From contig CANLOU010000001.1 in assembly GCA_947492995.1 (NCBI GenBank), positions 1,001,001 to 1,065,000 of the forward strand: DNA of 64,000 bases. The letters are read 5' to 3'. Made by a program: the position numbers and the translations under genes. Shown here piece by piece: positions 1-64,000 of this stretch (the first letter of the stretch is position 1; every line of letters starts with the position of its first letter). The notes beneath the pieces were generated by a model. The model searched no databases. It saw only the letters and a list, made by a program, of their open reading frames with translations, and was not told the DNA's origin. This DNA is from an uncultured Litoreibacter sp. (lineage in GTDB: Bacteria > Pseudomonadota > Alphaproteobacteria > Rhodobacterales > Rhodobacteraceae).

Positions 1-1
1 C

Positions 2-592
2 CGCATTGGGCAGGTCGAGATGGTGACGTTGACCAGTCGTGACCCAGGCGCACCACCTTTGGACTACATTGACCGATCTGGCGGCATCTTTCGCGACATG
101 ACGATCCATGATTTTGACGTGGCGCGTTGGATGCTTGGTGAAGAGGTGGAGGCAGTCTTTGCGACCGCCTCAGTTCTCACTGACCCAGCGATTTCTGACC
201 ATGGGGACTACGACAGCGCAAACGTTGTGATGCGCACAGCTACGGGCAAGCATTGCACCATCACCAACAGCCGACGCGCCTCATACGGATATGACCAGCG
301 GATCGAAGTTCACGGCTCGAAAGGCTCTGTTTCCGCCGAAAACACTTTGGAAGCAAATATCACGATTGCAGATAAGGAAGGCTACCATCGCCCGCCAACG
401 CTGAATTTCTTTATGTCGCGTTATACCGCGGCCTATGCAAACGAGATTGCGGCATTCGTCAAAGCAGTCAGCGATGGGTCGCGCCCACCGACGACAGGCA
501 ATGACGGCCTGCAGGCCTTGGCGCTTGCCGAGGCTGCCTTGCTGTCGATCAAGGAGCGCCGTGAAGTCGCAGTTTCGGAGATATTGTCGTGA
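2..592 (+). CDS. iolG: myo-inositol 2-dehydrogenase, C-terminal part (5' end outside window)
   Basis: The frame is open from the first base and ends at TGA 590-592, so only about the last 196 residues of a roughly 330-residue protein are here. The segment is the C-terminal substrate domain of the Gfo/Idh/MocA family; the NAD-binding Rossmann half lies upstream. The run GGIFRDMTIHDFDVARW carries the Asp/His region that sits over the inositol ring in IolG, and YGYDQRIEVHGSKG is typical of rhizobial and roseobacter inositol dehydrogenases. The enzyme oxidises myo-inositol to 2-keto-myo-inositol, the first catabolic step, which fits the neighbouring iolJBCD operon. Its stop overlaps the GTG of the next small gene (GTGA), so the two are probably translationally coupled. 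Confidence 0.88.
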   Translation, partial: RIGQVEMVTLTSRDPGAPPLDYIDRSGGIFRDMTIHDFDVARWMLGEEVEAVFATASVLTDPAISDHGDYDSANVVMRTATGKHCTITNSRRASYGYDQRIEVHGSKGSVSAENTLEANITIADKEGYHRPPTLNFFMSRYTAAYANEIAAFVKAVSDGSRPPTTGNDGLQALALAEAALLSIKERREVAVSEILS

Positions 593-789
593 AAGGTTTT
601 GACTTCGACCACCCGTTCTTCAAACCGCTATGGGTGCGGATCGTCGTTTTTGGCATCTGCTTTGGCTGGGGGCTGTTTGAATTCACCACTGGAAACGCCC
701 TTTGGGGCGTTCTGTTTTGCGCCATGGGCCTTTGGGCTGGTCATAGCTTCTTTATCGCCAATTTGCATCGAGGGGACGATGATGAATAG
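589..789 (+). CDS. small membrane protein, function unknown
   Basis: A 66-residue protein starting at a GTG that overlaps the iolG stop (GTGA). It has two hydrophobic segments, roughly residues 16-32 and 38-56, separated by a short loop, and an acidic C-terminus (GDDDE). The start HPFFKPLWVRI and the Trp-rich helices resemble small two-helix membrane proteins I know from roseobacter genomes, possibly those labelled DUF3329; I am not sure of that assignment. The overlap with iolG makes it a real gene rather than a chance frame. A competing frame at 599-871 lacks a membrane pattern and is discarded. No role in inositol metabolism can be inferred beyond position. Confidence 0.6.
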   Translation: MKGFDFDHPFFKPLWVRIVVFGICFGWGLFEFTTGNALWGVLFCAMGLWAGHSFFIANLHRGDDDE

Positions 790-843
790 GCGACGGACAG
801 AACACCAAGCGGACAGATACAAGTGGTACGGTTTAAAGGGCGG

Positions 844-1668
844 CTATTTCAGGGCCGAAAGAACCTGCTGAGCTGCCTTCATCACAGGATCATGGGTGTC
901 CTTCAGGATCTGCGCCCTGTCAAAACGCGTCTCGTCTGACGCTAGAGATGCTCGCAACGCTGCGCCGAACGCCATGCGCAGCTCTGTCCCGATGTTGAAT
1001 TTGCAAATCGAAGAGGTGCGCGCCAGCTGAGTGCGCTGCTCCACAGGCACACCGGAGCCGCCGTGGATCACGAGTGGAACGTCAGTCAGTCTTTCAATCG
1101 CGCGAATGCGATCAAGATCAAGGCCGCCCTCCTTATTTTCCTGGAGATGAACATTCCCAACGGAAATCGCCATGGCGTCCACCGCTGTTGCCGAGGCGAA
1201 AATTGCGGCCTCTTCAGGGTCGGTTCCGGCAGATTTTTCGCCATTTGCATAGCCGACAAATCCGATCTCCCCCTCGCAAGAAATTCCAGCGCCATGGGCC
1301 AGTTCTGCGATTGCCGCCGTCTCATCAATATTTTGCTGCAGCGGTTTTCGGGAACCATCGAACATCAACGACGTAAAGCCACATTCCAGCGCATGTTTGC
1401 AGTCTTCAAAGGTGTAGCCGTGGTCAAGATGAACGACGACCGGGACGCTCACCTCGTCGGCGAGGTATCGGAACATCCGTCCCAAGATAGGAAGCGGGGT
1501 ATGTTCTCGACATCCCGGCCCTGCTTGCAAGATTACAGGGCAGCCTTGGGCTTCGGCAGCATAGGCATAGGCGCGGGCATCTTCCCATCCAAGACAAACC
1601 AAACCGCCAACCGCATAGCCGTTTTTCAGTGCAGGCTGCAGAACGTCAGCCAGTGTCGCCAGTGTCAT
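844..1668 (-). CDS. iolJ: class II aldolase, probable 6-phospho-5-dehydro-2-deoxy-D-gluconate aldolase
   Basis: A 274-residue class II (zinc) fructose-bisphosphate aldolase-family protein. Expected blocks are visible in order: VVHLDHGYTFEDC (zinc and catalytic region, about residues 77-89), CEGEIGFVG (about 130-138), the glycine-rich phosphate loop VIHGGSGVP (about 200-208) and KFNIGTELR. In inositol degradation IolJ splits 2-deoxy-5-keto-gluconate 6-phosphate into dihydroxyacetone phosphate and malonate semialdehyde. It is the last gene of a minus-strand operon; its ATG overlaps the iolB stop (ATGA, 1665-1668). The context with iolB, iolC and iolD favours IolJ over a glycolytic Fba. It converges on the small membrane gene, with 54 bases between and no clear terminator. 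Confidence 0.85.
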   Translation of the reverse strand: MTLATLADVLQPALKNGYAVGGLVCLGWEDARAYAYAAEAQGCPVILQAGPGCREHTPLPILGRMFRYLADEVSVPVVVHLDHGYTFEDCKHALECGFTSLMFDGSRKPLQQNIDETAAIAELAHGAGISCEGEIGFVGYANGEKSAGTDPEEAAIFASATAVDAMAISVGNVHLQENKEGGLDLDRIRAIERLTDVPLVIHGGSGVPVEQRTQLARTSSICKFNIGTELRMAFGAALRASLASDETRFDRAQILKDTHDPVMKAAQQVLSALK

Positions 1669-2507
1669 TTGAACTTCGCGATCATGTCCTTGATGCCCGG
1701 AATCGTTTCGATCTGGTCGGCATGCGAAGGCTGGAAGTATTGGATCAGGCTGCGCTGAGACAAGCCACCGAGGATCGTGAAGTAGTACATTTCATAGCCC
1801 GGAAGAACGCAGCACGGATGGTAGCCGCTATCAAGGCAGATCGTTGACCCATCGACGAGGTGATATGCATCGCCGGGTTTACCGTCTTGGCGCTGCAGCA
1901 TTTGGACACCGGACCCATGGTCAGGCTTGAATCGGAAATTGTAAGTTTCATCGTGGCGTGTCTCGATCGGCAAGCGGTCGGTGTCATGCTTATGGCTTGG
2001 GAAGCCAGACCAGCCACCCGCACCAACTGTAAACAGTTCGCTGACCAGAAGGCGGCCAACTTTGTCATGATATTTGGTGCCCAGAATATGTTTGATCTTG
2101 CGATGCGTTTTAGTGTCATCAGATCCGTACTGAACAAGGTCCAGCTCGTCGCTTCGTACAGCGAAAGGTTCCAGAACGGCGTCATATCTGGCACCGGCAA
2201 CGAACACCTCGGCCTCGTCGCTGGTGCAGACCATCACTGACTTTGCACCGCTTGGCGAATAGACGCCCTCAGGTTCTCCCCCCCAGACGTCACCAACCCG
2301 TCCGCCGATGTCGCTGGCCTTAAATCCCTCAATCTCGGTGTCTACGCTTCCTGTCGCGGGAACGATGCAGGTCTCGTAGCCCGGCACTTGGTATTCAAAG
2401 GCCTCGCCCTTTTTCAGCTTCACGATGTTGAAGTAATTCAGCGGAACCGTGGCGTCGTCGATATCCACGATCGGTTTGTTTTGATTGTCGAAAGGAGCAA
2501 TATGCAT
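1665..2507 (-). CDS. iolB: 5-deoxy-glucuronate isomerase
   Basis: A 280-residue bicupin protein of the IolB family, normal length for the family. The C-terminal cupin carries WSGFPSHKHD and the HDETYNFRF/DSGYHPCC blocks, which supply the metal-binding His and Glu residues in this family. The enzyme isomerises 5-deoxy-D-glucuronate to 2-deoxy-5-keto-D-gluconate, the substrate of the IolC kinase encoded just upstream. The Shine-Dalgarno sequence AAGAGGA lies a few bases before the ATG at 2507 and includes the iolC stop codon, so the start is well supported. It overlaps iolJ by four bases. Confidence 0.93.
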   Translation of the reverse strand: MHIAPFDNQNKPIVDIDDATVPLNYFNIVKLKKGEAFEYQVPGYETCIVPATGSVDTEIEGFKASDIGGRVGDVWGGEPEGVYSPSGAKSVMVCTSDEAEVFVAGARYDAVLEPFAVRSDELDLVQYGSDDTKTHRKIKHILGTKYHDKVGRLLVSELFTVGAGGWSGFPSHKHDTDRLPIETRHDETYNFRFKPDHGSGVQMLQRQDGKPGDAYHLVDGSTICLDSGYHPCCVLPGYEMYYFTILGGLSQRSLIQYFQPSHADQIETIPGIKDMIAKFK

Positions 2508-2516
2508 GGGGTCCTC

Positions 2517-3500
2517 TTAAGGGTCACTTGGGCCAGGATGGGTTTTCAGGAAAGACTCTAACTCAGCCAAATTTGGCAATGCGGGGGCGCAGCCGGGCTT
2601 GCCGACCACAATTGCGGCACAGGCTGAACCACGGTAGATGGCGTCTTTTAGGTCGTATCCAGATGCGATGGCAGCCGTAAGGCCTGCCATAAAGCTGTCT
2701 CCAGCACCTGTCGGTTTCAGGGCCGCTACCGGATAGATACCCGTTGTGATCACATCACCATCGGCATAGGTGACCGCGCCTTTCTCGCCCATCTTGTAGA
2801 TGACGATACTTGCCGAGCTGCGTGCCAGGTCTTCGGCCTTTGCCTGTCCCAGCGAAATGTCGCCAGCCATAAAACCGAACTCTTCGTCATTGCCGACGAT
2901 CATGTCGGACAATGCACCTGCCCTGCTCAGAACATCTTGCGCGACCTCTGGGCTTGGCCATGAATAGGGTCTGTAGTCGACGTCAAAGATAATCGGTAAC
3001 CCGGCTTGTCTGGCCAATTCAAATGCATGGAAGGCGGCGCTTCGAGACGGTTCAGAGGCAAAGACGGTACCCGCAGTTATCAAAGCCCCGTACGCACTGA
3101 AATCAATCTCATCAATGTCGGCCTCGGTCATTTGGAAATCGGCGGCACCATTGCGGTAAATCACGGTTTGATGTTGCTCAATCCGGCTTTCATAGACCGC
3201 CAAGGAATTCCGAAATTCCCCACCTACCGCGCGGACGTGTTGATGGCCTACCCCGTAGTGTTCAAGCTGGTTTCTGCAATACCGCCCGACACTGTCGTCT
3301 GAGACGCAAGTGACCAGATCGGCGTTACCCCCAAAGAGGCAGATACCGGCGGCCGTATTTGCAGCGGACCCTCCCAAACCAGACCTAAATTCCGTCGCCT
3401 CTTCAGTTTTTGTACCCGGAGGATGCGGGAAGAAATCCATTCCTGCACGCCCAATGACCAGAAAGTTATTCTGACGGATCCCGGCTAAAAGGTCAGCCAT
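2517..3500 (-). CDS. iolC: 5-dehydro-2-deoxygluconokinase (PfkB family)
   Basis: A PfkB/ribokinase-family kinase of 327 residues. The N-terminal GRAGMDFFP and GLGGSAANTA motifs bind sugar, and the C-terminal PTGAGDSFMAGL block contains the catalytic base Asp. It phosphorylates 2-deoxy-5-keto-gluconate at C6. The frame is open back to 3548, but I choose ATG 3500: it follows the iolD stop by one base (TAA-C-ATG) and is preceded by GGAAAGG about eight bases upstream, inside iolD. The upstream ATG would give 16 extra residues without PfkB similarity. This is a rhizobial/roseobacter-type stand-alone IolC, not fused to an aldolase-like DUF2090 domain. Confidence 0.92.
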   Translation of the reverse strand: MADLLAGIRQNNFLVIGRAGMDFFPHPPGTKTEEATEFRSGLGGSAANTAAGICLFGGNADLVTCVSDDSVGRYCRNQLEHYGVGHQHVRAVGGEFRNSLAVYESRIEQHQTVIYRNGAADFQMTEADIDEIDFSAYGALITAGTVFASEPSRSAAFHAFELARQAGLPIIFDVDYRPYSWPSPEVAQDVLSRAGALSDMIVGNDEEFGFMAGDISLGQAKAEDLARSSASIVIYKMGEKGAVTYADGDVITTGIYPVAALKPTGAGDSFMAGLTAAIASGYDLKDAIYRGSACAAIVVGKPGCAPALPNLAELESFLKTHPGPSDP

Positions 3501-3501
3501 G

Positions 3502-5373
3502 TTAGACGCCTTTCCGTTGCTTGGGCCGAGAGCTTTCCCAGTCTTCATGTGCGGCCTTTACCTTTGGGTTGTCCGTGATGTGGGGTGTTCCGACCTCCCA
3601 CCAAGTGTGCCCTTCAGTCGTCCAGCCCTCGTATGGATCAACCTGCATCACAATAACAGAAGTCTTGTCGGCAGATTTTGCCCGCTTAAATGCGTCACCA
3701 AGTTCGGCAGGATTAGACACTGTTTCTGCATTCGCGCCCATCGATCTTGCATGCGCTTCGAAGTCGACACCAAAGGCGTTTGGTACCGTTGGCGTATCGG
3801 CAAACAGGTTGTTGAAGCTCTCATTTCCAGTGTTGTTTTGTAGCTTATTGATGACAGCGAAGCCGCCGTTATCGAGCACAAGGAGGATCATTTTCTTGCC
3901 AGTCAATACAGATGAATAGACGTCCGAGTTGAGCAGCAAATAAGAGCCGTCGCCGCAAAATACGATTGTGTCCTGCTCCGGCTCACCTTCTGCTTGCGCG
4001 ATCCGCGCGCCCCAGCCGCCAGCGATTTCATAGCCCATACAGGAGAATCCGAATTCTACATCGACCGTGCCCAATCCAAGGGTGCGCCAATTTGCGGTGA
4101 CTTCAGCTGGTAGCCCACCAGCCGCGGCCACGATCCGGTCGCGCGGATCACACAGCGCATTGACCACCCCGATTGCCTGCGCATAGGAATTTGGTCTGTT
4201 CCCGTGCGCTACATTGTCAGCCACATAGGCGTCCCACTTCTTGCGTTCAGATTGGGCGCTTTTGGTCCATTCTGTGGGTGGTTCGAACTCACCTAAAGCT
4301 GAATCTAGGTCCAACAATCCCAATTTCGCATCACCGACAATCGGCAAGGATTGATGCTTCCCAGCGTCATGGCGGGCAGCATTGAGCGAGATAATCTGCG
4401 CGTCTAGGGCGAACGCCGTCCAAGACCCAGTGGTGAAGTCCTGCAACCGACAACCGACAGATAGAATGACATCTGCCTGTTCTGCGATTGTGTTCGCAGA
4501 GTTCGAGCCCGTCACGCCCACTGGTCCGATGTTAAGGGGATGGTCTGCCAATAGGTTGGCGCGTCCTGCGATGGTTTCGATCACTGGAATTTGGTGTTTC
4601 TCCGCGAATGCCGTCATCTCCTTTACAGCTTTGGCATATTGCACCCCTCCACCTGCAATAATAACCGGGCGTTTGGCCGATTTGAGCACTAGCGCTGCGT
4701 CCTGTACTTCTGCACTGTCCGGTGATTGCCTGCGAATGCGATGCGTTTTTTCAGCAAAGAACGAGATCGGGTAGTCGTACGCCCAGCCCTGAACATCCTG
4801 TGGTAGCCCAACGAATGCGGGCCCGCAGTCTGCCGGGTCAAGCATCGTTGCCATAGCGGCCGGCAAGGACTGAAGGATTTGGGCGGGATGCGTAATCCGG
4901 TCCCAATATCGACTGACTGATTTGAACGCGTCGTTGACGCCTAAGGTCGGGTTTCCAAAATGCTCAAGCTGCTGCAAGACCGGGTCTGGAAGCCGTGTCA
5001 AAAAGGTGTCCCCGCACAATAACAGCATTGGCAGGCGGTTCGCATGCGCGAGCGCAGCCGAGGTTAGAAGGTTGGCTGTGCCAGGCCCGGCGCTTGCAGT
5101 GCAGAACATAAATCGTTGGCGAAGGTGGTACTTCGAATAGGCGGCGGCCGCGAAGCCCATGCTTTGCTCGTTCTGGCCTCGATAAAGAGGCAATTCTTCT
5201 TTGTGGTCGAAAAGTGCTTCGCCCAAACAAGTTACGTTGCCATGGCCAAAAATTCCAAATCCCCCGCCGCAGACTCGCGTTTTGATGCCGTCAATCTCAA
5301 TATACTGAGCCGCCAGGTACCGGATGATAGCCTGCGCTGTTGTGAGCCGGATGGTTTCAGTCGGTTTACTCAT
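3502..5373 (-). CDS. iolD: 3D-(3,5/4)-trihydroxycyclohexane-1,2-dione acylhydrolase
   Basis: A 623-residue thiamine-diphosphate enzyme. The N-terminal pyrimidine-binding domain has YRGQNEQSMGFAAAAY, with the conserved Glu that activates ThDP. A central Rossmann-like domain follows, and the C-terminal pyrophosphate domain has CGDGSYLLLNSD with LVLDNGGFAVINKLQ (the GDG-NN magnesium motif). IolD hydrolyses the C-C bond of trihydroxycyclohexane-dione to 5-deoxy-glucuronate. It is the first gene of the iolDCBJ operon. The start ATG 5373 is preceded by AGGGAG about eight bases upstream. Its promoter lies in the divergent region that also holds the 18-bp operator at 5453-5470, so repression by the nearby LacI-family protein is likely. 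Confidence 0.94.
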   Translation of the reverse strand: MSKPTETIRLTTAQAIIRYLAAQYIEIDGIKTRVCGGGFGIFGHGNVTCLGEALFDHKEELPLYRGQNEQSMGFAAAAYSKYHLRQRFMFCTASAGPGTANLLTSAALAHANRLPMLLLCGDTFLTRLPDPVLQQLEHFGNPTLGVNDAFKSVSRYWDRITHPAQILQSLPAAMATMLDPADCGPAFVGLPQDVQGWAYDYPISFFAEKTHRIRRQSPDSAEVQDAALVLKSAKRPVIIAGGGVQYAKAVKEMTAFAEKHQIPVIETIAGRANLLADHPLNIGPVGVTGSNSANTIAEQADVILSVGCRLQDFTTGSWTAFALDAQIISLNAARHDAGKHQSLPIVGDAKLGLLDLDSALGEFEPPTEWTKSAQSERKKWDAYVADNVAHGNRPNSYAQAIGVVNALCDPRDRIVAAAGGLPAEVTANWRTLGLGTVDVEFGFSCMGYEIAGGWGARIAQAEGEPEQDTIVFCGDGSYLLLNSDVYSSVLTGKKMILLVLDNGGFAVINKLQNNTGNESFNNLFADTPTVPNAFGVDFEAHARSMGANAETVSNPAELGDAFKRAKSADKTSVIVMQVDPYEGWTTEGHTWWEVGTPHITDNPKVKAAHEDWESSRPKQRKGV

Positions 5374-5421
5374 GTGCGGGCTCCCTAAGGAAGAAAGAAT
5401 CAGAAAGTCTTGAATGCGCTA

Positions 5422-5449
5422 TTGACCGTAGGGCGCAGTTGAAGATACT
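5422..5449 (+). promoter_or_regulatory. predicted sigma70-type promoter for the idh-iolE-like-idh operon
   Basis: TTGACC at 5422-5427 (5 of 6 to the -35 consensus) and GATACT at 5444-5449 (4 of 6 to the -10) are separated by 16 bases. Transcription would begin near 5456, inside the 18-bp operator. That is the classic layout for steric repression. It is predicted from sequence alone. Confidence 0.4.
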
Positions 5450-5452
5450 CGT

Positions 5453-5470
5453 TTTGCAACCGGTTGCAAA
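5453..5470. promoter_or_regulatory. LacI-family operator in the iolD / idh divergent promoter
   Basis: A perfect 18-bp palindrome, TTTGCAACCGGTTGCAAA, with the central CG typical of LacI/GalR operators. It lies 82 bases upstream of iolD and 20 bases upstream of the plus-strand dehydrogenase start, directly after the predicted -10. A copy differing at two of 18 positions is found upstream of the LacI-family gene at 9762-9779, which identifies the likely ligand protein. Binding has not been shown. Confidence 0.75.
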
Positions 5471-5490
5471 CTGTTTTTGAGGGACCTGCG

Positions 5491-6585
5491 ATGTCTGAGA
5501 TTGGCGTTGGGATCATAGGTGGTGGATATATGGGCAAAGCCCATGCCGTCGCCATGTCTTCGGTTGCATCAGTGTTCGGGACGCGTTTGCGACCACGGCT
5601 AGAAGTTGTTGCCGCGTCCAGCCAAGCCTCGGCTGAGAAATATCGCCAGGCCTTTGGCTTTCGCCGCGCTGCGGTTGATTGGCGCGACCTGATCGAGGAC
5701 CCTACCGTCGAGGCGATCGTGATCGCCTCACCGCAAACAACGCATCGCGAAATTGCCGAGGCAGCTTTTGCGCGGGGACTTCATGTTCTTTGCGAAAAGC
5801 CGTTGGGGGCATCAATCTCAGACGGTGAGGCAATGGTCGCGGCGGCGCTGGAAAGTGGCTGTCGGAACATGGTCGGCTTTAACTACATCAGAACGCCGGC
5901 TTCTCAGTTCGCGCAAAAGTTAATTTTGGAGGGTCGCATAGGTGATGTGACCTATTTCCGTGGCGAACATACTGAAGATTTTGATGCTGATCCAGACGGC
6001 TCGGCGACATGGCGAAGCCAAGGCATTTCCAATGGGACAATGGGCGATCTTGCGCCTCATATGATTAACGCGGCGCACCGGCTGATCGGTCCTATTGGGT
6101 CGCTGATCGCTGAGGTTGAAACGGTTCATACGAACCGAGGGGGCGTTGCCGTCACGAATGATGACCACGCGCAGATGATGTGCAGGTTTGAAAGCGGCGT
6201 CATGGGGCACATGTTTTTCAGCCGAACTGCGACCGGGCGCAAGATGGGCTACGCGTATGAGGTGCACGGCACCAAAGGTGCGATACGGTTCGATCAGGAA
6301 GATCAAAATGCGCTGTGGCTTTATCTTGCGGAGGGGCCGGAGGAAGAGCGGGGGTTCCGCAAAATTTTGACTGGGCCCGCACATCCCGACTATTTGGCCT
6401 TTTGTCAGGGGCCGGGGCATGGGACGGGGTATCAGGATCAAATTATTATCGAGGCGAAAGATTTTTTGGTCGCGATTGAAACGGGAGAGGACGTTTGGCC
6501 GACTTTTGAGGAAGGCCTAAACGTTAACAAGGTGGTCTACGCGGCGCTTGAATCGAGCAAGCAAAAAGCGTGGGTCAACGTCTAA
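5491..6585 (+). CDS. Gfo/Idh/MocA-family oxidoreductase (inositol-type dehydrogenase)
   Basis: A 364-residue NAD(P)-dependent dehydrogenase. The N-terminal Rossmann motif is VGIIGGGYMGKAHA (about residues 5-18) and the catalytic CEKPLGA Lys-Pro motif sits near residue 107. The C-terminal part has GDLAPHMINAAH, where family members place substrate-binding Asp/His. Substrate is not certain: scyllo-inositol or another inositol isomer is likely given the operon. The frame extends to a TTG at 5464 inside the operator, but ATG 5491 has GAGGG seven bases upstream and starts right before the Rossmann fold, so it is chosen. It is the first gene of a three-gene operon, and repression through 5453-5470 is expected. 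Confidence 0.85.
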   Translation: MSEIGVGIIGGGYMGKAHAVAMSSVASVFGTRLRPRLEVVAASSQASAEKYRQAFGFRRAAVDWRDLIEDPTVEAIVIASPQTTHREIAEAAFARGLHVLCEKPLGASISDGEAMVAAALESGCRNMVGFNYIRTPASQFAQKLILEGRIGDVTYFRGEHTEDFDADPDGSATWRSQGISNGTMGDLAPHMINAAHRLIGPIGSLIAEVETVHTNRGGVAVTNDDHAQMMCRFESGVMGHMFFSRTATGRKMGYAYEVHGTKGAIRFDQEDQNALWLYLAEGPEEERGFRKILTGPAHPDYLAFCQGPGHGTGYQDQIIIEAKDFLVAIETGEDVWPTFEEGLNVNKVVYAALESSKQKAWVNV

Positions 6586-6602
6586 TCGGGAAAGACGAAC
6601 AC

Positions 6603-7490
6603 ATGATAAAAATTGGAAATGCACCCTGTTCATGGGGCGTTGAATTCGCGGATGATGACCGGAACCCAACGTGGCAGACGGTTCTGACGGAGAACTCGGA
6701 TGCGGGTTACAAAGGCATTGAACTTGGCCCGGTTGGCTTCATGCCAGAGGACGCATCCGTGCTGTCTGAAGAGCTGCAAAAACACGACCAGCAACTTATC
6801 GGCGGCGTGGTTTTCCGCCCCTTCCATGATGCGGCGCAATGGGACGACGTGATGGACGGCTCGGTGCGGACATGCAAGGCATTGGTCGCGCATGGGGCCC
6901 AGCATTTGGTGCTGATCGACTCGATCTCGCCACGCCGGGCGCCGACTGCCGGGCGGGCTGACGAGGCCGAGCAGATGGATGACGCGGAGTGGTCCGCCTT
7001 CCGCGACCGTATTGCCACCATCGCCAAAATGGGGGCCGAGGAATACGGGCTGACGGTGGGCATGCATGCCCATGCCGGCGGCTTCATTGACTTCGAGCCA
7101 GAGCTGGAGCGCCTGCTGGATGAGGTCGATGAAAGCATCCTGAAAATCTGTTTCGACACGGGCCACCATTCCTATGCGGGCTATGATCCCGTGGCATTTA
7201 TGAAGCGCCATATCGACCGGATCAGCTACATGCATTTCAAAGATATTGACCCCAAGGTGAAGGCCACGGTCGTCGCCAACCGGACCAACTTCTATGATGC
7301 CTGTGGTCAGGGTATTTTCTGCAATCTGGGCGACGGGGATGTGGATTTTCCGGCTGTGCGTCAGGTGCTTCTGGACAACAATTTCGAGGGGTGGTGCACG
7401 GTCGAACAGGACTGTGATCCGCTGCTTGATCCCGACCCATTGGGCGACGCGAAAAAGAACCGCGCCTATCTGCAATCCATCGGCTTTTGA
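6603..7490 (+). CDS. TIM-barrel inosose dehydratase/isomerase-like protein (IolE/IolI type)
   Basis: A 295-residue xylose-isomerase-like TIM-barrel protein. It begins IGNAPCSWGVEF and has metal-ligand blocks typical of the family: GIELGPVGF, VGMHAHAGGF, CFDTGHHSYAG, YMHFKDID and WCTVEQD. In the inositol pathway this fold gives 2-keto-myo-inositol dehydratase (IolE) and inosose isomerase (IolI). The N-terminus differs from the classical IolE pattern I know (with ...PIxWxNDD), and no classical iolE is present in the window. It may therefore replace IolE or act on another inosose. ATG 6603 is preferred over the ORF start at 6570, which overlaps the upstream gene; a purine-rich GGGAAAGACG precedes it. 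Confidence 0.75.
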   Translation: MIKIGNAPCSWGVEFADDDRNPTWQTVLTENSDAGYKGIELGPVGFMPEDASVLSEELQKHDQQLIGGVVFRPFHDAAQWDDVMDGSVRTCKALVAHGAQHLVLIDSISPRRAPTAGRADEAEQMDDAEWSAFRDRIATIAKMGAEEYGLTVGMHAHAGGFIDFEPELERLLDEVDESILKICFDTGHHSYAGYDPVAFMKRHIDRISYMHFKDIDPKVKATVVANRTNFYDACGQGIFCNLGDGDVDFPAVRQVLLDNNFEGWCTVEQDCDPLLDPDPLGDAKKNRAYLQSIGF

Positions 7491-7499
7491 GGCACTGAT

Positions 7500-8657
7500 A
7501 TGACACGTTTGAATTGGGGTATGATCGGCGGTGGGGAGGGATCTCAGATCGGTCCGGCGCATCGGCTGGGTGCGGGGCTGGACGGAGATTTCTCTTTTGT
7601 TTCAGGGGCTTTGGATCACGATCCAGAGGCTGGCCGCGACTATGCGCAGCGTCTTGGCATCGCATCAGACCGCGCTTACGGCGATTGGAAAGAGATGCTG
7701 GCGGGTGAAACTGCGCGCGAAGATCGGGTTGATCTGGTGACTGTCGCGACGCCAAATTCGACGCATTTCGAGATCACGAAAGCCTTCCTTGAAAAGGGCT
7801 TTAACGTGCTGTGTGAAAAGCCAATGACGATGACCGTTGAGGAAGGCGAAGAGATCGTCAAAATCGCCAAAGCCTCGGGCAAAATTTGCGCGGTGAATTA
7901 CGGCTATTCAGGCTATTCCTTGGTGCGTCACATGCGGGCGATGATCGCGCGCGGCGACCTTGGCGCGGTGCGTGTTGTGGTTGCGGAATTCTCGCATGGG
8001 CATCACGCGGATGCGGCGCAGGCAGACAATCCGCGCATTCGCTGGCGGTATGATCCGGCGCAGATGGGCGCGTCGGCGCAGTTTGCCGATTGCGGGATTC
8101 ACGCGATGCATATGGCGTCTTTTGTGACCGGCCAAGAGGTTGAAAAACTGTCCGCTGATTTCGCGTCTACGATTTCGAGCCGTGAGCTGGAAGACGACGC
8201 GATGGTCAATTTCCGCATGAATGGCGGCGCGGTTGGCAGGCTTTGGACTTCGGCGGTGGCCGTGGGTCGGATGCATGGTTTGACCCTTCAGGTTTTTGGC
8301 GAAGAAGGCGGATTGCGCTGGGCGCAGGAGCAGCCAAACCAGCTGTATTGGACGCCGACAAATGGCCGGGTTCAAGTCATCGAACGGGGCGAGGCGGACC
8401 TGTCGCCGGAGGCGGATCGCGCGACGCGTGTGACCATCGGACATGCCGAAGGGATGCCGTTGGCTTTTGCGAATATCTATTCGGATTTGGCCGAAGTGAT
8501 CCGTGCCGACAAGGAGGGTCGTGCGGCTGATCCGGCGGCGACGCATTATCCAAAAGCAGTGGATGGTTTGCGGTCAATGGCGGCTGTTCATGCCTGCGTG
8601 GCGTCGGCCAAAAAGGATGGCCAATGGGTTAACGCTGTGCCCGGATTGTTAAGCTGA
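7500..8657 (+). CDS. Gfo/Idh/MocA-family oxidoreductase, second inositol-type dehydrogenase
   Basis: A 385-residue dehydrogenase with the Rossmann motif WGMIGGGEGSQIG near the N-terminus, VTVATPNSTH, the catalytic CEKPMTM motif, and a C-terminal domain with FADCGIHAMHMASFV. The phrase GGGEGSQIGPAHR is characteristic of a subgroup distinct from IolG and often found in sugar and inositol loci. The substrate may be scyllo-inositol or a keto-inositol (IolW/IolX-like role), which is inferred from context only. It follows the TIM-barrel gene by nine bases and ends the plus-strand operon. Downstream, convergent with the LacI gene, is the 11-bp repeat array. Confidence 0.83.
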   Translation: MTRLNWGMIGGGEGSQIGPAHRLGAGLDGDFSFVSGALDHDPEAGRDYAQRLGIASDRAYGDWKEMLAGETAREDRVDLVTVATPNSTHFEITKAFLEKGFNVLCEKPMTMTVEEGEEIVKIAKASGKICAVNYGYSGYSLVRHMRAMIARGDLGAVRVVVAEFSHGHHADAAQADNPRIRWRYDPAQMGASAQFADCGIHAMHMASFVTGQEVEKLSADFASTISSRELEDDAMVNFRMNGGAVGRLWTSAVAVGRMHGLTLQVFGEEGGLRWAQEQPNQLYWTPTNGRVQVIERGEADLSPEADRATRVTIGHAEGMPLAFANIYSDLAEVIRADKEGRAADPAATHYPKAVDGLRSMAAVHACVASAKKDGQWVNAVPGLLS

Positions 8658-8672
8658 CTGCGCCAAATCCGG

Positions 8673-8716
8673 CATGTGTAAAGCATGTGTATTTTATGTG
8701 TATTTCATGCGCATAA
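8673..8716. repeat. array of four 11-bp tandem repeats (consensus CATGTGTATTT)
   Basis: Four contiguous 11-mers occur: CATGTGTAAAG, CATGTGTATTT, TATGTGTATTT and CATGCGCATAA. The array fills the 60-base gap between two convergent genes, ending two bases before the LacI-gene stop. The same repeat in the same copy number is found at 47387-47430, 39 kb away, so it is a family and not a chance run. There are no spacers, so it is not a CRISPR. The 11-base period is close to one DNA turn. Confidence 0.8.
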
Positions 8717-8717
8717 T

Positions 8718-9719
8718 TTAGTTAACAGCGGGTTTCAGCGTCTGTCTGTTAACAATATGGCAAGGAAAAAGGCGGGCTTCGGGGTAACGCTCGGGGTCTT
8801 CGAGCATGGCCACGACAAGCTCGATTGACGAGGCGATGATCTGCTGAATGGGCTGATGGATGGTGGTCAGGTTGATGTTATCCCAGCCTGCCATCTCCAT
8901 ATCGTTGAGCCCGATCAGCCCGATGTCGCGCGGCACATTCAAACCCGCAGACCGCATGGCGCTGAGCGCGCCGATGGACAACACATCGTCACCGCAGAAA
9001 TAGGCTTCGGCGGGGCCGACGGAAATCAGGCGCGCCATTTCTGCGCGACCGGCGTCGAAACTGTAGCGGTCTGCGAAGCTGTGGGTTTGGCTGACCCCGG
9101 CTGTTTCACGGATGATTTCGCGAAAGCCCGAGAACCGATCCTGCGTCGATGTGGCCTGTTCCGGCCCACCCATAAAGCCCAGTTTTCGGTAGCCGCGTTC
9201 GATCAAGGTTCGGGCGGCCATGCGCCCGCATTCGACATTGTCGATGCCAACAACATGCACGTCCGGGCTGGTGGTGTGGCGACCAAAAGAGTTAACGACC
9301 GGCACCCCCGCATCGCGGAAGGATTTGGCGAAACTTGGGGGCAGGGTCGACGACGCGACGATAACGCCATCGACGGAATATTGCCGCAGCATTTCGAGCG
9401 CCTGATCGCGGTCGCGCTGGTGAGACAGGTTGACCAAGAGCGGTCTGAGGCCGCGTTCTTGCAGGCCTTGGGTGAAAAGGTCGAAGACCTCCAGAAAGAT
9501 CGGATTGTGGAAATTGTCCGAGACAAGACCGATCAGCTTGGTGCGCCCAGTGGTGAGCGACGAGGCCAGCGCGTTGGGGCGATAGCCCAGCTCGGTCGCC
9601 GCCTTTTGCACCTTGCGGCGGGTTTTTTCGGAGACCGACGCGCCTTCGGTAAAGGTGCGTGACACGGCGGAGCGGGACACGCCCGCCCGCAAGGCCACGT
9701 CTTTGAGAGTGATCGCCAT
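8718..9719 (-). CDS. LacI-family transcriptional regulator of the inositol genes
   Basis: A 333-residue LacI/GalR protein. The N-terminal helix-turn-helix is LKDVALRAGVSRSAVSRTF (residues about 5-23), followed by the hinge helix NALASSL and a periplasmic-binding-protein-like sensor domain. The frame stays open to 10025, but the LacI domain begins at ATG 9719, so the longer start is rejected. Its upstream region holds an operator nearly identical to that of the divergent iol promoter (9762-9779) plus an inverted pair of half-sites. This supports autoregulation and control of the inositol genes. In other alphaproteobacteria the inositol regulator is usually an RpiR-type IolR, so a LacI-type regulator is a variation. 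The inducer is unknown; a keto-inositol or a deoxy-keto-gluconate phosphate is plausible. Confidence 0.88.
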   Translation of the reverse strand: MAITLKDVALRAGVSRSAVSRTFTEGASVSEKTRRKVQKAATELGYRPNALASSLTTGRTKLIGLVSDNFHNPIFLEVFDLFTQGLQERGLRPLLVNLSHQRDRDQALEMLRQYSVDGVIVASSTLPPSFAKSFRDAGVPVVNSFGRHTTSPDVHVVGIDNVECGRMAARTLIERGYRKLGFMGGPEQATSTQDRFSGFREIIRETAGVSQTHSFADRYSFDAGRAEMARLISVGPAEAYFCGDDVLSIGALSAMRSAGLNVPRDIGLIGLNDMEMAGWDNINLTTIHQPIQQIIASSIELVVAMLEDPERYPEARLFPCHIVNRQTLKPAVN

Positions 9720-9729
9720 TGGGGATCCG

Positions 9730-9779
9730 TTTGCAACAAAACTGCCGCCATGTTGCAATTCTTTGCAACCGATTGCAAT
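9730..9779. promoter_or_regulatory. autoregulatory operator cluster upstream of the LacI-family gene
   Basis: The palindrome TTTGCAACCGATTGCAAT (9762-9779) matches the iol operator at 16 of 18 positions. Between it and the regulator start are half-sites TTTGCAAC (9730-9737) and GTTGCAA (9752-9758) in inverted orientation, so three to four half-sites occupy 50 bases. The cluster also precedes, or overlaps, the start of the plus-strand membrane gene, which may share the control. Confidence 0.65.
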
Positions 9780-9782
9780 GTG

Positions 9783-10175
9783 ATGCGCATGGGATATGGC
9801 GAAGACAGCTTTTTCACCCTTGGATGGGGCGGACGGATCGGGGTGGTGGCCATCTCGTTGATCTTGCTGGGGCTTTGCTTGTGGGTTTGCTACGCCGCGA
9901 CGGGCGGCCTGGGCCGCGTCTGGCGGGTCCTGATCGCGTTGGCGGTGTTTTGGCTGTTCGTCTGGCTGTCGCCGCAGGTTTACTACATGTTCTACCTGCT
10001 GATCTTTGACGGGCTGCCGTTGCAATGGGTGATCGGCGCCCCGCCGGGGGCGGACGCGGTGCTAAGGCTCATGACATTTACCGAGCGCGTGACCCTGTCG
10101 GAGCACGGCAAAGGCGTGATGGGCTGGGCGATGGTGATGGCGGCGCTGTTGCGGCGGCGCGTTAAGGTAGATTAA
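9783..10175 (+). CDS. membrane protein, function unknown
   Basis: About 130 residues with three likely membrane helices: GVVAISLILLGLCLWVCY (about residues 19-36), WRVLIALAVFWLFVWL, and YYMFYLLIF. A short GKGVMGWAMVMAALL helix lies near the C-terminus, which ends in RRRVKVD. The start is unsure: ATG 9783 and ATG 9789 fit the gap, while ATG 9750 would put the LacI operator inside the coding region. None has a clear ribosome binding site. It stands nine bases before the GT4 glycosyltransferase, so it may belong to that glycan operon. I recognise no named family. Confidence 0.6.
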   Translation: MRMGYGEDSFFTLGWGGRIGVVAISLILLGLCLWVCYAATGGLGRVWRVLIALAVFWLFVWLSPQVYYMFYLLIFDGLPLQWVIGAPPGADAVLRLMTFTERVTLSEHGKGVMGWAMVMAALLRRRVKVD

Positions 10176-10183
10176 GTGACCGC

Positions 10184-11215
10184 ATGCCCGAGCTTTACGT
10201 GACCAACTTCAACCGCAACTTTACCGGCGTCTCGGCGACGATTGCGGGGGTTGTCGCGGCGCAGGAGTTTGACCTGCGGCTGGTGGGGGAGGCCTTGCCG
10301 GGGGTGGCCGCCCCGGTGTCGAAGCGCGACGCCGTGGCGATGTGCAAGACGCCGCCCGCGGGCCGGCCGTTTTCCATCTGGCACGTGCGGCGCAACACCG
10401 AGATGCGGGCGGGGATTTGGGCGCGGGACGTGTTGAAGCGGCCGATCAAGCTGGTGTTCACCAGTGCCGCGCAGCGGCGGCATTCGGCGTTCCCGCGGTG
10501 GCTGATCTCGAAGATGGATGCGGTGATTGCCACCACGGACAGGGCGGCGGAGTTTGTTCCGCATGTCAAAGCGGTGGTGCCGCATGGTGTGAATACGGTG
10601 CGGTTTGCGCCCGCACAGGACCGGGCGCAGGCGTGGGCGGCGCTTGGGTATGGCGGCGCGCGTGGCGTTGCCTGTGTGGGGCGCATCCGGCAGGAAAAGG
10701 GCACGGACCTTTTTGTGGACGCGATGTTGGAGGCATTGCCAAAGCTGCCCGATGTGACGGCCTTGGTGATTGGCAGAGCGGGCGGCAAGCACCGCGCATT
10801 TCTGGAGCAACAAAAAGCGAAAGTTGCGGATGCCGGTTTGGGCAACAGGCTGCTGTTCGTCGGCGAGATTGGCGGCGACCGGATGCCCGAGGTGATGCGC
10901 GCGCTGTCGCTGCTGGTGCCGCTGCCAAGATATGAAGGCTACGGGATGACCCCGCTTGAGGCGATGGCATCCGGCGTGCCGTTTGTGGGCAGCGACGCTG
11001 GATATTTCCCGGCTTTTTCGTCTCAGGGGCAGGCGGGGCTGATTGTGGAGCCGCAGGCCGCAAGCGCGGCAATCGTGGAGCTGATGTCGGATGAGGCGCG
11101 GCTGGCCAAGATGTCGGACGCGGCACGGGATGTGGCCTGTTCGGCCTATGGGATACAGACGGAGGCTGCGGGGATCGCGCGCGTCTATGAACAGCTTTGG
11201 AACAGTGCCGCATGA
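10184..11215 (+). CDS. glycosyltransferase family 4 protein
   Basis: A 343-residue GT-B fold glycosyltransferase. The C-terminal nucleotide-sugar domain has VGRIRQEKGTDLFVDAM (about residues 165-181), FVGEIGGDRMPEV, and the retaining GT4 motif PRYEGYGMTPLEAMASG, with two Glu residues eight apart, near residues 245-262. There is no signal peptide or membrane segment, so it is cytoplasmic or membrane-peripheral. It probably adds a hexose to a surface glycan or lipopolysaccharide core; donor and acceptor cannot be told from sequence. It overlaps the next glycosyltransferase by four bases (ATGA), suggesting an operon. Confidence 0.85.
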   Translation: MPELYVTNFNRNFTGVSATIAGVVAAQEFDLRLVGEALPGVAAPVSKRDAVAMCKTPPAGRPFSIWHVRRNTEMRAGIWARDVLKRPIKLVFTSAAQRRHSAFPRWLISKMDAVIATTDRAAEFVPHVKAVVPHGVNTVRFAPAQDRAQAWAALGYGGARGVACVGRIRQEKGTDLFVDAMLEALPKLPDVTALVIGRAGGKHRAFLEQQKAKVADAGLGNRLLFVGEIGGDRMPEVMRALSLLVPLPRYEGYGMTPLEAMASGVPFVGSDAGYFPAFSSQGQAGLIVEPQAASAAIVELMSDEARLAKMSDAARDVACSAYGIQTEAAGIARVYEQLWNSAA

Positions 11216-11931
11216 AGACGTTTGTCATTCATCTGGAACGCGCCACCGCGCGTGAAGCGCAGGTTCAGCATATCCTGAGCCACCTGCCCGAGGCGGAGGT
11301 GCTACCGGCTTGCGACGGACCCGCGATGACGCAGGCAGAGCGAGACGCGATTTACCCCGGACCCGCTATTCACTTCCCGGCCTATCCGTTTGCGTTGAGC
11401 GCGGGGGAGATCGGATGTTTCCTGAGCCACCGCGCAACGTGGGATATGATCGTAGCCCAAGACCTGCCATTTGCCTTGGTCTGCGAGGATGACATTGAAA
11501 TTGACCCGGACGTGTTTGCCGGGGCTTTCTCCTTCGCACAGGCCCATATGGGCCAGTTCGGGGTGATCCAATTTCAGGTGCGCGACCTGAAGCCTGATGC
11601 GCAAGAGGTCGCGAGCGACGGCGCATTCAGGCTGATGCGGCCCACCATTGTGCCGGTTCGAATGTCGGCGCAGCTTATCACGCGGCAAGCGGCGCAGGCG
11701 TTCCTTGACGCCAGCCAGACGATTGATCGCCCTGTCGACAGCTTTGTGCAAATGCGCTGGCAAACTGGCGTCGAGGTTGCCTGTGTGGTGCCATCGGGCG
11801 TGTCGGATCGCACGGCAGAGACCGGGGGCAGCACCCTGCAAACCAAACGCGGGTTTTGGGACGAATTGGCCGTTACGCTGCCGCGTATGCGGTACAAGCG
11901 GGCGATCAAAACGCTGTCGCAGCGCAACTAG
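11212..11931 (+). CDS. glycosyltransferase family 25 protein (LPS biosynthesis type)
   Basis: A 239-residue GT25 protein. It opens KTFVIHLERATAREAQ, the family's start pattern, and carries LSAGEIGCFLSHRATW (about residues 63-78) and the acidic VCEDDIEID motif, the DxD-like metal/donor site, near residue 90. Members transfer galactose to lipooligosaccharide or collagen-like substrates. ATG 11212 overlaps the GT4 stop. Its TAG stop and that of the convergent ABC-glycosyltransferase gene share the four bases CTAG at 11928-11931. Specificity is unknown. Confidence 0.85.
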   Translation: MKTFVIHLERATAREAQVQHILSHLPEAEVLPACDGPAMTQAERDAIYPGPAIHFPAYPFALSAGEIGCFLSHRATWDMIVAQDLPFALVCEDDIEIDPDVFAGAFSFAQAHMGQFGVIQFQVRDLKPDAQEVASDGAFRLMRPTIVPVRMSAQLITRQAAQAFLDASQTIDRPVDSFVQMRWQTGVEVACVVPSGVSDRTAETGGSTLQTKRGFWDELAVTLPRMRYKRAIKTLSQRN

Positions 11932-14597
11932 CTGTTTATCACCAGATCAGCGGCGCGCGCGTGCAGCGTGCTGAGGCTTTCGGCGGTTTCAAAATTGCGT
12001 TCCACCGCATCGGCGCGGGCTGCGTAATCTTCTTCGGACATTGTGTGCAGCGCGGCCGAAATCTCGTCGATGGTTTGGCAGATGATAAGGCCGGAGCTGT
12101 CGAAATGGTCGCCGACATCTGGAGCGCCCCAATAGATCGGGACGGTGCGGCACAGGGCGGCATCCACCAGCTTCTCGGTGATGTAGCCATGCGCCTGCGT
12201 GTTCTCGATCACCACGGAATAGCGGAACGGCAGCAACCCGTCGGCCTTGTTGTCGAACGGATTGTAGCCGCGGCCCATGATGTCGACATCAAGTGATTTT
12301 TCGCGGATCAGGTCGACCACCTCGTGGCGCAGCTTGTGGCCCGACTGGTCGCGTTTGTTGGACGCAATCAGCGACGCCATTTTGGCTTTGGCGGCGGGCT
12401 TGGCGGGCCATGTGGTCAGCCAAGTCGTGGCAGGCAGCAATTCCCGGGCATTTGGAACCTGCCCCAGCAAGTCGACGTCATGTGTCAGGATGCGGTGGAA
12501 CCGCCGATGGTAACGTTTTGCCAATGCCAAATGCTTGCCGTGGATCGTGTTTGGCTCGACGATCATCACCGACAGGTTTGGCTTGAGGGTCGGGCGCGGC
12601 TGCCAATAGACCTGTTTGCGTGAAAAGATCAGCAGATGATCGGCGCGGTCCATATCGGCAATTGTACCCTGCTGCAGCCGGTCGGGACGGCCCAATGGCC
12701 AATCCAGTTCGTCCAGCGGGATGTTGGTCATGCTGATGCGCGGGCGAATGTGGTAGGGCAGCACCGCGACGGCGGCGGAATGCGTTCGGATGACTGGCGC
12801 AGGGCGCTTGGCGGGTTTGGCATCGCCTTTGCTGAATTGCAGATCATGAAGGTTGGAATAGATCCCGCCCGAGGCCAACAGTTCCTCATGCGTGCCCGAT
12901 TGCGACAGGCGACCATTGTCGAGGACGACGATCTGGTCGGCGTTTCTGATGGTCGAGAGCCGGTGGGCGATGATGAGCGTGGTGCGGCCCTCCGACAGTT
13001 TGTCGAGGGCGGTTTGCACGACCTTCTCGGATTCCGCATCAAGGGCGGAGGTTGCTTCATCCAGCAGCAAAATGGGCGTGTCGCGCAGCAGCGCGCGCGC
13101 GATGGCGACGCGTTGGCGCTGCCCGCCAGACAGGTTTGACCCCCGCGGGCCCACCTGCGTGTCCAGCCCGTTTGGCAAGGACTTCAGGAAGTTTGTGACA
13201 TTGGCCGCTTCAAGCACGTCCTGAAGGTCCTCGTCAGTCACGTCGGTGCGACCGAGCAGAATGTTTTCGCGCAGCGTTTCGTCAAAAAGCAGCGCCTCCT
13301 GCGAGACGACCGAGAACATCGACCGCAGGTCGGGCAGGGTCAGGTCGGCAATGTTGGTGCCGCCGATTTTGACGGTGCCGGTTTGCGCATCAATCAGGCG
13401 GGTGAGCACGTTGAACACCGTGCTTTTGCCTGCGCCGGACTGCCCGACCAGCGCCGTTGTGGTCCCCTTGGGCACGGTCAGCGTCAGGTTGTTCAAGACC
13501 GGCAGCTCGCCATAGGACAGGCTGATATTGTCGAAGGTGATGGTGCTGTCTTCGGGCAGTTTGGTGCCTGGTTTGGCGGTGTCTTTGACCTCTGGCCTGG
13601 TGTCCATCAGCCCGAATATGCGCGCCAGGCTGGCCTGCATCACCTGCCAGTAACCCGCCACATCCGCCAAGCGGCGTAACGGCTGGAAGGCCAGCGACAT
13701 GGCGGCGAAGAAGGACATGAATTGCCCGACGGTTTTTTCACCGGTGGCGATTTCGGGCCCGCCATAGATCAGCACGCAGAAGAAGCCGAAGCCCACGGCG
13801 AGATCCACAAGCCCGGGGACCGTGGCCTGACCGGCCACCGTCTTGATCGAGGTGCGCACCCATGACTGCGACAGCCCCGCAAATTGGTCGCGCTGGTAGC
13901 TTTCCATGCGGTTCAGTTTGATCGGGGTGACGCCGTGAAAGATCTCGTCCAGCCGGGTGGTGCGCTTGCCCGCAATGTCGCGCAACAGGTGGCTTTTGCG
14001 GCGGATGTAGCGCTGCACCGCGATGGAGGGCAGCATCAGCAGCGGCGCGCCGATGACCGCGATGGCGGCCCATTTCCAGTCGATTGAAATAGCGACGGCC
14101 ATGAGCGAGATCAGCGAGATCAAGTCGCGCCCCGCCCCGGTGATGATGATGTTCCACAGCCCCTGGATCGAGGTGACGTCGCCCTGCACCCGCTCGATCA
14201 GGGAGCCGGGCGAGGTGCGCGAATGAAAGCCGTTGTCCAGATCGAGCGTGTGTCCGAGCAGGTCGATTTGCAGCTCGGTTGACGCCATCAGCGATGTGCG
14301 GGCCATGATGATCCGCTGCGCCACGCCCGAGACCGCGCGGACCACGAACAGCGCGAAGATCGCCAGCGCGACCAGAAAGGCCAGATCGGTCTGGCCGTCG
14401 ACGAAGACCACGTCAAACATCGGCTGCAGCATGTAGCTGAGCAGGCCCAGCGTGGAGCCCTCGATAATCATCAGCAGCATGGCCAGCGCCAGCCAGCCGA
14501 TATGTTTGCGCAAATAGCCCCGCCACAGCCGCCCGAACAACTGGGTGGAGGTCTGGTCGGACACGATTTGCGCGGGGTCTGCGGCCGGTTTTTGCAC
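11928..14597 (-). CDS. fusion of MsbA-like ABC exporter and GT10 (fucosyltransferase-like) domain
   Basis: One uninterrupted frame of about 889 residues. Residues about 25-330 form the six-helix exporter domain. The ATPase domain follows, with Walker A GQSGAGKST (385-393), signature LSGGQRQR (from 489), Walker B ILLLDEATSALD and an IIAHRLS switch region, ending near residue 590. About 270 more residues follow, with no stop between. They end in a GT10-like block, VVIENTQAHGYITEKL (795-810) then TVPIYWGAP, which matches the conserved C-terminal donor-binding region of alpha-1,3-fucosyltransferases. I use GTG 14597, preceded by AAGGG; the frame is open to ATG 14705. It probably exports and decorates a lipid-linked glycan, an inference supported by the GT4/GT25 neighbours. 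Confidence 0.8.
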   Translation of the reverse strand: MQKPAADPAQIVSDQTSTQLFGRLWRGYLRKHIGWLALAMLLMIIEGSTLGLLSYMLQPMFDVVFVDGQTDLAFLVALAIFALFVVRAVSGVAQRIIMARTSLMASTELQIDLLGHTLDLDNGFHSRTSPGSLIERVQGDVTSIQGLWNIIITGAGRDLISLISLMAVAISIDWKWAAIAVIGAPLLMLPSIAVQRYIRRKSHLLRDIAGKRTTRLDEIFHGVTPIKLNRMESYQRDQFAGLSQSWVRTSIKTVAGQATVPGLVDLAVGFGFFCVLIYGGPEIATGEKTVGQFMSFFAAMSLAFQPLRRLADVAGYWQVMQASLARIFGLMDTRPEVKDTAKPGTKLPEDSTITFDNISLSYGELPVLNNLTLTVPKGTTTALVGQSGAGKSTVFNVLTRLIDAQTGTVKIGGTNIADLTLPDLRSMFSVVSQEALLFDETLRENILLGRTDVTDEDLQDVLEAANVTNFLKSLPNGLDTQVGPRGSNLSGGQRQRVAIARALLRDTPILLLDEATSALDAESEKVVQTALDKLSEGRTTLIIAHRLSTIRNADQIVVLDNGRLSQSGTHEELLASGGIYSNLHDLQFSKGDAKPAKRPAPVIRTHSAAVAVLPYHIRPRISMTNIPLDELDWPLGRPDRLQQGTIADMDRADHLLIFSRKQVYWQPRPTLKPNLSVMIVEPNTIHGKHLALAKRYHRRFHRILTHDVDLLGQVPNARELLPATTWLTTWPAKPAAKAKMASLIASNKRDQSGHKLRHEVVDLIREKSLDVDIMGRGYNPFDNKADGLLPFRYSVVIENTQAHGYITEKLVDAALCRTVPIYWGAPDVGDHFDSSGLIICQTIDEISAALHTMSEEDYAARADAVERNFETAESLSTLHARAADLVINS

Positions 14598-14771
14598 TGT
14601 AAACTGCCCTTTTTCGGCGCGATGGCCGTCTTTGTTGTCACATTTAGCGTGAAAGGCCGCACTGCGGCAAGCGACATGGGCTTTGGGCCTTTTAACCGCT
14701 TCCACATGGGGGTATGCAGCCGCGTCCGCAAGGACTCACCTAACTTTAACCCCAAAAGGACCCTTAGGATC

Positions 14772-15794
14772 ATGGGCTACAAAATCGCCGTCGTAGGTGC
14801 CACCGGTAACGTGGGCCGCGAAATGCTGAACATCCTGGCGGAACGCCAGTTTCCCGTAGACGAATTGGCCGCGCTCGCGTCGCGCCGTTCGCTTGGTACA
14901 GAAGTTAGCTTTGGCGATAAGACACTCACGACGAAGGACCTTGATACGTTTGATTTCGCCGGCTGGGACATGGCGCTGTTCGCCGTGGGGTCCGAGGCCA
15001 CGAAGAAATACGCGCCTGCCGCTGCCAAGGCTGGCTGCGTGGTGATTGATAACTCGTCGCTGTATCGCTACGACCCTGACATTCCGCTGATCGTGCCGGA
15101 AGTGAACCCCGACGACGTGATGATGTATTCCAAGAAAAACATCATCGCGAACCCGAATTGTTCGACCGCGCAGATGGTGGTGGCGTTGAAGCCGCTGCAT
15201 GACCGCGCGACGATCAAGCGGGTGGTTGTGTCCACCTACCAATCGGTGTCCGGCGCCGGCAAAGGCGGCATTGACGAGCTGTGGGATCAGACCAAGTCGA
15301 TCTACAACCCGACCGACGACAAGCCGGCCAAGCAGTTCACCAAGCAGATCGCGTTCAACGTGATCCCGCATATCGACGTGTTCATGGACTCGGGCGAGAC
15401 CAAGGAAGAATGGAAGATGGTCGCGGAGACGAAGAAAATCGTCGACAAGGACATCAAAGTGACGGCCACCTGCGTCCGGGTGCCGGTCTTTGTGGGCCAT
15501 TCGGAAGCGGTCAATATCGAGTTCGAAGACTTCCTGGACGAAGATGAAGCGCGCGACATCCTGCGTGAAGCGCCCGGCATCATGGTGATCGACAAACGCG
15601 AAGACGGCGGCTACGTCACGCCTGTGGAATGTGTGGGCGATTTTGCCACGTTCATTTCGCGCATCCGGCAGGACCCAACCATCGAGAACGGTTTGAACCT
15701 GTGGTGCGTGTCCGACAACCTGCGCAAAGGTGCGGCGTTGAACGCGGTGCAGATCGCAGAATTGCTGGGCAACCGGGTGCTGAAGAAGGGCTAA
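14772..15794 (+). CDS. asd: aspartate-semialdehyde dehydrogenase
   Basis: A 340-residue enzyme of normal length. It begins YKIAVVGATGNVGREML, the NADP-binding Rossmann loop. The catalytic cysteine lies in NPNCSTAQMV (about residues 129-138), and the substrate-binding block with SVSGAGKGGIDEL follows. It reduces aspartyl phosphate to aspartate semialdehyde for lysine, diaminopimelate, threonine and methionine synthesis; dapD and dapE lie 40 kb downstream. ATG 14772 is chosen because the Rossmann fold starts there and AGGA precedes it; the frame open to 14502 overlaps the divergent ABC gene and is not used. A terminator hairpin follows at 15825. Confidence 0.96.
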   Translation: MGYKIAVVGATGNVGREMLNILAERQFPVDELAALASRRSLGTEVSFGDKTLTTKDLDTFDFAGWDMALFAVGSEATKKYAPAAAKAGCVVIDNSSLYRYDPDIPLIVPEVNPDDVMMYSKKNIIANPNCSTAQMVVALKPLHDRATIKRVVVSTYQSVSGAGKGGIDELWDQTKSIYNPTDDKPAKQFTKQIAFNVIPHIDVFMDSGETKEEWKMVAETKKIVDKDIKVTATCVRVPVFVGHSEAVNIEFEDFLDEDEARDILREAPGIMVIDKREDGGYVTPVECVGDFATFISRIRQDPTIENGLNLWCVSDNLRKGAALNAVQIAELLGNRVLKKG

Positions 15795-15824
15795 CTTGCC
15801 TTCCACCGTGACGCGAGAGACACT

Positions 15825-15857
15825 GGGCCTCAGATCAAACCGATTTGAGGCCCTTTT
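15825..15857 (+). terminator. Rho-independent terminator of asd, overlapping next gene's ribosome binding site
   Basis: GGGCCTCA (15825-15832) pairs perfectly with TGAGGCCC (15846-15853) across a 13-base loop, followed by TTTT. The GAGG at 15847-15850 in the descending arm is also the best Shine-Dalgarno for the ATG at 15859, eight bases on. Confidence 0.75.
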
Positions 15858-15858
15858 C

Positions 15859-17511
15859 ATGTTTCGCACCGCCTTATTTGTGACCACCGCGTTCTGCGCA
15901 TCGCCATTGCTTGCCGAGGATTTCCGCGTCACCGCGCCGGTCAAGGCCGTCACCGTCTACCCGCAAGGGGCCACGTTGACCCGTGAATTTGCGGTGGACC
16001 TGCCCGCCGGGCAGCACCGCATTCTGCTGCCTGTGCCGGAAGGGGCGTCATTCGGCGGTGTTCCAAAAATCGAAGGTTTGGGTGCGCTGACGGTCGGCGC
16101 GATGGAGTTTCTGCCGGACTATGTGACCGATGCGGAAACCGTGTTGAACGCCGATCAGGCTGCGGCTTTGGCGGTGGTGCGCGACATCGAAAAGCAGGTG
16201 CAACGCGGCGAGGATGACGTCAACCGGGCCACGGCACAGGACCGCGCGGTGAGCGCCCGGATCGCATTTCTGACGTCGATTTCGGGGGCGTCGTTGGATC
16301 AATTGGACGCAGACACTTTGCGCGGCGTCGGGTCGATGCTGAGCGAAGAGCTGGAGGCGAACTTGTTGGCGCAGCAAGCCGCCGTTGAGGCGTCGCGCGA
16401 TGCGCAGGAAGCTTTGGCGAAGACGCGCCGCCTGTTGGCGCAGGCGCGGCAGGATTATGCGCGGCTGACCCCGCCGTCGGGCCCGCTGGACATGTTTGCG
16501 GTCACCGTCACGGCGGCGGAGGCGACGTCGGCTGACTTGAGCCTGAAACATCTGGTCGATGACGCCTATTGGAGCGCGGCCTATGATTTTGATTTGGACG
16601 TTGATGGGGGCAGCATCGCGGTGGACCGCAAGGTGGTTGTGGTGCAACAAACGGGGGAATTGTGGTCTGATGTCGCGCTGACCCTGTCGACCGCCGATCC
16701 GTTCGCACAGCTTCAACCGCGAGACGTCTACCCAAACCCCGCGCGGATTGTGAATCCGGCGAAAAAGAGGACGCTGGGCATCTCTGGTCAGAGTGAGCTT
16801 GGCGATAGCAGCTTTGCCAGAACGGCAGGCGCGCCTTTGCCGGAACCTGCGATTGCGGAAGAAACCTCCGCCAGCGTGCAGATCGACGGGTTGTCGATCA
16901 CCTATGACTACCCCGACCCCGTCAGCGTTGCACCGGGCAATGGCGCGTTGGTGCTGGCCTTGGGCAGCTTCGGGTTCGAAGCGGAGGTGTTCAACCAAGC
17001 CTCCCCCCGGTTTGACGAGACCGCGTTCCTGATGGCGACATTCACCAACGACCAGCCTGAGCCGATCTTGCCGGGCGACATTCAAGTGTTCCGCGATGGC
17101 GATTTTGTGGGTGGGTCCACCTTGGCCCTGGTGCCCGCGGGGGAGGAGGCGACGGTGTCCTTCGGGGCCTTGGAAGGCCTGCGGCTTGAGTACAAACTGC
17201 TGAACAATGACACGGGCGACCGTGGGCTATTGAGCACCTCCAACACCCGCCGCCAAATTCTGGAATTCAGCGTCAAAAACCTGTCGACGGAGGCGGAGAC
17301 CGTGGAGACATTGTTTGCCTTGCCATATGCCGAGCAGGAAGATTTGTCATTGAAGGTGACCTCTCGGCCCGCGCCAGACGAAACGGATTTCGAAAAACGC
17401 CGTGGCGTCGGGAAATGGATGCTGGACCTAGACCCCGGGGAGAGCAAGACGGTGACGCTGAGTGTCGACCTGTCCTGGCCGGACGGGCAGCAGCTGATCT
17501 GGCGGCCGTAG
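15859..17511 (+). CDS. DUF4139 (MuiA-like) secreted protein
   Basis: A 550-residue protein with a clear signal peptide (MFRTALFVTTAFCASPLLA, cleavage near AEDF). It contains the N-terminal DUF4140-like beta domain (VTVYPQGATLTREF), a helical coiled-coil middle (about residues 95-210, rich in Ala, Gln and Glu), and a C-terminal DUF4139 beta domain that ends WPDGQQLIW. This arrangement matches the mucoidy-inhibitor MuiA family, whose biochemical role is not established. The start is set by the signal peptide. The ATG is two bases after the T-run of the asd terminator, so its ribosome binding site lies in the terminator stem. It converges with the next gene. Confidence 0.8.
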   Translation: MFRTALFVTTAFCASPLLAEDFRVTAPVKAVTVYPQGATLTREFAVDLPAGQHRILLPVPEGASFGGVPKIEGLGALTVGAMEFLPDYVTDAETVLNADQAAALAVVRDIEKQVQRGEDDVNRATAQDRAVSARIAFLTSISGASLDQLDADTLRGVGSMLSEELEANLLAQQAAVEASRDAQEALAKTRRLLAQARQDYARLTPPSGPLDMFAVTVTAAEATSADLSLKHLVDDAYWSAAYDFDLDVDGGSIAVDRKVVVVQQTGELWSDVALTLSTADPFAQLQPRDVYPNPARIVNPAKKRTLGISGQSELGDSSFARTAGAPLPEPAIAEETSASVQIDGLSITYDYPDPVSVAPGNGALVLALGSFGFEAEVFNQASPRFDETAFLMATFTNDQPEPILPGDIQVFRDGDFVGGSTLALVPAGEEATVSFGALEGLRLEYKLLNNDTGDRGLLSTSNTRRQILEFSVKNLSTEAETVETLFALPYAEQEDLSLKVTSRPAPDETDFEKRRGVGKWMLDLDPGESKTVTLSVDLSWPDGQQLIWRP

Positions 17512-17521
17512 ACAGGCGTCC

Positions 17522-18238
17522 TTAGCCGACGAGGTCATCAAAACAGGGCATGTCGACGCCCGGGTCGAACAGATCAGGTTCAACGCCGATATGCGTTTCC
17601 TGAGGCGCCGAGGGCGCCAAATGGTCCGCTTCCTGCGCCCTGACTGCAATGTCGAATTCCGTCATATCGGGGCCTTCTGCATCTGCGTTATAGGTGAAGT
17701 CGAAGTGGTCCATTTCCTGTTCCGCGATCTGTTCGGCCTCGAACATGCTTTGCACCACGCCCGCAACTTCGACCCCGGGCATGTCGTCCAGCTGAAGGGT
17801 GTAGATGTTGTTTGTTTCTGCGCCTTCGGGCAGCGAAAATTCGGCGGTGGTCAGGATGGCCTGCGCGGTTGCGGGGTTGGTGAGATCGGGCAGGGGGCTG
17901 TCGCCCACTGTGAATATGCAGTCCCGCCAGTGCCCATCTTCGGAGAATGCGAGGTTAAAGACCTGCGACGTGCCGGCGGTGTCATCAGTGGACCAGCCGA
18001 GGTTAAACAGCTCGATCCGGTCGGGCAGCACCCCGTCATTAAGATGCAGCCCATCGAGCAGGATGTTGTAGTTGCTGAGCGATATTTCTGCGGAGCTTCC
18101 GCCGTCATCAACATAGCGAAAATCGAGCGTTGCCTGCCCGAGTGGCGCCACAAATTGCAGCTGGGCGGCCTTGGTTGCGGACACCCCATTGTCCGGCTCC
18201 GACTTAACTTCAAAACCACTTACCGTGAACGTCGCCAT
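17522..18238 (-). CDS. acidic protein of unknown function
   Basis: A 238-residue protein, strongly acidic, with beta-rich patterning in the first 150 residues (for example GQATLDFRYVDDGG and NYNILLDGLHLND) and an Asp/Glu/Gln-rich tail. No signal peptide or membrane helix is visible. The ribosome binding site GGAGGG is seven bases from the ATG, so the gene is real. The style (no Sec signal, acidic, beta-rich) recalls type I secreted roseobacter proteins. The ending GVDMPCFDDLVG faintly recalls the entry to a Hint domain, but none follows. I do not recognise a family. Confidence 0.6.
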   Translation of the reverse strand: MATFTVSGFEVKSEPDNGVSATKAAQLQFVAPLGQATLDFRYVDDGGSSAEISLSNYNILLDGLHLNDGVLPDRIELFNLGWSTDDTAGTSQVFNLAFSEDGHWRDCIFTVGDSPLPDLTNPATAQAILTTAEFSLPEGAETNNIYTLQLDDMPGVEVAGVVQSMFEAEQIAEQEMDHFDFTYNADAEGPDMTEFDIAVRAQEADHLAPSAPQETHIGVEPDLFDPGVDMPCFDDLVG

Positions 18239-18344
18239 TCCAAACCCTCCGATACCAACAGGGCTAGGAAATATGTACGGCCGCTTAACCGGAGCTTAAC
18301 GGCGGGTGCCGGGTTGACGCGAAATTAGATCGAATTGGCGGCAG

Positions 18345-18992
18345 CTATACCCGCTTGAACGTCTGGCCGTCGACGCTGTGCTCAAGGCTGCCCTCGCCCG
18401 TGTCGGTCCACAGCGCGTGCAGGCTGAGGTGGCCGCTCTCCATCGCCGTTTTGACAAAGGGGAAGCCGGAGAGGTTTTCGATCGACACCAGCACGGCCTG
18501 CTTTTCCAGCGCGCGTTTGCGTTCGTCCTCGTCAGCGATGTCTTTGACCCGCTCGTAGCCGGGGCGCAGGATGTCCATCCAGCGGCCAATGAAGCTGGAG
18601 TCTTTCTCCAGCTCGGGGGCTTTGCCGGAGCACATGTCATGGCACCCCGCCGCCCCACCGCAGCTGGAATGACCCAGCACAATGATATGCGCGACCTTCA
18701 ATGCGGTGACCGCATATTCCACGGCTGCGGACGTGCCGTGATGGTCAGAGTTTGGGGTGTAGGGCGGCACCAGATTGGCGATGTTGCGGTGAATGAAGAA
18801 TTCACCCTGCTCTGCGCCGAAGATCGACGTCACATGCACCCGGCTGTCACAGCACGAGATGACCATGGCACGGGGGTTTTGCCCCCCTTCTGCAAGCCGC
18901 CGGTACCAAGGCTCGTTCTCGGCATAGGTTGTCGCCTTCCAGCCATGGTATCTTTGGATCAGGTAGGTTGGCAGCGGCTTTGCAATGGTCAT
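18345..18992 (-). CDS. beta-class carbonic anhydrase
   Basis: A 215-residue beta-carbonic anhydrase that interconverts carbon dioxide and bicarbonate. Zinc ligands are visible as Cys48 in SCCDSRVH and His108/Cys111 in GHSSCGGA; the Asp49-Arg51 dyad next to Cys48 is also present. EFFIHRNIANLVPPY is the usual core strand. There is no signal peptide, so it is cytoplasmic. It is monocistronic as far as can be seen, with 152 bases upstream to the next gene. A housekeeping role in supplying bicarbonate for carboxylases is likely. Confidence 0.93.
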   Translation of the reverse strand: MTIAKPLPTYLIQRYHGWKATTYAENEPWYRRLAEGGQNPRAMVISCCDSRVHVTSIFGAEQGEFFIHRNIANLVPPYTPNSDHHGTSAAVEYAVTALKVAHIIVLGHSSCGGAAGCHDMCSGKAPELEKDSSFIGRWMDILRPGYERVKDIADEDERKRALEKQAVLVSIENLSGFPFVKTAMESGHLSLHALWTDTGEGSLEHSVDGQTFKRV

Positions 18993-19145
18993 GTCTTGGT
19001 CCTGTGGCGGTATAACGGTTGCCTGTAGCTACGTAAGAATTGAGTGGAATTCGAGGGAAAATCATTCACCGAGGCAAGACTTTCTTCACGGCGAAGATGC
19101 GAGACACGTGCAATTCAAGCGCTTGGGGCGTCGAAAGGGGAAATT

Positions 19146-19526
19146 TTGGAACAAGTTTTGGAACTTCGCTTTGTCGAGCCTGTCATTGTAGATGCAGACC
19201 GGCTGGTAGAACTTTGCGTGAAGCTGGGGGAGCCGCGCGCGGAGGAAATGATCGCCTTGTCCATCGACAACCTTTGGCGCGGGCTGGAAGTGCTGCGCGA
19301 AGGCTTTGCAGCCCACCGGCTGGACGACGTGGTGGAGCAAAGCAAGGGGCTGTCGCAGATCGCCGACAACCTTGGGCTGCGATTGTTCGCCCGGGTGTCC
19401 CGAGACGTGGAAAGCTGCGCGATGCGGATGGATGGGCCAGCCTTGGGGGCATGCCTGTACCGACTGGACCGCATCGCCGACAGTTCGATCAATTCGGTAT
19501 GGGATTTGTGCGACATCAAGGTGTAG
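19146..19526 (+). CDS. small alpha-helical protein, function unknown
   Basis: About 126 residues, almost all predictable as amphipathic helix, beginning LEQVLELRFVEPVIVDADRL. Similar short proteins occur widely in Rhodobacteraceae without assigned function. The helical layout recalls an HPt four-helix bundle, but no phosphorylatable HxxKGS motif is present. I choose TTG 19146 because AAGGGG ends five bases upstream. The in-frame extension to 19044 is Arg/Ser-rich and unlike the rest. It lies 70 bases upstream of the aminopeptidase gene and may be cotranscribed. Confidence 0.55.
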   Translation: MEQVLELRFVEPVIVDADRLVELCVKLGEPRAEEMIALSIDNLWRGLEVLREGFAAHRLDDVVEQSKGLSQIADNLGLRLFARVSRDVESCAMRMDGPALGACLYRLDRIADSSINSVWDLCDIKV

Positions 19527-19596
19527 TGGACGGATCAGACCTTGCGCAATAAGCCGGTGCGACTAGGCTGCGACGCAATTCTGATCGGGACATCTT

Positions 19597-20979
19597 ATGC
19601 TGACTTTTGCCAAACCAAGCGCCGCCACCATTCCGCTCCATATTCTTGAACCGGACGGGCTGGAGGACTGGCTGGGCGTGCAGGAAGACCCTGTTGCGTC
19701 CTGGGTCAGGACGCTGGGATTTTCGGGCCAAGTCGGGCAAGTTTGTGTCGTGCCGTCAGACGACGGCGGCATTCTGCTGGCTTTGGCGGGCGCGGGCAGT
19801 GTGGCGTCGCAAAAGCGTGGGCGCTTTGGGCTGGCGTCGGCGGCCGCGCAATTGCCGGCTGGCGATTATCACATTGCCTCTGCCCACCGGGGGGATGTTC
19901 TGAGCGAACACGCGCTGGGCTGGCTTTTGTCGCACTATAGCTTTGAGCGCTACCGCAAGGCCGCGCCGCATCAGGCGCGACTGGTGTGCCCTGACGGGCT
20001 TGATGCTGGACGGCTGGAAAAGATCGCAGCGGGGGAGGCGTTGACCCGCGATCTGATAAACACCCCGGCCAGCGACATGGGGCCAAGCGCGCTGGAAGCG
20101 GCCGCGCGGGATTTGGCGGACCAGCATGGAGCCAAAATCGCAGTCACTGTCGGGGACGCATTGCTGGATGAAAATTTCCCGATGATCCACGCGGTTGGCC
20201 GCGCGTCGACAGATGCCCCGCGATTGATTGACATGTCATGGGGCGATGCCGGGCCGACGCTGGTTCTGGTCGGCAAGGGGGTCTGCTTTGACACGGGGGG
20301 CCTGAACATCAAACCCGGCGCGTCGATGGGGTTGATGAAAAAGGATATGGGCGGCTCTGCGGCGGTGCTGGGGCTGGCGCATATGATTATGGCTGCTGGA
20401 TTGAAGCTGCGGCTGAGGGTGTTGATCCCAGCCGTGGAGAACGCGATCTCTGGCTCTGCGTTCCGGCCTCAGGACATTCTGACATCCCGCAAAGGGCTGA
20501 CGGTCGAGATCAACAACACCGATGCAGAGGGCAGGCTGGTCCTTGCGGACGCGCTGGCCTTGGCCGATGAAACCCCACCAGATTTGATGATTTGCATGGC
20601 CACGCTGACCGGGGCCGCGCGGGTTGCTGTCGGGCCCGATCTGGCGCCGTATTTCACGGATGACGAAGGGTTCGCAACCGGGCTGACGGAGGGGGCCATT
20701 GCGGCGCGCGACCCGGTCTGGCGTCTGCCCTTTCACGACCCCTATGAAGCGATGATCGAACCCGGCATCGCAGATTTGGACAACGCGCCCAAGGGTGGGT
20801 TTGCCGGCTGCATCACTGCCGCCTTGTTCCTGCGCCGCTTTGTTGAAAACACGGATCGGTTCGCGCATTTCGACATTTACGGGTGGCAGCCAACGGGGGC
20901 TCCGGCGCGGCCAAAGGGTGGCGTGGGGCAGGCCACCCGCGCAATTTTCGAAGCGTTGCCGAAAGTGCTGGACCTGTGA
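19597..20979 (+). CDS. leucyl aminopeptidase family (M17) protein
   Basis: A 460-residue M17 metallopeptidase. The two-metal site motifs are visible: GKGVCFDTGGLNIKP (about residues 225-239), KKDMGGSAAV with a metal/catalytic Lys, and the signature NTDAEGRLVLADAL (about 307-320). It removes N-terminal amino acids from peptides in the cytoplasm. It is somewhat shorter than PepA (about 500) and belongs to the divergent alphaproteobacterial group. Its stop overlaps the GTG of the NlpC/P60 gene (GTGA at 20976-20979), which implies coupled expression and a joint role in peptide or murein-peptide turnover. Confidence 0.9.
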   Translation: MLTFAKPSAATIPLHILEPDGLEDWLGVQEDPVASWVRTLGFSGQVGQVCVVPSDDGGILLALAGAGSVASQKRGRFGLASAAAQLPAGDYHIASAHRGDVLSEHALGWLLSHYSFERYRKAAPHQARLVCPDGLDAGRLEKIAAGEALTRDLINTPASDMGPSALEAAARDLADQHGAKIAVTVGDALLDENFPMIHAVGRASTDAPRLIDMSWGDAGPTLVLVGKGVCFDTGGLNIKPGASMGLMKKDMGGSAAVLGLAHMIMAAGLKLRLRVLIPAVENAISGSAFRPQDILTSRKGLTVEINNTDAEGRLVLADALALADETPPDLMICMATLTGAARVAVGPDLAPYFTDDEGFATGLTEGAIAARDPVWRLPFHDPYEAMIEPGIADLDNAPKGGFAGCITAALFLRRFVENTDRFAHFDIYGWQPTGAPARPKGGVGQATRAIFEALPKVLDL

Positions 20980-21818
20980 CCGCCCCGTCATCCCATGACC
21001 CACGGGTTACTCCGGCCAATGGCCGTGTGGCCGCGTCCTTCCTGAAGGGGGAGGTGAATTCGCAAAACTACGTCGATGGGGACATGATGCAATGCGCGGC
21101 GGCAGCCGCTGACATCGTCGGAAAGCCCGAAGGCCGCCGCACGTCTCAGCTGCTGTATGGCGACCTGTTTTTGGTGTTGGAGGAACGGTCCGGCTACGCC
21201 TTTGGTCAGTCGGTGCATGACGGGTATTGCGGCTATGTGCGGGCCGATTTGTTGGGTGCCGCACAAGATGCCACCCATTGGGTGGCCGCGCCGCAGACCC
21301 ATCTTTACCCGGGCGCGAACATGAAGCTGATGACACAAGGCGCGCTGTATTTCGGCTCGGAAGTATCTGTGCACAGCACCGATGGCGCCTGGTCCAAGCT
21401 GGCAACCGGCATGTTCGTGCCAAGCACGCATCTGTTGCCGGTCGCGACGCGGCTGGACGACACGGCGGGCGTGGCAGACCTGTTTCTGGGGACCCCTTAC
21501 CTGTGGGGCGGCAGCACGCGTTACGGGATTGACTGTTCGGGGTTGGTGCAACTGGCGTTTCGCGCCTGCGGCCTGGAATGCCCGCGCGACAGCGACATGC
21601 AGGAAGCGGAGTTGGGCCGTGCGCTGGAAAGCGGCGAAGACCCGCAACGGGGCGACCTGGTGTTCTGGAAAGGCCATGTTGGGATTGTGACCAAAGCCAA
21701 CACGCTTCTACACGCCAATGCGTTTCACATGGCCACGGCCTATGAGCCGCTGGACGAGGCCGCCGCGCGCATCGCGAAGGCGGGCAACGGTCCGGTGACC
21801 AGCATCAAACGCGTCTAG
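20976..21818 (+). CDS. NlpC/P60-family (C40) peptidase with N-terminal SH3-like domains
   Basis: A 280-residue protein. The C-terminal half is an NlpC/P60 domain: TPYLWGGSTRYGIDCSGLV with catalytic Cys187, GHVGIVT with His234, and LLHANAFHM as the third polar site. The N-terminal half has two SH3-like segments (for example YGDLFLVLEERSGYAFGQS), arranged as in bacterial gamma-D-glutamyl-diamino-acid endopeptidases. It probably cleaves murein peptides. No signal peptide is visible, so it may act on recycled peptides in the cytoplasm, which fits its coupling to the aminopeptidase. The GTG start overlaps the previous stop; the frame open to 20883 lies inside the upstream gene. Confidence 0.86.
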   Translation: MTAPSSHDPRVTPANGRVAASFLKGEVNSQNYVDGDMMQCAAAAADIVGKPEGRRTSQLLYGDLFLVLEERSGYAFGQSVHDGYCGYVRADLLGAAQDATHWVAAPQTHLYPGANMKLMTQGALYFGSEVSVHSTDGAWSKLATGMFVPSTHLLPVATRLDDTAGVADLFLGTPYLWGGSTRYGIDCSGLVQLAFRACGLECPRDSDMQEAELGRALESGEDPQRGDLVFWKGHVGIVTKANTLLHANAFHMATAYEPLDEAAARIAKAGNGPVTSIKRV

Positions 21819-22159
21819 TCGATCGCGCGGATCAGATTCTTTTCGAGCACCCGCAACACCTGCCGCAAGTCCGCCCCGCGTTTCAGAATGCGGCCATCCA
21901 TGCCGATCACCGCGTATTGCTGTTGCTTCTGCGCCAGCTTGGGGCGCTTTTCGATCCGGTATAGCGGGTTTTCCGCGGACCGCCGAAAGATCGAGAAGAC
22001 GGCCACGTCTTTGAGCATAGAGATGCCGTAGTCCCGCCATTCGCCCGCGGCGACCATCCGTCCATAGATCGCCATGATTTGCCCCAGCTCCAGCCGGTGA
22101 AACGCCACCTGGTCGGGTGGTTTGAAGCCGGGCCTGCCGATGGGGGTGACGTCGTTCAT
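21815..22159 (-). CDS. DUF2794 protein
   Basis: A 114-residue protein beginning MNDVTPIGRPGFKPPDQVAFHRLEL and containing the family core AGEWRDYGISMLKD and YRIEKRPKLAQKQQQYAV. DUF2794 is restricted to alphaproteobacteria and has no known function. ATG 22159 is preferred over an in-frame ATG 30 bases upstream because the family begins here. It converges on the NlpC gene and overlaps it by four bases at the stops. The 237 bases upstream contain no gene I can support. Confidence 0.85.
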   Translation of the reverse strand: MNDVTPIGRPGFKPPDQVAFHRLELGQIMAIYGRMVAAGEWRDYGISMLKDVAVFSIFRRSAENPLYRIEKRPKLAQKQQQYAVIGMDGRILKRGADLRQVLRVLEKNLIRAID

Positions 22160-22360
22160 ATGCCCAGACTGGCCCGCAACAGGTCGCAAATCAAGCGCTG
22201 CCCAGAAATTGCCGCTGAGTTATCTCTGAAAGCCCCAAATCCGTTCTCATTTGCGCCCAAATCCGAGGTCATATCGTTCCCTGTAGCGAGTTAAATCTCA
22301 CCCCGGCGCGGTTTAATCAGCCCCCACCCAGATGACTGCGTCGGGTCTACAAAAGTAAAG

Positions 22361-22391
22361 AGCCTCGGGTCCGATGGTCGGTCCCGGGGCT
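22361..22391 (-). terminator. hairpin terminator downstream of the DUF4198 gene
   Basis: AGCCTCGGG (22361-22369) pairs with CCCGGGGCT (22383-22391), with one G-T pair. On the minus strand it lies six bases after the DUF4198 stop and is followed by CTTTACTTTT, so it would end that transcript. Confidence 0.7.
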
Positions 22392-22396
22392 TCTTT

Positions 22397-23203
22397 TCAT
22401 TCGGGGTTCATGAAGGTGAGCGCGGCCCAATGCGTTTTCCATACAGCCCCCTTTTCGGGGTCGTTGTTGGGGAGGGCCTCTGCCCAGACCGCGTCTACGA
22501 GATAGCGATAGCCCTGCTTGACCGGCAACGCCACTTTGCCGTCCACGCCTGTCGTGTGGAGGGTGATGTTGACCTCGCCCGCCGCGTCTTTCTCAAACAG
22601 CTCGACCTGCGCGTTGGCGCGTGGCGCGCCGTCCAGCAGCACCTGCACCGGCATCTCGCTGAGCACAGAGGTGTATGGGTTGGCCAGCGCGACGATCTCG
22701 GTTTTCATGCCGACGGCGATATCCGCCCCTTTGGCATCGCCCACGGCCACAAGCGCTTTGGCATAGCGGCGGTAGGTTTCGACAAACCGCTCGCGGCTGA
22801 TGCCGCGCTTGTCGTGTTCCTCAATGACGTTCGGGAAGGCCTTATGCGCCACAAATTTTTCAAACTTGTGGAATTCCGTATAGGTCAAACGGTTGTCTTT
22901 GGTTTCGTGGACCACGACAATGAGCCCGTCGGAGGGGGCGACCATGTTCAGCGCAGGATTGTCGCCGATCCGGCCTTGCACTTCGGTGACAGTGTCGGCC
23001 ACCAAGTCGAAGCGTTCAAACTGTGTGGGGCGGTACGGGTAGCTGGAGCCATTAAATTCCTGCCCGACCTTCAGTTCGGCCTTGATCTCGGAGGCTGTTT
23101 GTATCTGATACTCCAACGGCTCGATCCAGAACTCATGGGCGCTGACGGGACCTGTTAACAGAGCGACAGTAAGGCTGGCGAAAATGGAATTGAGCGTGCG
23201 CAT
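22397..23203 (-). CDS. DUF4198 periplasmic protein
   Basis: A 268-residue exported protein. The signal peptide is MRTLNSIFASLTVALLTGPVSA, and the mature protein starts HEFWIEP, the common start of DUF4198 proteins with a His next to the cleavage site. The body is beta-rich with a carbohydrate-binding-like C-terminal domain (VQVLLDGAPRANAQVELF). DUF4198 proteins include components near nickel and cobalt transporters. Here the divergent neighbour is a HupE/UreJ permease homologue, so metal handling is a reasonable guess. The ATG at 23203 overlaps the start of that neighbour. The frame extends to 23416, but only this start gives a signal peptide directly before HEFW. Confidence 0.82.
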   Translation of the reverse strand: MRTLNSIFASLTVALLTGPVSAHEFWIEPLEYQIQTASEIKAELKVGQEFNGSSYPYRPTQFERFDLVADTVTEVQGRIGDNPALNMVAPSDGLIVVVHETKDNRLTYTEFHKFEKFVAHKAFPNVIEEHDKRGISRERFVETYRRYAKALVAVGDAKGADIAVGMKTEIVALANPYTSVLSEMPVQVLLDGAPRANAQVELFEKDAAGEVNITLHTTGVDGKVALPVKQGYRYLVDAVWAEALPNNDPEKGAVWKTHWAALTFMNPE

Positions 23204-24353
23204 GAGATACCTATCAAGATCAGTTGTTATAAGGGTGACGCTTGCAGCACTTATGTCAATGGCGGCGCTGTTCACGTTCCTGTCCGCGGCAGACGCGCAT
23301 GAAGTTAAGCCAGCAATCGCGGACGTAGCCCTGAGCCAGGACCGCATTGAACTGCAAATCACCCTGAACGCCGAGACAATGGTGGCGGGGATCGACATCG
23401 AAGGGCTGGAAGACACAAACGATGCGCCCGGGGCGGAACGTTACGACGCATTGCGAGCTTTGCCGGATGCCGAATTTGCCGAAAGCCTAAAGGCGGCTTG
23501 GCCAGATTTGCGCAAAGGGGTGATTGTAGACGCGAATGGCGAAAAGGTGCTGCTGGACCTTGGGTCCGTCGAGGTGCAGCCGCAATCTGATCTTGAGCTG
23601 CCACGGGACACGGTTGTGCAATTGTCGGCGGCCCTGCCAGACAATGGGGCGGATGTCAGGGTCGGATGGCTTGCGGCTTATGGCCCGATCATCGTGCGTC
23701 AGACCGGCGGTGGCGATGACGCCTATGCGGGGTTCCTTGATGGTGGCGCCCTGAGTGAGCCGCTGCCGCGCGTTGGCACCTCGACCGAAAGCAGTTTCAG
23801 CGTGTTCGTGCGCTACATTGGCGTCGGCTTCGATCACATCATCCCAAAAGGGCTGGACCATATCCTGTTCGTGCTGGGGCTGTTTTTTCTGTCGCTGCGA
23901 ATGCGTCCGCTTCTCACGCAGGTCACGGTCTTTACCGTTGCCCATACAATCACGCTGGCATTGGCCAGCTTGGGGTACTTGAAGGTCAACCCGGCGATTG
24001 TTGAGCCACTGATTGCGGCCTCAATCGTTTATGTGGCGGTTGAGAATATCTTCACCAATAAGATAACTTGGTGGCGGCCGATCATTATCTTTGCATTCGG
24101 TCTGCTCCACGGCATGGGCTTTGCGTCGGTGCTGGGGGAGTTTGGGCTTGCTCCGGGTCGCTTCCTTGCGGGGTTGATTGGGTTCAACATCGGGGTTGAG
24201 GTTGGGCAGCTGGCCGTGATCGGTCTGGCGTTCCTCGCCGTTGGGGTCTGGTTTGGCGCAAAGCCGTGGTACCGGGCCCGCATCTCGATACCGGCCTCAG
24301 TCGTCATCGCGTTAATCGGGCTGTATTGGGCGGTCGAGCGGGTGTTCTTGTAG
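23202..24353 (+). CDS. HupE/UreJ-family membrane protein
   Basis: About 383 residues. A signal peptide ends at SAADAHEVKPA, then comes a beta-rich extracytoplasmic domain (about 40-195), then six to seven membrane helices. The HupE/UreJ core is seen in GFDHIIPKGLDHILFVLGL and LLHGMGFAS, whose His/Asp residues are thought to bind nickel or cobalt. The closest type is the larger HupE/UreJ_2 group with an N-terminal periplasmic domain. Start choice is open: ATG 23202 shares the CATG palindrome with the divergent DUF4198 start, while ATG 23184 has AAGG about ten bases upstream. Uptake of a divalent metal is inferred. Confidence 0.78.
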   Translation: MRYLSRSVVIRVTLAALMSMAALFTFLSAADAHEVKPAIADVALSQDRIELQITLNAETMVAGIDIEGLEDTNDAPGAERYDALRALPDAEFAESLKAAWPDLRKGVIVDANGEKVLLDLGSVEVQPQSDLELPRDTVVQLSAALPDNGADVRVGWLAAYGPIIVRQTGGGDDAYAGFLDGGALSEPLPRVGTSTESSFSVFVRYIGVGFDHIIPKGLDHILFVLGLFFLSLRMRPLLTQVTVFTVAHTITLALASLGYLKVNPAIVEPLIAASIVYVAVENIFTNKITWWRPIIIFAFGLLHGMGFASVLGEFGLAPGRFLAGLIGFNIGVEVGQLAVIGLAFLAVGVWFGAKPWYRARISIPASVVIALIGLYWAVERVFL

Positions 24354-24356
24354 GTC

Positions 24357-25301
24357 ATGGCCACCGCCGCCCCCAGACAAAACATCCCGCTGGCTATTGG
24401 TGCAAAGCTGGGCGCGGTCGTGTGTTTCATTTTGATGGCGACCTTTGTGAAGATCGCCGCGGAAACTGTGCCGACCGGGCAAATCGTATTTTTTCGGTCC
24501 TTCTGTGCGCTGCCCATTATCTTGATCTGGGTCACTTGGCGTGGCCAATTGCGGACCGGGCTTAAAACAGACAATCCGGCGGGCCATTTGTGGCGCGGGC
24601 TGGTTGGTACGATGGGCATGAGCCTTGGCTTTGCGGCGCTCGGGCTGCTTCCCCTGTCGGAAGTGAAGGCTATCCAATACGCGCAGCCGGTTCTGGTGGT
24701 GATCTTCGCCGCTATGTTTTTGGGGGAGGCCGTGCGCATTTTTCGTCTTACGGCGGTTGCGATGGGCATGGCCGGCGTGCTGGTCATCATGTGGCCCCGC
24801 CTGACCGCCTTCACTGATGCAGGCATTGACCCTTATTTGGCGCTGGGCGCTGTTGTGGCGTTTGGATCAGCGGTGATGGCCGGTTTGGCGCATGTCTTTG
24901 TGCGCAAGCTGACCGCGACAGAGCCGACATCGGCGATTGTGTTCTACTTCGGGGTGACCGCGTCCAGCTTGTCCCTGCTGACCATCCCGTTTGGCTGGAT
25001 CATGCCGTCCACAGAGGAATTTGTGGTGTTGATCGCCGCAGGCTTGGTTGGTGGAATCGGCCAGATTTTTCTGACCTCCAGTTACAGGTATGCCGATGCG
25101 TCGGTGGTCGCGCCGTTCGAATATGCGTCGATCCTCTTGGCGATTGGCATCGGCTATTTCGTCTTTGACGAGGTCCCAACGATGGTCATGCTTTTGGGCA
25201 TCGCGCTGATCGTAGTGGCGGGGATACTCATCATTTGGCGAGAGCGCCAGCTTGGCAAAGACCGCGCAAAAGCCCGCAAGGTTATGACGCCACAGGGGTA
25301 G
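24357..25301 (+). CDS. EamA/DMT-family transporter
   Basis: A 314-residue inner-membrane protein with ten predicted helices in two EamA repeats (about residues 12-140 and 155-290). The repeat-end pattern is seen in IQYAQPVLVVIFAAMFLGE and FEYASILLAIGIGYFVFDE. DMT members export amino acids, purines or other metabolites; nothing here fixes the substrate. It follows the HupE gene by three bases, so it may be in the same transcript. The C-terminus is basic (KDRAKARK). Confidence 0.88.
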   Translation: MATAAPRQNIPLAIGAKLGAVVCFILMATFVKIAAETVPTGQIVFFRSFCALPIILIWVTWRGQLRTGLKTDNPAGHLWRGLVGTMGMSLGFAALGLLPLSEVKAIQYAQPVLVVIFAAMFLGEAVRIFRLTAVAMGMAGVLVIMWPRLTAFTDAGIDPYLALGAVVAFGSAVMAGLAHVFVRKLTATEPTSAIVFYFGVTASSLSLLTIPFGWIMPSTEEFVVLIAAGLVGGIGQIFLTSSYRYADASVVAPFEYASILLAIGIGYFVFDEVPTMVMLLGIALIVVAGILIIWRERQLGKDRAKARKVMTPQG

Positions 25302-25360
25302 CACCTTAAGCTGAGCCTTGAATTGTGGTACTGTGCGATCAGGAAAAGGAGGTTCTTGCC

Positions 25361-25549
25361 ATGAAACATGTTCTTGACGCATCCAAACCCAAGCACACGG
25401 CTACGTCACTGCGCCACGCTTACACCCAGGTAAATTCCAGGCAACCGACCGCATCGACGCTCGCCTTGCAACAGCGTTGTGGCCCTGAAAAAACCGGCGC
25501 ATCCATGACGCGCCAGTTTCTCAGGATTGCACGCGGCAAGCGCGCCTAG
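25361..25549 (+). CDS. small basic protein, function unknown
   Basis: A 62-residue, strongly basic protein beginning MKHVLDASKPKHTATSLR and ending RQFLRIARGKRA. The start is supported by one of the best ribosome binding sites in the window, AAGGAGG at 25346-25352, eight bases before the ATG. There is no signal peptide or membrane helix. A nucleic-acid or ribosome-associated role is possible from charge only. Its TAG stop lies inside a 16-bp palindrome that also holds the convergent ilvE stop. Confidence 0.55.
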   Translation: MKHVLDASKPKHTATSLRHAYTQVNSRQPTASTLALQQRCGPEKTGASMTRQFLRIARGKRA

Positions 25550-25555
25550 GCGCGC
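25540..25555. repeat. 16-bp palindrome spanning two convergent stop codons
   Basis: GCGCGCCTAGGCGCGC is a perfect palindrome. Its centre CTAG provides TAG for the plus-strand small gene (25547-25549) and TAG for ilvE on the minus strand (25546-25548). There is no T-run on either side, so a standard terminator is not evident. Confidence 0.7.
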
Positions 25556-26415
25556 ACCAGCTTTTCGTAGCTTTCGGAGATGTCGCGCGTCAGCGCGCCG
25601 ACCTCGAAATTGTAGTCACCGATTTGGCCAACGGGCGTGACCTCGGCAGCGGTGCCGGTCAGCCAGCATTGCTCGAACCCTTCCAGCTCGGAGGCTTCGA
25701 TGCGGCGGACGTTGACCTTGATTTGTTTGTCCTCAAGCATCTTGATGACCGTTTGCCGGGTGATGCCGTTCAGGAACGCATCCGGGTCGGGCGTGTGGAC
25801 CTCGCCGTCTTTGACGAAGAAGATGTTGGCGCCGGTCGCCTCCGCCACGTAGCCGCGGTAGTCGAACATCATGGCGTCCGAGCAGCCTTTGGCCTCCGCC
25901 GCGTGTTTGGACATGGTGCAGATCATGTAGAGGCCCGCAGCCTTGGCGTGGCAGGGAATGGTTTCGGGGCTGGGGCGCTTCCATTTCGAGATGTCGAGCT
26001 TGGCACCCTTCATCTTGGCGTCGCCGTAGTAATTGCCCCACTCCCAGGCCGCGATGGCCAGACGCACGGGGTTGCGGTTCGACGCGACGCCCATGTCTTC
26101 GCCCGCGCCGCGCCACGCGATTGCGCGCACATAGGCGTCGTTGAAGCCGTTGGCTTTGAGGACCTCGACCTTGGCGGCCTCGATTTCATTAACGGTGTAG
26201 GGGATTGGCATGTCCAGCTCGTTGCCGGAGAAATGCAGGCGTTCGGAATGCTTGCGGGATTCGAAGATCTTGCCGTTGTAGCAGCGCTCACCCTCGAAGA
26301 CCGACGACGCGTAGTGGATGCCATGCGTCAGGATATGCACGTTGGCTTCGCGCCAATCCACCAGCTTCCCATCCATCCAGATGACGCCGTCACGATCATC
26401 ATATCCACCAGCCAT
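25546..26415 (-). CDS. ilvE: branched-chain amino acid aminotransferase
   Basis: A 289-residue class IV PLP aminotransferase. Family motifs are THGIHYASSVFEGERCY, the segment with CHAKAAGLYMICTMSK (PLP-linked Lys in the usual place) and EATGANIFFVKDGEVHTP with the conserved Glu. It makes the final transamination step for valine, leucine and isoleucine. ATG 26415 is preferred to the upstream in-frame start at 26448 because AGAAGGA lies eight bases before it and the family starts MAGGYDDRDG. It is divergent from petP across 183 bases. Confidence 0.92.
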   Translation of the reverse strand: MAGGYDDRDGVIWMDGKLVDWREANVHILTHGIHYASSVFEGERCYNGKIFESRKHSERLHFSGNELDMPIPYTVNEIEAAKVEVLKANGFNDAYVRAIAWRGAGEDMGVASNRNPVRLAIAAWEWGNYYGDAKMKGAKLDISKWKRPSPETIPCHAKAAGLYMICTMSKHAAEAKGCSDAMMFDYRGYVAEATGANIFFVKDGEVHTPDPDAFLNGITRQTVIKMLEDKQIKVNVRRIEASELEGFEQCWLTGTAAEVTPVGQIGDYNFEVGALTRDISESYEKLVRA

Positions 26416-26598
26416 CGCCGTTTTCCTTCTACCGTCGCCCGCAGGCAATGTTTTCGTTTATTGCGTGAGTTACGCCCGTTTCGGACATAATATTTCATGA
26501 AAGCTGAGATTCGCTACCAGTTGAACCTTGGAAAGTCAACAAGGCTGACTTAAACTCAGCCCCGAAACCACGGCGATATGACCGAGGGAGGAACCGAT

Positions 26599-27120
26599 AT
26601 GGCGGATAATGGATTGGGTCATCAGGCCCGGTCGGGGCAGGGCGGAGAAGGCCTGCTGTTTTTGACCGACGACCAGCTCAGGCGTGGGATCGAGGCGATG
26701 TTCTTCGCCTATCGTGGGTTTACGGCTGACCCTGACCGCATCTTGTCGGAGAAATCCTATGGCCGCGCCCATCACCGCGCCTTGCACTTTGTGCATCGGT
26801 CCCCGGGGACGACGGTGAACAATCTCTTGGACATTCTGGGGGTCACCAAGCAGTCGCTTAATCGCGTGCTGCGCACCTTGATCGAGGACGGGCTGGTCGA
26901 ATCCAAAGTGGGTGTGAAAGACCGCCGCGAACGGCATTTGTTTCTGACCGAAGACGGCCGCGAGCTGGAAAAAGTGTTGAGCGAGGCGCAACGCAAACGC
27001 ATGCGCGCCGCCTACCGCGAGGCCGGGCCGGAAGCGGTGGCGGGGTTTCGCAAGGTGCTTGAACAGATTATGGACCCTGAGATGCGCAGGCATTTTGACC
27101 AATTGAAGGACGGTGTGTGA
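26599..27120 (+). CDS. petP: MarR-family regulator PetP
   Basis: A 173-residue winged-helix protein of the MarR family. The helix-turn-helix region is TTVNNLLDILGVTKQSLNRVL (in parts) with the wing KDRRERHLFLTEDG. In Rhodobacter capsulatus a protein of this type, PetP, is encoded directly before the response regulator PetR and was linked to cytochrome expression; the same order is seen here. ATG 26599 is chosen over 26578 because GGGAGGAA precedes it. The stop overlaps the petR ATG (TGATG). The regulon in this organism is unknown. Confidence 0.78.
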   Translation: MADNGLGHQARSGQGGEGLLFLTDDQLRRGIEAMFFAYRGFTADPDRILSEKSYGRAHHRALHFVHRSPGTTVNNLLDILGVTKQSLNRVLRTLIEDGLVESKVGVKDRRERHLFLTEDGRELEKVLSEAQRKRMRAAYREAGPEAVAGFRKVLEQIMDPEMRRHFDQLKDGV

Positions 27121-27830
27121 TGGTGGACCTTTCTCAAAACGACGCTCATTTGCTGATCGTTGACGATGACGAGCGCATCCGCACGCTGCTACAGCAATTT
27201 CTGTCCCGCAACGGGTTCTGGACGACGGCTGCGCGGGACGCGGACCACGCGCGACGGTTGCTGGAAGGCCTGGATTTTGACCTGATCGTGCTGGATGTGA
27301 TGATGCCGGGCGATGACGGGATCACGTTTACCAAGGAATTGCGGGCCTCCAAGGACACCCCGATTTTGTTGCTAACGGCGAAAGGCGAATCCGCTGATCG
27401 CATTTCGGGGTTGGAGGCTGGCGCGGATGACTACCTGCCAAAGCCTTTTGAGCCCAAAGAGCTGCTGCTGCGTATCAATGCCATCCTGCGCCGCGTGCCT
27501 CAGACGGAAGAGATCAACGACGCGCCAAAGGTCCTGCATCTGGGCGAAATCCGTTACGACATTGATCGCGGCGAGATGTGGCAGGGCGAAGACTTGGTGC
27601 GGCTGACAGCAACCGAGGTGTCTTTGATGCGCATCTTCTCTGGCCGTGTGGGCGAGCCCGTGTCGCGGGCCAAGCTGGTCGAAGATTTGGGCCGGGACAA
27701 AGGTCAGGCGCAGGAGCGGGCGGTGGACGTACAGATCACCCGTCTGCGCCGCAAAATAGAAGCGGATCCGAAGCAGCCCCGCTATTTGCAGACGGTGCGC
27801 GGGGCGGGATATATGTTGGCGCCGGATTGA
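27120..27830 (+). CDS. petR: OmpR-family response regulator PetR
   Basis: A 236-residue two-domain response regulator. The receiver domain has the acidic pair in LLIVDDDERI, the phosphorylation site Asp59 in IVLDVMMPG, Thr in LLLTAKG and Lys in LPKPF. The C-terminal winged helix (about 135-235) has VDVQITRLRRKIE and LQTVRGAGYML. The ATG overlaps the petP stop. No histidine kinase lies next to it, so the phosphodonor is elsewhere, or PetP modulates it. The gene pair matches petP-petR of Rhodobacter. Confidence 0.85.
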   Translation: MVDLSQNDAHLLIVDDDERIRTLLQQFLSRNGFWTTAARDADHARRLLEGLDFDLIVLDVMMPGDDGITFTKELRASKDTPILLLTAKGESADRISGLEAGADDYLPKPFEPKELLLRINAILRRVPQTEEINDAPKVLHLGEIRYDIDRGEMWQGEDLVRLTATEVSLMRIFSGRVGEPVSRAKLVEDLGRDKGQAQERAVDVQITRLRRKIEADPKQPRYLQTVRGAGYMLAPD

Positions 27831-27864
27831 TGGCTGGTTTGGATATTTTTGGAACAATGATGGT

Positions 27865-28800
27865 ATGACGACGGCGCTTCTGACCCACCCAGATTGTTTG
27901 CAGCATTTAACGCCTGCGGGGCACCCCGAGCGGGTGGACCGGTTAATGGCGATTTATGCGGCCTTGGATACGATTGAGGATGAGACATTGTTGCGTGTGG
28001 AGGCTCCGCTTGGGTCTGACGGCGATGTGCTGCTGTGCCACCCGCAAAGCCATATTGACCACATAAAAGGCTCTGAGCCCGCCAGCGGCATGGTCGCATT
28101 GGATGCAGACACGCATATGTCGAACGGGTCAGTTGCGGCAGCGTTTCGGGGCGTTGGCGCTATGACGAAAGCGGTGGACATGGTTTTGGATGGGGAGGCG
28201 GCCAATGCTTTTGCGGCGATGCGCCCGCCCGGCCACCACGCTGAAACCGCCAAGCAGATGGGGTTTTGCCTGTTTGGGAATGTCGCCATCGCCGCGAAAC
28301 ACGCGCTTGACCGACATGGGTTATCCCGTGTCGCCGTGGTCGATTTTGACGTGCATCACGGCAACGGCACACAAGACCTGCTATGGGACGAGCCGCGGGC
28401 GCTTTTTGTGTCTTCCCACCAAATGCCGCTTTGGCCGGGAAGCGGCACAGTCGAGGAAAGTGGTAAAGACGGAAACGTTCTGAACATCCCTTTGCCGCCC
28501 GAGAGTGGTGGCGACATCATGCGCAAGGCTTATGAACGGATCGCGTTTCCTGCACTGGAAGAGTTCAAGCCGGAGCTGATCCTGATTTCTGCCGGCTTTG
28601 ATGCCCATCGCGACGATCCGCTCGCAAATCTGAACTGGGTGGAGGGTGATTTTGCGTGGGTCACCGAAAAGCTGTGCGATATTGCCGACCGGCATTGTGG
28701 GGGACGCATCGTCTCGACTTTGGAAGGCGGATATGATTTGCAGGCCTTGGCGTCATCGACCAAGGCGCATTTGGAAGTTCTACTGGCGAGGGGCGCATGA
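27865..28800 (+). CDS. histone deacetylase-family (class II HDAC-like) hydrolase
   Basis: A 311-residue arginase-fold zinc hydrolase. The motifs are complete: RPPGHHAE (paired His), VVDFDVHHGNGTQD with zinc-ligand Asp/His, and SAGFDAHRDDPLA with the second zinc Asp. Bacterial members remove acetyl groups from small amines or lysine side chains (acetoin utilisation protein, acetylpolyamine amidohydrolase). The substrate is unknown here. It starts 34 bases after petR and overlaps xseB by four bases (ATGA), so it is in the petP-dxs transcript. Confidence 0.9.
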   Translation: MTTALLTHPDCLQHLTPAGHPERVDRLMAIYAALDTIEDETLLRVEAPLGSDGDVLLCHPQSHIDHIKGSEPASGMVALDADTHMSNGSVAAAFRGVGAMTKAVDMVLDGEAANAFAAMRPPGHHAETAKQMGFCLFGNVAIAAKHALDRHGLSRVAVVDFDVHHGNGTQDLLWDEPRALFVSSHQMPLWPGSGTVEESGKDGNVLNIPLPPESGGDIMRKAYERIAFPALEEFKPELILISAGFDAHRDDPLANLNWVEGDFAWVTEKLCDIADRHCGGRIVSTLEGGYDLQALASSTKAHLEVLLARGA

Positions 28801-29036
28801 GCGACACAGATGTAAACGAGATGTCCTTTGAACAGGCGATGGCCGAGCTGGAAGGCGTGGTCGACCGCCTTGAACGCGGCGAGGTTCCGTTGGAGGAATC
28901 AATCAAGTTGTATGAGCGTGGCGCCGAGCTGAAAAAGCGCTGCGAGGCCAAGCTGTCAGAGGCCGAAGAAAAAGTTGCCGCGATTACGTTGGATGGCGGG
29001 CAAGCTACGGGAACCACCCCTGTCGAAGGCATGTAA
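28797..29036 (+). CDS. xseB: exodeoxyribonuclease VII small subunit
   Basis: A 79-residue protein with the XseB core MSFEQAMAELEGVVDRLERG and VPLEESIKLYERG, forming two long helices that bind the XseA large subunit. The complex degrades single-stranded DNA. It is encoded between the HDAC-like gene and ispA, as in many alphaproteobacteria. The ATG overlaps the upstream stop and the ispA GTG follows its TAA directly. Confidence 0.94.
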   Translation: MSDTDVNEMSFEQAMAELEGVVDRLERGEVPLEESIKLYERGAELKKRCEAKLSEAEEKVAAITLDGGQATGTTPVEGM

Positions 29037-29900
29037 GTGTTCGACGCCGCACTGAAAGACGCGCAGACCCGTGTGCAAGCTGCACTTGACGACGCTATGG
29101 CAGGCCTAGACGGCACCGTTGCTGACGCGATGCGCTACACCTGTCAGGGTGGCAAAAGGCTTCGTGCGTTTTTGGCAATTGAAAGCGGGCGCATGCACCA
29201 CGTAGCGCCAGCGCAGGCTGACCGCGCGGCGGCGGCGATTGAGGCGGTGCATGCCTATTCTTTGGTGCATGACGACCTGCCCTGCATGGATGACGACGAT
29301 CTGCGGCGCGGAAACCCAACCGTGCATATCAAGTGGGACGAGGCGACAGCGGTTTTGACCGGTGATGCGCTACAGACGCTGGCATTCGACATTCTCAGCG
29401 CGCCAGATACCGGGCATGCCGATGTGCGGGTTGCCCTGATTTCGACCCTTGCAAAGGCCGCCGGTGCCGACGGCATGGTGCTGGGCCAGGCCTTGGACAT
29501 TGCGGCAGAAACCGCCGATGCCCCGCTGACATTGGACCAAATCACTCGGCTGCAAGCCGGTAAAACCGGCGCGTTGATTGAATGGCCTGCCTGTGCGGGG
29601 GCGTTGATGGCCAAGGCCGACCCCGCCCCCCTGCGCCAATATGCGCAGGCGCTTGGCCTTGCGTTTCAGATTGCGGACGACATTCTGGACATAGAGGGTG
29701 ACGCCGCGAAAGCGGGGAAGCGCCTGCAAAAAGACACCGCAGCCGGGAAGGCGACATTCGTGTCGTTGCTTGGTATGGATGAGGCCAAAGCCCGCGCAAA
29801 GGCGTTGGTGGCTGAGGCCGAAGACGCCTTGGCGGTTTATGGCGGCGCGGCTGACAACTTGAAGGCCGCCGCCCGCTTCGTTATCTCGCGCGAAAGCTGA
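29037..29900 (+). CDS. ispA: polyprenyl synthetase, probable farnesyl diphosphate synthase
   Basis: A 287-residue trans-prenyltransferase with both Asp-rich motifs: [14 protein letters not shown] (first, about residues 81-94) and [13 protein letters not shown] (second, about 212-224). The two residues before the first motif and the length agree with short-chain FPP synthases. It condenses IPP and DMAPP to GPP/FPP and sits between xseB and dxs, as is usual. The GTG start directly follows the xseB stop. Confidence 0.92.
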
Positions 29901-29919
29901 CGCGCGGAAAGGCCGGAAG

Positions 29920-31848
29920 ATGAGTGACAGACCACATACCCCGACGCTGGACCGCGTGAATGTCCCGGCTGACATGAAGGCACTCACTGACGCCGAGTTA
30001 ACCAAACTTGCGCATGAGCTTAGGGCTGAAACTATCTCTGCCGTGTCTGAGACTGGCGGCCATCTGGGCGCGGGGCTTGGCGTCGTTGAAATGACCGTCG
30101 CGTTGCATGCCGTTTTTGATACGCCAAAGGACCGGCTGATTTGGGACGTGTCGCATCAATGCTACCCCCACAAAATTCTGACCGGTCGCCGCGACCGCAT
30201 CCGCACGTTGCGGATGAAGGATGGGTTGTCAGGTTTCACCAAACGCAGCGAAAGTCCGTTTGATCCGTTCGGGGCGGCGCATAGCTCGACCTCTATTTCG
30301 GCGGCGTTGGGCATGGCTGTCGCGCGGGATCTGGGCGGTGCGCCGGAACATGGCATCGGCGACTGCATCGCGGTGATTGGCGACGGTTCCATGAGCGCGG
30401 GCATGGCTTACGAGGCGATGAACAACGCGGGTCATTTGGGAAAGCGGCTGATCGTCATATTGAATGACAACGAGATGAGCATCGCCCCGCCTGTTGGGGC
30501 AATGTCGACCTACCTGTCGCGGCTTTACGCGGGCGCGCCGTTTCAAGAATTCAAAGCGGCCGCCAAGGGCGCCGTGTCCCTGCTGCCGCCGCCATTCCAG
30601 GAAGGCGCGCGTCGGGCCAAGGAGATGCTGAAGGGCATGACCGTGGGTGGCACGATGTTCGAGGAGCTCGGGTTTTCGTATGTCGGGCCCATCGACGGGC
30701 ACGATATGGAGCAATTGCTTGCCGTCTTGCGCACTGTAAAGGACCGCGCCGACGGGCCGATCCTGATCCATACAATCACCAAGAAAGGCAAAGGCTACGG
30801 CCCGGCTGAGGCGGCAATGGACAAGGGCCACGCGACGGCCAAATTCAACGTGGTCACCGGCAAGCAGCAAAAGGCGAAGTCGAACGCGCCCAGCTACACT
30901 TCGGTCTTTGCCAAAGGGCTTCTGAAAGAGGCAGAGCACTCCGACAAGATTGTTGCCGTTACCGCCGCGATGCCCGATGGCACCGGGCTGAGCCTGTTCA
31001 ATGAACGCTACCCCTCGCGCTGCTTTGACGTGGGCATCGCCGAACAACACGCTGTGACCTTCTCTGCCGGTCTCGCGGCGGGCGGGATGAAGCCGTTCTG
31101 CGCGATTTATTCAACCTTCCTACAACGTGGCTATGACCAAGTGGTGCATGACGTGGCGCTGCAACGCCTGCCAGTGCGCTTCGCCATCGACCGCGCTGGA
31201 TTGGTGGGGGCGGATGGGGCGACCCATGCGGGGTCTTTCGATATTGGCTTTATGTCCAACTTGCCCGGCATGGTGGTGATGGCCGCCGCTGACGAGGCGG
31301 AGCTGATGCATATGGTCGCCACGGCGGCGGCGCATGACGACGGCCCCATTGCGTTCCGCTTCCCGCGTGGCGAGGGCGTCGGCATCGAGCTGCCGGAACG
31401 TGGCGAGCCGATTGAAATCGGCAAAGGCCGCATGATCCAGGAAGGCAGCAAGGTTGCGATCCTGTCCTTCGGCACCCGCTTGCAAGAGGTGCAGGAGGCC
31501 GCCGAAACGCTGGCGGCCAAGGGCATCACGCCGACCATCGCGGATGCGCGGTTTGCCAAGCCCCTGGATCACGATTTGATCCTGCAGCTGGCACAAAACC
31601 ACGAGGCGCTTATCACCATCGAGGAAGGCGCTGTTGGCGGTTTCGGAAGCCATGTGGCGCAATATCTGGCCGAAGAAGGCGTGTTCGACACTGGCCATAA
31701 ATTCCGGTCCATGGTGCTGCCAGACACATTCATTGACCAAGCCAGCCCTGCAGATATGTACGCCTCCGCCGCCATGAACGCCCCGCAGATTGTGGCTAAA
31801 GTTCTGAACACGCTGGGCGTCGCCGATCTGGATGCGAAACGGGCCTGA
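29920..31848 (+). CDS. dxs: 1-deoxy-D-xylulose-5-phosphate synthase
   Basis: A 642-residue ThDP enzyme of full length. It has [17 protein letters not shown], the ThDP-magnesium motif [18 protein letters not shown], the catalytic Glu-containing [14 protein letters not shown], and [15 protein letters not shown]. It makes DXP from pyruvate and glyceraldehyde 3-phosphate, the entry to the non-mevalonate isoprenoid pathway and to thiamine and pyridoxal. It starts 19 bases after ispA and closes the operon; GGAAAGG lies before the start. Long open frames on the opposite strand are shadows. Confidence 0.97.
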
Positions 31849-31920
31849 ACCTAACGTCACCGTTTACGGCGCTCGAATTAGGCCTAACCTTGGCTCAATG
31901 AACAGGGAGGGGGCTTCGGC

Positions 31921-32592
31921 ATGGATCAATCGGCACCGGCAATGCGAACTATCCGTTGGGGCATATTTGCGCTGACGGCTGGGTTCTTTGTCTTCAAGCT
32001 GTTCACGGCCAATTGGGACTATGTCGGCGGGCATTTCCGGTTCCTCACCATTTGGGCTTTGACCTTTTCGGCCCTGTCGTCGTGGTTCATGTTGCGGCTG
32101 TCGATGGGTTGGGCAACTGCCAGACGGGAGGTTTTTGCCTCTGTCACCGTCGTGCTGAACCTCACTGTCGTGCTGATGTACTGGAAAATCTATTTCGAGG
32201 ACCCCTCGCTGTTTTACGGCGCCGATGGGCAGCCCGGCCCTTGGTATGAGGAGTATTTCCTTCACGCGCTTGGCCCCGCTTTGCAGGTGTTCGATGCTTT
32301 GATTTTGCTGGGGGCTTTCACGCAAATGAAGCGCGTCGCGGCCTATGTCACTGCGTTGCCCATTGCTTACCTGATCTGGATCGAATTCATCATCAGCCCG
32401 CTTAATGACGGACCGGTCGGGTCGGTCACAACGGGGCTGCCATATTTGTTTCTCAACAATATGGATGTTGCCGGTCGCGCGATGTTTTACCTGACGACGA
32501 CAATCACCATGCTGGTCCTGATGTTGGTCGCATGGGGTTTGGCGGCTGCAATCAGGAAGGTCCGGCGCGTTCCTGCAGCAGCCGTTCAATAG
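31921..32592 (+). CDS. Pr6Pr-like integral membrane protein
   Basis: A 223-residue protein with six likely membrane helices. The motif FLHALGPALQVFDALILLG (loop His and Pro before a helix) and GLPYLFLNNMD resemble the Pr6Pr/AIG1-like membrane family, in which a conserved His lies in such a position; eukaryotic AIG1/ADTRP members hydrolyse fatty acid esters. That activity is not shown for bacterial proteins. The ribosome binding site GGGAGGG lies nine to ten bases before the ATG. The 3' end overlaps the convergent sodium-channel gene by 41 bases. Confidence 0.65.
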   Translation: MDQSAPAMRTIRWGIFALTAGFFVFKLFTANWDYVGGHFRFLTIWALTFSALSSWFMLRLSMGWATARREVFASVTVVLNLTVVLMYWKIYFEDPSLFYGADGQPGPWYEEYFLHALGPALQVFDALILLGAFTQMKRVAAYVTALPIAYLIWIEFIISPLNDGPVGSVTTGLPYLFLNNMDVAGRAMFYLTTTITMLVLMLVAWGLAAAIRKVRRVPAAAVQ

Positions 32593-33331
32593 CCTCCAGC
32601 CGTTCCTTGATTTCGTCGCGGTAAGCGTCGGTTCTTTCGTTGTCCTCAAGGTGGTGGGCGTCCTGCATCGAGTTCACGATGAGACCAACCAACAGGTTTA
32701 CCACCGCGAAGGTGGTCACCAGAATGAACGGCAGGAAGAACATCCACGCATAGGGGTAGACCTCCATCACGGGGCGGACGATGCCCATCGACCAGCTTTC
32801 CAACGTCATGATTTGGAACAGCGAGTAGCCGGAATTGCCCAGATCACCGAACCATTGCGGGAAGCTTTCCCCAAACAGCTTGGTGGCCATGACTGACCCT
32901 ATGTAGAAGATCATCGCCATCAAGACGAAGACCGACCCCATGCCGGGCAGGGCCGTGATAAGCCCCTCGACCACGCGTCGCAGGGATGGTGCGACCGATA
33001 CCACGCGCAACAGGCGCAGAACGCGCAAGGCGCGCAGCACCGACAGGCCGTTGGACCCGGGGATCCACGAAATCGCCACGATAATGAGGTCAAAGATGTT
33101 CCACCCGCTGCGGAAGAACTGGAAGCGGAAGGCGTAGAATTTCAGGACCAGTTCGGCGGTGAAGATGATGAGGCATAACTGGTCCAGAAACAGGATCAGC
33201 GGGCCAGCCACGTCCATCACCGGTTTGACCGTTTCCAGCCCCAGCAAGATCGCGTTGAACAAGATCACCGCGAGGATGGAATAGCGGAACCGGTTTCCGT
33301 CTAGGATGGTCTGGAGTTTTTCGCGGTCCAC
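32552..33331 (-). CDS. bacterial voltage-gated sodium channel (NavBac/NaChBac family)
   Basis: A 259-residue six-helix channel subunit. S4 carries four Arg at three-residue spacing (positions 100, 103, 106, 109 in VLRALRVLRLLRVV). The pore has the sodium selectivity filter TLESWSM (176-182), identical to NavAb and close to NaChBac. S6 is about 195-222, and an acidic coiled coil (225-259) that should form the tetramer bundle follows. GTG 33331 is my start because it leaves about 17 residues before S1, as in NavAb; the frame to 33436 overlaps the upstream gene. It is the last gene of a long minus-strand operon, 23 bases after the rlmD-like gene. Confidence 0.92.
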   Translation of the reverse strand: MDREKLQTILDGNRFRYSILAVILFNAILLGLETVKPVMDVAGPLILFLDQLCLIIFTAELVLKFYAFRFQFFRSGWNIFDLIIVAISWIPGSNGLSVLRALRVLRLLRVVSVAPSLRRVVEGLITALPGMGSVFVLMAMIFYIGSVMATKLFGESFPQWFGDLGNSGYSLFQIMTLESWSMGIVRPVMEVYPYAWMFFLPFILVTTFAVVNLLVGLIVNSMQDAHHLEDNERTDAYRDEIKERLEAIERLLQERAGPS

Positions 33332-33354
33332 GGGTTGCTCGTTTGTTAGGGGTC

Positions 33355-34563
33355 TTACGCCATATGGGCGCGGGTGAACTGGGCTGCAAGCTCTACATGG
33401 GATGACCAGCGGAATTGGTCCACGGGTTGCACCCAATCCAGGCGATACCCGCCTTTAATTAACATTTCTGCATCACGCGCAAAAGTGGCCGGGTTGCACG
33501 ACACCGCGGCGATGCGAGGCACGTCGGACTTGGCCAATTCGATACTTTGCGCTTCGGCCCCAGCACGTGGCGGGTCGATGATAACCGCTTCGGTCTTTTT
33601 CAGCTCTGATGCCAAGACGGGCCGTCGAAACAAGTCGCGGGTCTCGGCCTTGACGCGTTTCAATCCTGTCGCCTGCCGCCACCCTTGGTCCAGCGCGTCG
33701 ATCAGGGCTTTCTCGCCCTCCAACGCCCAGACCTCGGCGGTCCTTGCGGCTGGCAAGGAAAAGGTGCCGCAGCCTGCGAACAGGTCCGCCACCTGTTTCG
33801 CGGGGCCAACGCTTTCGGTTACGCAGGACATCAATGTCTCCTGCCCATGCAGCGTCGCTTGCAAAAATGCGCCCGGCGGCGGTGTCACTTGCGCGGGACC
33901 AAATGTCTGGGCCGGAGGCACCCTTAACCCGATCACTTCCCCATCCCACGCGACGCGGGCAAACCGGTGTTGTTCGGTCAGCGCGGCAACCTCGCCTATC
34001 ACGCGCGGGTCCAGCGGCTTGCAGTTGCGCATGTCCAGATCAAGGCCATCCTCGGACACGGTGACAACCAGTTCCAGCTCGGCTTTGCGGGAGGCGGCGA
34101 TGATGGTGAACTGCTCCAACACGGGGATCGAGGCCATGATCGAGGGGTCCAGCAATTGGCAATCGGGTATCTCGACCAACACGTCTGAGGCGCGGCCATG
34201 GAACCCCACCATGGCGCCAGATTTGGTGCGCTTGCCGTGCAGTGTGGCGCGTCTGCGGCTTTGCGGGGGCGAAGTCAGGATGGGCCTCATCTCGGCCTCG
34301 ATCCCACGCGCGGCCAACCCGTTGAGCACGATGCCGGTTTTCCACTCGGCCACAAATGCGTCAGACGCGTGCTGCATCGCGCAGCCGCCGCAGCTTTTGA
34401 AATGGCGGCAGGGCGCTTTCACGCGGTCCACTGACGGTGTCACCAGACGGGCGGTGCCGTCCACCAACTCTACCTCTTCGCCGGGCAAAGTGCGGGGGAA
34501 AGGGCCCTGGTCCTCCGCCATACCAAAGCCGGAGGATGTCATGCGGGTGATAGTCACTGTCAT
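33355..34563 (-). CDS. rlmD: class I SAM-dependent 23S rRNA (uracil-5-)-methyltransferase, RlmD-like
   Basis: A 402-residue RumA/TrmA-type m5U methyltransferase. The iron-sulfur cluster motif is CRHFKSCGGCAMQH (Cys 52, 58, 61), with a fourth Cys in IPDCQLLD. The SAM-binding block is DLFAGCGTFSLPAA, followed by IIDPPRAGA, and the catalytic Cys is in AVSCNPATF. The N-terminal TRAM-like segment is short. It methylates uracil in 23S rRNA; whether the site is U1939 or another cannot be read from sequence. The start lies four bases after the upstream ABC gene stop. Confidence 0.87.
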   Translation of the reverse strand: MTVTITRMTSSGFGMAEDQGPFPRTLPGEEVELVDGTARLVTPSVDRVKAPCRHFKSCGGCAMQHASDAFVAEWKTGIVLNGLAARGIEAEMRPILTSPPQSRRRATLHGKRTKSGAMVGFHGRASDVLVEIPDCQLLDPSIMASIPVLEQFTIIAASRKAELELVVTVSEDGLDLDMRNCKPLDPRVIGEVAALTEQHRFARVAWDGEVIGLRVPPAQTFGPAQVTPPPGAFLQATLHGQETLMSCVTESVGPAKQVADLFAGCGTFSLPAARTAEVWALEGEKALIDALDQGWRQATGLKRVKAETRDLFRRPVLASELKKTEAVIIDPPRAGAEAQSIELAKSDVPRIAAVSCNPATFARDAEMLIKGGYRLDWVQPVDQFRWSSHVELAAQFTRAHMA

Positions 34564-34567
34564 GGGG

Positions 34568-36439
34568 CTACTCGGCTGCTTCTGTGATGCCTATAAAGCC
34601 GCCGGACTGCCGTTGCCAATAGCGCGCGTAAAGCCCGTCACGTTTCAGCAACTCGGCATGGGTGCCCTGTTCAACGATCTTGCCGTCCTCCAGCACGACG
34701 ATGCGGTCCATCCGCGCAATGGTGCTCAGCCGGTGGGCAATGGCGATGACGGTCTTGTCTTCCATCGCGACTTCCAAGGCGGCCTGGATCGAGGCCTCCA
34801 CCTCGCTGTCCAATGCGCTTGTTGCTTCGTCCAAAATCAGGATCGGGGCGTTTTTCAACATGGCGCGCGCCAATGCAATGCGCTGCCGCTGCCCGCCGCT
34901 CAGTTTCACGCCCCTTTCGCCCAGATGCGCCTCATACCCTTTGCGGCCCCTATGGTCCTCCAGCGTCAGAATGAAGTCATGCGCCTCTGCCTTCCGCGCG
35001 GCGGCGATCATCTCCTCTTCGGTGGCGTCAGGTCGCCCATACAAAATGTTGTCTCGCGCGGAGCGGTTGAACATCGCCGTTTCCTGCGTGACCATGCCGA
35101 TGGCCTGCCGCAAGCTGTCCTGCGTGACGGATGACACCGATTGGCCGTCAATCAGCAGCTGGCCTTTTTCCAAATCATACAACCGCAGCAGCAGCGCGAC
35201 GAAGGTCGATTTGCCGGCCCCAGACGCGCCCACCAGCCCCAGCTTTTCGCCCGGCGCGATGGTGAGCTGTACGTCGTCAATCCCGCCAATCGTGCGCCCG
35301 TAGCGAAAGGTCACGTCGTCAAAATCAATCTGCCCATCGGTCACCACCAATGGTTTGGCGTCGTGTCGATCCACCAGCCCATGTGGTGGGGTCAGGGTGC
35401 GCATCCCGTCTTCGACCTCGCCGATATTGGCGTACATCCCCATCAGCGCGAAGCTGACCCACCCTGTCATCTGCGCGATGCGGATCGACACGGAGCCCGC
35501 CGCAGCGATGTCACCTGTCGTCGCTCCGCCGCCTTGCCACAGGAGCACTGTGCCGCCGATCAACAAGATCGGCAGAATGCCTGCGGTGGTCATCAATGCG
35601 AAGCGGAAACCGGTGGACAGCGCGCCAAATTCCAACGCGCGGTCGCGCAAGGTGGCCATCGCGCCCAAGGCACTTTCGTCCTCGTGGCGCGCATGCCCAA
35701 ACAGTTTGACGGTTTTGATGTTGGTGATCGTGTCGACCACCTGCCCGGTCACCATGGTCCGCGCCCCCGCCCGCGCGGCAGAGCGTTTGCGGATGCGCGG
35801 CATAAACCAGCGGATCATGAAAATGTAGCCGGCCAACCAGACCAGCAGGACCAAAGCCATCCAGCCATTGATGGTGAATAGCAGCAGCACCGACCCGATG
35901 ATCGAGGCCAGCGCGAAAAAAACCACGTTGATGGTTTCCGCCGTCACCTCGGTCAGGGCGCGGGCGGTCTGCATTTGCTTCTGCGCGATGCGGCCTGCGA
36001 AGTCATTGTCGAAATAGTCTACCGCGTGGCCCAGCGTCCATCGGTGCAAGCGGCTTTGGATCAGCGGGTAGACATTCGGCGGCACCACGATGCCGTTGAA
36101 CGCGGCGCTTGCGCCAAACGTCAGCGGGCGCACCAGAAGGAAGAATCCGACGAACAGCACGACAAGCGGCCAGTTCATCGCGAAGAACTCCGCCGGCGCG
36201 GTCACTGTGGCGGCGTCAATGACCCAACCCAGAAGCAGCGCGGTCACGGCCTCCATCGTTCCCGCAATGGCAGAGAACAGCGCGGCGATCGCAAGCACCG
36301 GCCACGACCCCGCAAGGCACCATTTGCAAAAGGCAAATAGCGTGCGCGGCGGCGCGGTCTTGGCGGGGCTGAAGGGGTCAATCAGGTTGCCCAACCGCTC
36401 CAAAATCGGGTGTAGCCGTTCGGTGATGCGTTCAATCAT
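34568..36439 (-). CDS. ABC exporter, fused permease and ATPase (second of a pair)
   Basis: A 623-residue MsbA/multidrug-type half-transporter: six membrane helices (about 40-330), then an ATPase domain with Walker A GASGAGKST, signature LSGGQRQRIALA, Walker B ILILDEATSALD and IAHRLST. It ends YWQRQSGGF..., a tail shared with its upstream partner, whose stop overlaps its ATG (36436-36439). The two are therefore paralogous and probably form a heterodimer. The substrate (lipid, drug or peptide) is unknown. It is encoded inside the hslO-to-nav operon. Confidence 0.88.
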   Translation of the reverse strand: MIERITERLHPILERLGNLIDPFSPAKTAPPRTLFAFCKWCLAGSWPVLAIAALFSAIAGTMEAVTALLLGWVIDAATVTAPAEFFAMNWPLVVLFVGFFLLVRPLTFGASAAFNGIVVPPNVYPLIQSRLHRWTLGHAVDYFDNDFAGRIAQKQMQTARALTEVTAETINVVFFALASIIGSVLLLFTINGWMALVLLVWLAGYIFMIRWFMPRIRKRSAARAGARTMVTGQVVDTITNIKTVKLFGHARHEDESALGAMATLRDRALEFGALSTGFRFALMTTAGILPILLIGGTVLLWQGGGATTGDIAAAGSVSIRIAQMTGWVSFALMGMYANIGEVEDGMRTLTPPHGLVDRHDAKPLVVTDGQIDFDDVTFRYGRTIGGIDDVQLTIAPGEKLGLVGASGAGKSTFVALLLRLYDLEKGQLLIDGQSVSSVTQDSLRQAIGMVTQETAMFNRSARDNILYGRPDATEEEMIAAARKAEAHDFILTLEDHRGRKGYEAHLGERGVKLSGGQRQRIALARAMLKNAPILILDEATSALDSEVEASIQAALEVAMEDKTVIAIAHRLSTIARMDRIVVLEDGKIVEQGTHAELLKRDGLYARYWQRQSGGFIGITEAAE

Positions 36440-38280
36440 TCCGCCGCCTCGGTGGTGTTCAGGAAGCCGCCCGATTGCCGCTGCCAGAACCCAGCATATA
36501 GCCCGCCTTGCGCCAAAAGCGCGTCATGTGTGCCGTTTTCGACAATTGTGCCGCCTTCAATCACGACGATGCGGTCCAACTGGGCGATGGTGCTCAATCG
36601 GTGGGCAATCGCGATCACGGTTTTGCCCTCCATCACGCCGTAAAGCGTGTCTTGGATGGCCGCTTCGACCTCGCTGTCCAACGCGCTTGTCGCTTCGTCC
36701 AGCACCAGGATCGGGGCGTTCTTCAAGATCACCCGCGCCAAGGTCACCCGCTGCCGCTGTCCACCTGACAATTTCACGCCGCGCTCACCCACCTGCGCGT
36801 CGTACCCCCTGCGCCCCTCGGGGTCGCTGAGGTCCAGGATGAACTCGTGTGCCTGCGCCCGCTTCGCGGCCTCGATCATCTGTTCTTCAGTCGCATCAGG
36901 CCGCCCGTACAAAATGTTGTCGCGCACAGACCGGTGCAGCAACGCGCTGTCTTGGCTGACCATGCCAATCGCGTGGCGCAGGCTGTCCTGCGTCACGTCA
37001 CGGATGTTCTGCCCGTCGATCAGCACATCGCCTTGTTCGGCGTCGTAAAAACGCAATAGCAGTTTCACCAATGTCGATTTGCCCGAGCCGGACCGCCCGA
37101 CAATCCCGACCTTCTCGCCCGAGGCAATGCTCAGCGTCAGATTATCCAGCCCGCCCACACCGCCGCCATAGGTATGGGACAACGCTTGCACGTCGATCTT
37201 GCCGTCGGTCAGCTTCAATGGCGTCGCGCCTTTCTTGTCCACCAGGGTGATCGGCTGCGCGATGGTTTCCATGCCCTCTGATACAACACCCAGCGAGCGG
37301 AAGAACGACGTCAGCGCCCACATGATCCATCCCGTCATGGCGTTCAACCGCAGCGTCAGCGCGGTTGCCGCGGCCACGACGCCAACGGATGCGGTGCCTT
37401 GGACCCACAACCAAATGGCCCATCCCACAACGCCCACGATCAGCAACCCGTTCAGGGTCATAAGCATCAGATCCATCTTGGTGAAGATGCGCATCTCGGC
37501 CGCAAAGGTGGTGCGGGCGTTTTCAATCGCCTCCTTCGCAAAGTCGATTTCGCTGTCGTGATGCGCAAACAATTTCACCGAATGGATGTTGGTATAGCTG
37601 TCCACCACGCGGCCCGTCACTTGGCTGCGCGCATCTGAAGATGCCTTCGATGCAGGCCCAACCCGTTTGATGGTCCATGCCATCAGCCATGCGTAAAGCG
37701 CCAGCCAAATCAGCAGGGGCAGCATCAAGCGTGGGTCGCCGCCCCACAGCAAAACCGCCGCCCCGACCAGATAGGCAATCGAAAAGGTGATGGCGTCGAA
37801 CACCTGAAACACTGCCTCACCCGCTGCAGGAGGGGTCTGCATGATCCGGTTCGCGATGCGCCCTGCAAAGTCGTTCTCGAACCAACCCACCGATTGCCGC
37901 AACACATGTTTATGCGCCCGCCAGCGGAATAGCGTGCCGTAATTGGGCAGGATGGCGTTGTTCAAAATGCCAACGTCGAACGCCTGAATAATGGGCCGTA
38001 GGAACACGATGAACATGGCAACCGCAAACACCTCCCAGCCGTAATCAGCCAGGAAGGTTGTGGGCTCCGCTTCGCCCAACACATCGACGATGCGGCCCAT
38101 GTAGTAAATCAGCCAGACCTCAACAGCGGCCACGATGACGGACATGATGGCGGCGATCCAGAAAAGCCGTTTGAAAGGCACGGAATAGGCTTTGATGAAC
38201 GGCCATATCTTGGTCGGCGGGACGTCGACTTCGTCATACGCCTCGTAGGGATCGACCAGATTTTCGAAGTATTTGAACAT
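36436..38280 (-). CDS. ABC exporter, fused permease and ATPase (first of a pair)
   Basis: A 614-residue half-transporter with six membrane helices and an ATPase domain: Walker A GRSGSGKST, signature LSGGQRQRVTLA, Walker B ILVLDEATSALD and IAHRLST. It starts 36 bases after the LysE gene. The C-terminal QRQSGGFLN tail matches that of the second exporter gene, and both begin with a similar acidic N-terminal extension (NLVDPYEAY / NLIDPFSPA), which points to gene duplication and pairing. Both copies keep intact Walker A, Walker B and signature motifs. The Walker B Asp is followed by Glu in both, so neither ATP site looks degenerate. Confidence 0.88.
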   Translation of the reverse strand: MFKYFENLVDPYEAYDEVDVPPTKIWPFIKAYSVPFKRLFWIAAIMSVIVAAVEVWLIYYMGRIVDVLGEAEPTTFLADYGWEVFAVAMFIVFLRPIIQAFDVGILNNAILPNYGTLFRWRAHKHVLRQSVGWFENDFAGRIANRIMQTPPAAGEAVFQVFDAITFSIAYLVGAAVLLWGGDPRLMLPLLIWLALYAWLMAWTIKRVGPASKASSDARSQVTGRVVDSYTNIHSVKLFAHHDSEIDFAKEAIENARTTFAAEMRIFTKMDLMLMTLNGLLIVGVVGWAIWLWVQGTASVGVVAAATALTLRLNAMTGWIMWALTSFFRSLGVVSEGMETIAQPITLVDKKGATPLKLTDGKIDVQALSHTYGGGVGGLDNLTLSIASGEKVGIVGRSGSGKSTLVKLLLRFYDAEQGDVLIDGQNIRDVTQDSLRHAIGMVSQDSALLHRSVRDNILYGRPDATEEQMIEAAKRAQAHEFILDLSDPEGRRGYDAQVGERGVKLSGGQRQRVTLARVILKNAPILVLDEATSALDSEVEAAIQDTLYGVMEGKTVIAIAHRLSTIAQLDRIVVIEGGTIVENGTHDALLAQGGLYAGFWQRQSGGFLNTTEAAE

Positions 38281-38316
38281 TAGAACGCCTCATCGCAGCC
38301 GTTCCGTATATCGGGT

Positions 38317-38904
38317 TTAGGACAGGATTACCATCACCGCTGATGCGGCAAGCGCGATTGCCATGGTGGTCGTAAAGATCCGCCACGCTTGGGGGGTGGT
38401 CAAAAGGTAGGTTAGCAGCGATCCCGCATAGGTCCAAAACAGGCAAACAAAAAGGTTTAGACCCGAAAACGCGGTGGCCAGCCTGATGGCCTCGCCAGTG
38501 GGGGACAGCCCTGCGCTATATCCCGCCGATGCGGCAAGCGCCACGGCCCAGACTTTGGGGTTCACCCACTGAAACAGCACGGCTTCAACAAAGGTGAACG
38601 GGCGGTCCTTCGCTTGCGCCTGCGGGCCGGAGCGGGAGATGAACAGCTTATACGCCATCCACAAAATCCATCCCACCGCGACCAGTTTCAAGGCAAAGGC
38701 CAGCGTCGGCTGCGCCAACAGCAACGCGCCAATGCCGAACCCCGTCAGGCCAGAGGTTACTCCCACGCCTGCGGCGACGCCCAGCACATGTGGCAAAGTC
38801 GGCTTGAACCCAAATCGCGCGCCCGACGCTGTCAGCAAGATGACATTCGGCCCCGGCGAGAACAGCCCCGCGAAGACGAACAGATATAGCGGGTCGATGG
38901 TCAC
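38317..38904 (-). CDS. LysE/RhtB-family amino acid exporter
   Basis: A 195-residue membrane protein with five to six helices. The family start is visible in FAGLFSPGPNVILLTASGARFGFKP, and the mid-protein WVNPKVWAVALAAS is typical of LysE/RhtB proteins. It exports an amino acid or homoserine-lactone-like compound; the substrate cannot be predicted. The GTG start overlaps the stop of the upstream CCA-type gene (GTGA, 38901-38904). Confidence 0.9.
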   Translation of the reverse strand: MTIDPLYLFVFAGLFSPGPNVILLTASGARFGFKPTLPHVLGVAAGVGVTSGLTGFGIGALLLAQPTLAFALKLVAVGWILWMAYKLFISRSGPQAQAKDRPFTFVEAVLFQWVNPKVWAVALAASAGYSAGLSPTGEAIRLATAFSGLNLFVCLFWTYAGSLLTYLLTTPQAWRIFTTTMAIALAASAVMVILS

Positions 38905-40049
38905 TGGGCTAGCAGGTCTTCGCGGGTCATCGCGAAGTCAGATGCAATCCACTTGGCCTGCAATTCCTTGATCCGGGCGCCCAAAGCTGCCCCCTCATAG
39001 GCCGGCATCAGGTCGCCCGCGTTCAGCGGAAAGGTTGCGCCCGCGGCTTTGGCAATCTGGTTTTCCAAATCTGGTGCAGGGGGGTGCTGCATGGCAACGG
39101 CCATCACCAAGGCGACGTTTCGGGCATGATCTGCCCCGTGATGGAAAGCCATCTCCGCAATCGGGCGCTGCGCGGCCAAATCCGCACGGGCCAGCTGCAA
39201 ATGGGCTGCGTCAGTTTTTGACAGCCGCCAATTGTCCTTCAGGTCCTTGCCGCCCAAAGCCAAAGCGCGTCGCAGCCAGTCTGGCGCGATACCGTCCTCA
39301 AAATAAACCAGCGGGGCCAGAAGCCCAGCGTCTGCGCCGGGCATCACCCGCGCCAAAATCCCTGATTGCCCCATTGACGCGACTGCGGGTGCGGGGTCAG
39401 GCGCGGCCAGTAGCTTGCGCATCTCCGCCCCGATGCGTTCGCGCGAGAGCGCGTCTAAACCGTCGGCGCCCTCGGCACATGCAGCCAATCCGTCTGCATT
39501 AATGCCGCCGTCAGGGTCGCCATACCACGCAGTGAATCTGAAAAACCGCAGGATGCGCAGGTGATCCTCTGCAATGCGCTGATGGGCGTCGCCAATGAAC
39601 CGGACCCGTCGTTCTGCAATGTCGGCAAGCCCGTCAACGGTGTCGATGACCACGCCATCCGCCCCCACGTAAAGCGCATTCATGGTAAAGTCGCGCCGCT
39701 TGGCATCCTCTTCCAGGGAGTTGGAATAGGCCACGGTTGCATGCCGCCCGTCTGTGTCGATGTCGGTCCGAAAGGTTGTGATCTCGAAAGGGGTGCCGCC
39801 TGATATGACCGTGACGGTGCCATGATCTATGCCAGTGGGGATGACCCGCAAATCGGCCTCTTCGCATAAGGCTTGCACGACTTCGGGGGGCGCATTTGTG
39901 GCCATGTCAATATCAGCTACCGGAGCATCCAGCAGCGCGTTTCTAACGCACCCACCTACGCAAAACAGCTGGTGGCCGGCCCTGTCAAAAAGTCCAAACA
40001 GGGCCTGCGTTTCGTCGCTGTCCAGCCAAGCGCCGGTCACTTTGGTCAT
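38901..40049 (-). CDS. CCA-adding-type tRNA nucleotidyltransferase
   Basis: A 382-residue class II nucleotidyltransferase. The head domain has LFCVGGCVRNALLDAPVADIDMATN (metal Asp pair in DID) and RRDFTMNALYV, with neck motif RIAEDHLRILRFFRF. These match the CCA-adding enzyme or poly(A)-polymerase-like group, and the length fits alphaproteobacterial CCA enzymes. It adds or repairs the 3' CCA of tRNA. ATG 40049 overlaps the NUDIX stop (ATGA); the open extension to 40154 lies inside that gene. Confidence 0.88.
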   Translation of the reverse strand: MTKVTGAWLDSDETQALFGLFDRAGHQLFCVGGCVRNALLDAPVADIDMATNAPPEVVQALCEEADLRVIPTGIDHGTVTVISGGTPFEITTFRTDIDTDGRHATVAYSNSLEEDAKRRDFTMNALYVGADGVVIDTVDGLADIAERRVRFIGDAHQRIAEDHLRILRFFRFTAWYGDPDGGINADGLAACAEGADGLDALSRERIGAEMRKLLAAPDPAPAVASMGQSGILARVMPGADAGLLAPLVYFEDGIAPDWLRRALALGGKDLKDNWRLSKTDAAHLQLARADLAAQRPIAEMAFHHGADHARNVALVMAVAMQHPPAPDLENQIAKAAGATFPLNAGDLMPAYEGAALGARIKELQAKWIASDFAMTREDLLAQ

Positions 40050-40651
40050 ATCGCCACCCGTTCCGCCAAGGCCCGCAGCATGCGCGCGGTCGCTCCCCAG
40101 ATGTAATATGGCCCGTAAGGCACCGCGTAATAGCGGCGTTTGGTGCCGCGCCACATCCGGCCTTCGATGACGTAGTTTTCGGGCGTCAAAACATGTGCCA
40201 GCGGGGCCTCGAACACCTCCGCCACCTCACCGGCTTCGGCAACCGTGTCAAACGGGCGCAGCAACCGGCCAACATGTGGCGTGACGTTAAAGCCTGTGAC
40301 AGTTTCATGCGGTGGCAGGGTTCCCAACATGTCGACATGCTCGGATGGTAGGCCAATCTCTTCGCGGGCCTCGCGCAACGCTGCGGCCTCAAGGCTGGCA
40401 TCGGTTGGGTCTTTCTTGCCGCCCGGAAACGCGATTTGGCCGGGGTGGTGTTTCAAGCCCGATGCGCGTTTGGTCAGGGTGACGCTTGGCGCATCACCAA
40501 GGTCGTTAATCAGAATCAAAACTGCCGCGTCGCGCAGCTTGCGCCCCTCAGGCAGGACCACATCGGCGTTCAGATCAAAATCGGAAGAGGCCACGCCGGG
40601 TTTGCCCAGCGCGGCCTCAACGCGTTTTGTCAGATCACTTGAGCGGGTCAT
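40046..40651 (-). CDS. NUDIX hydrolase, CoA pyrophosphatase type
   Basis: A 201-residue NUDIX protein. The box is complete in two parts: GGKKDPTDASLEAAALRE then AREEIGL. Just before it KHHPGQIAFPGG matches the CoA-pyrophosphatase signature, so the likely reaction is hydrolysis of CoA to 3',5'-ADP and 4'-phosphopantetheine (NudL type). The start ATG 40651 overlaps the 3' end of hslO by 17 bases; an ATG 18 bases further upstream is also possible. Its stop overlaps the CCA-type gene. Confidence 0.85.
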   Translation of the reverse strand: MTRSSDLTKRVEAALGKPGVASSDFDLNADVVLPEGRKLRDAAVLILINDLGDAPSVTLTKRASGLKHHPGQIAFPGGKKDPTDASLEAAALREAREEIGLPSEHVDMLGTLPPHETVTGFNVTPHVGRLLRPFDTVAEAGEVAEVFEAPLAHVLTPENYVIEGRMWRGTKRRYYAVPYGPYYIWGATARMLRALAERVAI

Positions 40652-41636
40652 CCGCGCCTTCCGCTTCAAACCCCAGCGTTGCCGGGTCCAGCACGTAGTG
40701 GGACCCGCAGAACTGGCAATCCGCCGTCAATGTGCCCTCATCGGTGGTCATATGTGCGATGTCCTTGGCCGAATAGATCGACATGGACTGCCGCACCTTG
40801 TCCTCCGAACAGGTGCATCCGAACCGGATCGGCTGCGGGTCGTAGACCAGCGGTGCTTCCTCGTGAAACAGGCGTGTCAGCAGGTCTGTCGGGGCCACGG
40901 ATGGGCCGATCAGCTCAAGTTCTTCGACCGTGTCCAGCAGGATATTGGCGCGGTTCCAGTTTTCACCTTCCTCGCCCTCCAACAGGTCGCCGCTTTCCAG
41001 CAGCCCCTTTTCACCGGTTGCACCATCCTTGGCCATCAAGGGCGAAGCCTTTGGCATATGTTGCAACATCACGCCGCCCGCCCGCCAAGACGCGTCTTGG
41101 CCGGGTTCCTGCGACCGCCCATAGGTCAGCGAGAACCGCGTCGGCAGCTGCTCGGACTGCGCGAAATAGGTGCCAGCGCAGGTCGCAAGACTGCCGCCCG
41201 CAAGCGGGGTGATCCCTTGGTAAGGCTGCATGTCGTCGCCTTGGTCGATCAGGATCGCAAAGAAGCCTTTGCCGATCTGGTCAAAATGCGGGGCATTCGG
41301 GCCCAGTTCCTGATCGTCGTAGCTGGCATAGGCGCGGATACGCGCGGGCTGCCCGTCCTCGGTCGGCCCGTAGTAATCCGTCGCGATCAGCCGCAATGGC
41401 CCGTCGCCACGAATTTGCAGCGACAGTTTCCAGCGCAGGTCGATTGTTTGCCCGATCAACGCGGTCAGCAACGCAGCTTCGGCCACGGCGGCCTCCACGG
41501 CCGGTGGGTAATTGTGCTGCGACAGCACCTGATCCAACACTCCGTCCAGCCGCGCCACGCGGCCACGGATGTCGGAATTGTCCAGTTGGAATGGCAGGAC
41601 CGTGTCGTCCCACGCGATTTTTTGTCCAAGTGTCAT
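40635..41636 (-). CDS. hslO: Hsp33-family redox chaperone
   Basis: A 333-residue Hsp33 protein. The C-terminal zinc switch is visible as CTCSEDK and CQFCGSHY (CxC...CxxC, near residues 260-315), which releases zinc when oxidised and activates the holdase. The N-terminal substrate domain includes LRWKLSLQIRGDGPLRLI. ATG 41636 is preferred because AAAGGG lies nine bases upstream and Hsp33 proteins begin near here; the frame open to 41702 has a low-complexity start. It is the promoter-proximal gene of the operon down to the sodium channel. Confidence 0.9.
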   Translation of the reverse strand: MTLGQKIAWDDTVLPFQLDNSDIRGRVARLDGVLDQVLSQHNYPPAVEAAVAEAALLTALIGQTIDLRWKLSLQIRGDGPLRLIATDYYGPTEDGQPARIRAYASYDDQELGPNAPHFDQIGKGFFAILIDQGDDMQPYQGITPLAGGSLATCAGTYFAQSEQLPTRFSLTYGRSQEPGQDASWRAGGVMLQHMPKASPLMAKDGATGEKGLLESGDLLEGEEGENWNRANILLDTVEELELIGPSVAPTDLLTRLFHEEAPLVYDPQPIRFGCTCSEDKVRQSMSIYSAKDIAHMTTDEGTLTADCQFCGSHYVLDPATLGFEAEGADDPLK

Positions 41637-41814
41637 GGGGATACCCTTTGCGCCTTTGGTTGGCATACCGCGTCTATATAGGGGGGGCAATCCTGTGACC
41701 AAGGGGGTGGCTGTGCGCTGGGGGCATCGCCGCTGCCCGAAATTCGCATGGCATCACCTGCGGAGCGGTGCCAAACTGGCGCGACAGGGCATGCGTCAAC
41801 GGGGCCGTTCGAAG

Positions 41815-42255
41815 ATGATAAGAAGATATGGCGAGACCATACAGCGCGACCGGCGCTACAAAGCGCGCCCGGGCGCTTACGCGATCTTATGGGCAGGGGG
41901 CTATGTCTTGACGACCTTTCAGGCGCAGCCTCACCCTGAATTTCAGCTGCCCGGCGGAGGCATTGATCCCAAAGAAAGCCCTGTGCGCGCGCTGCATCGC
42001 GAGGTCATAGAAGAAACGGGCTGGACCATTTCGACCCCCCGTCGGCTTGGGGCTTTTCGCAGATTCGTCTACATGCCAGATTACGGTTTCTGGGCGGAGA
42101 AGATTTGCCACGTCTATCTGGCGCGTCCCTGTTTTCGTAAGTCTGCGCCAACCGAACAGCACCACACCGCGATTTGGCTTCCGCCTGAAGATGCTGTGAG
42201 CAAGATCGCAAACCCTGGTGACAACGCCTTCTTACGGGCCGTTTTTCGCCTTTAG
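41815..42255 (+). CDS. NUDIX hydrolase
   Basis: A 146-residue NUDIX protein with an intact box: GGGIDPKESPVRALHRE then VIEETGW. The part FRRFVYMPDYGFWAEKICHVY is characteristic of a roseobacter group without assigned substrate. ATG 41815 is chosen from the family start; the frame is open to 41569, but the extra residues are Arg-rich and lie opposite hslO. It overlaps the convergent phosphatase gene by 24 bases. Confidence 0.8.
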   Translation: MIRRYGETIQRDRRYKARPGAYAILWAGGYVLTTFQAQPHPEFQLPGGGIDPKESPVRALHREVIEETGWTISTPRRLGAFRRFVYMPDYGFWAEKICHVYLARPCFRKSAPTEQHHTAIWLPPEDAVSKIANPGDNAFLRAVFRL

Positions 42256-43569
42256 GGTGGGTGACGCCCGCGCCGGGCCATCAAATTCGAACACAAGCGC
42301 GGACACGTCGTCGCCAAACTCGTTGCCGTCGCAGAACGTCTTCAGTTCGTCGGTAACCTGTTCCAGCAGCTGCCGACCCCGGGACGTTTGCGATCGTAAG
42401 ATACGGTGCAGCCCGTCGTCGTCCAAAGCAACGCCGTCGGGGTTTTCCGCCTCTGTCAGGCCGTCCGAATAAAGAAGCAGTTGGTCTCCCTGTGCCAGTC
42501 GAAGCGCAAAGCTGGAGAAGGTCGCGCCGGGCAAAAGGCCAATTGGCATGCCGCCTTCCCCGACCATTTCGATCGAGCCGTTATTGCGAATGATGGTCGG
42601 ATGGGGGTGGCCCGCCTGACAACACGACACCTGCCCGGTCTCCAGGTTGGCAATCGCCAAAGCCATCGTGAAGTAATGGTCGGTTTCCATTTCGCGCAGC
42701 AGTGTTTCATTCAGAAGCCGCGCGGTGTCAGCGGGGTTGCGGGCGGCGTATCCCCCGTGGCCGTCATCAATCAGCGCGATGTTTTGCGTCGGTGAAAGCC
42801 CGCTGAGGTACCCGGCCAGCCGCGCGGTCATCAAGGCGGACGCAACGCCATGTCCGGACACATCAAGGGAATATAGCCCGACCACGGTGTCGCTGACCCG
42901 AAACTGGCCAACAAGATCTCCGCCCACCTGACCGCTGGGTTCAAGCAACAAGGCCGCACGTCCGTTGCCGTATTCAATGCTGGTCTCGCGCACCAAAGAC
43001 TGCTGCAATCCACGCGCGTCCTTCAGGTCGCTTTGCAGGTTGTCATAAAGGGATTTGATGGTCGTAAACGCCTCGTTCACGACCCGGTTTTTCTGCATCA
43101 ATTGGGCATGCATTTCGACGATCCGCTCGCCCGCGCGTAGCCGGGCCTTTAGTTCGCCGAACACGAAGGGTTTGGTCAAAAAATCATCCGCCCCGGAATT
43201 CAACCCTTCGGCCACTTCACGGCTTTCTGCCTTGCTGGTTAACAAAATGAAGTATCCGTAGCCCTGCCGCGCCATTTGCCGGAAGGCGTGGCAAAATTCC
43301 GGGCCATTCATGCCCGGCATCATCCAGTCGCTTATCACCATCGTGACGTCATGCTGCTGGCACAGCTTCAACCCGTCTTGCGCCGATTCGGCCTCAAGCA
43401 CGTCATAGCCCCATTTCGTAAGCGCTTTCCGCAGCATGATCCGTTGCATGGCGCTGTCGTCAACAACCAGCACCAGATGGGGTGCATCAGGGTTGGTAAC
43501 GCCTTCGTCGTCCCACAAATCGGGTTGTTCGGGCAGTTGGGGCAAAGAGAGCAAAGTTGAGACGGTCAT
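42232..43569 (-). CDS. response-regulator receiver fused to SpoIIE/PP2C phosphatase
   Basis: A 445-residue protein. The receiver domain (about 30-150) has acidic residues in VLVVDDSAMQ, phospho-acceptor Asp81 in ISDWMMPG and Lys in FLTKPF. A coiled-coil linker follows (about 155-200), then a PP2C-like SpoIIE domain with VGGDLVGQFRVSD, SLDVSGHGVAS and GADD/GDQLLLYSDGLTE-type metal sites. Such proteins (RsbU-like, HsbR-like) dephosphorylate an anti-sigma antagonist when phosphorylated. No STAS or anti-sigma gene lies next to it. An HPt protein is encoded divergently 126 bases away and may deliver the phosphate. Confidence 0.9.
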   Translation of the reverse strand: MTVSTLLSLPQLPEQPDLWDDEGVTNPDAPHLVLVVDDSAMQRIMLRKALTKWGYDVLEAESAQDGLKLCQQHDVTMVISDWMMPGMNGPEFCHAFRQMARQGYGYFILLTSKAESREVAEGLNSGADDFLTKPFVFGELKARLRAGERIVEMHAQLMQKNRVVNEAFTTIKSLYDNLQSDLKDARGLQQSLVRETSIEYGNGRAALLLEPSGQVGGDLVGQFRVSDTVVGLYSLDVSGHGVASALMTARLAGYLSGLSPTQNIALIDDGHGGYAARNPADTARLLNETLLREMETDHYFTMALAIANLETGQVSCCQAGHPHPTIIRNNGSIEMVGEGGMPIGLLPGATFSSFALRLAQGDQLLLYSDGLTEAENPDGVALDDDGLHRILRSQTSRGRQLLEQVTDELKTFCDGNEFGDDVSALVFEFDGPARASPTLKAKNGP

Positions 43570-43695
43570 GACGCCTTCTGCCAGCCGCTCTCTTAAGATT
43601 GTGTGAATGATAAAATGCCTAGGAAATTTAAGTGGCTGGCAGGGAATTCTTAAGGGTCGTGTGGGTAGGTGCTTCCAAATAAAGCTGGTGTGAAG

Positions 43696-44013
43696 ATGAT
43701 AGATTGGTCCCGGATTGACGAATTGCGCAGCGATTTCGGCGAAGAAGATTTTGGCGAAATCGTTGGTATGTTCCTGACTGAGGTGCAGGGCAAACTTGAC
43801 GAAATGTCAAAGGATCCAACGTCGTGTCAGGCAGATGACTTTCACTTTTTGAAAGGCAGCGCGGCCAACCTTGGGTTTCGGAAACTGCAGGCAGCTTGCG
43901 CGGCCGCAGAACAGGACCAATCCGCCACCAGCGTCGCAGAGATCAACACGCTTTTTCAGCGCTCCAAGCAGACCTTTTTGGACCAGATCAATGACAAGAC
44001 ACGTGTCGCGTGA
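43696..44013 (+). CDS. histidine phosphotransfer (HPt) protein
   Basis: A 105-residue stand-alone HPt domain. The phosphorylatable His50 is in DFHFLKGSAANLGF, which fits the HxLKGSAxxxG consensus well. The rest is helical. HPt proteins shuttle phosphate between hybrid kinases and receivers; the divergent REC-SpoIIE protein is the obvious candidate partner. ATG 43696 gives the family start MIDWSRID; the frame is open a little further upstream. It converges on ilvA with nine bases between. Confidence 0.85.
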   Translation: MIDWSRIDELRSDFGEEDFGEIVGMFLTEVQGKLDEMSKDPTSCQADDFHFLKGSAANLGFRKLQAACAAAEQDQSATSVAEINTLFQRSKQTFLDQINDKTRVA

Positions 44014-44022
44014 CGCAAAGGG

Positions 44023-45270
44023 TTAAATCAGAAATTCCGACAAAACGGGGTCATTGGTGATGTCACGATGATTGAACCCTGCCGCCGTCATCTTGGCGAA
44101 AAGGCTGTCAAACGTGCTGGCGTCCTTGGTTTCGATGCCAATCAGCACGGTCCCGAAATTCCGCGCTGATTTCTTGAGATATTCAAACCGGGCAATGTCA
44201 TCGTCAGGCGTCAGCAAATCCAGAAACTCGCGCAGCGCGCCGGGGCGCTGTGGCATGCGGAGGATGAAATACTTTTTGCGACCCGCAAACCTCATGGCGC
44301 GTTCTTTGACTTCGGGCAGCCGTTCGAAATCAAAATTCCCGCCTGACGTCACGCAGACGACCGATTTGCCTTTCAAGACGGGCCTGAGTTCTTCCAATGC
44401 GTCAAGGACCAGCGCGCCGGCAGGTTCCAGCACGATGCCTTCGATGTTGAGCAATTCCAGAATGGTCGTGCAGATACGATCCTCGGGGGCGGACAGGACG
44501 TGGGCAGGGTCAACATCGGCCAATTCCGCAAATGTATGCGCGCCGATGCGGGCGACGGCGGCGCCGTCTACAAACGTGTCGATGTTGGGCAAGGTGACGG
44601 GCGCGCCCTCGGCCAAAGCGGCGGCAAGGCTTGCGCCGCCCTCGGGTTCAACATAGCGAAACGCCGTGTCAGGTGCCGCGATTTTCATGAATTTGGTCAT
44701 CCCCGACGACAAGCCGCCGCCGCCGACAGGCAACACAACAAGATCTGGCGCTTGCTGCAACACGTCCAGCACTTCCACCGCCACAGAGGCTTGGCCTTCG
44801 ATCACATCCACATCGTCGAACGGCGCCAAAAAATGTGCTCCGGTGTCAGCGCAGTGTGATTGCGCGGCGGCAAGGGTTTGGTCGAAATAGTCGCCGGTGA
44901 GGCGAATTTTGACATTGTCGCCGCCAAAGGTGCGCGTCTTGTCGATCTTTTGTTGCGGCGTGGTGATCGGCATGAACACCTCGCCATGGACATCGAAACT
45001 TCGGCACATATAGGCGAACCCCTGCGCGTGGTTGCCGGCGCTTGCGCAAACGAAGTTCTTTTGGTCCGGGTTGGCCGCGCGCTGCTTGCGCATCGCGTTG
45101 AAGGCTCCGCGAATTTTGTAGGACCGCACCGGCGACAGGTCCTCGCGTTTTAGCCAGATGTCAGCCTCAAATTTGTCGGACAGGTAGTCGTTGCGTTGCA
45201 AAGGCGTTGGCTCAAACACCGTCCGCATTTCGGCGGTCGCGCGGCGGGCGGCGGTCTGGAAATCAGTCAT
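44023..45270 (-). CDS. ilvA: threonine ammonia-lyase
   Basis: A 415-residue fold-type II PLP enzyme. The PLP Lys is in PVRSYKIRGAFNAM, the phosphate loop is VGGGGLSSGM-like (LPVGGGGLSSGMTKFM, about 180), and Ser/Gly sites include VTSGGNFDFERL. The C-terminal about 80 residues (FILRMPQRPGALREFLDLL) form one ACT-like domain for allosteric control by isoleucine. It deaminates threonine to 2-oxobutanoate, the first step to isoleucine, and complements ilvE at 25.5 kb. It is divergent from argG. Confidence 0.92.
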   Translation of the reverse strand: MTDFQTAARRATAEMRTVFEPTPLQRNDYLSDKFEADIWLKREDLSPVRSYKIRGAFNAMRKQRAANPDQKNFVCASAGNHAQGFAYMCRSFDVHGEVFMPITTPQQKIDKTRTFGGDNVKIRLTGDYFDQTLAAAQSHCADTGAHFLAPFDDVDVIEGQASVAVEVLDVLQQAPDLVVLPVGGGGLSSGMTKFMKIAAPDTAFRYVEPEGGASLAAALAEGAPVTLPNIDTFVDGAAVARIGAHTFAELADVDPAHVLSAPEDRICTTILELLNIEGIVLEPAGALVLDALEELRPVLKGKSVVCVTSGGNFDFERLPEVKERAMRFAGRKKYFILRMPQRPGALREFLDLLTPDDDIARFEYLKKSARNFGTVLIGIETKDASTFDSLFAKMTAAGFNHRDITNDPVLSEFLI

Positions 45271-45404
45271 GGCGGCCCGTTCTGGTTGATGCGGTCAGTT
45301 GCCCGCAATAAGGCCTGCAACACGGGCAGAGGTCAATCATCCGGTTGCGTCCCATCGGCGAAGGCGGTATCGCCCGCAAAACAAGCCTCTTACGGAGTTT
45401 TCCC

Positions 45405-46628
45405 ATGTCCGCGCCCAAAAAAGTTGTCCTCGCGTATTCTGGTGGCCTTGATACGTCGATCATCCTGAAATGGTTGCAGACCGAATACGGGTGCGAAGTG
45501 GTGACCTTCACCGCCGATCTGGGGCAGGGCGAAGAGCTGGAGCCTGCGCGCAAGAAGGCAGAACTGCTGGGGATCAAACCGGAAAACATCTTCATCGAAG
45601 ACGTGCGCGAGGAATTTGTGCGCGACTTCGTCTTCCCGATGTTCCGCGCCAACGCGGTCTATGAGGGGCTGTACCTGCTGGGCACGTCCATTGCGCGGCC
45701 TTTGATTTCCAAGCGTTTGGTCGAGATTGCCGAGGCCACGGGTGCCGATGCGGTGGCGCATGGCGCGACCGGCAAGGGCAACGATCAGGTGCGGTTTGAG
45801 CTGTCAGCATATGCGTTGAACCCCGACATCAAAGTGATTGCGCCTTGGCGGGAGTGGGATTTGTCGTCGCGGACGAAATTGTTGGAATTTGCTGAACTGA
45901 ACCAAATTCCGATTGCGACCGATAAGCGAGGGGAGGCTCCGTTCTCGGTGGATGCGAACCTGTTGCACACCTCCTCGGAGGGCAAGGTTCTGGAAGACCC
46001 GGCCGAGATGGCGCCGGACTACGTCTACCAGCGGACGGTGCATCCCGAGGATGCGCCCGACAAGCCAGAATTCGTCGAGATCGGGTTCGAGAAAGGCGAC
46101 GCCGTCAGCATCAATGGCGAGGCGATGAGCCCAGCGACGATCCTGACCAAGCTCAACGAGCTGGGTGGCAAGCATGGCTGCGGGCGGCTTGATCTGGTCG
46201 AGGGGCGCTTCGTGGGCATGAAGTCGCGCGGCGTTTACGAGACCCCGGGGGGAACCTTGTTGTTGGAAGCGCATCGCGGGATTGAATCGATCACGCTGGA
46301 TCGCGGTGCGGCGCATCTGAAAGACGAGCTGATGCCGCGCTACGCTGAGCTGATCTATAACGGGTTCTGGTACTCGCCGGAGCGTGAAATGTTGCAGGCG
46401 GCTATTGATGCCTCGCAAACGCATGTCACGGGGACGGTGACTTTGAAGCTGTATAAGGGCTCGGCGCGGACGGTTGCACGGGCGTCCGAGCATTCGCTGT
46501 ATTCCGAAGCGCATGTGACGTTTGAGGAAGATGCGGGCGCTTATGACCAGACAGATGCGGCTGGATTTATCCAGCTGAATGCGCTGCGTCTGAAGCTGCT
46601 GGCGGCGCGGAACAAGCGGGTCAAATGA
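45405..46628 (+). CDS. argG: argininosuccinate synthase
   Basis: A 407-residue enzyme of normal length. The N-type ATP pyrophosphatase loop is [16 protein letters not shown], and the substrate blocks [28 protein letters not shown] and [17 protein letters not shown] are as in the family. It joins citrulline and aspartate using ATP in arginine synthesis. ATG 45405 has GGAG eight bases upstream; the open extension to 45345 is not family sequence. A GC-rich palindrome follows the stop. Confidence 0.96.
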
Positions 46629-46633
46629 CAGGG

Positions 46634-46651
46634 GGTTCCCCGCGGGGAACC
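46634..46651. terminator. GC-rich perfect palindrome downstream of argG
   Basis: GGTTCCCCGCGGGGAACC is a perfect 18-bp palindrome five bases after the argG stop. A second inverted repeat, TAAATAC...GTATTTA, follows within 30 bases. There is no long T-run, so a terminator or an mRNA-end stabilising structure is possible rather than proven. Confidence 0.5.
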
Positions 46652-46687
46652 ATCTAAATACCTGATTTAATTGTATTTAACCTAGTG

Positions 46688-47386
46688 TTAACCAGCTTTT
46701 AGACGCTGCGTTCTTAGGATTGCGTAGGCTGGCAGCGCGTCTTCGCACAGTTCTGCCAGCGGGCCTGACAGGTCGGGCAAGGGGCCTTCGGCCCCGGCAA
46801 ACCCGGTGCTGGCATGGACCGCGTTATACCAGTGCTGCGCCCAAACCCCGTCGGCCTCTACCCCACCTGCGGGCCAGCTGAGCATCGCCGGGTCAAAGTC
46901 CAAATCCAGCGCGGCGCATAGCGCCCGCAACATGCCCTCGGGGTTGTCGCGAATGTCGGCGCTGTCGATCACCACGCCGCCAAATTCTTCAAACAGATTG
47001 ATCTGCTGCTCTACGCCAATGTCTTCCAAAGTGACGTCCTCGTGCTTGGCGTGGTAGCTGGCCAACACGCGGGCGGGGTGACGGATCAGGAAGACATGGC
47101 GGCAATCCTCGGCCCATCCCATTGGCGTGCCCTCCAGGATATGCTGGCACATGTGCTTTTGGTAAACATGCGGCGCGCCATCCGCTTCACAGGCGGCCGC
47201 CGCGCGGTCCCAGTTGCTTTCATGGGCGGCGATGATCTGGTCCGCCATCGGATGCGGCAGCCCGGTTTCGCGCAGGAAGGCGGCGTAGAACGGCTCGTCC
47301 ATCACGTCGAAATCGGCGCGGTTTGCGAAGCTGTACATCATCGCGGTAGACAAGTTGCGCGGGCCGGACCAACAGGCGATTTTCAT
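46688..47386 (-). CDS. P-loop sulfotransferase-family protein
   Basis: A 232-residue protein. The start KIACWSGPRNLSTAMMY is the 5'-phosphosulfate-binding loop pattern, and VFLIRHPARVLASYH is the 3'-phosphate-binding motif of PAPS sulfotransferases. The group is short, and the substrate is unknown; some homologues sit near aminotransferases and are annotated only as sulfotransferase-like. The start ATG is directly adjacent to the four-unit 11-bp repeat array, which therefore forms its 5' leader or promoter. No other sulfur-metabolism gene is nearby. Confidence 0.78.
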   Translation of the reverse strand: MKIACWSGPRNLSTAMMYSFANRADFDVMDEPFYAAFLRETGLPHPMADQIIAAHESNWDRAAAACEADGAPHVYQKHMCQHILEGTPMGWAEDCRHVFLIRHPARVLASYHAKHEDVTLEDIGVEQQINLFEEFGGVVIDSADIRDNPEGMLRALCAALDLDFDPAMLSWPAGGVEADGVWAQHWYNAVHASTGFAGAEGPLPDLSGPLAELCEDALPAYAILRTQRLKAG

Positions 47387-47430
47387 GATGTGTCTTTCAT
47401 ATGTATTTCATGTGTATTGCATGTGTATTT
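47387..47430. repeat. second array of four 11-bp tandem repeats (consensus CATGTGTATTT)
   Basis: The units are GATGTGTCTTT, CATATGTATTT, CATGTGTATTG and CATGTGTATTT, contiguous and ending at the first base before the sulfotransferase start codon on the minus strand. This is the same repeat and copy number as 8673-8716. It lies between two divergent genes (46688-47386 and 47514-48680), so it could be a regulator-binding array. Confidence 0.8.
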
Positions 47431-47513
47431 GAAGCCTCAAAAGAGGGATTCACAAATCCGAGACGGGCGGGTAGATTCCCCAAAAAGCTATTAACACATA
47501 AAGGGACAGTACA

Positions 47514-48680
47514 ATGAGTGACCTGAGTTCTGGTGGAACCGAGCAATTTGAGTTTCGCGGAAAGGCCGGCGAGTGGTTCGGCATCTGGATCGTTAACCTT
47601 CTGCTGAGCATCATAACCATCGGCATCTATTCGGCCTGGGCCAAGGTGCGCACCAAAAAGTATTTCTACAACCACACCTTCGTGCAAGGCCGCAATTTTG
47701 ACTACCACGCCACCGGCGGGCAGATCCTGATTGGGCGGCTGATCTTTATTGGCGGCTACATCGCGTTCTCGCTGATTATTTCGCTGGTGCCGTTCCTTGG
47801 CATCATTCTGGTGCTGGGCCTGCTGGTGCTGATCCCGTGGCTGATTGTGAAATCCATGCAGTTCAACGCGCGGGTTTCCAGCTTTTCGAACGTGCGGTTC
47901 AACTTTGTAGGCAAGACGGGCCGCGCCTTTGTGGTGTTCGTGCTGATGCCGGTTGCCGCCTACATCGTGATCGCAGCCCTTTTGGGCGGCGGCGGCATGC
48001 TGGCCTTTGCCAATGGCAGCATCGCGCTGGGCGCCATTCTGGGCATTGCGGGTCTGGTGGTGATGTTCATCGCCTTCCCGATTGTCGACAAAGCGATCAA
48101 GCAATACGTGGTGAACAACTACCGTTTGGGCAACGCCGAATTCCTGCTGGACGTGAGCCTGACACCTTTCATCAAAGCCTTCGGCTTTGCGTTTGGCTGG
48201 ATCATTCTGATTTTGGCCATTACTGGCATCACAATGGGTGGCAGCGTCATGGGCGCGTTCGAGGCGCTTGAGGCCATGGAAAATGGTGCTCCGCCTGATG
48301 CGGGTGCGATTGGACTGCTCGGCCTTTTGTATGTGATGTTCTTTGTGGCCTTCCTGCCGGCGGGCTTCATCTACCAAGCGCTGATCCGCAACACGATGTA
48401 CAACAACACCACGTTGACAGGCGGGCACAGCTTCCGGTCCACCGTGGGCCCGGCCAAGCTGCTGTGGATTGCGCTGTCAAACGCCATTGTTGTGGCCTTC
48501 ACCATTGGCCTGATGCTGCCATGGGCGCATGTGCGGATGCACAAATATCTGGCCTCGCAAACCTTCCTGATCCCCGGCGGGTCGCTGGATGACTTCATCG
48601 GCAAGCAGGTCGAGGACGGCATGTCGGTGGCGGACGCCTATACTGACCTTGAGGGCGTAGACTTTGGGGTGCCGCTGTAA
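47514..48680 (+). CDS. DUF898 (YjgN-like) membrane protein
   Basis: A 388-residue membrane protein with about eight helices. The N-terminal FRGKAGEWFGIWIVNLLLS and IYSAWAKVRTKKYFYNHT are hallmarks of DUF898, and a second copy of the unit appears as PWAHVRMHKYLASQT near residues 325-350. Function is unknown. AAAGGGAC precedes the ATG. Its stop is immediately followed by the GTG of an M48 protease, so the two are surely cotranscribed. The pair recurs in proteobacteria and hints that the membrane protein and the protease work together. Confidence 0.85.
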   Translation: MSDLSSGGTEQFEFRGKAGEWFGIWIVNLLLSIITIGIYSAWAKVRTKKYFYNHTFVQGRNFDYHATGGQILIGRLIFIGGYIAFSLIISLVPFLGIILVLGLLVLIPWLIVKSMQFNARVSSFSNVRFNFVGKTGRAFVVFVLMPVAAYIVIAALLGGGGMLAFANGSIALGAILGIAGLVVMFIAFPIVDKAIKQYVVNNYRLGNAEFLLDVSLTPFIKAFGFAFGWIILILAITGITMGGSVMGAFEALEAMENGAPPDAGAIGLLGLLYVMFFVAFLPAGFIYQALIRNTMYNNTTLTGGHSFRSTVGPAKLLWIALSNAIVVAFTIGLMLPWAHVRMHKYLASQTFLIPGGSLDDFIGKQVEDGMSVADAYTDLEGVDFGVPL

Positions 48681-49772
48681 GTGGCCGACGCCGACCCGTA
48701 TCAACGCTTGGGCCTGTCCGTTAACGGATGGGCCTTTGCGGCTGGAAGCTCTGCGCGGCAGACCGCCCGCCTGCTGACCCGCGGCCCCGTTCAGGGCGAA
48801 GGGGCCGGGCCGGACGACGTGATCGTCGACGTTGTCGACGCGGGTGGGATGGTCATCACCTCCGCACCTTTGAGCACCATCAAAGTGGACCCGCCGATCG
48901 GGTCGGCCGCCCGCAAGCTGCATTTCCCCGACCGCGCGCTGTTTGAAAGCGAGGACCGCACGGGCATCGCCGCGCTGACGGGCGAGACCTACGGCGAAAA
49001 GCTGAACCGGTACGAGGCCCTGCACCCCCGGCTGATCGGCTTTGTGGTGGCCGCCGTGATCGGCTGTTTCATCATCTGGAAATACGGGCTGGACCTGCTT
49101 GTGGCCGGCGCGATTGCCCTGACCCCGCCGATTGTGGTGGAGCAGCTGGACCGGGGGACCTTGCAGACCATTGATTTCGCCATGAGCGCCGAGCCGACGA
49201 CCTTGACCGAAGACGAGCAGGCCCGGATCACCGCCATCTTCGCCAACCTGCTGGCCGAGCTGCCCGCAGATGACGTGAACGACGCCAACTTCAACTTGCT
49301 GTTTCGCAGCATGGAAAAGGTTGGCCCCAACGCCTTTGCCTTGCCGGGTGGCACCGTCATCATGACCGACCAATTCGCGAAGCGGTTCCCGCAAGACGAC
49401 GTGCTGGCGGGCGTCCTTGGCCATGAGATCGGTCATGTGGTCGAAAAACATGGGCTGACGCAGACATACCGCTCGCTGGGTCTGTATTTCATCATCGGCT
49501 TTTTGGCGGGCGACACCGGGCCGTTCATCGAGGACATCTTGCTGGAAGGCAATTTGCTGTTGTCGCTGAGCTTTTCGCGCAAGCACGAGGCGGAGGCCGA
49601 CAAATTTGGGGTCTCCCTGACGCGGGACGCAGGGTACAACCCCGCAGGCCTGAAGCTGTTTTTCCTGGAGATGTCCAAGAAGGGCGCGGAGCCGGTTGAA
49701 TGGCTGTCGACCCACCCCAACAGCACCGAACGGGTCAAACAGATCGACGAATATGTGGACGCGCTTGAGTAA
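48681..49772 (+). CDS. M48-family metallopeptidase, membrane-anchored
   Basis: A 363-residue protein. An N-terminal soluble part (about 1-117) is followed by one membrane segment LIGFVVAAVIGCFIIW (about 118-133) and a C-terminal M48 domain with zinc motif HEIGH (248-252) and a downstream Glu in FSRKHEAEADKFG. It resembles HtpX/BepA-like quality-control proteases that act on membrane or periplasmic proteins. The GTG start abuts the DUF898 stop. Confidence 0.87.
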   Translation: MADADPYQRLGLSVNGWAFAAGSSARQTARLLTRGPVQGEGAGPDDVIVDVVDAGGMVITSAPLSTIKVDPPIGSAARKLHFPDRALFESEDRTGIAALTGETYGEKLNRYEALHPRLIGFVVAAVIGCFIIWKYGLDLLVAGAIALTPPIVVEQLDRGTLQTIDFAMSAEPTTLTEDEQARITAIFANLLAELPADDVNDANFNLLFRSMEKVGPNAFALPGGTVIMTDQFAKRFPQDDVLAGVLGHEIGHVVEKHGLTQTYRSLGLYFIIGFLAGDTGPFIEDILLEGNLLLSLSFSRKHEAEADKFGVSLTRDAGYNPAGLKLFFLEMSKKGAEPVEWLSTHPNSTERVKQIDEYVDALE

Positions 49773-49859
49773 TCACCGATTGGTGACCTCACGGGGACGT
49801 TTATTGAGCTGACGCGCGCAGGGGTAGACGTTTGCACCGAACCCAATCAGGAGTGTTTC

Positions 49860-50489
49860 ATGCTGAAGTCCGTTATCCTTGCCGCCGCCTTGTCCCTCAC
49901 CGGCGCGGCTGCCTATGCCGAAACCAAGACCATCACCGTGGCGGGTGGCTGCTTTTGGTGCGTGGAATCGGACTTTGAAAGCGTGGCGGGCGTGAAAGGC
50001 GCGGTGTCAGGATTTGCGGGCGGCAAAACCGCCAACCCGACCTACAAGCAAGTGACCAACGGTGGCACCGGCCATTACGAGGCGGTGCAGATCACCTATG
50101 ACAACAACCGACTGCCGCTGGGCACCTTGTTCGACATGTTCTTCCGGTCCGTCGACCCGACCGACGCGGGCGGGCAGTTCTGCGACCGGGGCAGCAGCTA
50201 CCGCACCGCTATCTTTGTGAGCAACGGCACCGAGCAGAAGGCCGCCGAGGCCGCCAAGGCCCGAGCCGAACAGGCGCTGGGGCAGAAGATCGTGACGCCC
50301 ATTCTGCGCGCTGGGCCGTTTTACGCGGCGGGCGCAGAGCATCAGGATTACGCCAAAAGCAATGACAAGGTCCTGACCCGCTTTGGTCTGATTAGCAAAT
50401 CACGCGCCTACAAGAAGTACCGCAGCGCCTGTGGCCGCGACCAGCGGGTCAAGCAGCTTTGGGGCAGCGCCGCGCCGTTCGCGTCCTAA
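49860..50489 (+). CDS. msrA: exported peptide-methionine (S)-S-oxide reductase
   Basis: A 209-residue MsrA with a signal peptide ([14 protein letters not shown], cleavage near residue 20). The active site is [12 protein letters not shown] with catalytic Cys31, and [12 protein letters not shown] is the usual substrate region. A C-terminal Cys in YRSACGRDQ may be the resolving residue. The signal peptide means it repairs oxidised methionine in the periplasm, unlike most MsrA. It shares four bases with the convergent yggT-like gene at the stops. Confidence 0.92.
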
Positions 50490-50773
50490 AGGAAATAGGA
50501 CGCGTTGTTGCGCAGGATGATCTCGATTGCGTAGACGCCAAGCAGCGCCACGAGCGGGCTTAGATCCATCCCACCCATGTTTGGAATGAAGCGGCGGATC
50601 GGGCCGTAGATCGGCTCTAGCAGCCTTTGCAGCCCGAACCAGATCTGCGCCACGATAGGTTGGCGCAGGTTCAGCACGTTGAAACTGATAAGCCAGCTCA
50701 TGATGAAATGGATGAAGATAACGGTGCGCACCACGCCCAGGATCAGCAACAGGATTTGAAAAAGGGACGTCAT
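50486..50773 (-). CDS. YggT-family membrane protein
   Basis: A 95-residue protein with two helices. The YggT pattern is clear: [15 protein letters not shown] and the loop [24 protein letters not shown]. The family is linked to membrane organisation and osmotic shock, but the mechanism is not known. It is convergent with msrA and separated by 115 bases from the next gene. Confidence 0.88.
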
Positions 50774-50888
50774 GGGGCGGCTCCGGATTGATGTTTGCAG
50801 ATAGGTAGTGTCGCCTTAGCCAATGCGCAAGGTGGGTGTGACGCAGGGTTTAGGTTGACCTTGGGCGACTGCGGATCAAGTCAGACAC

Positions 50889-51416
50889 ATGTACCCATTT
50901 ATCCGCCTTATCAAAGAATTCGTGAAATTCCGCAACGCCCCCGATCTGGGGCTGACGGACACGCATGTGTCGACCCATATCTGCTGGCCATGGGATATCG
51001 ACCTGTGGATGGAGCTCAACAATGGGCGCACCCTGACGCTATACGACCTGTCGCGGCTGCCGCTTGCCAAACGCGCGGGGCTGATAACGGCGTTGAAGGA
51101 CAACCGTTGGGGGCTGACGATGGCGGGGGCCTCGGTGCGGTACCGCCGCCGGGTGCGGATGTTTCAGAACGTGGAAATCCGGTCGCGCGCCGTGTGCTGG
51201 GACGACAAGTTCCTGTACCTTGAGCAATCGATGTGGAGCAAGGGGGAGGCGACCTCCCATATCCTGTACCGATCCGCCGTGACGGACAAAAACGGCATCG
51301 TTGACCCGTCGCGGGTTGTGGAGGCCGTGGCCCCGGGCGCTGTTTCGCCCGAAATTCCCGACTGGATTGCGGCATGGATTGACGCCGAAGCGCAACGGCC
51401 TTGGCCGCCATTTTGA
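50889..51416 (+). CDS. hotdog-fold acyl-CoA thioesterase
   Basis: A 175-residue thioesterase of the THEM6-like/4HBT_2 group. It has THICWPWDIDLWMELNNGRTL, in which the Asp and Asn-Asn-Gly region aligns with the catalytic loop of 4HBT hotdog proteins, and AGASVRYRRRVRMFQ. It hydrolyses acyl-CoA; chain length is unknown. It has its own leader of 115 bases after yggT. A 12-bp palindrome follows its stop. Confidence 0.78.
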   Translation: MYPFIRLIKEFVKFRNAPDLGLTDTHVSTHICWPWDIDLWMELNNGRTLTLYDLSRLPLAKRAGLITALKDNRWGLTMAGASVRYRRRVRMFQNVEIRSRAVCWDDKFLYLEQSMWSKGEATSHILYRSAVTDKNGIVDPSRVVEAVAPGAVSPEIPDWIAAWIDAEAQRPWPPF

Positions 51417-51423
51417 GGCTGCC

Positions 51424-51435
51424 GCTTACGTAAGC
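51424..51435. promoter_or_regulatory. 12-bp palindrome upstream of the MFS gene
   Basis: GCTTACGTAAGC lies eight bases after the thioesterase stop and about 85 bases before the MFS start. It is too short and T-poor for a terminator and may be an operator. Confidence 0.3.
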
Positions 51436-51519
51436 GACACAAAATAAAGTAAGTTTTACCTTGCCTCACCCGAGCGCAGGGTGATTAATCCACGCCATAG
51501 TCTGGGGGACAACCAAAGT

Positions 51520-52926
51520 ATGGCGGATATTCCGTTAAAGAAGCGCGTGCGCGGTTGGATGATGTTTGACTGGGCCAGCCAGCCCTACAACACGCTGCTG
51601 CTGACTTTTGTTTTTGGTCCGTATTTTGCCGCCGTACTTGCCGGCCAGTTGATGGATGGCGGGCTGGCAGAAGGTGCGGCGAAGGCGCAGGCGCAATCAA
51701 CATGGGGCTGGGCGCTGACGGTTTCGGGTCTCGCGATTGCCATTTTGGCCCCGATCCTTGGGGCGGTGGCCGACAGTTCGGGGCGTCGGCTTCCGTTTAT
51801 CTGGTTCTTCTCCCTGCTCTACGTCGTCGGCGCGGGCGGGCTGTGGTTGGCCGCCCCTGACGCGTTCAACGTACCGCTTATATTGGCGCTGTTCATCGTC
51901 GGCCTGATCGGCATGGAATTCGCCACAATTTTTACCAATGCTATGCTGCCCGACCTTGGGCCACGCGAAGAAATCGGCAAATTGTCAGGCACAGGCTGGG
52001 CCGTTGGGTATTGCGGCGGGTTGGTCGCGTTGATCCTGACCCTGTGCTTGCTTGCCGAAAACGAGGCGGGCAAGACGCTTATCGGTATTGCGCCTGTCCT
52101 TGGACTTGACCCCGAAGCGCGGGAAGGCACGCGGTCGGTCGGCCCGTTCTCGGCGCTTTGGTACATCGTTTTCATGGTCCCGTTCTTTTTGTGGGTGCGC
52201 GAACCCGGCCCGCATCGGGCCATGCCGCCGCGTGTCGTCGGGCAGGCGCTCGCTGACCTGAAGCGGACCATCTCGAAACTTCCAAAGAGCCCAAGCCTGA
52301 CCGCCTATTTGGCGTCCTCGATGTTGTACCGTGACGCGCTGAATGGAATGTACACCTTTGGTGGGGTCTATGCCGTTTTGGTGCTGGATTGGACCGTGGT
52401 GGACGTTGGTGTCTTTGGCATTCTGGCGGTGATCGCCGGGGCGATTTCCGCATTTCTGGGCGGTCGCGCCGACAGCCGGTTCGGACCGAAACCCGTGATT
52501 GTGTGCTGCATCGTCGCCCTTATGCTTGCGGCCATCGGGATCGTATCTATTGCGCAAGACGCCATTTTTGGGATGCCGGTCTCGACGGATGCGGTGCTTG
52601 GTCCGTTCTCGCTTTCTGATTTGGCGTTCTACTTCTGCGGCTGCATCGTCGGTGCGGCGGGAGGCACGTTGCAGGCCGCATCACGTACCATGCTGGTACG
52701 CCAAGCCAACCCTGAACGCATGACCGAAGCGTTCGGGCTGTATGCGCTGGCGGGCAAAGCGACCTCTTTTCTTGCGCCGCTGCTGATTGCGGTTGTGACA
52801 ACTGTTTCAGAAAGCCAGCGGATTGGCGTCACGCCTGTCATCGGGCTCTTTCTTTTGGGACTCATCCTGTTACTCTGGGTGAAACCTGAAGGAGAGGATG
52901 AAGAGGTATGGGCTTCCGCCACATAA
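51520..52926 (+). CDS. MFS transporter of the UMF1 (Atg22-like) family
   Basis: A 468-residue protein with about twelve helices. The family start is KKRVRGWMMFDWASQPYN, with a conserved Asp in the first helix, followed by GAVADSSGRRLP, the loop motif between helices 2 and 3. UMF1/Atg22 members are thought to move amino acids or other small molecules. ATG 51520 is preferred over the in-frame start at 51481; a G-rich run lies upstream. It overlaps mepA by 19 bases. Confidence 0.85.
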   Translation: MADIPLKKRVRGWMMFDWASQPYNTLLLTFVFGPYFAAVLAGQLMDGGLAEGAAKAQAQSTWGWALTVSGLAIAILAPILGAVADSSGRRLPFIWFFSLLYVVGAGGLWLAAPDAFNVPLILALFIVGLIGMEFATIFTNAMLPDLGPREEIGKLSGTGWAVGYCGGLVALILTLCLLAENEAGKTLIGIAPVLGLDPEAREGTRSVGPFSALWYIVFMVPFFLWVREPGPHRAMPPRVVGQALADLKRTISKLPKSPSLTAYLASSMLYRDALNGMYTFGGVYAVLVLDWTVVDVGVFGILAVIAGAISAFLGGRADSRFGPKPVIVCCIVALMLAAIGIVSIAQDAIFGMPVSTDAVLGPFSLSDLAFYFCGCIVGAAGGTLQAASRTMLVRQANPERMTEAFGLYALAGKATSFLAPLLIAVVTTVSESQRIGVTPVIGLFLLGLILLLWVKPEGEDEEVWASAT

Positions 52927-53834
52927 TCGCCGGGCTTTCCGCTGTTGTTTTGATGAGCTGTGGCGGGTCGGACCGCGCCGCGGCACCGGCCGCACCGCAA
53001 GTGCGTCAGGATTTGGGTGCGCAGGGGCAAATTATCGCCAAGACGTTGTTTGGGGCAAAGCGCAGCGGGTCTGCGCAAGCGCCAGCGGCCTATGGGTCCT
53101 ATGCCAATGGCTGCGCCGCCGGGCTGGTGCAACTGCCGGAAACGGGGCCGACATGGCAGGCAATGCGGCTGTCGCGGAACCGCAACTGGGGCCATCCCGA
53201 AACCGTGGATTTCATCAAGAAGCTCAGCCGCACGGCGACGCAGCAGGGGTGGGCCGGCTTGTATGTGGGCGATCTGAGCCAGCCGCGTGGTGGGCCAATG
53301 CTGACGGGCCATCGCAGCCATCAGATTGGGCTGGACGCGGACATCTGGATGAACCCCGCCACGTCGATGAGCCTAAGCGCGAACCAGCGAGAGAATATCT
53401 CGGCGATTTCGATGCGGCGGTCGAACGGCGCGTTTGTGAATTCCAAATGGACCCGCGGGCATCATGAGGTGTTGAAGGCAGCCGCCTCTGATCCGCGTGT
53501 CGCGCGTATTTTTGTGTTCCCCGGTGCTAAGGTGCAGATGTGCAAGGACGCCAAGGGCGACCGCAGCTGGCTGCGCAAAATCCGCCCCTGGTGGGGGCAT
53601 CACTACCATTTCCATGTGCGGCTGGCCTGCCCGAAGGGCGCGGCTGGATGCGTGAACCAAAACCCGCCGCCAGCGGGCGACGGATGCGCGGATGCGCAGC
53701 AATGGGTGGACAACATTTTGAACCCGCCGCCGCCCAAACCACGTGACCCCAACGCGCCACCCCCCAAGAAACGCCGCGAGCTGCGGCTAGCGGATTTGCC
53801 AAACCAATGCTTTGGAGTGCTTCAATCAAACTAG
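52908..53834 (+). CDS. mepA: penicillin-insensitive murein DD-endopeptidase
   Basis: A 308-residue MepA lipoprotein-like protein. The N-terminus has a lipobox, [12 protein letters not shown]-family metal motifs are present: [14 protein letters not shown] (His and Asp zinc ligands), KWTRGHHEV and [10 protein letters not shown], with Cys pairs as in MepA. It cuts D-Ala-meso-DAP cross-links. AAGAGG lies just before the ATG, which sits inside the MFS gene end. The C-terminus overlaps the next gene by 28 bases. Confidence 0.92.
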
Positions 53835-54697
53835 GCCTTCTGGCTTTGATCTGCTTGAGCTGGGCCGGCGTCGCGTCGGCCCAGACGCTTGAGCTTGTCG
53901 GCAGCCGAACCTGGAAAGAGCGTGTTGACGGCTTTGGCGGGTTTTCGTCCATCGAGGTGTCCGGCAATGGCAGCAGTTTTCTGGTGACCTCGGATAAGGG
54001 GTTGTTTGGGGAGGGCGTGTTCGTGCGCTCCGGCGGGCGGATCGTGGGGATTGATAACGCGCGTTTCCGCACGATTCTGGGCACCGAGGGCGAGCCGCTG
54101 GTCAGCTACCGCACCGACGCCGAAGGGTTGGCGGTGCTGAATGCGCGCGACATTTACGTGTCCTTCGAGGGTCAGCATGTCATCCGCAAGTTCGGCGCTT
54201 TGGATGGCCCGTCTGAAGTGTTGAAGATGCCCCCGTCATTTCGCCGGTTGCAGGCCAATTCGTCGCTTGAGGCTTTGGCCGTTGATGAGGATGGGGTGCT
54301 TTACACCATCCCCGAGCGGTCGGGGCGGCTGGACCGTCCTTTCCCAGTGTGGCGCAACAAGGGTGGGCGTTGGGACAGCCGGTTGAGCATACCGCGCCGC
54401 GACGGGTTTCTGGTGGTCGGAGCCGATTTTGGGCCGGACGGGCGGCTGTACATTCTGGAGCGCAGCTTCAACGGGGTCAGCGCCTTTGCTACGCGGGTGC
54501 GCAGCTTTGTGGTTGGCGGTGGGCAGTTGCAGGACGAAAAGGTGCTGTTGACCACGACGTCCGGCACGCATGACAATCTGGAGGGCATTTCCGTCTGGAA
54601 AAATGACGCGGGAAACATCCGCGTCACCATGATTTCCGACGACAATTTCCGGTTCTTCCAGAAAACCGAATTTGTGGAATACCGACTGATCCCGTAG
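53807..54697 (+). CDS. exported esterase-like phytase-family protein
   Basis: A 296-residue protein with signal peptide ([17 protein letters not shown]). The pattern [31 protein letters not shown] and [14 protein letters not shown] matches the phytase-like/esterase-like beta-propeller family. Catalytic activity on phytate is unproven in this group. The start overlaps mepA, and signal peptide position supports ATG 53807. It converges with the LOG-family gene with six bases between. Confidence 0.82.
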
Positions 54698-54703
54698 CGG
54701 CGG

Positions 54704-55540
54704 CTACCGCCCGGGCAGGCTGTCGCGGGCCGGGTTCTTACCCCAGTTGTCAATTGCATCCATGGCCTGCTGGCCGGTTTCAACAAATTGGAACAACTCA
54801 AGGTCTTCGGCTGCGATGGTGCCCGCGTCGGCCAGGGCCTCCCAATTGATGATGGAGCGCCAGAATTCCTCGCCAAACAACAAGAACGGCACGCGTTGCA
54901 TGCGGCCCGTTTGGATCAGGGTCAGGGCCTCAAACGTCTCGTCCAAGGTGCCGAAGCCGCCGGGGAAGACGGCAATCGCTTTGGCGCGCATCAGGAAGTG
55001 CATCTTGCGGATGGCAAAATAGTGGAAGTTGAAGCACAGCTCGGGCGTTACGTATTCGTTGGGCGCCTGTTCGTGCGGCAACACGATGTTGAGCCCGATG
55101 GACCGCCCGCCCGCGTCGATGGCACCGCGGTTGCCGGCCTCCATCACGCCGGGGCCGCCGCCGGTGACGATGACGTCGTCATGCCCGTCAGAGCGTTCGG
55201 TCATGAGCTTAGCGAAGACGCGGGCTTCTTCGTAATATTTCGACAAATTCGCCAGCGTTTCGGTCCGGGCGGTGTCTTTCTTGGCGGGCTCGGGGATGCG
55301 CGCGCCGCCGAACAGGACGATGGTGGAGCGGATGTCCTCCTCGTCCATCAACATCTCGGGTTTCAGCAGCTCCAGCTGCAAGCGGACGGGGCGCAATTCG
55401 TCACGACACAGAAAATCCTTGTCCGCAAAGGCCAGCGCATAGGCGGGGGAGCGGGTTTGCGGCGTGTCGGGCACGGTTTGCGCGGCCTCAATATCCTGGC
55501 GCGAATAGCGGAACGGGTGCTTGCGGTTGTCGTCTTTCAT
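54704..55540 (-). CDS. LOG-family (TIGR00730-type) Rossmann-fold protein
   Basis: A 278-residue protein with the LOG signatures VTGGGPGVMEAGNRGA and FPGGFGTLDETFEALT, residues that bind AMP and act in the nucleotide 5'-monophosphate phosphoribohydrolase reaction. An N-terminal extension of about 90 residues precedes the core. ATG 55540 has AGAGGG seven bases upstream; the open frame to 55975 lies opposite dapD and is rejected. It is divergent from dapD. Confidence 0.9.
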   Translation of the reverse strand: MKDDNRKHPFRYSRQDIEAAQTVPDTPQTRSPAYALAFADKDFLCRDELRPVRLQLELLKPEMLMDEEDIRSTIVLFGGARIPEPAKKDTARTETLANLSKYYEEARVFAKLMTERSDGHDDVIVTGGGPGVMEAGNRGAIDAGGRSIGLNIVLPHEQAPNEYVTPELCFNFHYFAIRKMHFLMRAKAIAVFPGGFGTLDETFEALTLIQTGRMQRVPFLLFGEEFWRSIINWEALADAGTIAAEDLELFQFVETGQQAMDAIDNWGKNPARDSLPGR

Positions 55541-55625
55541 CGTAGCCCTCTTGATTGCCTTTGGCGTTCCGTTAGGTCTATAGGCTGCACAACGCTGACG
55601 CCACACACGATTAGAGGAAGCCAAA

Positions 55626-56453
55626 ATGTCCAACGCCCAACTTGAGACCGCAATCGAGGCCGCATGGGATGCGCGCGACACCATCACGCCCGCGACCACA
55701 GGTGAAACCCGCGAGGCGATTGAAGACACGTTGAACGCGTTGGACGGTGGCAGCTTGCGGGTGGCCGAAAAACAGGATGATGGCAGCTGGCATGTGAACC
55801 AATGGGCCAAAAAGGCCGTGCTGCTGGGCTTCCGCATCAAAGATATGGAAACCCAAGACGGCGGGCCCCAGGCCGGCGGCTGGTGGGACAAGGTCGACAG
55901 CAAGTTCAAAGGCTGGGGCGACAACCAATGGAAAGCAGCGGGCTTCCGCGCGGTTCCGAACTGCGTTGTCCGCAAATCTGCTTATATCGCCCCCAACGTT
56001 GTGCTGATGCCATCCTTTGTGAACCTTGGCGCATATGTCGACGAAGGCACCATGGTTGACACATGGGCCACCGTTGGCAGCTGCGCGCAGATCGGCAAGA
56101 ACGTGCATTTGTCCGGCGGCGTTGGCATCGGCGGCGTGTTGGAACCCATGCAGGCTGGCCCGACCATCATCGAGGACAATTGCTTTATCGGCGCGCGGTC
56201 GGAGGTCGTTGAAGGCTGCATCGTGCGCGAAGGGTCCGTATTGGGCATGGGCGTGTTTATCGGCCAGTCGACCAAGATCGTGGACCGCGAAACCGGCGAA
56301 GTGATGTACGGCGAAGTGCCGCCCTATTCGGTCGTTGTCGCGGGGTCCATGCCGTCCAAGAACGGCGTGAACCTGTATTGCGCAGTGATTGTGAAGCGGG
56401 TGGACGAACGCACCCGGTCCAAGACCGGCATCAACGAATTGCTGCGCGACTAA
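55626..56453 (+). CDS. dapD: tetrahydrodipicolinate N-succinyltransferase
   Basis: A 275-residue left-handed beta-helix enzyme. The hexapeptide-repeat region begins [15 protein letters not shown] and includes [18 protein letters not shown], the DapD signature with the active-site Asp-Glu pattern. It succinylates tetrahydrodipicolinate in the lysine/diaminopimelate pathway; dapE (60.6 kb) carries out the matching desuccinylation. GAGGAA lies before the ATG. Confidence 0.95.
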
Positions 56454-56456
56454 GCG

Positions 56457-57509
56457 CTAGTTGGACGCCCCGAACCATTTTCTGCGAAGGTCGCTGTAAC
56501 GGCCATCTTCGCGGATACGCAGCAAGGCGCGGTTGATCGGCTCGACTAGATCGCTGCCGGTTGGCAGGGCCATGCCGTAGTTTTCGGGTTTGAAGACCCG
56601 CTGCACCATGCGGGCTTTGCCCGCGCCGCGCGTGGTTGCGTAGTAAGACAGGATCGGGCCGTCGAAGAAGACCGCGTCGAGGGTTTCATCCTCGAAAGCG
56701 GTGACGACTTCGGACAGGCCGGCGAAGGTGACGTGCTGTATGTCGCGCTGTTCAAGGAAGCTGGCGGCGGTAGACCCTTCGATGGTGCCGACCCTGCGCC
56801 CATCCAGATCGCTGAGCGAGCTGACATTGCTTTGCAATGCGTCAACGGTCATGGCGGCGGTGATTTTGGCCACGAAGACCGACACCAGAAACAAGCTGGC
56901 GACCACCATTATCACCGACAGCACCCTGCCGGGGCGTGACATGGGCATGCGCTCCTCGAACCCGCCATTGACCACCAGATTGAGCGCCCACCAGAAGGCG
57001 GGGAAGGGCGCGTCTTTCAGGTCGCGGTCAAAATAGGCCTGCTTGTGGCGCTCGAACGTCCACATCAACATGCCGCCGCCAAACAGCATCGCGATGGCGA
57101 TCAGAATTGCGATGCCGATGTCCCACGTCAGCAACGCGCCCATAACGCTGGTCGTGCCGCTGTCCATGGGCAGCATGATCTGCAACCCGCTATCAAAGAT
57201 CGGTTGGGTGAAGTCCATGATGGCTTCGCGTTCTGCAGTGATAGAGATGTTGGCGATTGCGCCGTCGACGCTGCCTTCCTCTACCTGCTTCAGCATTTCC
57301 GCAAAACTGTCGGCGTTGCGGAAATTGGTGCCTCTGCCGAGCTCCTCCGCGACCAGATTCCACAGGTCGATGGAAAACCCAGTGTACCCGCCATCCTGCA
57401 TCATTGAGAACGGTTCGCGGTCCACGGTGGTGATAATGAAGGGCTTATCCTGCCCGGATGCCATAACTGGCGTGAGCATCAATATGATGCACAGTAATAC
57501 GCGTTGCAT
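56457..57509 (-). CDS. prokaryotic glutamate-receptor-like ligand-gated channel
   Basis: A 350-residue protein. A signal peptide (1-18) is followed by ligand lobe S1 (22-118) with ITAEREAIMDFTQP, whose Arg94 is the amino-acid-carboxylate binding residue. Helix M1 is 122-150, a re-entrant pore loop FPAFWWALNLVVNGGFEERMP-like is 169-189, M3-like helix is 194-222, and lobe S2 from DLDGRRVGTIEG includes FFDGPI (Asp283). This is GluR0 architecture. The pore lacks the TVGYG potassium signature of GluR0. ATG 57509 is used; a TTG 33 bases upstream is less likely. The ligand is unknown. Confidence 0.83.
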   Translation of the reverse strand: MQRVLLCIILMLTPVMASGQDKPFIITTVDREPFSMMQDGGYTGFSIDLWNLVAEELGRGTNFRNADSFAEMLKQVEEGSVDGAIANISITAEREAIMDFTQPIFDSGLQIMLPMDSGTTSVMGALLTWDIGIAILIAIAMLFGGGMLMWTFERHKQAYFDRDLKDAPFPAFWWALNLVVNGGFEERMPMSRPGRVLSVIMVVASLFLVSVFVAKITAAMTVDALQSNVSSLSDLDGRRVGTIEGSTAASFLEQRDIQHVTFAGLSEVVTAFEDETLDAVFFDGPILSYYATTRGAGKARMVQRVFKPENYGMALPTGSDLVEPINRALLRIREDGRYSDLRRKWFGASN

Positions 57510-57633
57510 AGGTGGATACGTCCCCCGAAGTCCCAGCGGCAACGTTAGCCAATTGGGGGCGGTGCCTCAATAGGCTTGACAGTAACTTGCCCTAAAGGCA
57601 CTCGGGCGATGCGTTCAGCGGAAGGAGGCCGGG

Positions 57634-57978
57634 ATGGCCAAATCTGAGAAAAAGCACCATGTTTACACCTTGCTGGTGGAGGTTGGCCGCAAGGATGGCG
57701 ACGACTTGCCTGACGGCGCATCGGGGGCCGCGATGGTGTGCTATTCCAGCGGCGTGGACGAGGCCGAGGCGGTGCGCGAATGCGTGGCGTTGATGAAACA
57801 GGCCGGTTTGGCACCGCTTGATGTGACGGGGTACGGCAGTTTGGAAGAACGGCTGGCGGAGGGACATGACATCCCTGACGAAGAACGCACGCTTATGCAG
57901 CGCGCGCTGGATGAAAATTCCATCGTCGTGGCGCAAAGCACCACGCTATTTGAAGAGAAGGATGGCGGGAAAGCCTAG
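57634..57978 (+). CDS. hypothetical protein, roseobacter type
   Basis: A 114-residue soluble protein, acidic in the C-terminal half, beginning MAKSEKKHHVYTLLVEVG. GAAMVCYSSGVDEAEAVREC suggests a small alpha/beta fold. GAAGGAGG precedes the ATG by about six bases, a strong ribosome binding site. It converges with the degenerate Hint gene and overlaps it by four bases at the stops. No family recognised. Confidence 0.6.
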   Translation: MAKSEKKHHVYTLLVEVGRKDGDDLPDGASGAAMVCYSSGVDEAEAVRECVALMKQAGLAPLDVTGYGSLEERLAEGHDIPDEERTLMQRALDENSIVVAQSTTLFEEKDGGKA

Positions 57979-58622
57979 TTCTGATAGCCAGACTTATGTT
58001 CGCCTGCGAAGCAGCGGGCTTCTTCATGTGATAGCACTTTGCCGATCGACTTGCCCGATTTGGGCATGCTTTCGACCGCGCAGTTTCCGACTTTCAGCGC
58101 CGCGACGGTTTCCAGCTGGATTTGATACATGTGCGTGTTGGGCGGCATTTCCCAATGTTGCGCCCTGCGCCCATCTTTCAACGCCCATGTTGGCACCAAC
58201 ACGGTTTCTTCGCCAAACAGGTATTCGGCGGCGTCAGATGTCACGGCAATGCGGTGATCCGCGCCGACGATCAAATCCTGATCCAGTCCGAAATAGGGCG
58301 CGCGGATGCAGATTGCGGTTTTGGTGGCGGCGGTTTTCAGGATGTGTTTGATCGCAACCGGATTGCCGGCCGCATCGACGACCAAATCCCCGGCTGCAAG
58401 TTCATGAACCGCGACCTGCCCTTTTGGTGTCGCAAGACGTGTCGTTCCCAACACGCCCGTTTGCGCGCGCGCCACAGGAGCAACATTTACATTGGCGATG
58501 CCAGCAACGAGATCACCACCGATGGTGTCGCGCCCGTTGATTTCCAACAGCAGTTCAGTCTCGGCCTGCGCCTTGCCCAAGAACCCCAGCTGGCCATTTG
58601 CCTGTATCGTGATCGTCTTCAT
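57975..58622 (-). CDS. Hint-domain-like protein lacking the catalytic cysteine
   Basis: A 215-residue protein whose core matches the Hint fold of its upstream neighbour: GTTRLATPKG, VHELAAGDLVVDAAG and the His-containing LIVGADHRIAV. Where the active protein has Cys-Phe-Val-Ser-Gly-Thr, this one has Thr-Gly-Val-Leu-Gly-Thr, so Thr55 replaces the Cys needed for the N-S acyl shift. It is not truncated and ends in a proper stop. It may be a non-cleaving paralogue or a binding partner. The first 50 residues (QANGQLGFLGKAQA) are unrelated to the neighbour. Confidence 0.72.
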   Translation of the reverse strand: MKTITIQANGQLGFLGKAQAETELLLEINGRDTIGGDLVAGIANVNVAPVARAQTGVLGTTRLATPKGQVAVHELAAGDLVVDAAGNPVAIKHILKTAATKTAICIRAPYFGLDQDLIVGADHRIAVTSDAAEYLFGEETVLVPTWALKDGRRAQHWEMPPNTHMYQIQLETVAALKVGNCAVESMPKSGKSIGKVLSHEEARCFAGEHKSGYQN

Positions 58623-58757
58623 AACTCTTTATCCCACACAAACCGAAATTTAGTTTTCGTTGGGAGATTGCTACGAGCCAATCCGTTCGAATTGGTGAAC
58701 GGGGTCAGTCTTTTTAGTGAAAATTTTAGGACAGTTCTGTCTAATTTGTGTTTGAAA

Positions 58758-60344
58758 TCAGGCGGCATTGGCCTGCCTCATCAAAACCTGAGCTTCGAAC
58801 GCCTTCAAAGACGGGCGCGCGGCTGCCCCGTAGCCCAGACCGGTAGATGGGTCCAGCTCTGGGAACAACGAGCAAATTTCGTCGACGGTGTCTTGCTCGA
58901 ATCCATCCATGGTTTGCGGGCCCGGCAGGAAGCTTTCGGTCAGCAGGCCTTCGGAATAGACGACCTGATGCTCGTCAAACAGAATGTGGATATAGGTCAC
59001 ATCCACCCCCGCCACGCTGCGGCGCACGGTCATATCGTTTACCAGATCTTTTGCCGCGACCAGAACCTCGTCTTGACCAAAGAGCAACTCGGCGCTGAGG
59101 TCGCGGATCATGACCCGGTGTTGGGGGGACACGGCCAGCGCCCTATGCGTGCCAAATGTGTTGGGCGCGATATATATGGGCGCCATCGCCCCCTCTGCGC
59201 GCACGGAACGCTGGCCGATCCAGCGGATGGGCTGCATGCCGCTGTCATAGGTTTGCACCAAGTCACCGGGCTGCAACATATCAACGGGGCGTTCGCCGCG
59301 ATCCGTCAGGATCATCGTGCCTGACACAAAGCAGGGAATGGTGTTGATCGTAACAAACGCAACGTCGCTGACGCCGTCATCATTCTCGGCGGTATAGGTG
59401 AAGTTCACCGCCTCGATGTCGCTGTCATTGACGACACTGAACGTGCCGTCCGCGTTCAAGGTGATTTCTTGTCCCGTGGACAATGTGACGGTGTCGCCGG
59501 CCACCACCTCGATGCCATTGATATGGGTGATGGTCAGCGTGCCGCCGCTGGATTCGGTGTCGTTTGCCAGGACGTTGACCGTCGGGGTGCCGTTTTGGAC
59601 AATGTTGAAGCTGTCGTCGGACAGCAGCACTTCGTTCTGGATGGACCCGCCCGCGATCAGAAGGTTGGAATCGTAGTTGCTGTCGCCCACATCGGCGATG
59701 CCGATGCGAATGGTGTTCACCACGCCCGGGGTCACGTTGATGGTCAGCGTCAAAGTGACGGTGAAGCCGTCCATTTCCGTGTTGAAGTCGTCATTGCCGT
59801 TGTCCACGAACAGGTTTTGGTTGCTACCGGCGTTGATGTTGGCGATGTTGCTGTCGCCGGTGCCAACCGCCAGTTCCACGAAGTTGCCATTCACCCAGAC
59901 GCCGACCATGTCGTTGTAAATCGAGCTTACGAATTCGGGGTACTCCTCGGAGGAGTAGGTGAATTGGATCGTGTAGGTGTCGGTGTCTGGGATGAAGTCT
60001 ACGGTCAGGATGCTGGCGTCGAACGTGTCAACGCCGGGCCCTGCTGCGGCCTCGAAGTCAGGGTCGTTGTTCACCCCGGCGGTATTGGTGGAGGTCTGCG
60101 TGCTTTGGTTGGACGATCCGGTAGAGTTGGTGAAGGAGGTGGCGTTGCCGGTGGACAAGATCACCCCGGTGTCGCCCGGTGTTGCCCCCGGCGCCAACGC
60201 ATCCCCGTTGGAATAGATCGCCGACGACGTGCCGGACCCCGAGTAGGTGGCGCCAACTACCGTTGCGCCATTGCCAAAAATTTCATTGGCCATCTGCACC
60301 GCAGTGGCGTTGGTGTTATAGGTCAGCTCTGCAGCTGCAACCAT
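58758..60344 (-). CDS. choice-of-anchor-L and Hint-domain surface protein
   Basis: A 528-residue protein. Residues about 5-230 form a choice-of-anchor-L domain (VVAAELTYNTNATAVQMAN..., TYSSEEYPEFVSSIYNDM), about 240-335 an Ig/cadherin-like beta domain, and 338-480 a Hint domain starting PCFVSGTMILTDRGERPV with the catalytic Cys338. It continues with GDLVQTYDSGMQPIRWIG and LAVSPQHRVMI. No Sec signal is seen, as in type I secreted roseobacter proteins. The GGAGG five bases before the ATG is paired in a hairpin (60347-60370). Two paralogous Hint genes in tandem are notable. Confidence 0.85.
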   Translation of the reverse strand: MVAAAELTYNTNATAVQMANEIFGNGATVVGATYSGSGTSSAIYSNGDALAPGATPGDTGVILSTGNATSFTNSTGSSNQSTQTSTNTAGVNNDPDFEAAAGPGVDTFDASILTVDFIPDTDTYTIQFTYSSEEYPEFVSSIYNDMVGVWVNGNFVELAVGTGDSNIANINAGSNQNLFVDNGNDDFNTEMDGFTVTLTLTINVTPGVVNTIRIGIADVGDSNYDSNLLIAGGSIQNEVLLSDDSFNIVQNGTPTVNVLANDTESSGGTLTITHINGIEVVAGDTVTLSTGQEITLNADGTFSVVNDSDIEAVNFTYTAENDDGVSDVAFVTINTIPCFVSGTMILTDRGERPVDMLQPGDLVQTYDSGMQPIRWIGQRSVRAEGAMAPIYIAPNTFGTHRALAVSPQHRVMIRDLSAELLFGQDEVLVAAKDLVNDMTVRRSVAGVDVTYIHILFDEHQVVYSEGLLTESFLPGPQTMDGFEQDTVDEICSLFPELDPSTGLGYGAAARPSLKAFEAQVLMRQANAA

Positions 60345-60346
60345 GA

Positions 60347-60370
60347 CTGCCTCCGTTTCCCGGAGGGCAG
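60347..60370 (-). promoter_or_regulatory. hairpin masking the ribosome binding site of the Hint gene
   Basis: On the minus strand CTGCCCTCCG pairs with CGGAGGCAG (one bulged base) across a five-base loop. The Shine-Dalgarno GGAGG, five bases before the ATG at 60344, lies inside the stem, so translation could depend on melting or a trans factor. The remaining upstream gap to dapE (60371-60637) also holds a short AAGAAAG-A-CTTTCTT inverted repeat near 60503. Confidence 0.6.
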
Positions 60371-60637
60371 GCGAGCGGACTCGCGGGGGTGACCCCCTGA
60401 AAATTATGGAAACTCTTTAACCGCTCGTGACAGCACTTTGCGCGCTGCGTACCCCGCCTCGGGTTTATTAATTGAGCCTAGTTAGGCGGCTAAGGCCTTC
60501 CAAAGAAAGACTTTCTTAACGTAATGTTAACAAAGTAGGCAAAATTGCGTCTTTTTTGCCGCAAGCAGCGCGGCTTGGCGGTGCGTCAGTACCGTGCCAA
60601 AATGGGCGCACACGAAATATGGTGTTTGGAGCAAAAC

Positions 60638-61786
60638 ATGCCACATGACGTCGACCCGGTCGATTTGACGGCCAAACTGGTGCGCTGCGCCTCGGTCACC
60701 CCGGACGAGGGCGGCGCGTTGGGCGTTTTGAGCGCGGTCTTGGAGGACGCAGGGTTCGAATGCACGCGCGTGGACCGGGGGCTTGTCAGCAATCTTTACG
60801 CCCGTTGGGGCCGCAAAGGCGCCAACCGCAGCTTCGGGTTCAACGGGCACACGGATGTGGTGCCGGTCGGGGACGTGGATGCGTGGACGGTTGATCCTTT
60901 TGGAGCGGACATCAAAGGGGGTTGGTTGTATGGGCGCGGGGCCACTGACATGAAGTCAGGCGTGGCGGCCTTTGCCGCAGCGGCTGTGGATTTTGTGCGC
61001 GACACGCCGCCGGATGGGGCTGTAATTCTGGCCATCACCGGGGATGAGGAAGGCCCTGCGGTAGACGGCACCCTGGCCTTGCTGGACTGGATGAAGGCCG
61101 AGGGCGAGGCGATGACGGCCTGCCTGGTCGGGGAGCCGACCTGCCCCAGCGAGATGGGTGAGATGATGAAGATTGGGCGGCGCGGGTCCATGACGGCGTA
61201 TTTCACCGTGAAGGGCGTGCAGGGGCACGCGGCCTACCCGCATCGCGCGCTGAACCCGGTGCCGGTGATGGCGCGGCTGGTGGACCGGCTTGATCGCCAT
61301 GAGATGGACGCGGGGACGGACCATTTCGACGCGTCAACCTTGGCTGTGGTGACGATTGACACCGGCAACCCTGCGAACAACGTCATCCCGGCGGACTGCA
61401 AGGCAACGGTGAATATCCGGTTCAACGACGCCCATAGCTCGGGGTCTGTGTCGGCATGGTTGCAAGAAGTGGCCGACGGGTTGGCGGCGGAAAGCGGGGC
61501 GACCATTTCGATGGAGGTGAAGGTGTCGGGGGAAAGCTTTTTGACCCCTCCGGGCGCATTGTCGGCGCTGGTGTCGGCGGCGGTGGAGGCGGAGACGGGG
61601 GTCGTGCCGGAGATGTCGACATCAGGCGGAACCTCGGACGCGCGGTTTGTGAAGGACCACTGCCCGGTGGTCGAATTTGGGCTGGTGGGCAAAACGATGC
61701 ATCAGGTGGATGAGCGGGTGGCGGTGCAGCAGATCCATCAGCTGAAGGCCGTTTATGGCCGCATTCTGCGGGACTATTTTGCGTAA
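60638..61786 (+). CDS. dapE: succinyl-diaminopimelate desuccinylase
   Basis: A 382-residue M20 metallopeptidase. Metal motifs: [11 protein letters not shown] (His, then Asp), [13 protein letters not shown], and [11 protein letters not shown] with the catalytic Glu pair; [12 protein letters not shown] and SGGTSDARF complete the active site. It removes succinate from N-succinyl-diaminopimelate. ATG 60638 has GGAG seven bases upstream; the open extension to 60545 includes no family sequence. It overlaps the DUF2064 gene. Confidence 0.95.
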
Positions 61787-62333
61787 CACATTGATCGTGA
61801 TGGTGAAGGAGCCGCATCCGGGCCGCGTGAAAACGCGGCTGGGGGCTGGCATCGGTATGGTGCGGGCGGCGTGGTGGTACCGCCATCAGGTGGCGCGGCT
61901 GTTGCGGGCGGTCGAGGACCCCCGTTGGGAGCTTGTTTTGGCGGTGGCCCCGGATGCGGAGGGGCTGGGGAGCCGCGTCTGGCCTGCGCATCTGCGCCGC
62001 GTGGCGCAGGGTTGTGGCGATCTGGGCTGTCGGATGGGGCGGTTGCTGCGCGGGTCTGGGCGGGTGTGCATCATCGGATCAGACATTCCCGACGTGACTG
62101 CGGCGCGGGTCGCAAGCGCCTTCAAGGCGCTTGGCCGCGCCGATGCAGTGTTTGGGCCCTGTGATGACGGGGGGTATTGGCTGGTTGGTATGACGCGGGT
62201 GCCTGTGCGTGCCTTCTGGGGCGTGCGATGGTCGACGGAACATGCTTTGGCGGATACGGAGCGCAGCTTGGGCGACTTACGAATTGCGCATGTGGATATG
62301 CTGCGGGACGTGGATACGGTTGCGGACCTTTGA
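61779..62333 (+). CDS. DUF2064 (TIGR04282-type) glycosyltransferase-like protein
   Basis: About 184 residues. [20 protein letters not shown] and IIGSDIPDV with [13 protein letters not shown] are the characteristic blocks of DUF2064 proteins, which share the GT-A fold with nucleotidyltransferases. TTG 61779 is taken as start because GGGA precedes it and family members begin a few residues before [12 protein letters not shown] 61800 is an alternative. It overlaps the dapE end by eight bases. The substrate is unknown. Confidence 0.75.
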
Positions 62334-62403
62334 GGGTGCGGGATTTGGATATTTTTGAACATGGGAAGTGTGTTGCGTGGCGCGTCATGTTAGGCGTCGG
62401 CTC

Positions 62404-64000
62404 ATGAAAAAAATGCCCACGCGCGACGATATCCTTGGCTGGATTAGCGACAACCCGACGAAAACCTCGAAACGTGACATTGCGCGGGCCTTTGGCATCA
62501 AAGGGCAGGCGCGGATTGATTTGAAGCGGATCCTGAAAGAGCTGGAAGCGGAAGGGGCTCTGTCCAAGCGCAAGAAGACCTATCGGGAGAAGGACGGCTT
62601 GCCGCCCGTCACTGTGTGTCGCGTGCGTGGGGCGGATGCGGATGGCGATTTGTTCATGGAGCCTGCGCAATGGGAAGGCGACGGGCCTGCGCCGTCGATC
62701 TTGTTCATTGAGAAAAAGGGTGACCCGGCTTTGGCCGAGGGCGACCGTGCGCTGTGCCGGTTGGCCAAGGTGTCTGGTGAGGATCACGCCTATGAGGCGC
62801 GGCTGATCCGGCGCATCGGGTCGGGGCCGGATAAGGTTTTGGGGCTGTTTAAGGCCTCGTCTGAGGGCGGGCGGATCACGCCGATTGACAAGGGCTCGGA
62901 CCGCGAGTGGCGTGTACATGCAGGCGACACGCACGGGGCTTTGGACGGCGAGCTGGTGGAAGCGGAACAGTCGGGGCCACGGTCGCGCATGGGGTTGCCT
63001 CAGGCGCGGATTGTGGGGCGGTTAGGCGATCCGTCGGCGGCGCGTGCCGTGTCTTTGATCGCCATTCATCAACATCAGATACCGGATGAGTTTCCTGTTG
63101 ATGTGATCGCGGAGGCCGAGGCGGCTGAGCCCGTGGGTTTGGACAAGCGCGAGGATTTGCGGGACTTGCCGTTGGTGACGATTGATCCATCTGACGCGCG
63201 CGACCATGACGACGCGTGTTACGCGCATAGCGATGACGACCCAAAGAACAAGGGCGGTCACGTGGTTTGGGTCGCGATTGCGGATGTGGTGCATTACGTG
63301 CGGCCCGGGTCCAAGTTGGATGTTGAGGCGCGCAAACGGGGGAATTCGACCTACTTCCCCGACCGCGTGGTGCCGATGTTGCCGGAGGCGTTGTCCGGCG
63401 ATCTGTGCTCGCTGCATGAAGGGGTTGAGCGGGCCTGCATTGCGGTGCGGATGGTGCTGGATCGTGACGGGAACAAGCTGTCGCATCGGTTTGTGCGCGG
63501 GTTGATGAACTCGCCCGCCGCGCTGAATTACGAGGAGGTGCAGGCAGGCCAGGACGGGCGGGCGAATGAGAAGGTCGCGCCCCTGATGGAGCCGGTGATC
63601 GCGCCCTTGTACCGCGCGTATGAGGCGTTGAAATCGGCGCGGGAGCGGCGGCAGCCGTTGGAGCTGGACCTGCCGGAGCGCAAGATCATCTTGGACGATG
63701 ACGGCAAGGTGACCAGCGTGGCGTATCGGGATCGGCTGGACGCCCATAAGCTGATCGAAGAATTCATGGTGCTGGCCAATGTGGCCGCCGCCGAGACGTT
63801 GCAGGACAAGAAGATGCCGCTGCTGTACCGCGTGCATGAGGAGCCTGCGCCCGAGAAGCTGGACGCGCTGCGCGAATTGGCGGCGGGGTCCGGGTTCAAT
63901 CTGGCCAAGGGGCAGGTGTTGCAGACGCGGCATCTGAACCGCTTGTTGGCGCAAGCGGAGGGGACGGAGCATGCGGAGTTGATGAACATCTCGGCGCTGC
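62404..64000 (+). CDS. rnr: ribonuclease R, N-terminal part (3' end outside window)
   Basis: I translated this frame directly: it is open from ATG 62404 to the window edge, about 532 residues. The N-terminal winged-helix part (ARAFGIKGQARIDLKRIL) and cold-shock-like domains precede the RNB domain, which starts near residue 250. The catalytic Asp cluster is TIDPSDARDHDDAC (from about residue 260). The later PLELDLPERKI and EEFMVLANVAAAE blocks are usual for RNase R. The 3'-5' exonuclease degrades structured RNA. The C-terminal S1 domain should lie beyond 64000. Confidence 0.95.
   Translation, partial: MKKMPTRDDILGWISDNPTKTSKRDIARAFGIKGQARIDLKRILKELEAEGALSKRKKTYREKDGLPPVTVCRVRGADADGDLFMEPAQWEGDGPAPSILFIEKKGDPALAEGDRALCRLAKVSGEDHAYEARLIRRIGSGPDKVLGLFKASSEGGRITPIDKGSDREWRVHAGDTHGALDGELVEAEQSGPRSRMGLPQARIVGRLGDPSAARAVSLIAIHQHQIPDEFPVDVIAEAEAAEPVGLDKREDLRDLPLVTIDPSDARDHDDACYAHSDDDPKNKGGHVVWVAIADVVHYVRPGSKLDVEARKRGNSTYFPDRVVPMLPEALSGDLCSLHEGVERACIAVRMVLDRDGNKLSHRFVRGLMNSPAALNYEEVQAGQDGRANEKVAPLMEPVIAPLYRAYEALKSARERRQPLELDLPERKIILDDDGKVTSVAYRDRLDAHKLIEEFMVLANVAAAETLQDKKMPLLYRVHEEPAPEKLDALRELAAGSGFNLAKGQVLQTRHLNRLLAQAEGTEHAELMNISAL

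Follow-up and report, generated by a model that had tools for sequence, protein, structure and literature searches.

The window, by which we mean the whole 64,000-nucleotide stretch of DNA analysed (from the uncultured Litoreibacter genome G000), carries on its minus strand a frame, 11928..14705, that runs without a single internal stop through an ABC exporter and then a GT10-type glycosyltransferase; the in-frame joining of the two, proposed in the original prediction, is borne out by Pfam, by PDB sequences and by fold. A GTG codon at 14597 (the protein would begin V-Q-K) lies at a site where GTG is also found in the two other genomes with the full fusion, G019 and G016, so the gene is likely to occupy 11928..14597 and to encode a protein of 889 residues, with an estimated mass of about 97 kDa. 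Pfam matches in the fusion protein are ABC_membrane (6.4e-30), ABC_tran (6.9e-33) and Glyco_transf_10 (9.7e-8); the transmembrane domain (PF00664) lies at 13680..14489 (residues 73–342 of the 925-residue reading from the upstream end of the frame) and the nucleotide-binding domain (PF00005) at 13047..13496, with exporter homology extending to about 12831. A linker of about 16 residues (590–605 of 889; 12783..12830), with pLDDT below 50 in the full-length model, leads into the GT10 domain at 11931..12779, all on the minus strand.

The neighbouring glycosyltransferase genes also proved to be as predicted, by both Pfam and locus comparison. A GT25 gene (PF01755, 11197..11931, plus strand) converges with the fusion gene, whose last base is 11928, and the two overlap tail to tail by 4 bp; directly upstream of it is a GT4-type gene (PF00534/PF13692, 10184..11215, plus strand). 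On the other side is a plus strand gene, 14772..15794, which we take from its sequence to be asd, and which serves here as a syntenic anchor and is not considered part of the function. This order (GT4 and GT25 rightward, exporter and tail leftward, asd rightward) is kept across loci, and at 10 of the 12 loci that bear GT25 the two converging genes share 4 bp at their stop codons. Those 12 comprise 10 loci whose exporter has a complete enzyme tail, all of which have both GT4 and GT25 adjoining, and two short-tail loci (G002 and G007), which keep both genes though they have no enzyme tail. At the six loci where the exporter has a half-tail or no tail (the tail types are described below), GT25 does not adjoin it; one of these, the half-tail locus of G010, still has GT4, and in G009 and G015 GT25 is found elsewhere in the genome.

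The prediction would have failed had the C-terminal region lacked a GT10 match, and the region does have one: PF00852 scores 32.3 bits on the window tail and 26.4 and 26.5 bits on those of the other two full fusions, against a cutoff of 23.9. The tail matches the H. pylori fucosyltransferase 2nzw at 3.4e-12 through the donor block ENTQ..GY.TEK. An AlphaFold2 model of the tail alone has a pLDDT of 93.7, and the top 17 PDB rows of a Foldseek search with it are all fucosyltransferases (E 2e-8 to 1.9e-6), including 2nzy, 2nzx and 2nzw of H. pylori, 8d0o and 8d0w of FUT9, 7yro and 9s6a, which we take to be GT10 enzymes; the TM-scores are modest (0.44–0.54). The full-length model has a mean pLDDT of 74.3 and is poor in the GT10 part (below 50 over residues 763–840), which is covered there by six alignment rows and whose position in that model is unreliable. 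Four residues, E95, R171, E222 and K223, are invariant across 42 sequences, and the residue-by-residue alignment to the H. pylori enzyme covers the donor block only; this block, as matched by PF00852 and containing the invariant Glu-Lys of ‘YITEK’, lies at 12120..12392 on the minus strand. The invariant Glu of ‘VEP’ (E95 of alignment A1; 12555..12557, minus strand) is a candidate catalytic base that, by analogy, may be the positional equivalent of H. pylori Glu95; PMC4202792 names Glu95 and Glu249 as key to that enzyme. By family match and fold the tail belongs with the GT10 fucosyltransferases, and as judged from its sequence it would transfer fucose from GDP-fucose.

The tail is under purifying selection in the single pair of intact fusions in which this is measurable: between G000 and G019, which are 72% identical in the tail and 86% in the exporter part, dN/dS is 0.17 for the tail and 0.16 for the ABC part. 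In the other two pairs dS is saturated, so dN/dS values were not obtainable.

The N-terminal part carries a transmembrane and a nucleotide-binding domain in one chain and is thus an ABC half-exporter, in agreement with the prediction. Its S-G-x-G-K-S, LSGGQ and LLLDE motifs are invariant in 35 aligned exporters, and among PDB sequences it aligns with MsbA chains along its whole length, with P-glycoprotein-type chains matching better still. The MsbA model TIGR02203 is the best of 188 NCBIfam matches at 473.7 bits, which falls short of its equivalog cutoff of 602; four further orthologs that were scanned score 474–486, likewise under the cutoff. Two paralogs, L136 and L137, were scanned as alternative MsbA candidates and both were rejected: L136 passes the TIGR02204 cutoff and L137 scores 413 for TIGR02203, and among the 10 neighbouring ORFs scanned there was no lipid A gene near either. 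The exporter ortholog is present in 18 of the 21 Litoreibacter genomes of our genus sample (G000 included) and missing in G008, G012 (57% completeness) and G020; since G008 and G020 are nearly complete, the exporter is not indispensable. In both of these, the nearest ABC protein has TIGR02203 as its best model.

What follows the exporter varies across the genus. A full GT10 tail is present in G000, G016 (also an uncultured Litoreibacter) and G019, and its N-terminal half only in G010, G017 and G018; seven genomes have an FkbM methyltransferase tail instead (G001, L. albidus; G003, L. ascidiaceicola; G004, L. halocynthiae; G005; G006, L. meonggei; G011 and G014), two a short tail (G002, L. arenae, and G007) and three no tail (G009, G013 and G015). 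The FkbM tail of G006 was confirmed by Pfam (PF05050), and the remaining six match it at 56–98% identity. The full fusion is therefore kept by 3 of 21 genomes, and that it is a real gene and not two genes merged by assembly or sequencing follows from the recurrence of the same in-frame junction in proteins 81% (G019) and 76% (G016) identical to that of the window; nothing was found in favour of such an artefact, which can be dismissed with near certainty. Since sister species have a methyltransferase in the position taken here by GT10, the exporter resembles a pump whose finishing tools can be exchanged.

On the exporter tree, genomes with GT10 tails and half-tails form one clade with G013 (support 100/99), and the FkbM and short-tail genomes fall in a separate group (87/88) that includes G156 of another genus; the tail states require six changes on this tree. 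The six GT10-type tails cluster together (SH-aLRT 100, quick tree), which points to a single fusion event. The three half-tails stop at an identical point, before the donor half, and have lost the invariant Glu. G010 is placed with G013 and not with G017 and G018 (88/80), so truncation may have occurred once or twice. A mixed alignment, A2, was discarded since the separate GT10s seemed to have been forced onto the ABC part.

Intact GT10 in the genus coincides with a gene for GDP-fucose synthesis. The gmd gene (TIGR01472 over cutoff) was found in 13 of the 21 genomes, and these same 13 have an intact GT10, fused in three and separate in 10 (13/13 versus 0/8; Fisher p 5e-6, a value that ignores kinship); none of the three half-tail genomes has gmd over the cutoff. 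One genome scored as lacking gmd, G009 (79% complete), carries part of the gene where one of its contigs ends. The tree supplies three independent contrasts between gmd and GT10 and all three agree, which is too few for significance. In the family, gmd is present in 30 of 40 GT10-bearing and 12 of 40 GT10-lacking genomes (Fisher 1e-4), so the link is not strict. In G000 itself gmd, fcl and manC form a group, which lies some 105 kb away from the fusion gene.

Relatives with unfused genes suggest how the fusion came about. In Jannaschia pagri (locus L194) an exporter ortholog (64%; 2268–3998) is followed by GT10 (3995–4843), gmd (4840–5883) and fcl (5876–6808), each gene overlapping the next (exporter and GT10 by 4 bp), with GT11 and GT4 after fcl. 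This is likely to be the pre-fusion state, and the fusion probably arose by the joining of adjacent overlapping genes arranged in this way. In Pseudohalocynthiibacter aestuariivivens (G056) a pathway run of ~12.5 kb has the order lipid A acyltransferase, GT25, FkbM (65% to the fused FkbM), GT10, gmd, fcl, DegT aminotransferase, GT11, an unannotated ORF, manC, GT4 and Kdo transferase, and in G256 the order is asd, an FrhB-like gene, the exporter ortholog, GT11, GT4, GT25 and a lipid A acyltransferase homologue; thus the glycosyltransferase genes that accompany the exporter or its tails adjoin lipid A or Kdo genes in two genera besides Litoreibacter. In G015 fcl, gmd, GT10, GT11 and GT25 are grouped. 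Among the best 80 of 272 named GT10 loci, with flanks of at most 4 kb, FkbM is nearby in 9, GT11 in 28, GT25 in 16 and gmd in 11, and GT10 is fused to the exporter in one (L153, which is the G016 contig itself). ABC matches of ~30% in L154, L162 and L218 were taken to be other ABC genes and left out of account (at L154 and L162 there are only short ORFs). Elsewhere, then, FkbM and GT10, the two kinds of fused tail, are free-standing members of a single pathway.

The idea that the GT10 fusion is common in the family was rejected: the tail was matched (1e-10) in 50 of 394 family genomes, and in a frame longer than 620 residues in G000 only, the next-longest frames with a tail match being those of G157 (619 residues) and G133 (531), either of which could include a second domain. 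In a class sample of 385 and a phylum sample of 398 genomes, the only frame above 450 residues with PF00852 was that of G702 (876 residues), which is GT10 plus GT11 and not an ABC fusion. The exporter ortholog is present in 295 of the 394 family genomes, and in the 49 of these loci that were read there was no long tail, the longest extra C-terminus being 64 residues. A query with the FkbM tail gave five matches in 238 family genomes, none in a frame longer than 328 residues. No exporter-GT10 fusion of this type was named among the papers listed, at most 20 per search, in searches of the openly licensed literature.

What might such a protein do? The pathway genes, GT25 and the lipid A and Kdo gene neighbours in two other genera point to the LPS core, and together with the best match to MsbA (below cutoff) this context favours a flippase of the MsbA type that moves lipid A-core, or some similar glycolipid, and bears its own core fucosyltransferase, which would work on the cytoplasmic side prior to flipping; we give this reading a probability of about 60%. 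The flippase would be expected to work as a homodimer in which each nucleotide-binding domain bears a tethered GT10 fucosyltransferase. The products of the neighbouring GT4 and GT25 genes would help to assemble, on the cytoplasmic face, an oligosaccharide linked to lipid (the lipid A core being the likeliest), the GT10 domain would attach to this presumed acceptor fucose from the GDP-fucose made by gmd and fcl, and after a putative hand-over from transferase to flippase the ABC part would flip the completed glycolipid with ATP. The topology of ABC exporters is established and GDP-fucose is cytosolic, and for these reasons modification before export, as originally suggested, would take place on the cytoplasmic face; the co-occurrence with gmd and the Jannaschia operon fit this order of events as well.

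The same fusion could instead serve another lipid-linked cargo, such as undecaprenyl-linked O-antigen, capsule or a glycolipid, in the manner of PglK or Wzk. The MsbA score below the cutoff and the absence of the ortholog from two near-complete genomes are in line with this, the PglK model also matches the fusion protein (187.5 bits), and in H. pylori, according to PMC12342981, Wzk is the flippase for the Lewis-bearing O-antigen and MsbA the one for lipid A-core. The MsbA model nevertheless scores far above that of PglK (474 versus 188 bits), the presence of a lipid A acyltransferase and a Kdo transferase next to pathway genes of other genera argues for the core, and GT25 is the Pfam ‘LPS biosynthesis’ family, and we regard a different cargo as unlikely. 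Compatible with the lipid A-core reading is a further possibility, that the fusion only tethers or co-expresses two enzymes and that fucosylation and transport are uncoupled. This has a little under an even chance: the 4 bp overlap in Jannaschia means that the fusion could be a near-neutral merger, and GT10 is unjoined to an ABC exporter in 79 of the best 80 of 272 named loci, but two different enzymes of the same pathway occupy this C-terminus, each in its own part of the exporter tree, a pattern that one neutral merger would not produce.

The tail could also be a substrate-recognition module instead of, or besides, a catalyst, comparable to the carbohydrate-binding domain of Wzt. It is the half-tails that suggest this, as three genomes keep the N-terminal half without donor domain or invariant Glu, and dN/dS between those of G017 and G018 is 0.20. 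Their exporter parts, however, give 0.047, so that the half-tail ratio is fourfold this value, with dS near saturation, and the half-tail genomes have neither gmd nor GT25, which is also compatible with ongoing decay; the window protein itself retains the invariant residues in a genome that has gmd, and a recognition role is improbable here.

Known systems resemble the MsbA-type fusion in part. MsbA (TIGR02203; PDB 3b5w and others) shares its half-exporter architecture, is its best equivalog match and aligns over the full exporter length; the fusion protein differs in scoring under the curated cutoff, in bearing a C-terminal enzyme and in sitting beside glycosyltransferases. Wzm/Wzt exporters are of another ABC class than this exporter. 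They too have an additional C-terminal module on the nucleotide-binding domain, which according to PMC11231755 binds glycan and is tied to O-antigen end-modification. The Wzt module binds, whereas the fusion tail looks catalytic. The H. pylori α1,3-fucosyltransferase (GT10; 2nzw, 2nzy) shares donor block and fold with the tail, but is a stand-alone protein and not tethered to a flippase. The H. pylori protein HP0826 is presumably a GT25 enzyme. This β1,4-galactosyltransferase, FutA/B and FutC build Lewis antigens on the Wzk-flipped O-antigen (PMC12342981), and relatives of the window locus similarly combine GT25, GT10, GT11 and GDP-fucose genes. H. pylori belongs to another phylum, the glycan here is a predicted one, and G000 gave no GT11 match. 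In Brucella, PMC9938171 describes WadA, a core glycosyltransferase and O-antigen ligase in one protein, which likewise joins a core transferase to a later LPS step but has a ligase and not an ABC flippase as partner, and a strain whose sole MsbA is tagged with mNeonGreen and grows normally.

A more speculative extension, which we think rather doubtful, is that the flippase serves as a platform on which the final glycan-finishing enzyme of the cytoplasm docks (GT10 in one Litoreibacter sub-clade and FkbM in another), that tethering makes flipping depend on a finished glycan and so provides a built-in quality check, and that the acceptor-side half was retained as a sensor in species no longer able to make GDP-fucose. 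Synthesis of a glycan and its flipping are usually split between proteins, and it is difficult to prove that either step awaits the other. The fusion of flippase and fucosyltransferase found in nature, together with its FkbM version and the unfused operon, offers a direct test of physical coupling between decoration and flipping, and the lipid A-core reading predicts that marine Litoreibacter would have a fucosylated (or methylated) LPS core.

The GT10 fucosyltransferase domain carried at the C-terminus of the window's exporter is replaced by other sequence, or retained only in part, in related exporters. Seven Litoreibacter genomes encode an orthologous exporter with an FkbM methyltransferase domain at the position that GT10 occupies in the window protein (loci L010, L013–L018 and L059, L062–L067). 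The exporters at L054 (G010), L055 (G018) and L056 (G017) carry a truncated GT10 in which only the N-terminal half is retained and both the donor half and the invariant Glu, a candidate catalytic base, are absent; dN/dS of this half is 0.20, measured on a single pair, and none of these three genomes has a gmd (GDP-fucose synthesis) gene scoring over the TIGR01472 cutoff.

Extra C-terminal residues, 34–48 in number, are present on 24 of the 49 family orthologs of the exporter that were examined (for example, L076, L088, L093, L099 and L116), and five extensions of 46–48 residues resemble one another: they contain a run of charged residues and terminate in basic/aromatic ones.

Elsewhere, GT10 and GT11, two fucosyltransferase families, lie within one 874-aa chain at L138 (383–3004, minus strand) of G702, a genome from a different family of the same class. 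A Roseobacter-type GT10 (45%) is found at L177 on a contig titled Polaribacter vadi; either this record is mislabelled or contaminated, or the gene was transferred.

In the window, the stops of the convergent GT25 glycosyltransferase and fusion genes share 4 bp (11928–11931), an overlap conserved at 10 of the 12 loci where GT25 adjoins the exporter gene. Two neighbouring ABC half-exporter genes at about 34616–37209 (minus strand) possibly encode a heterodimer.
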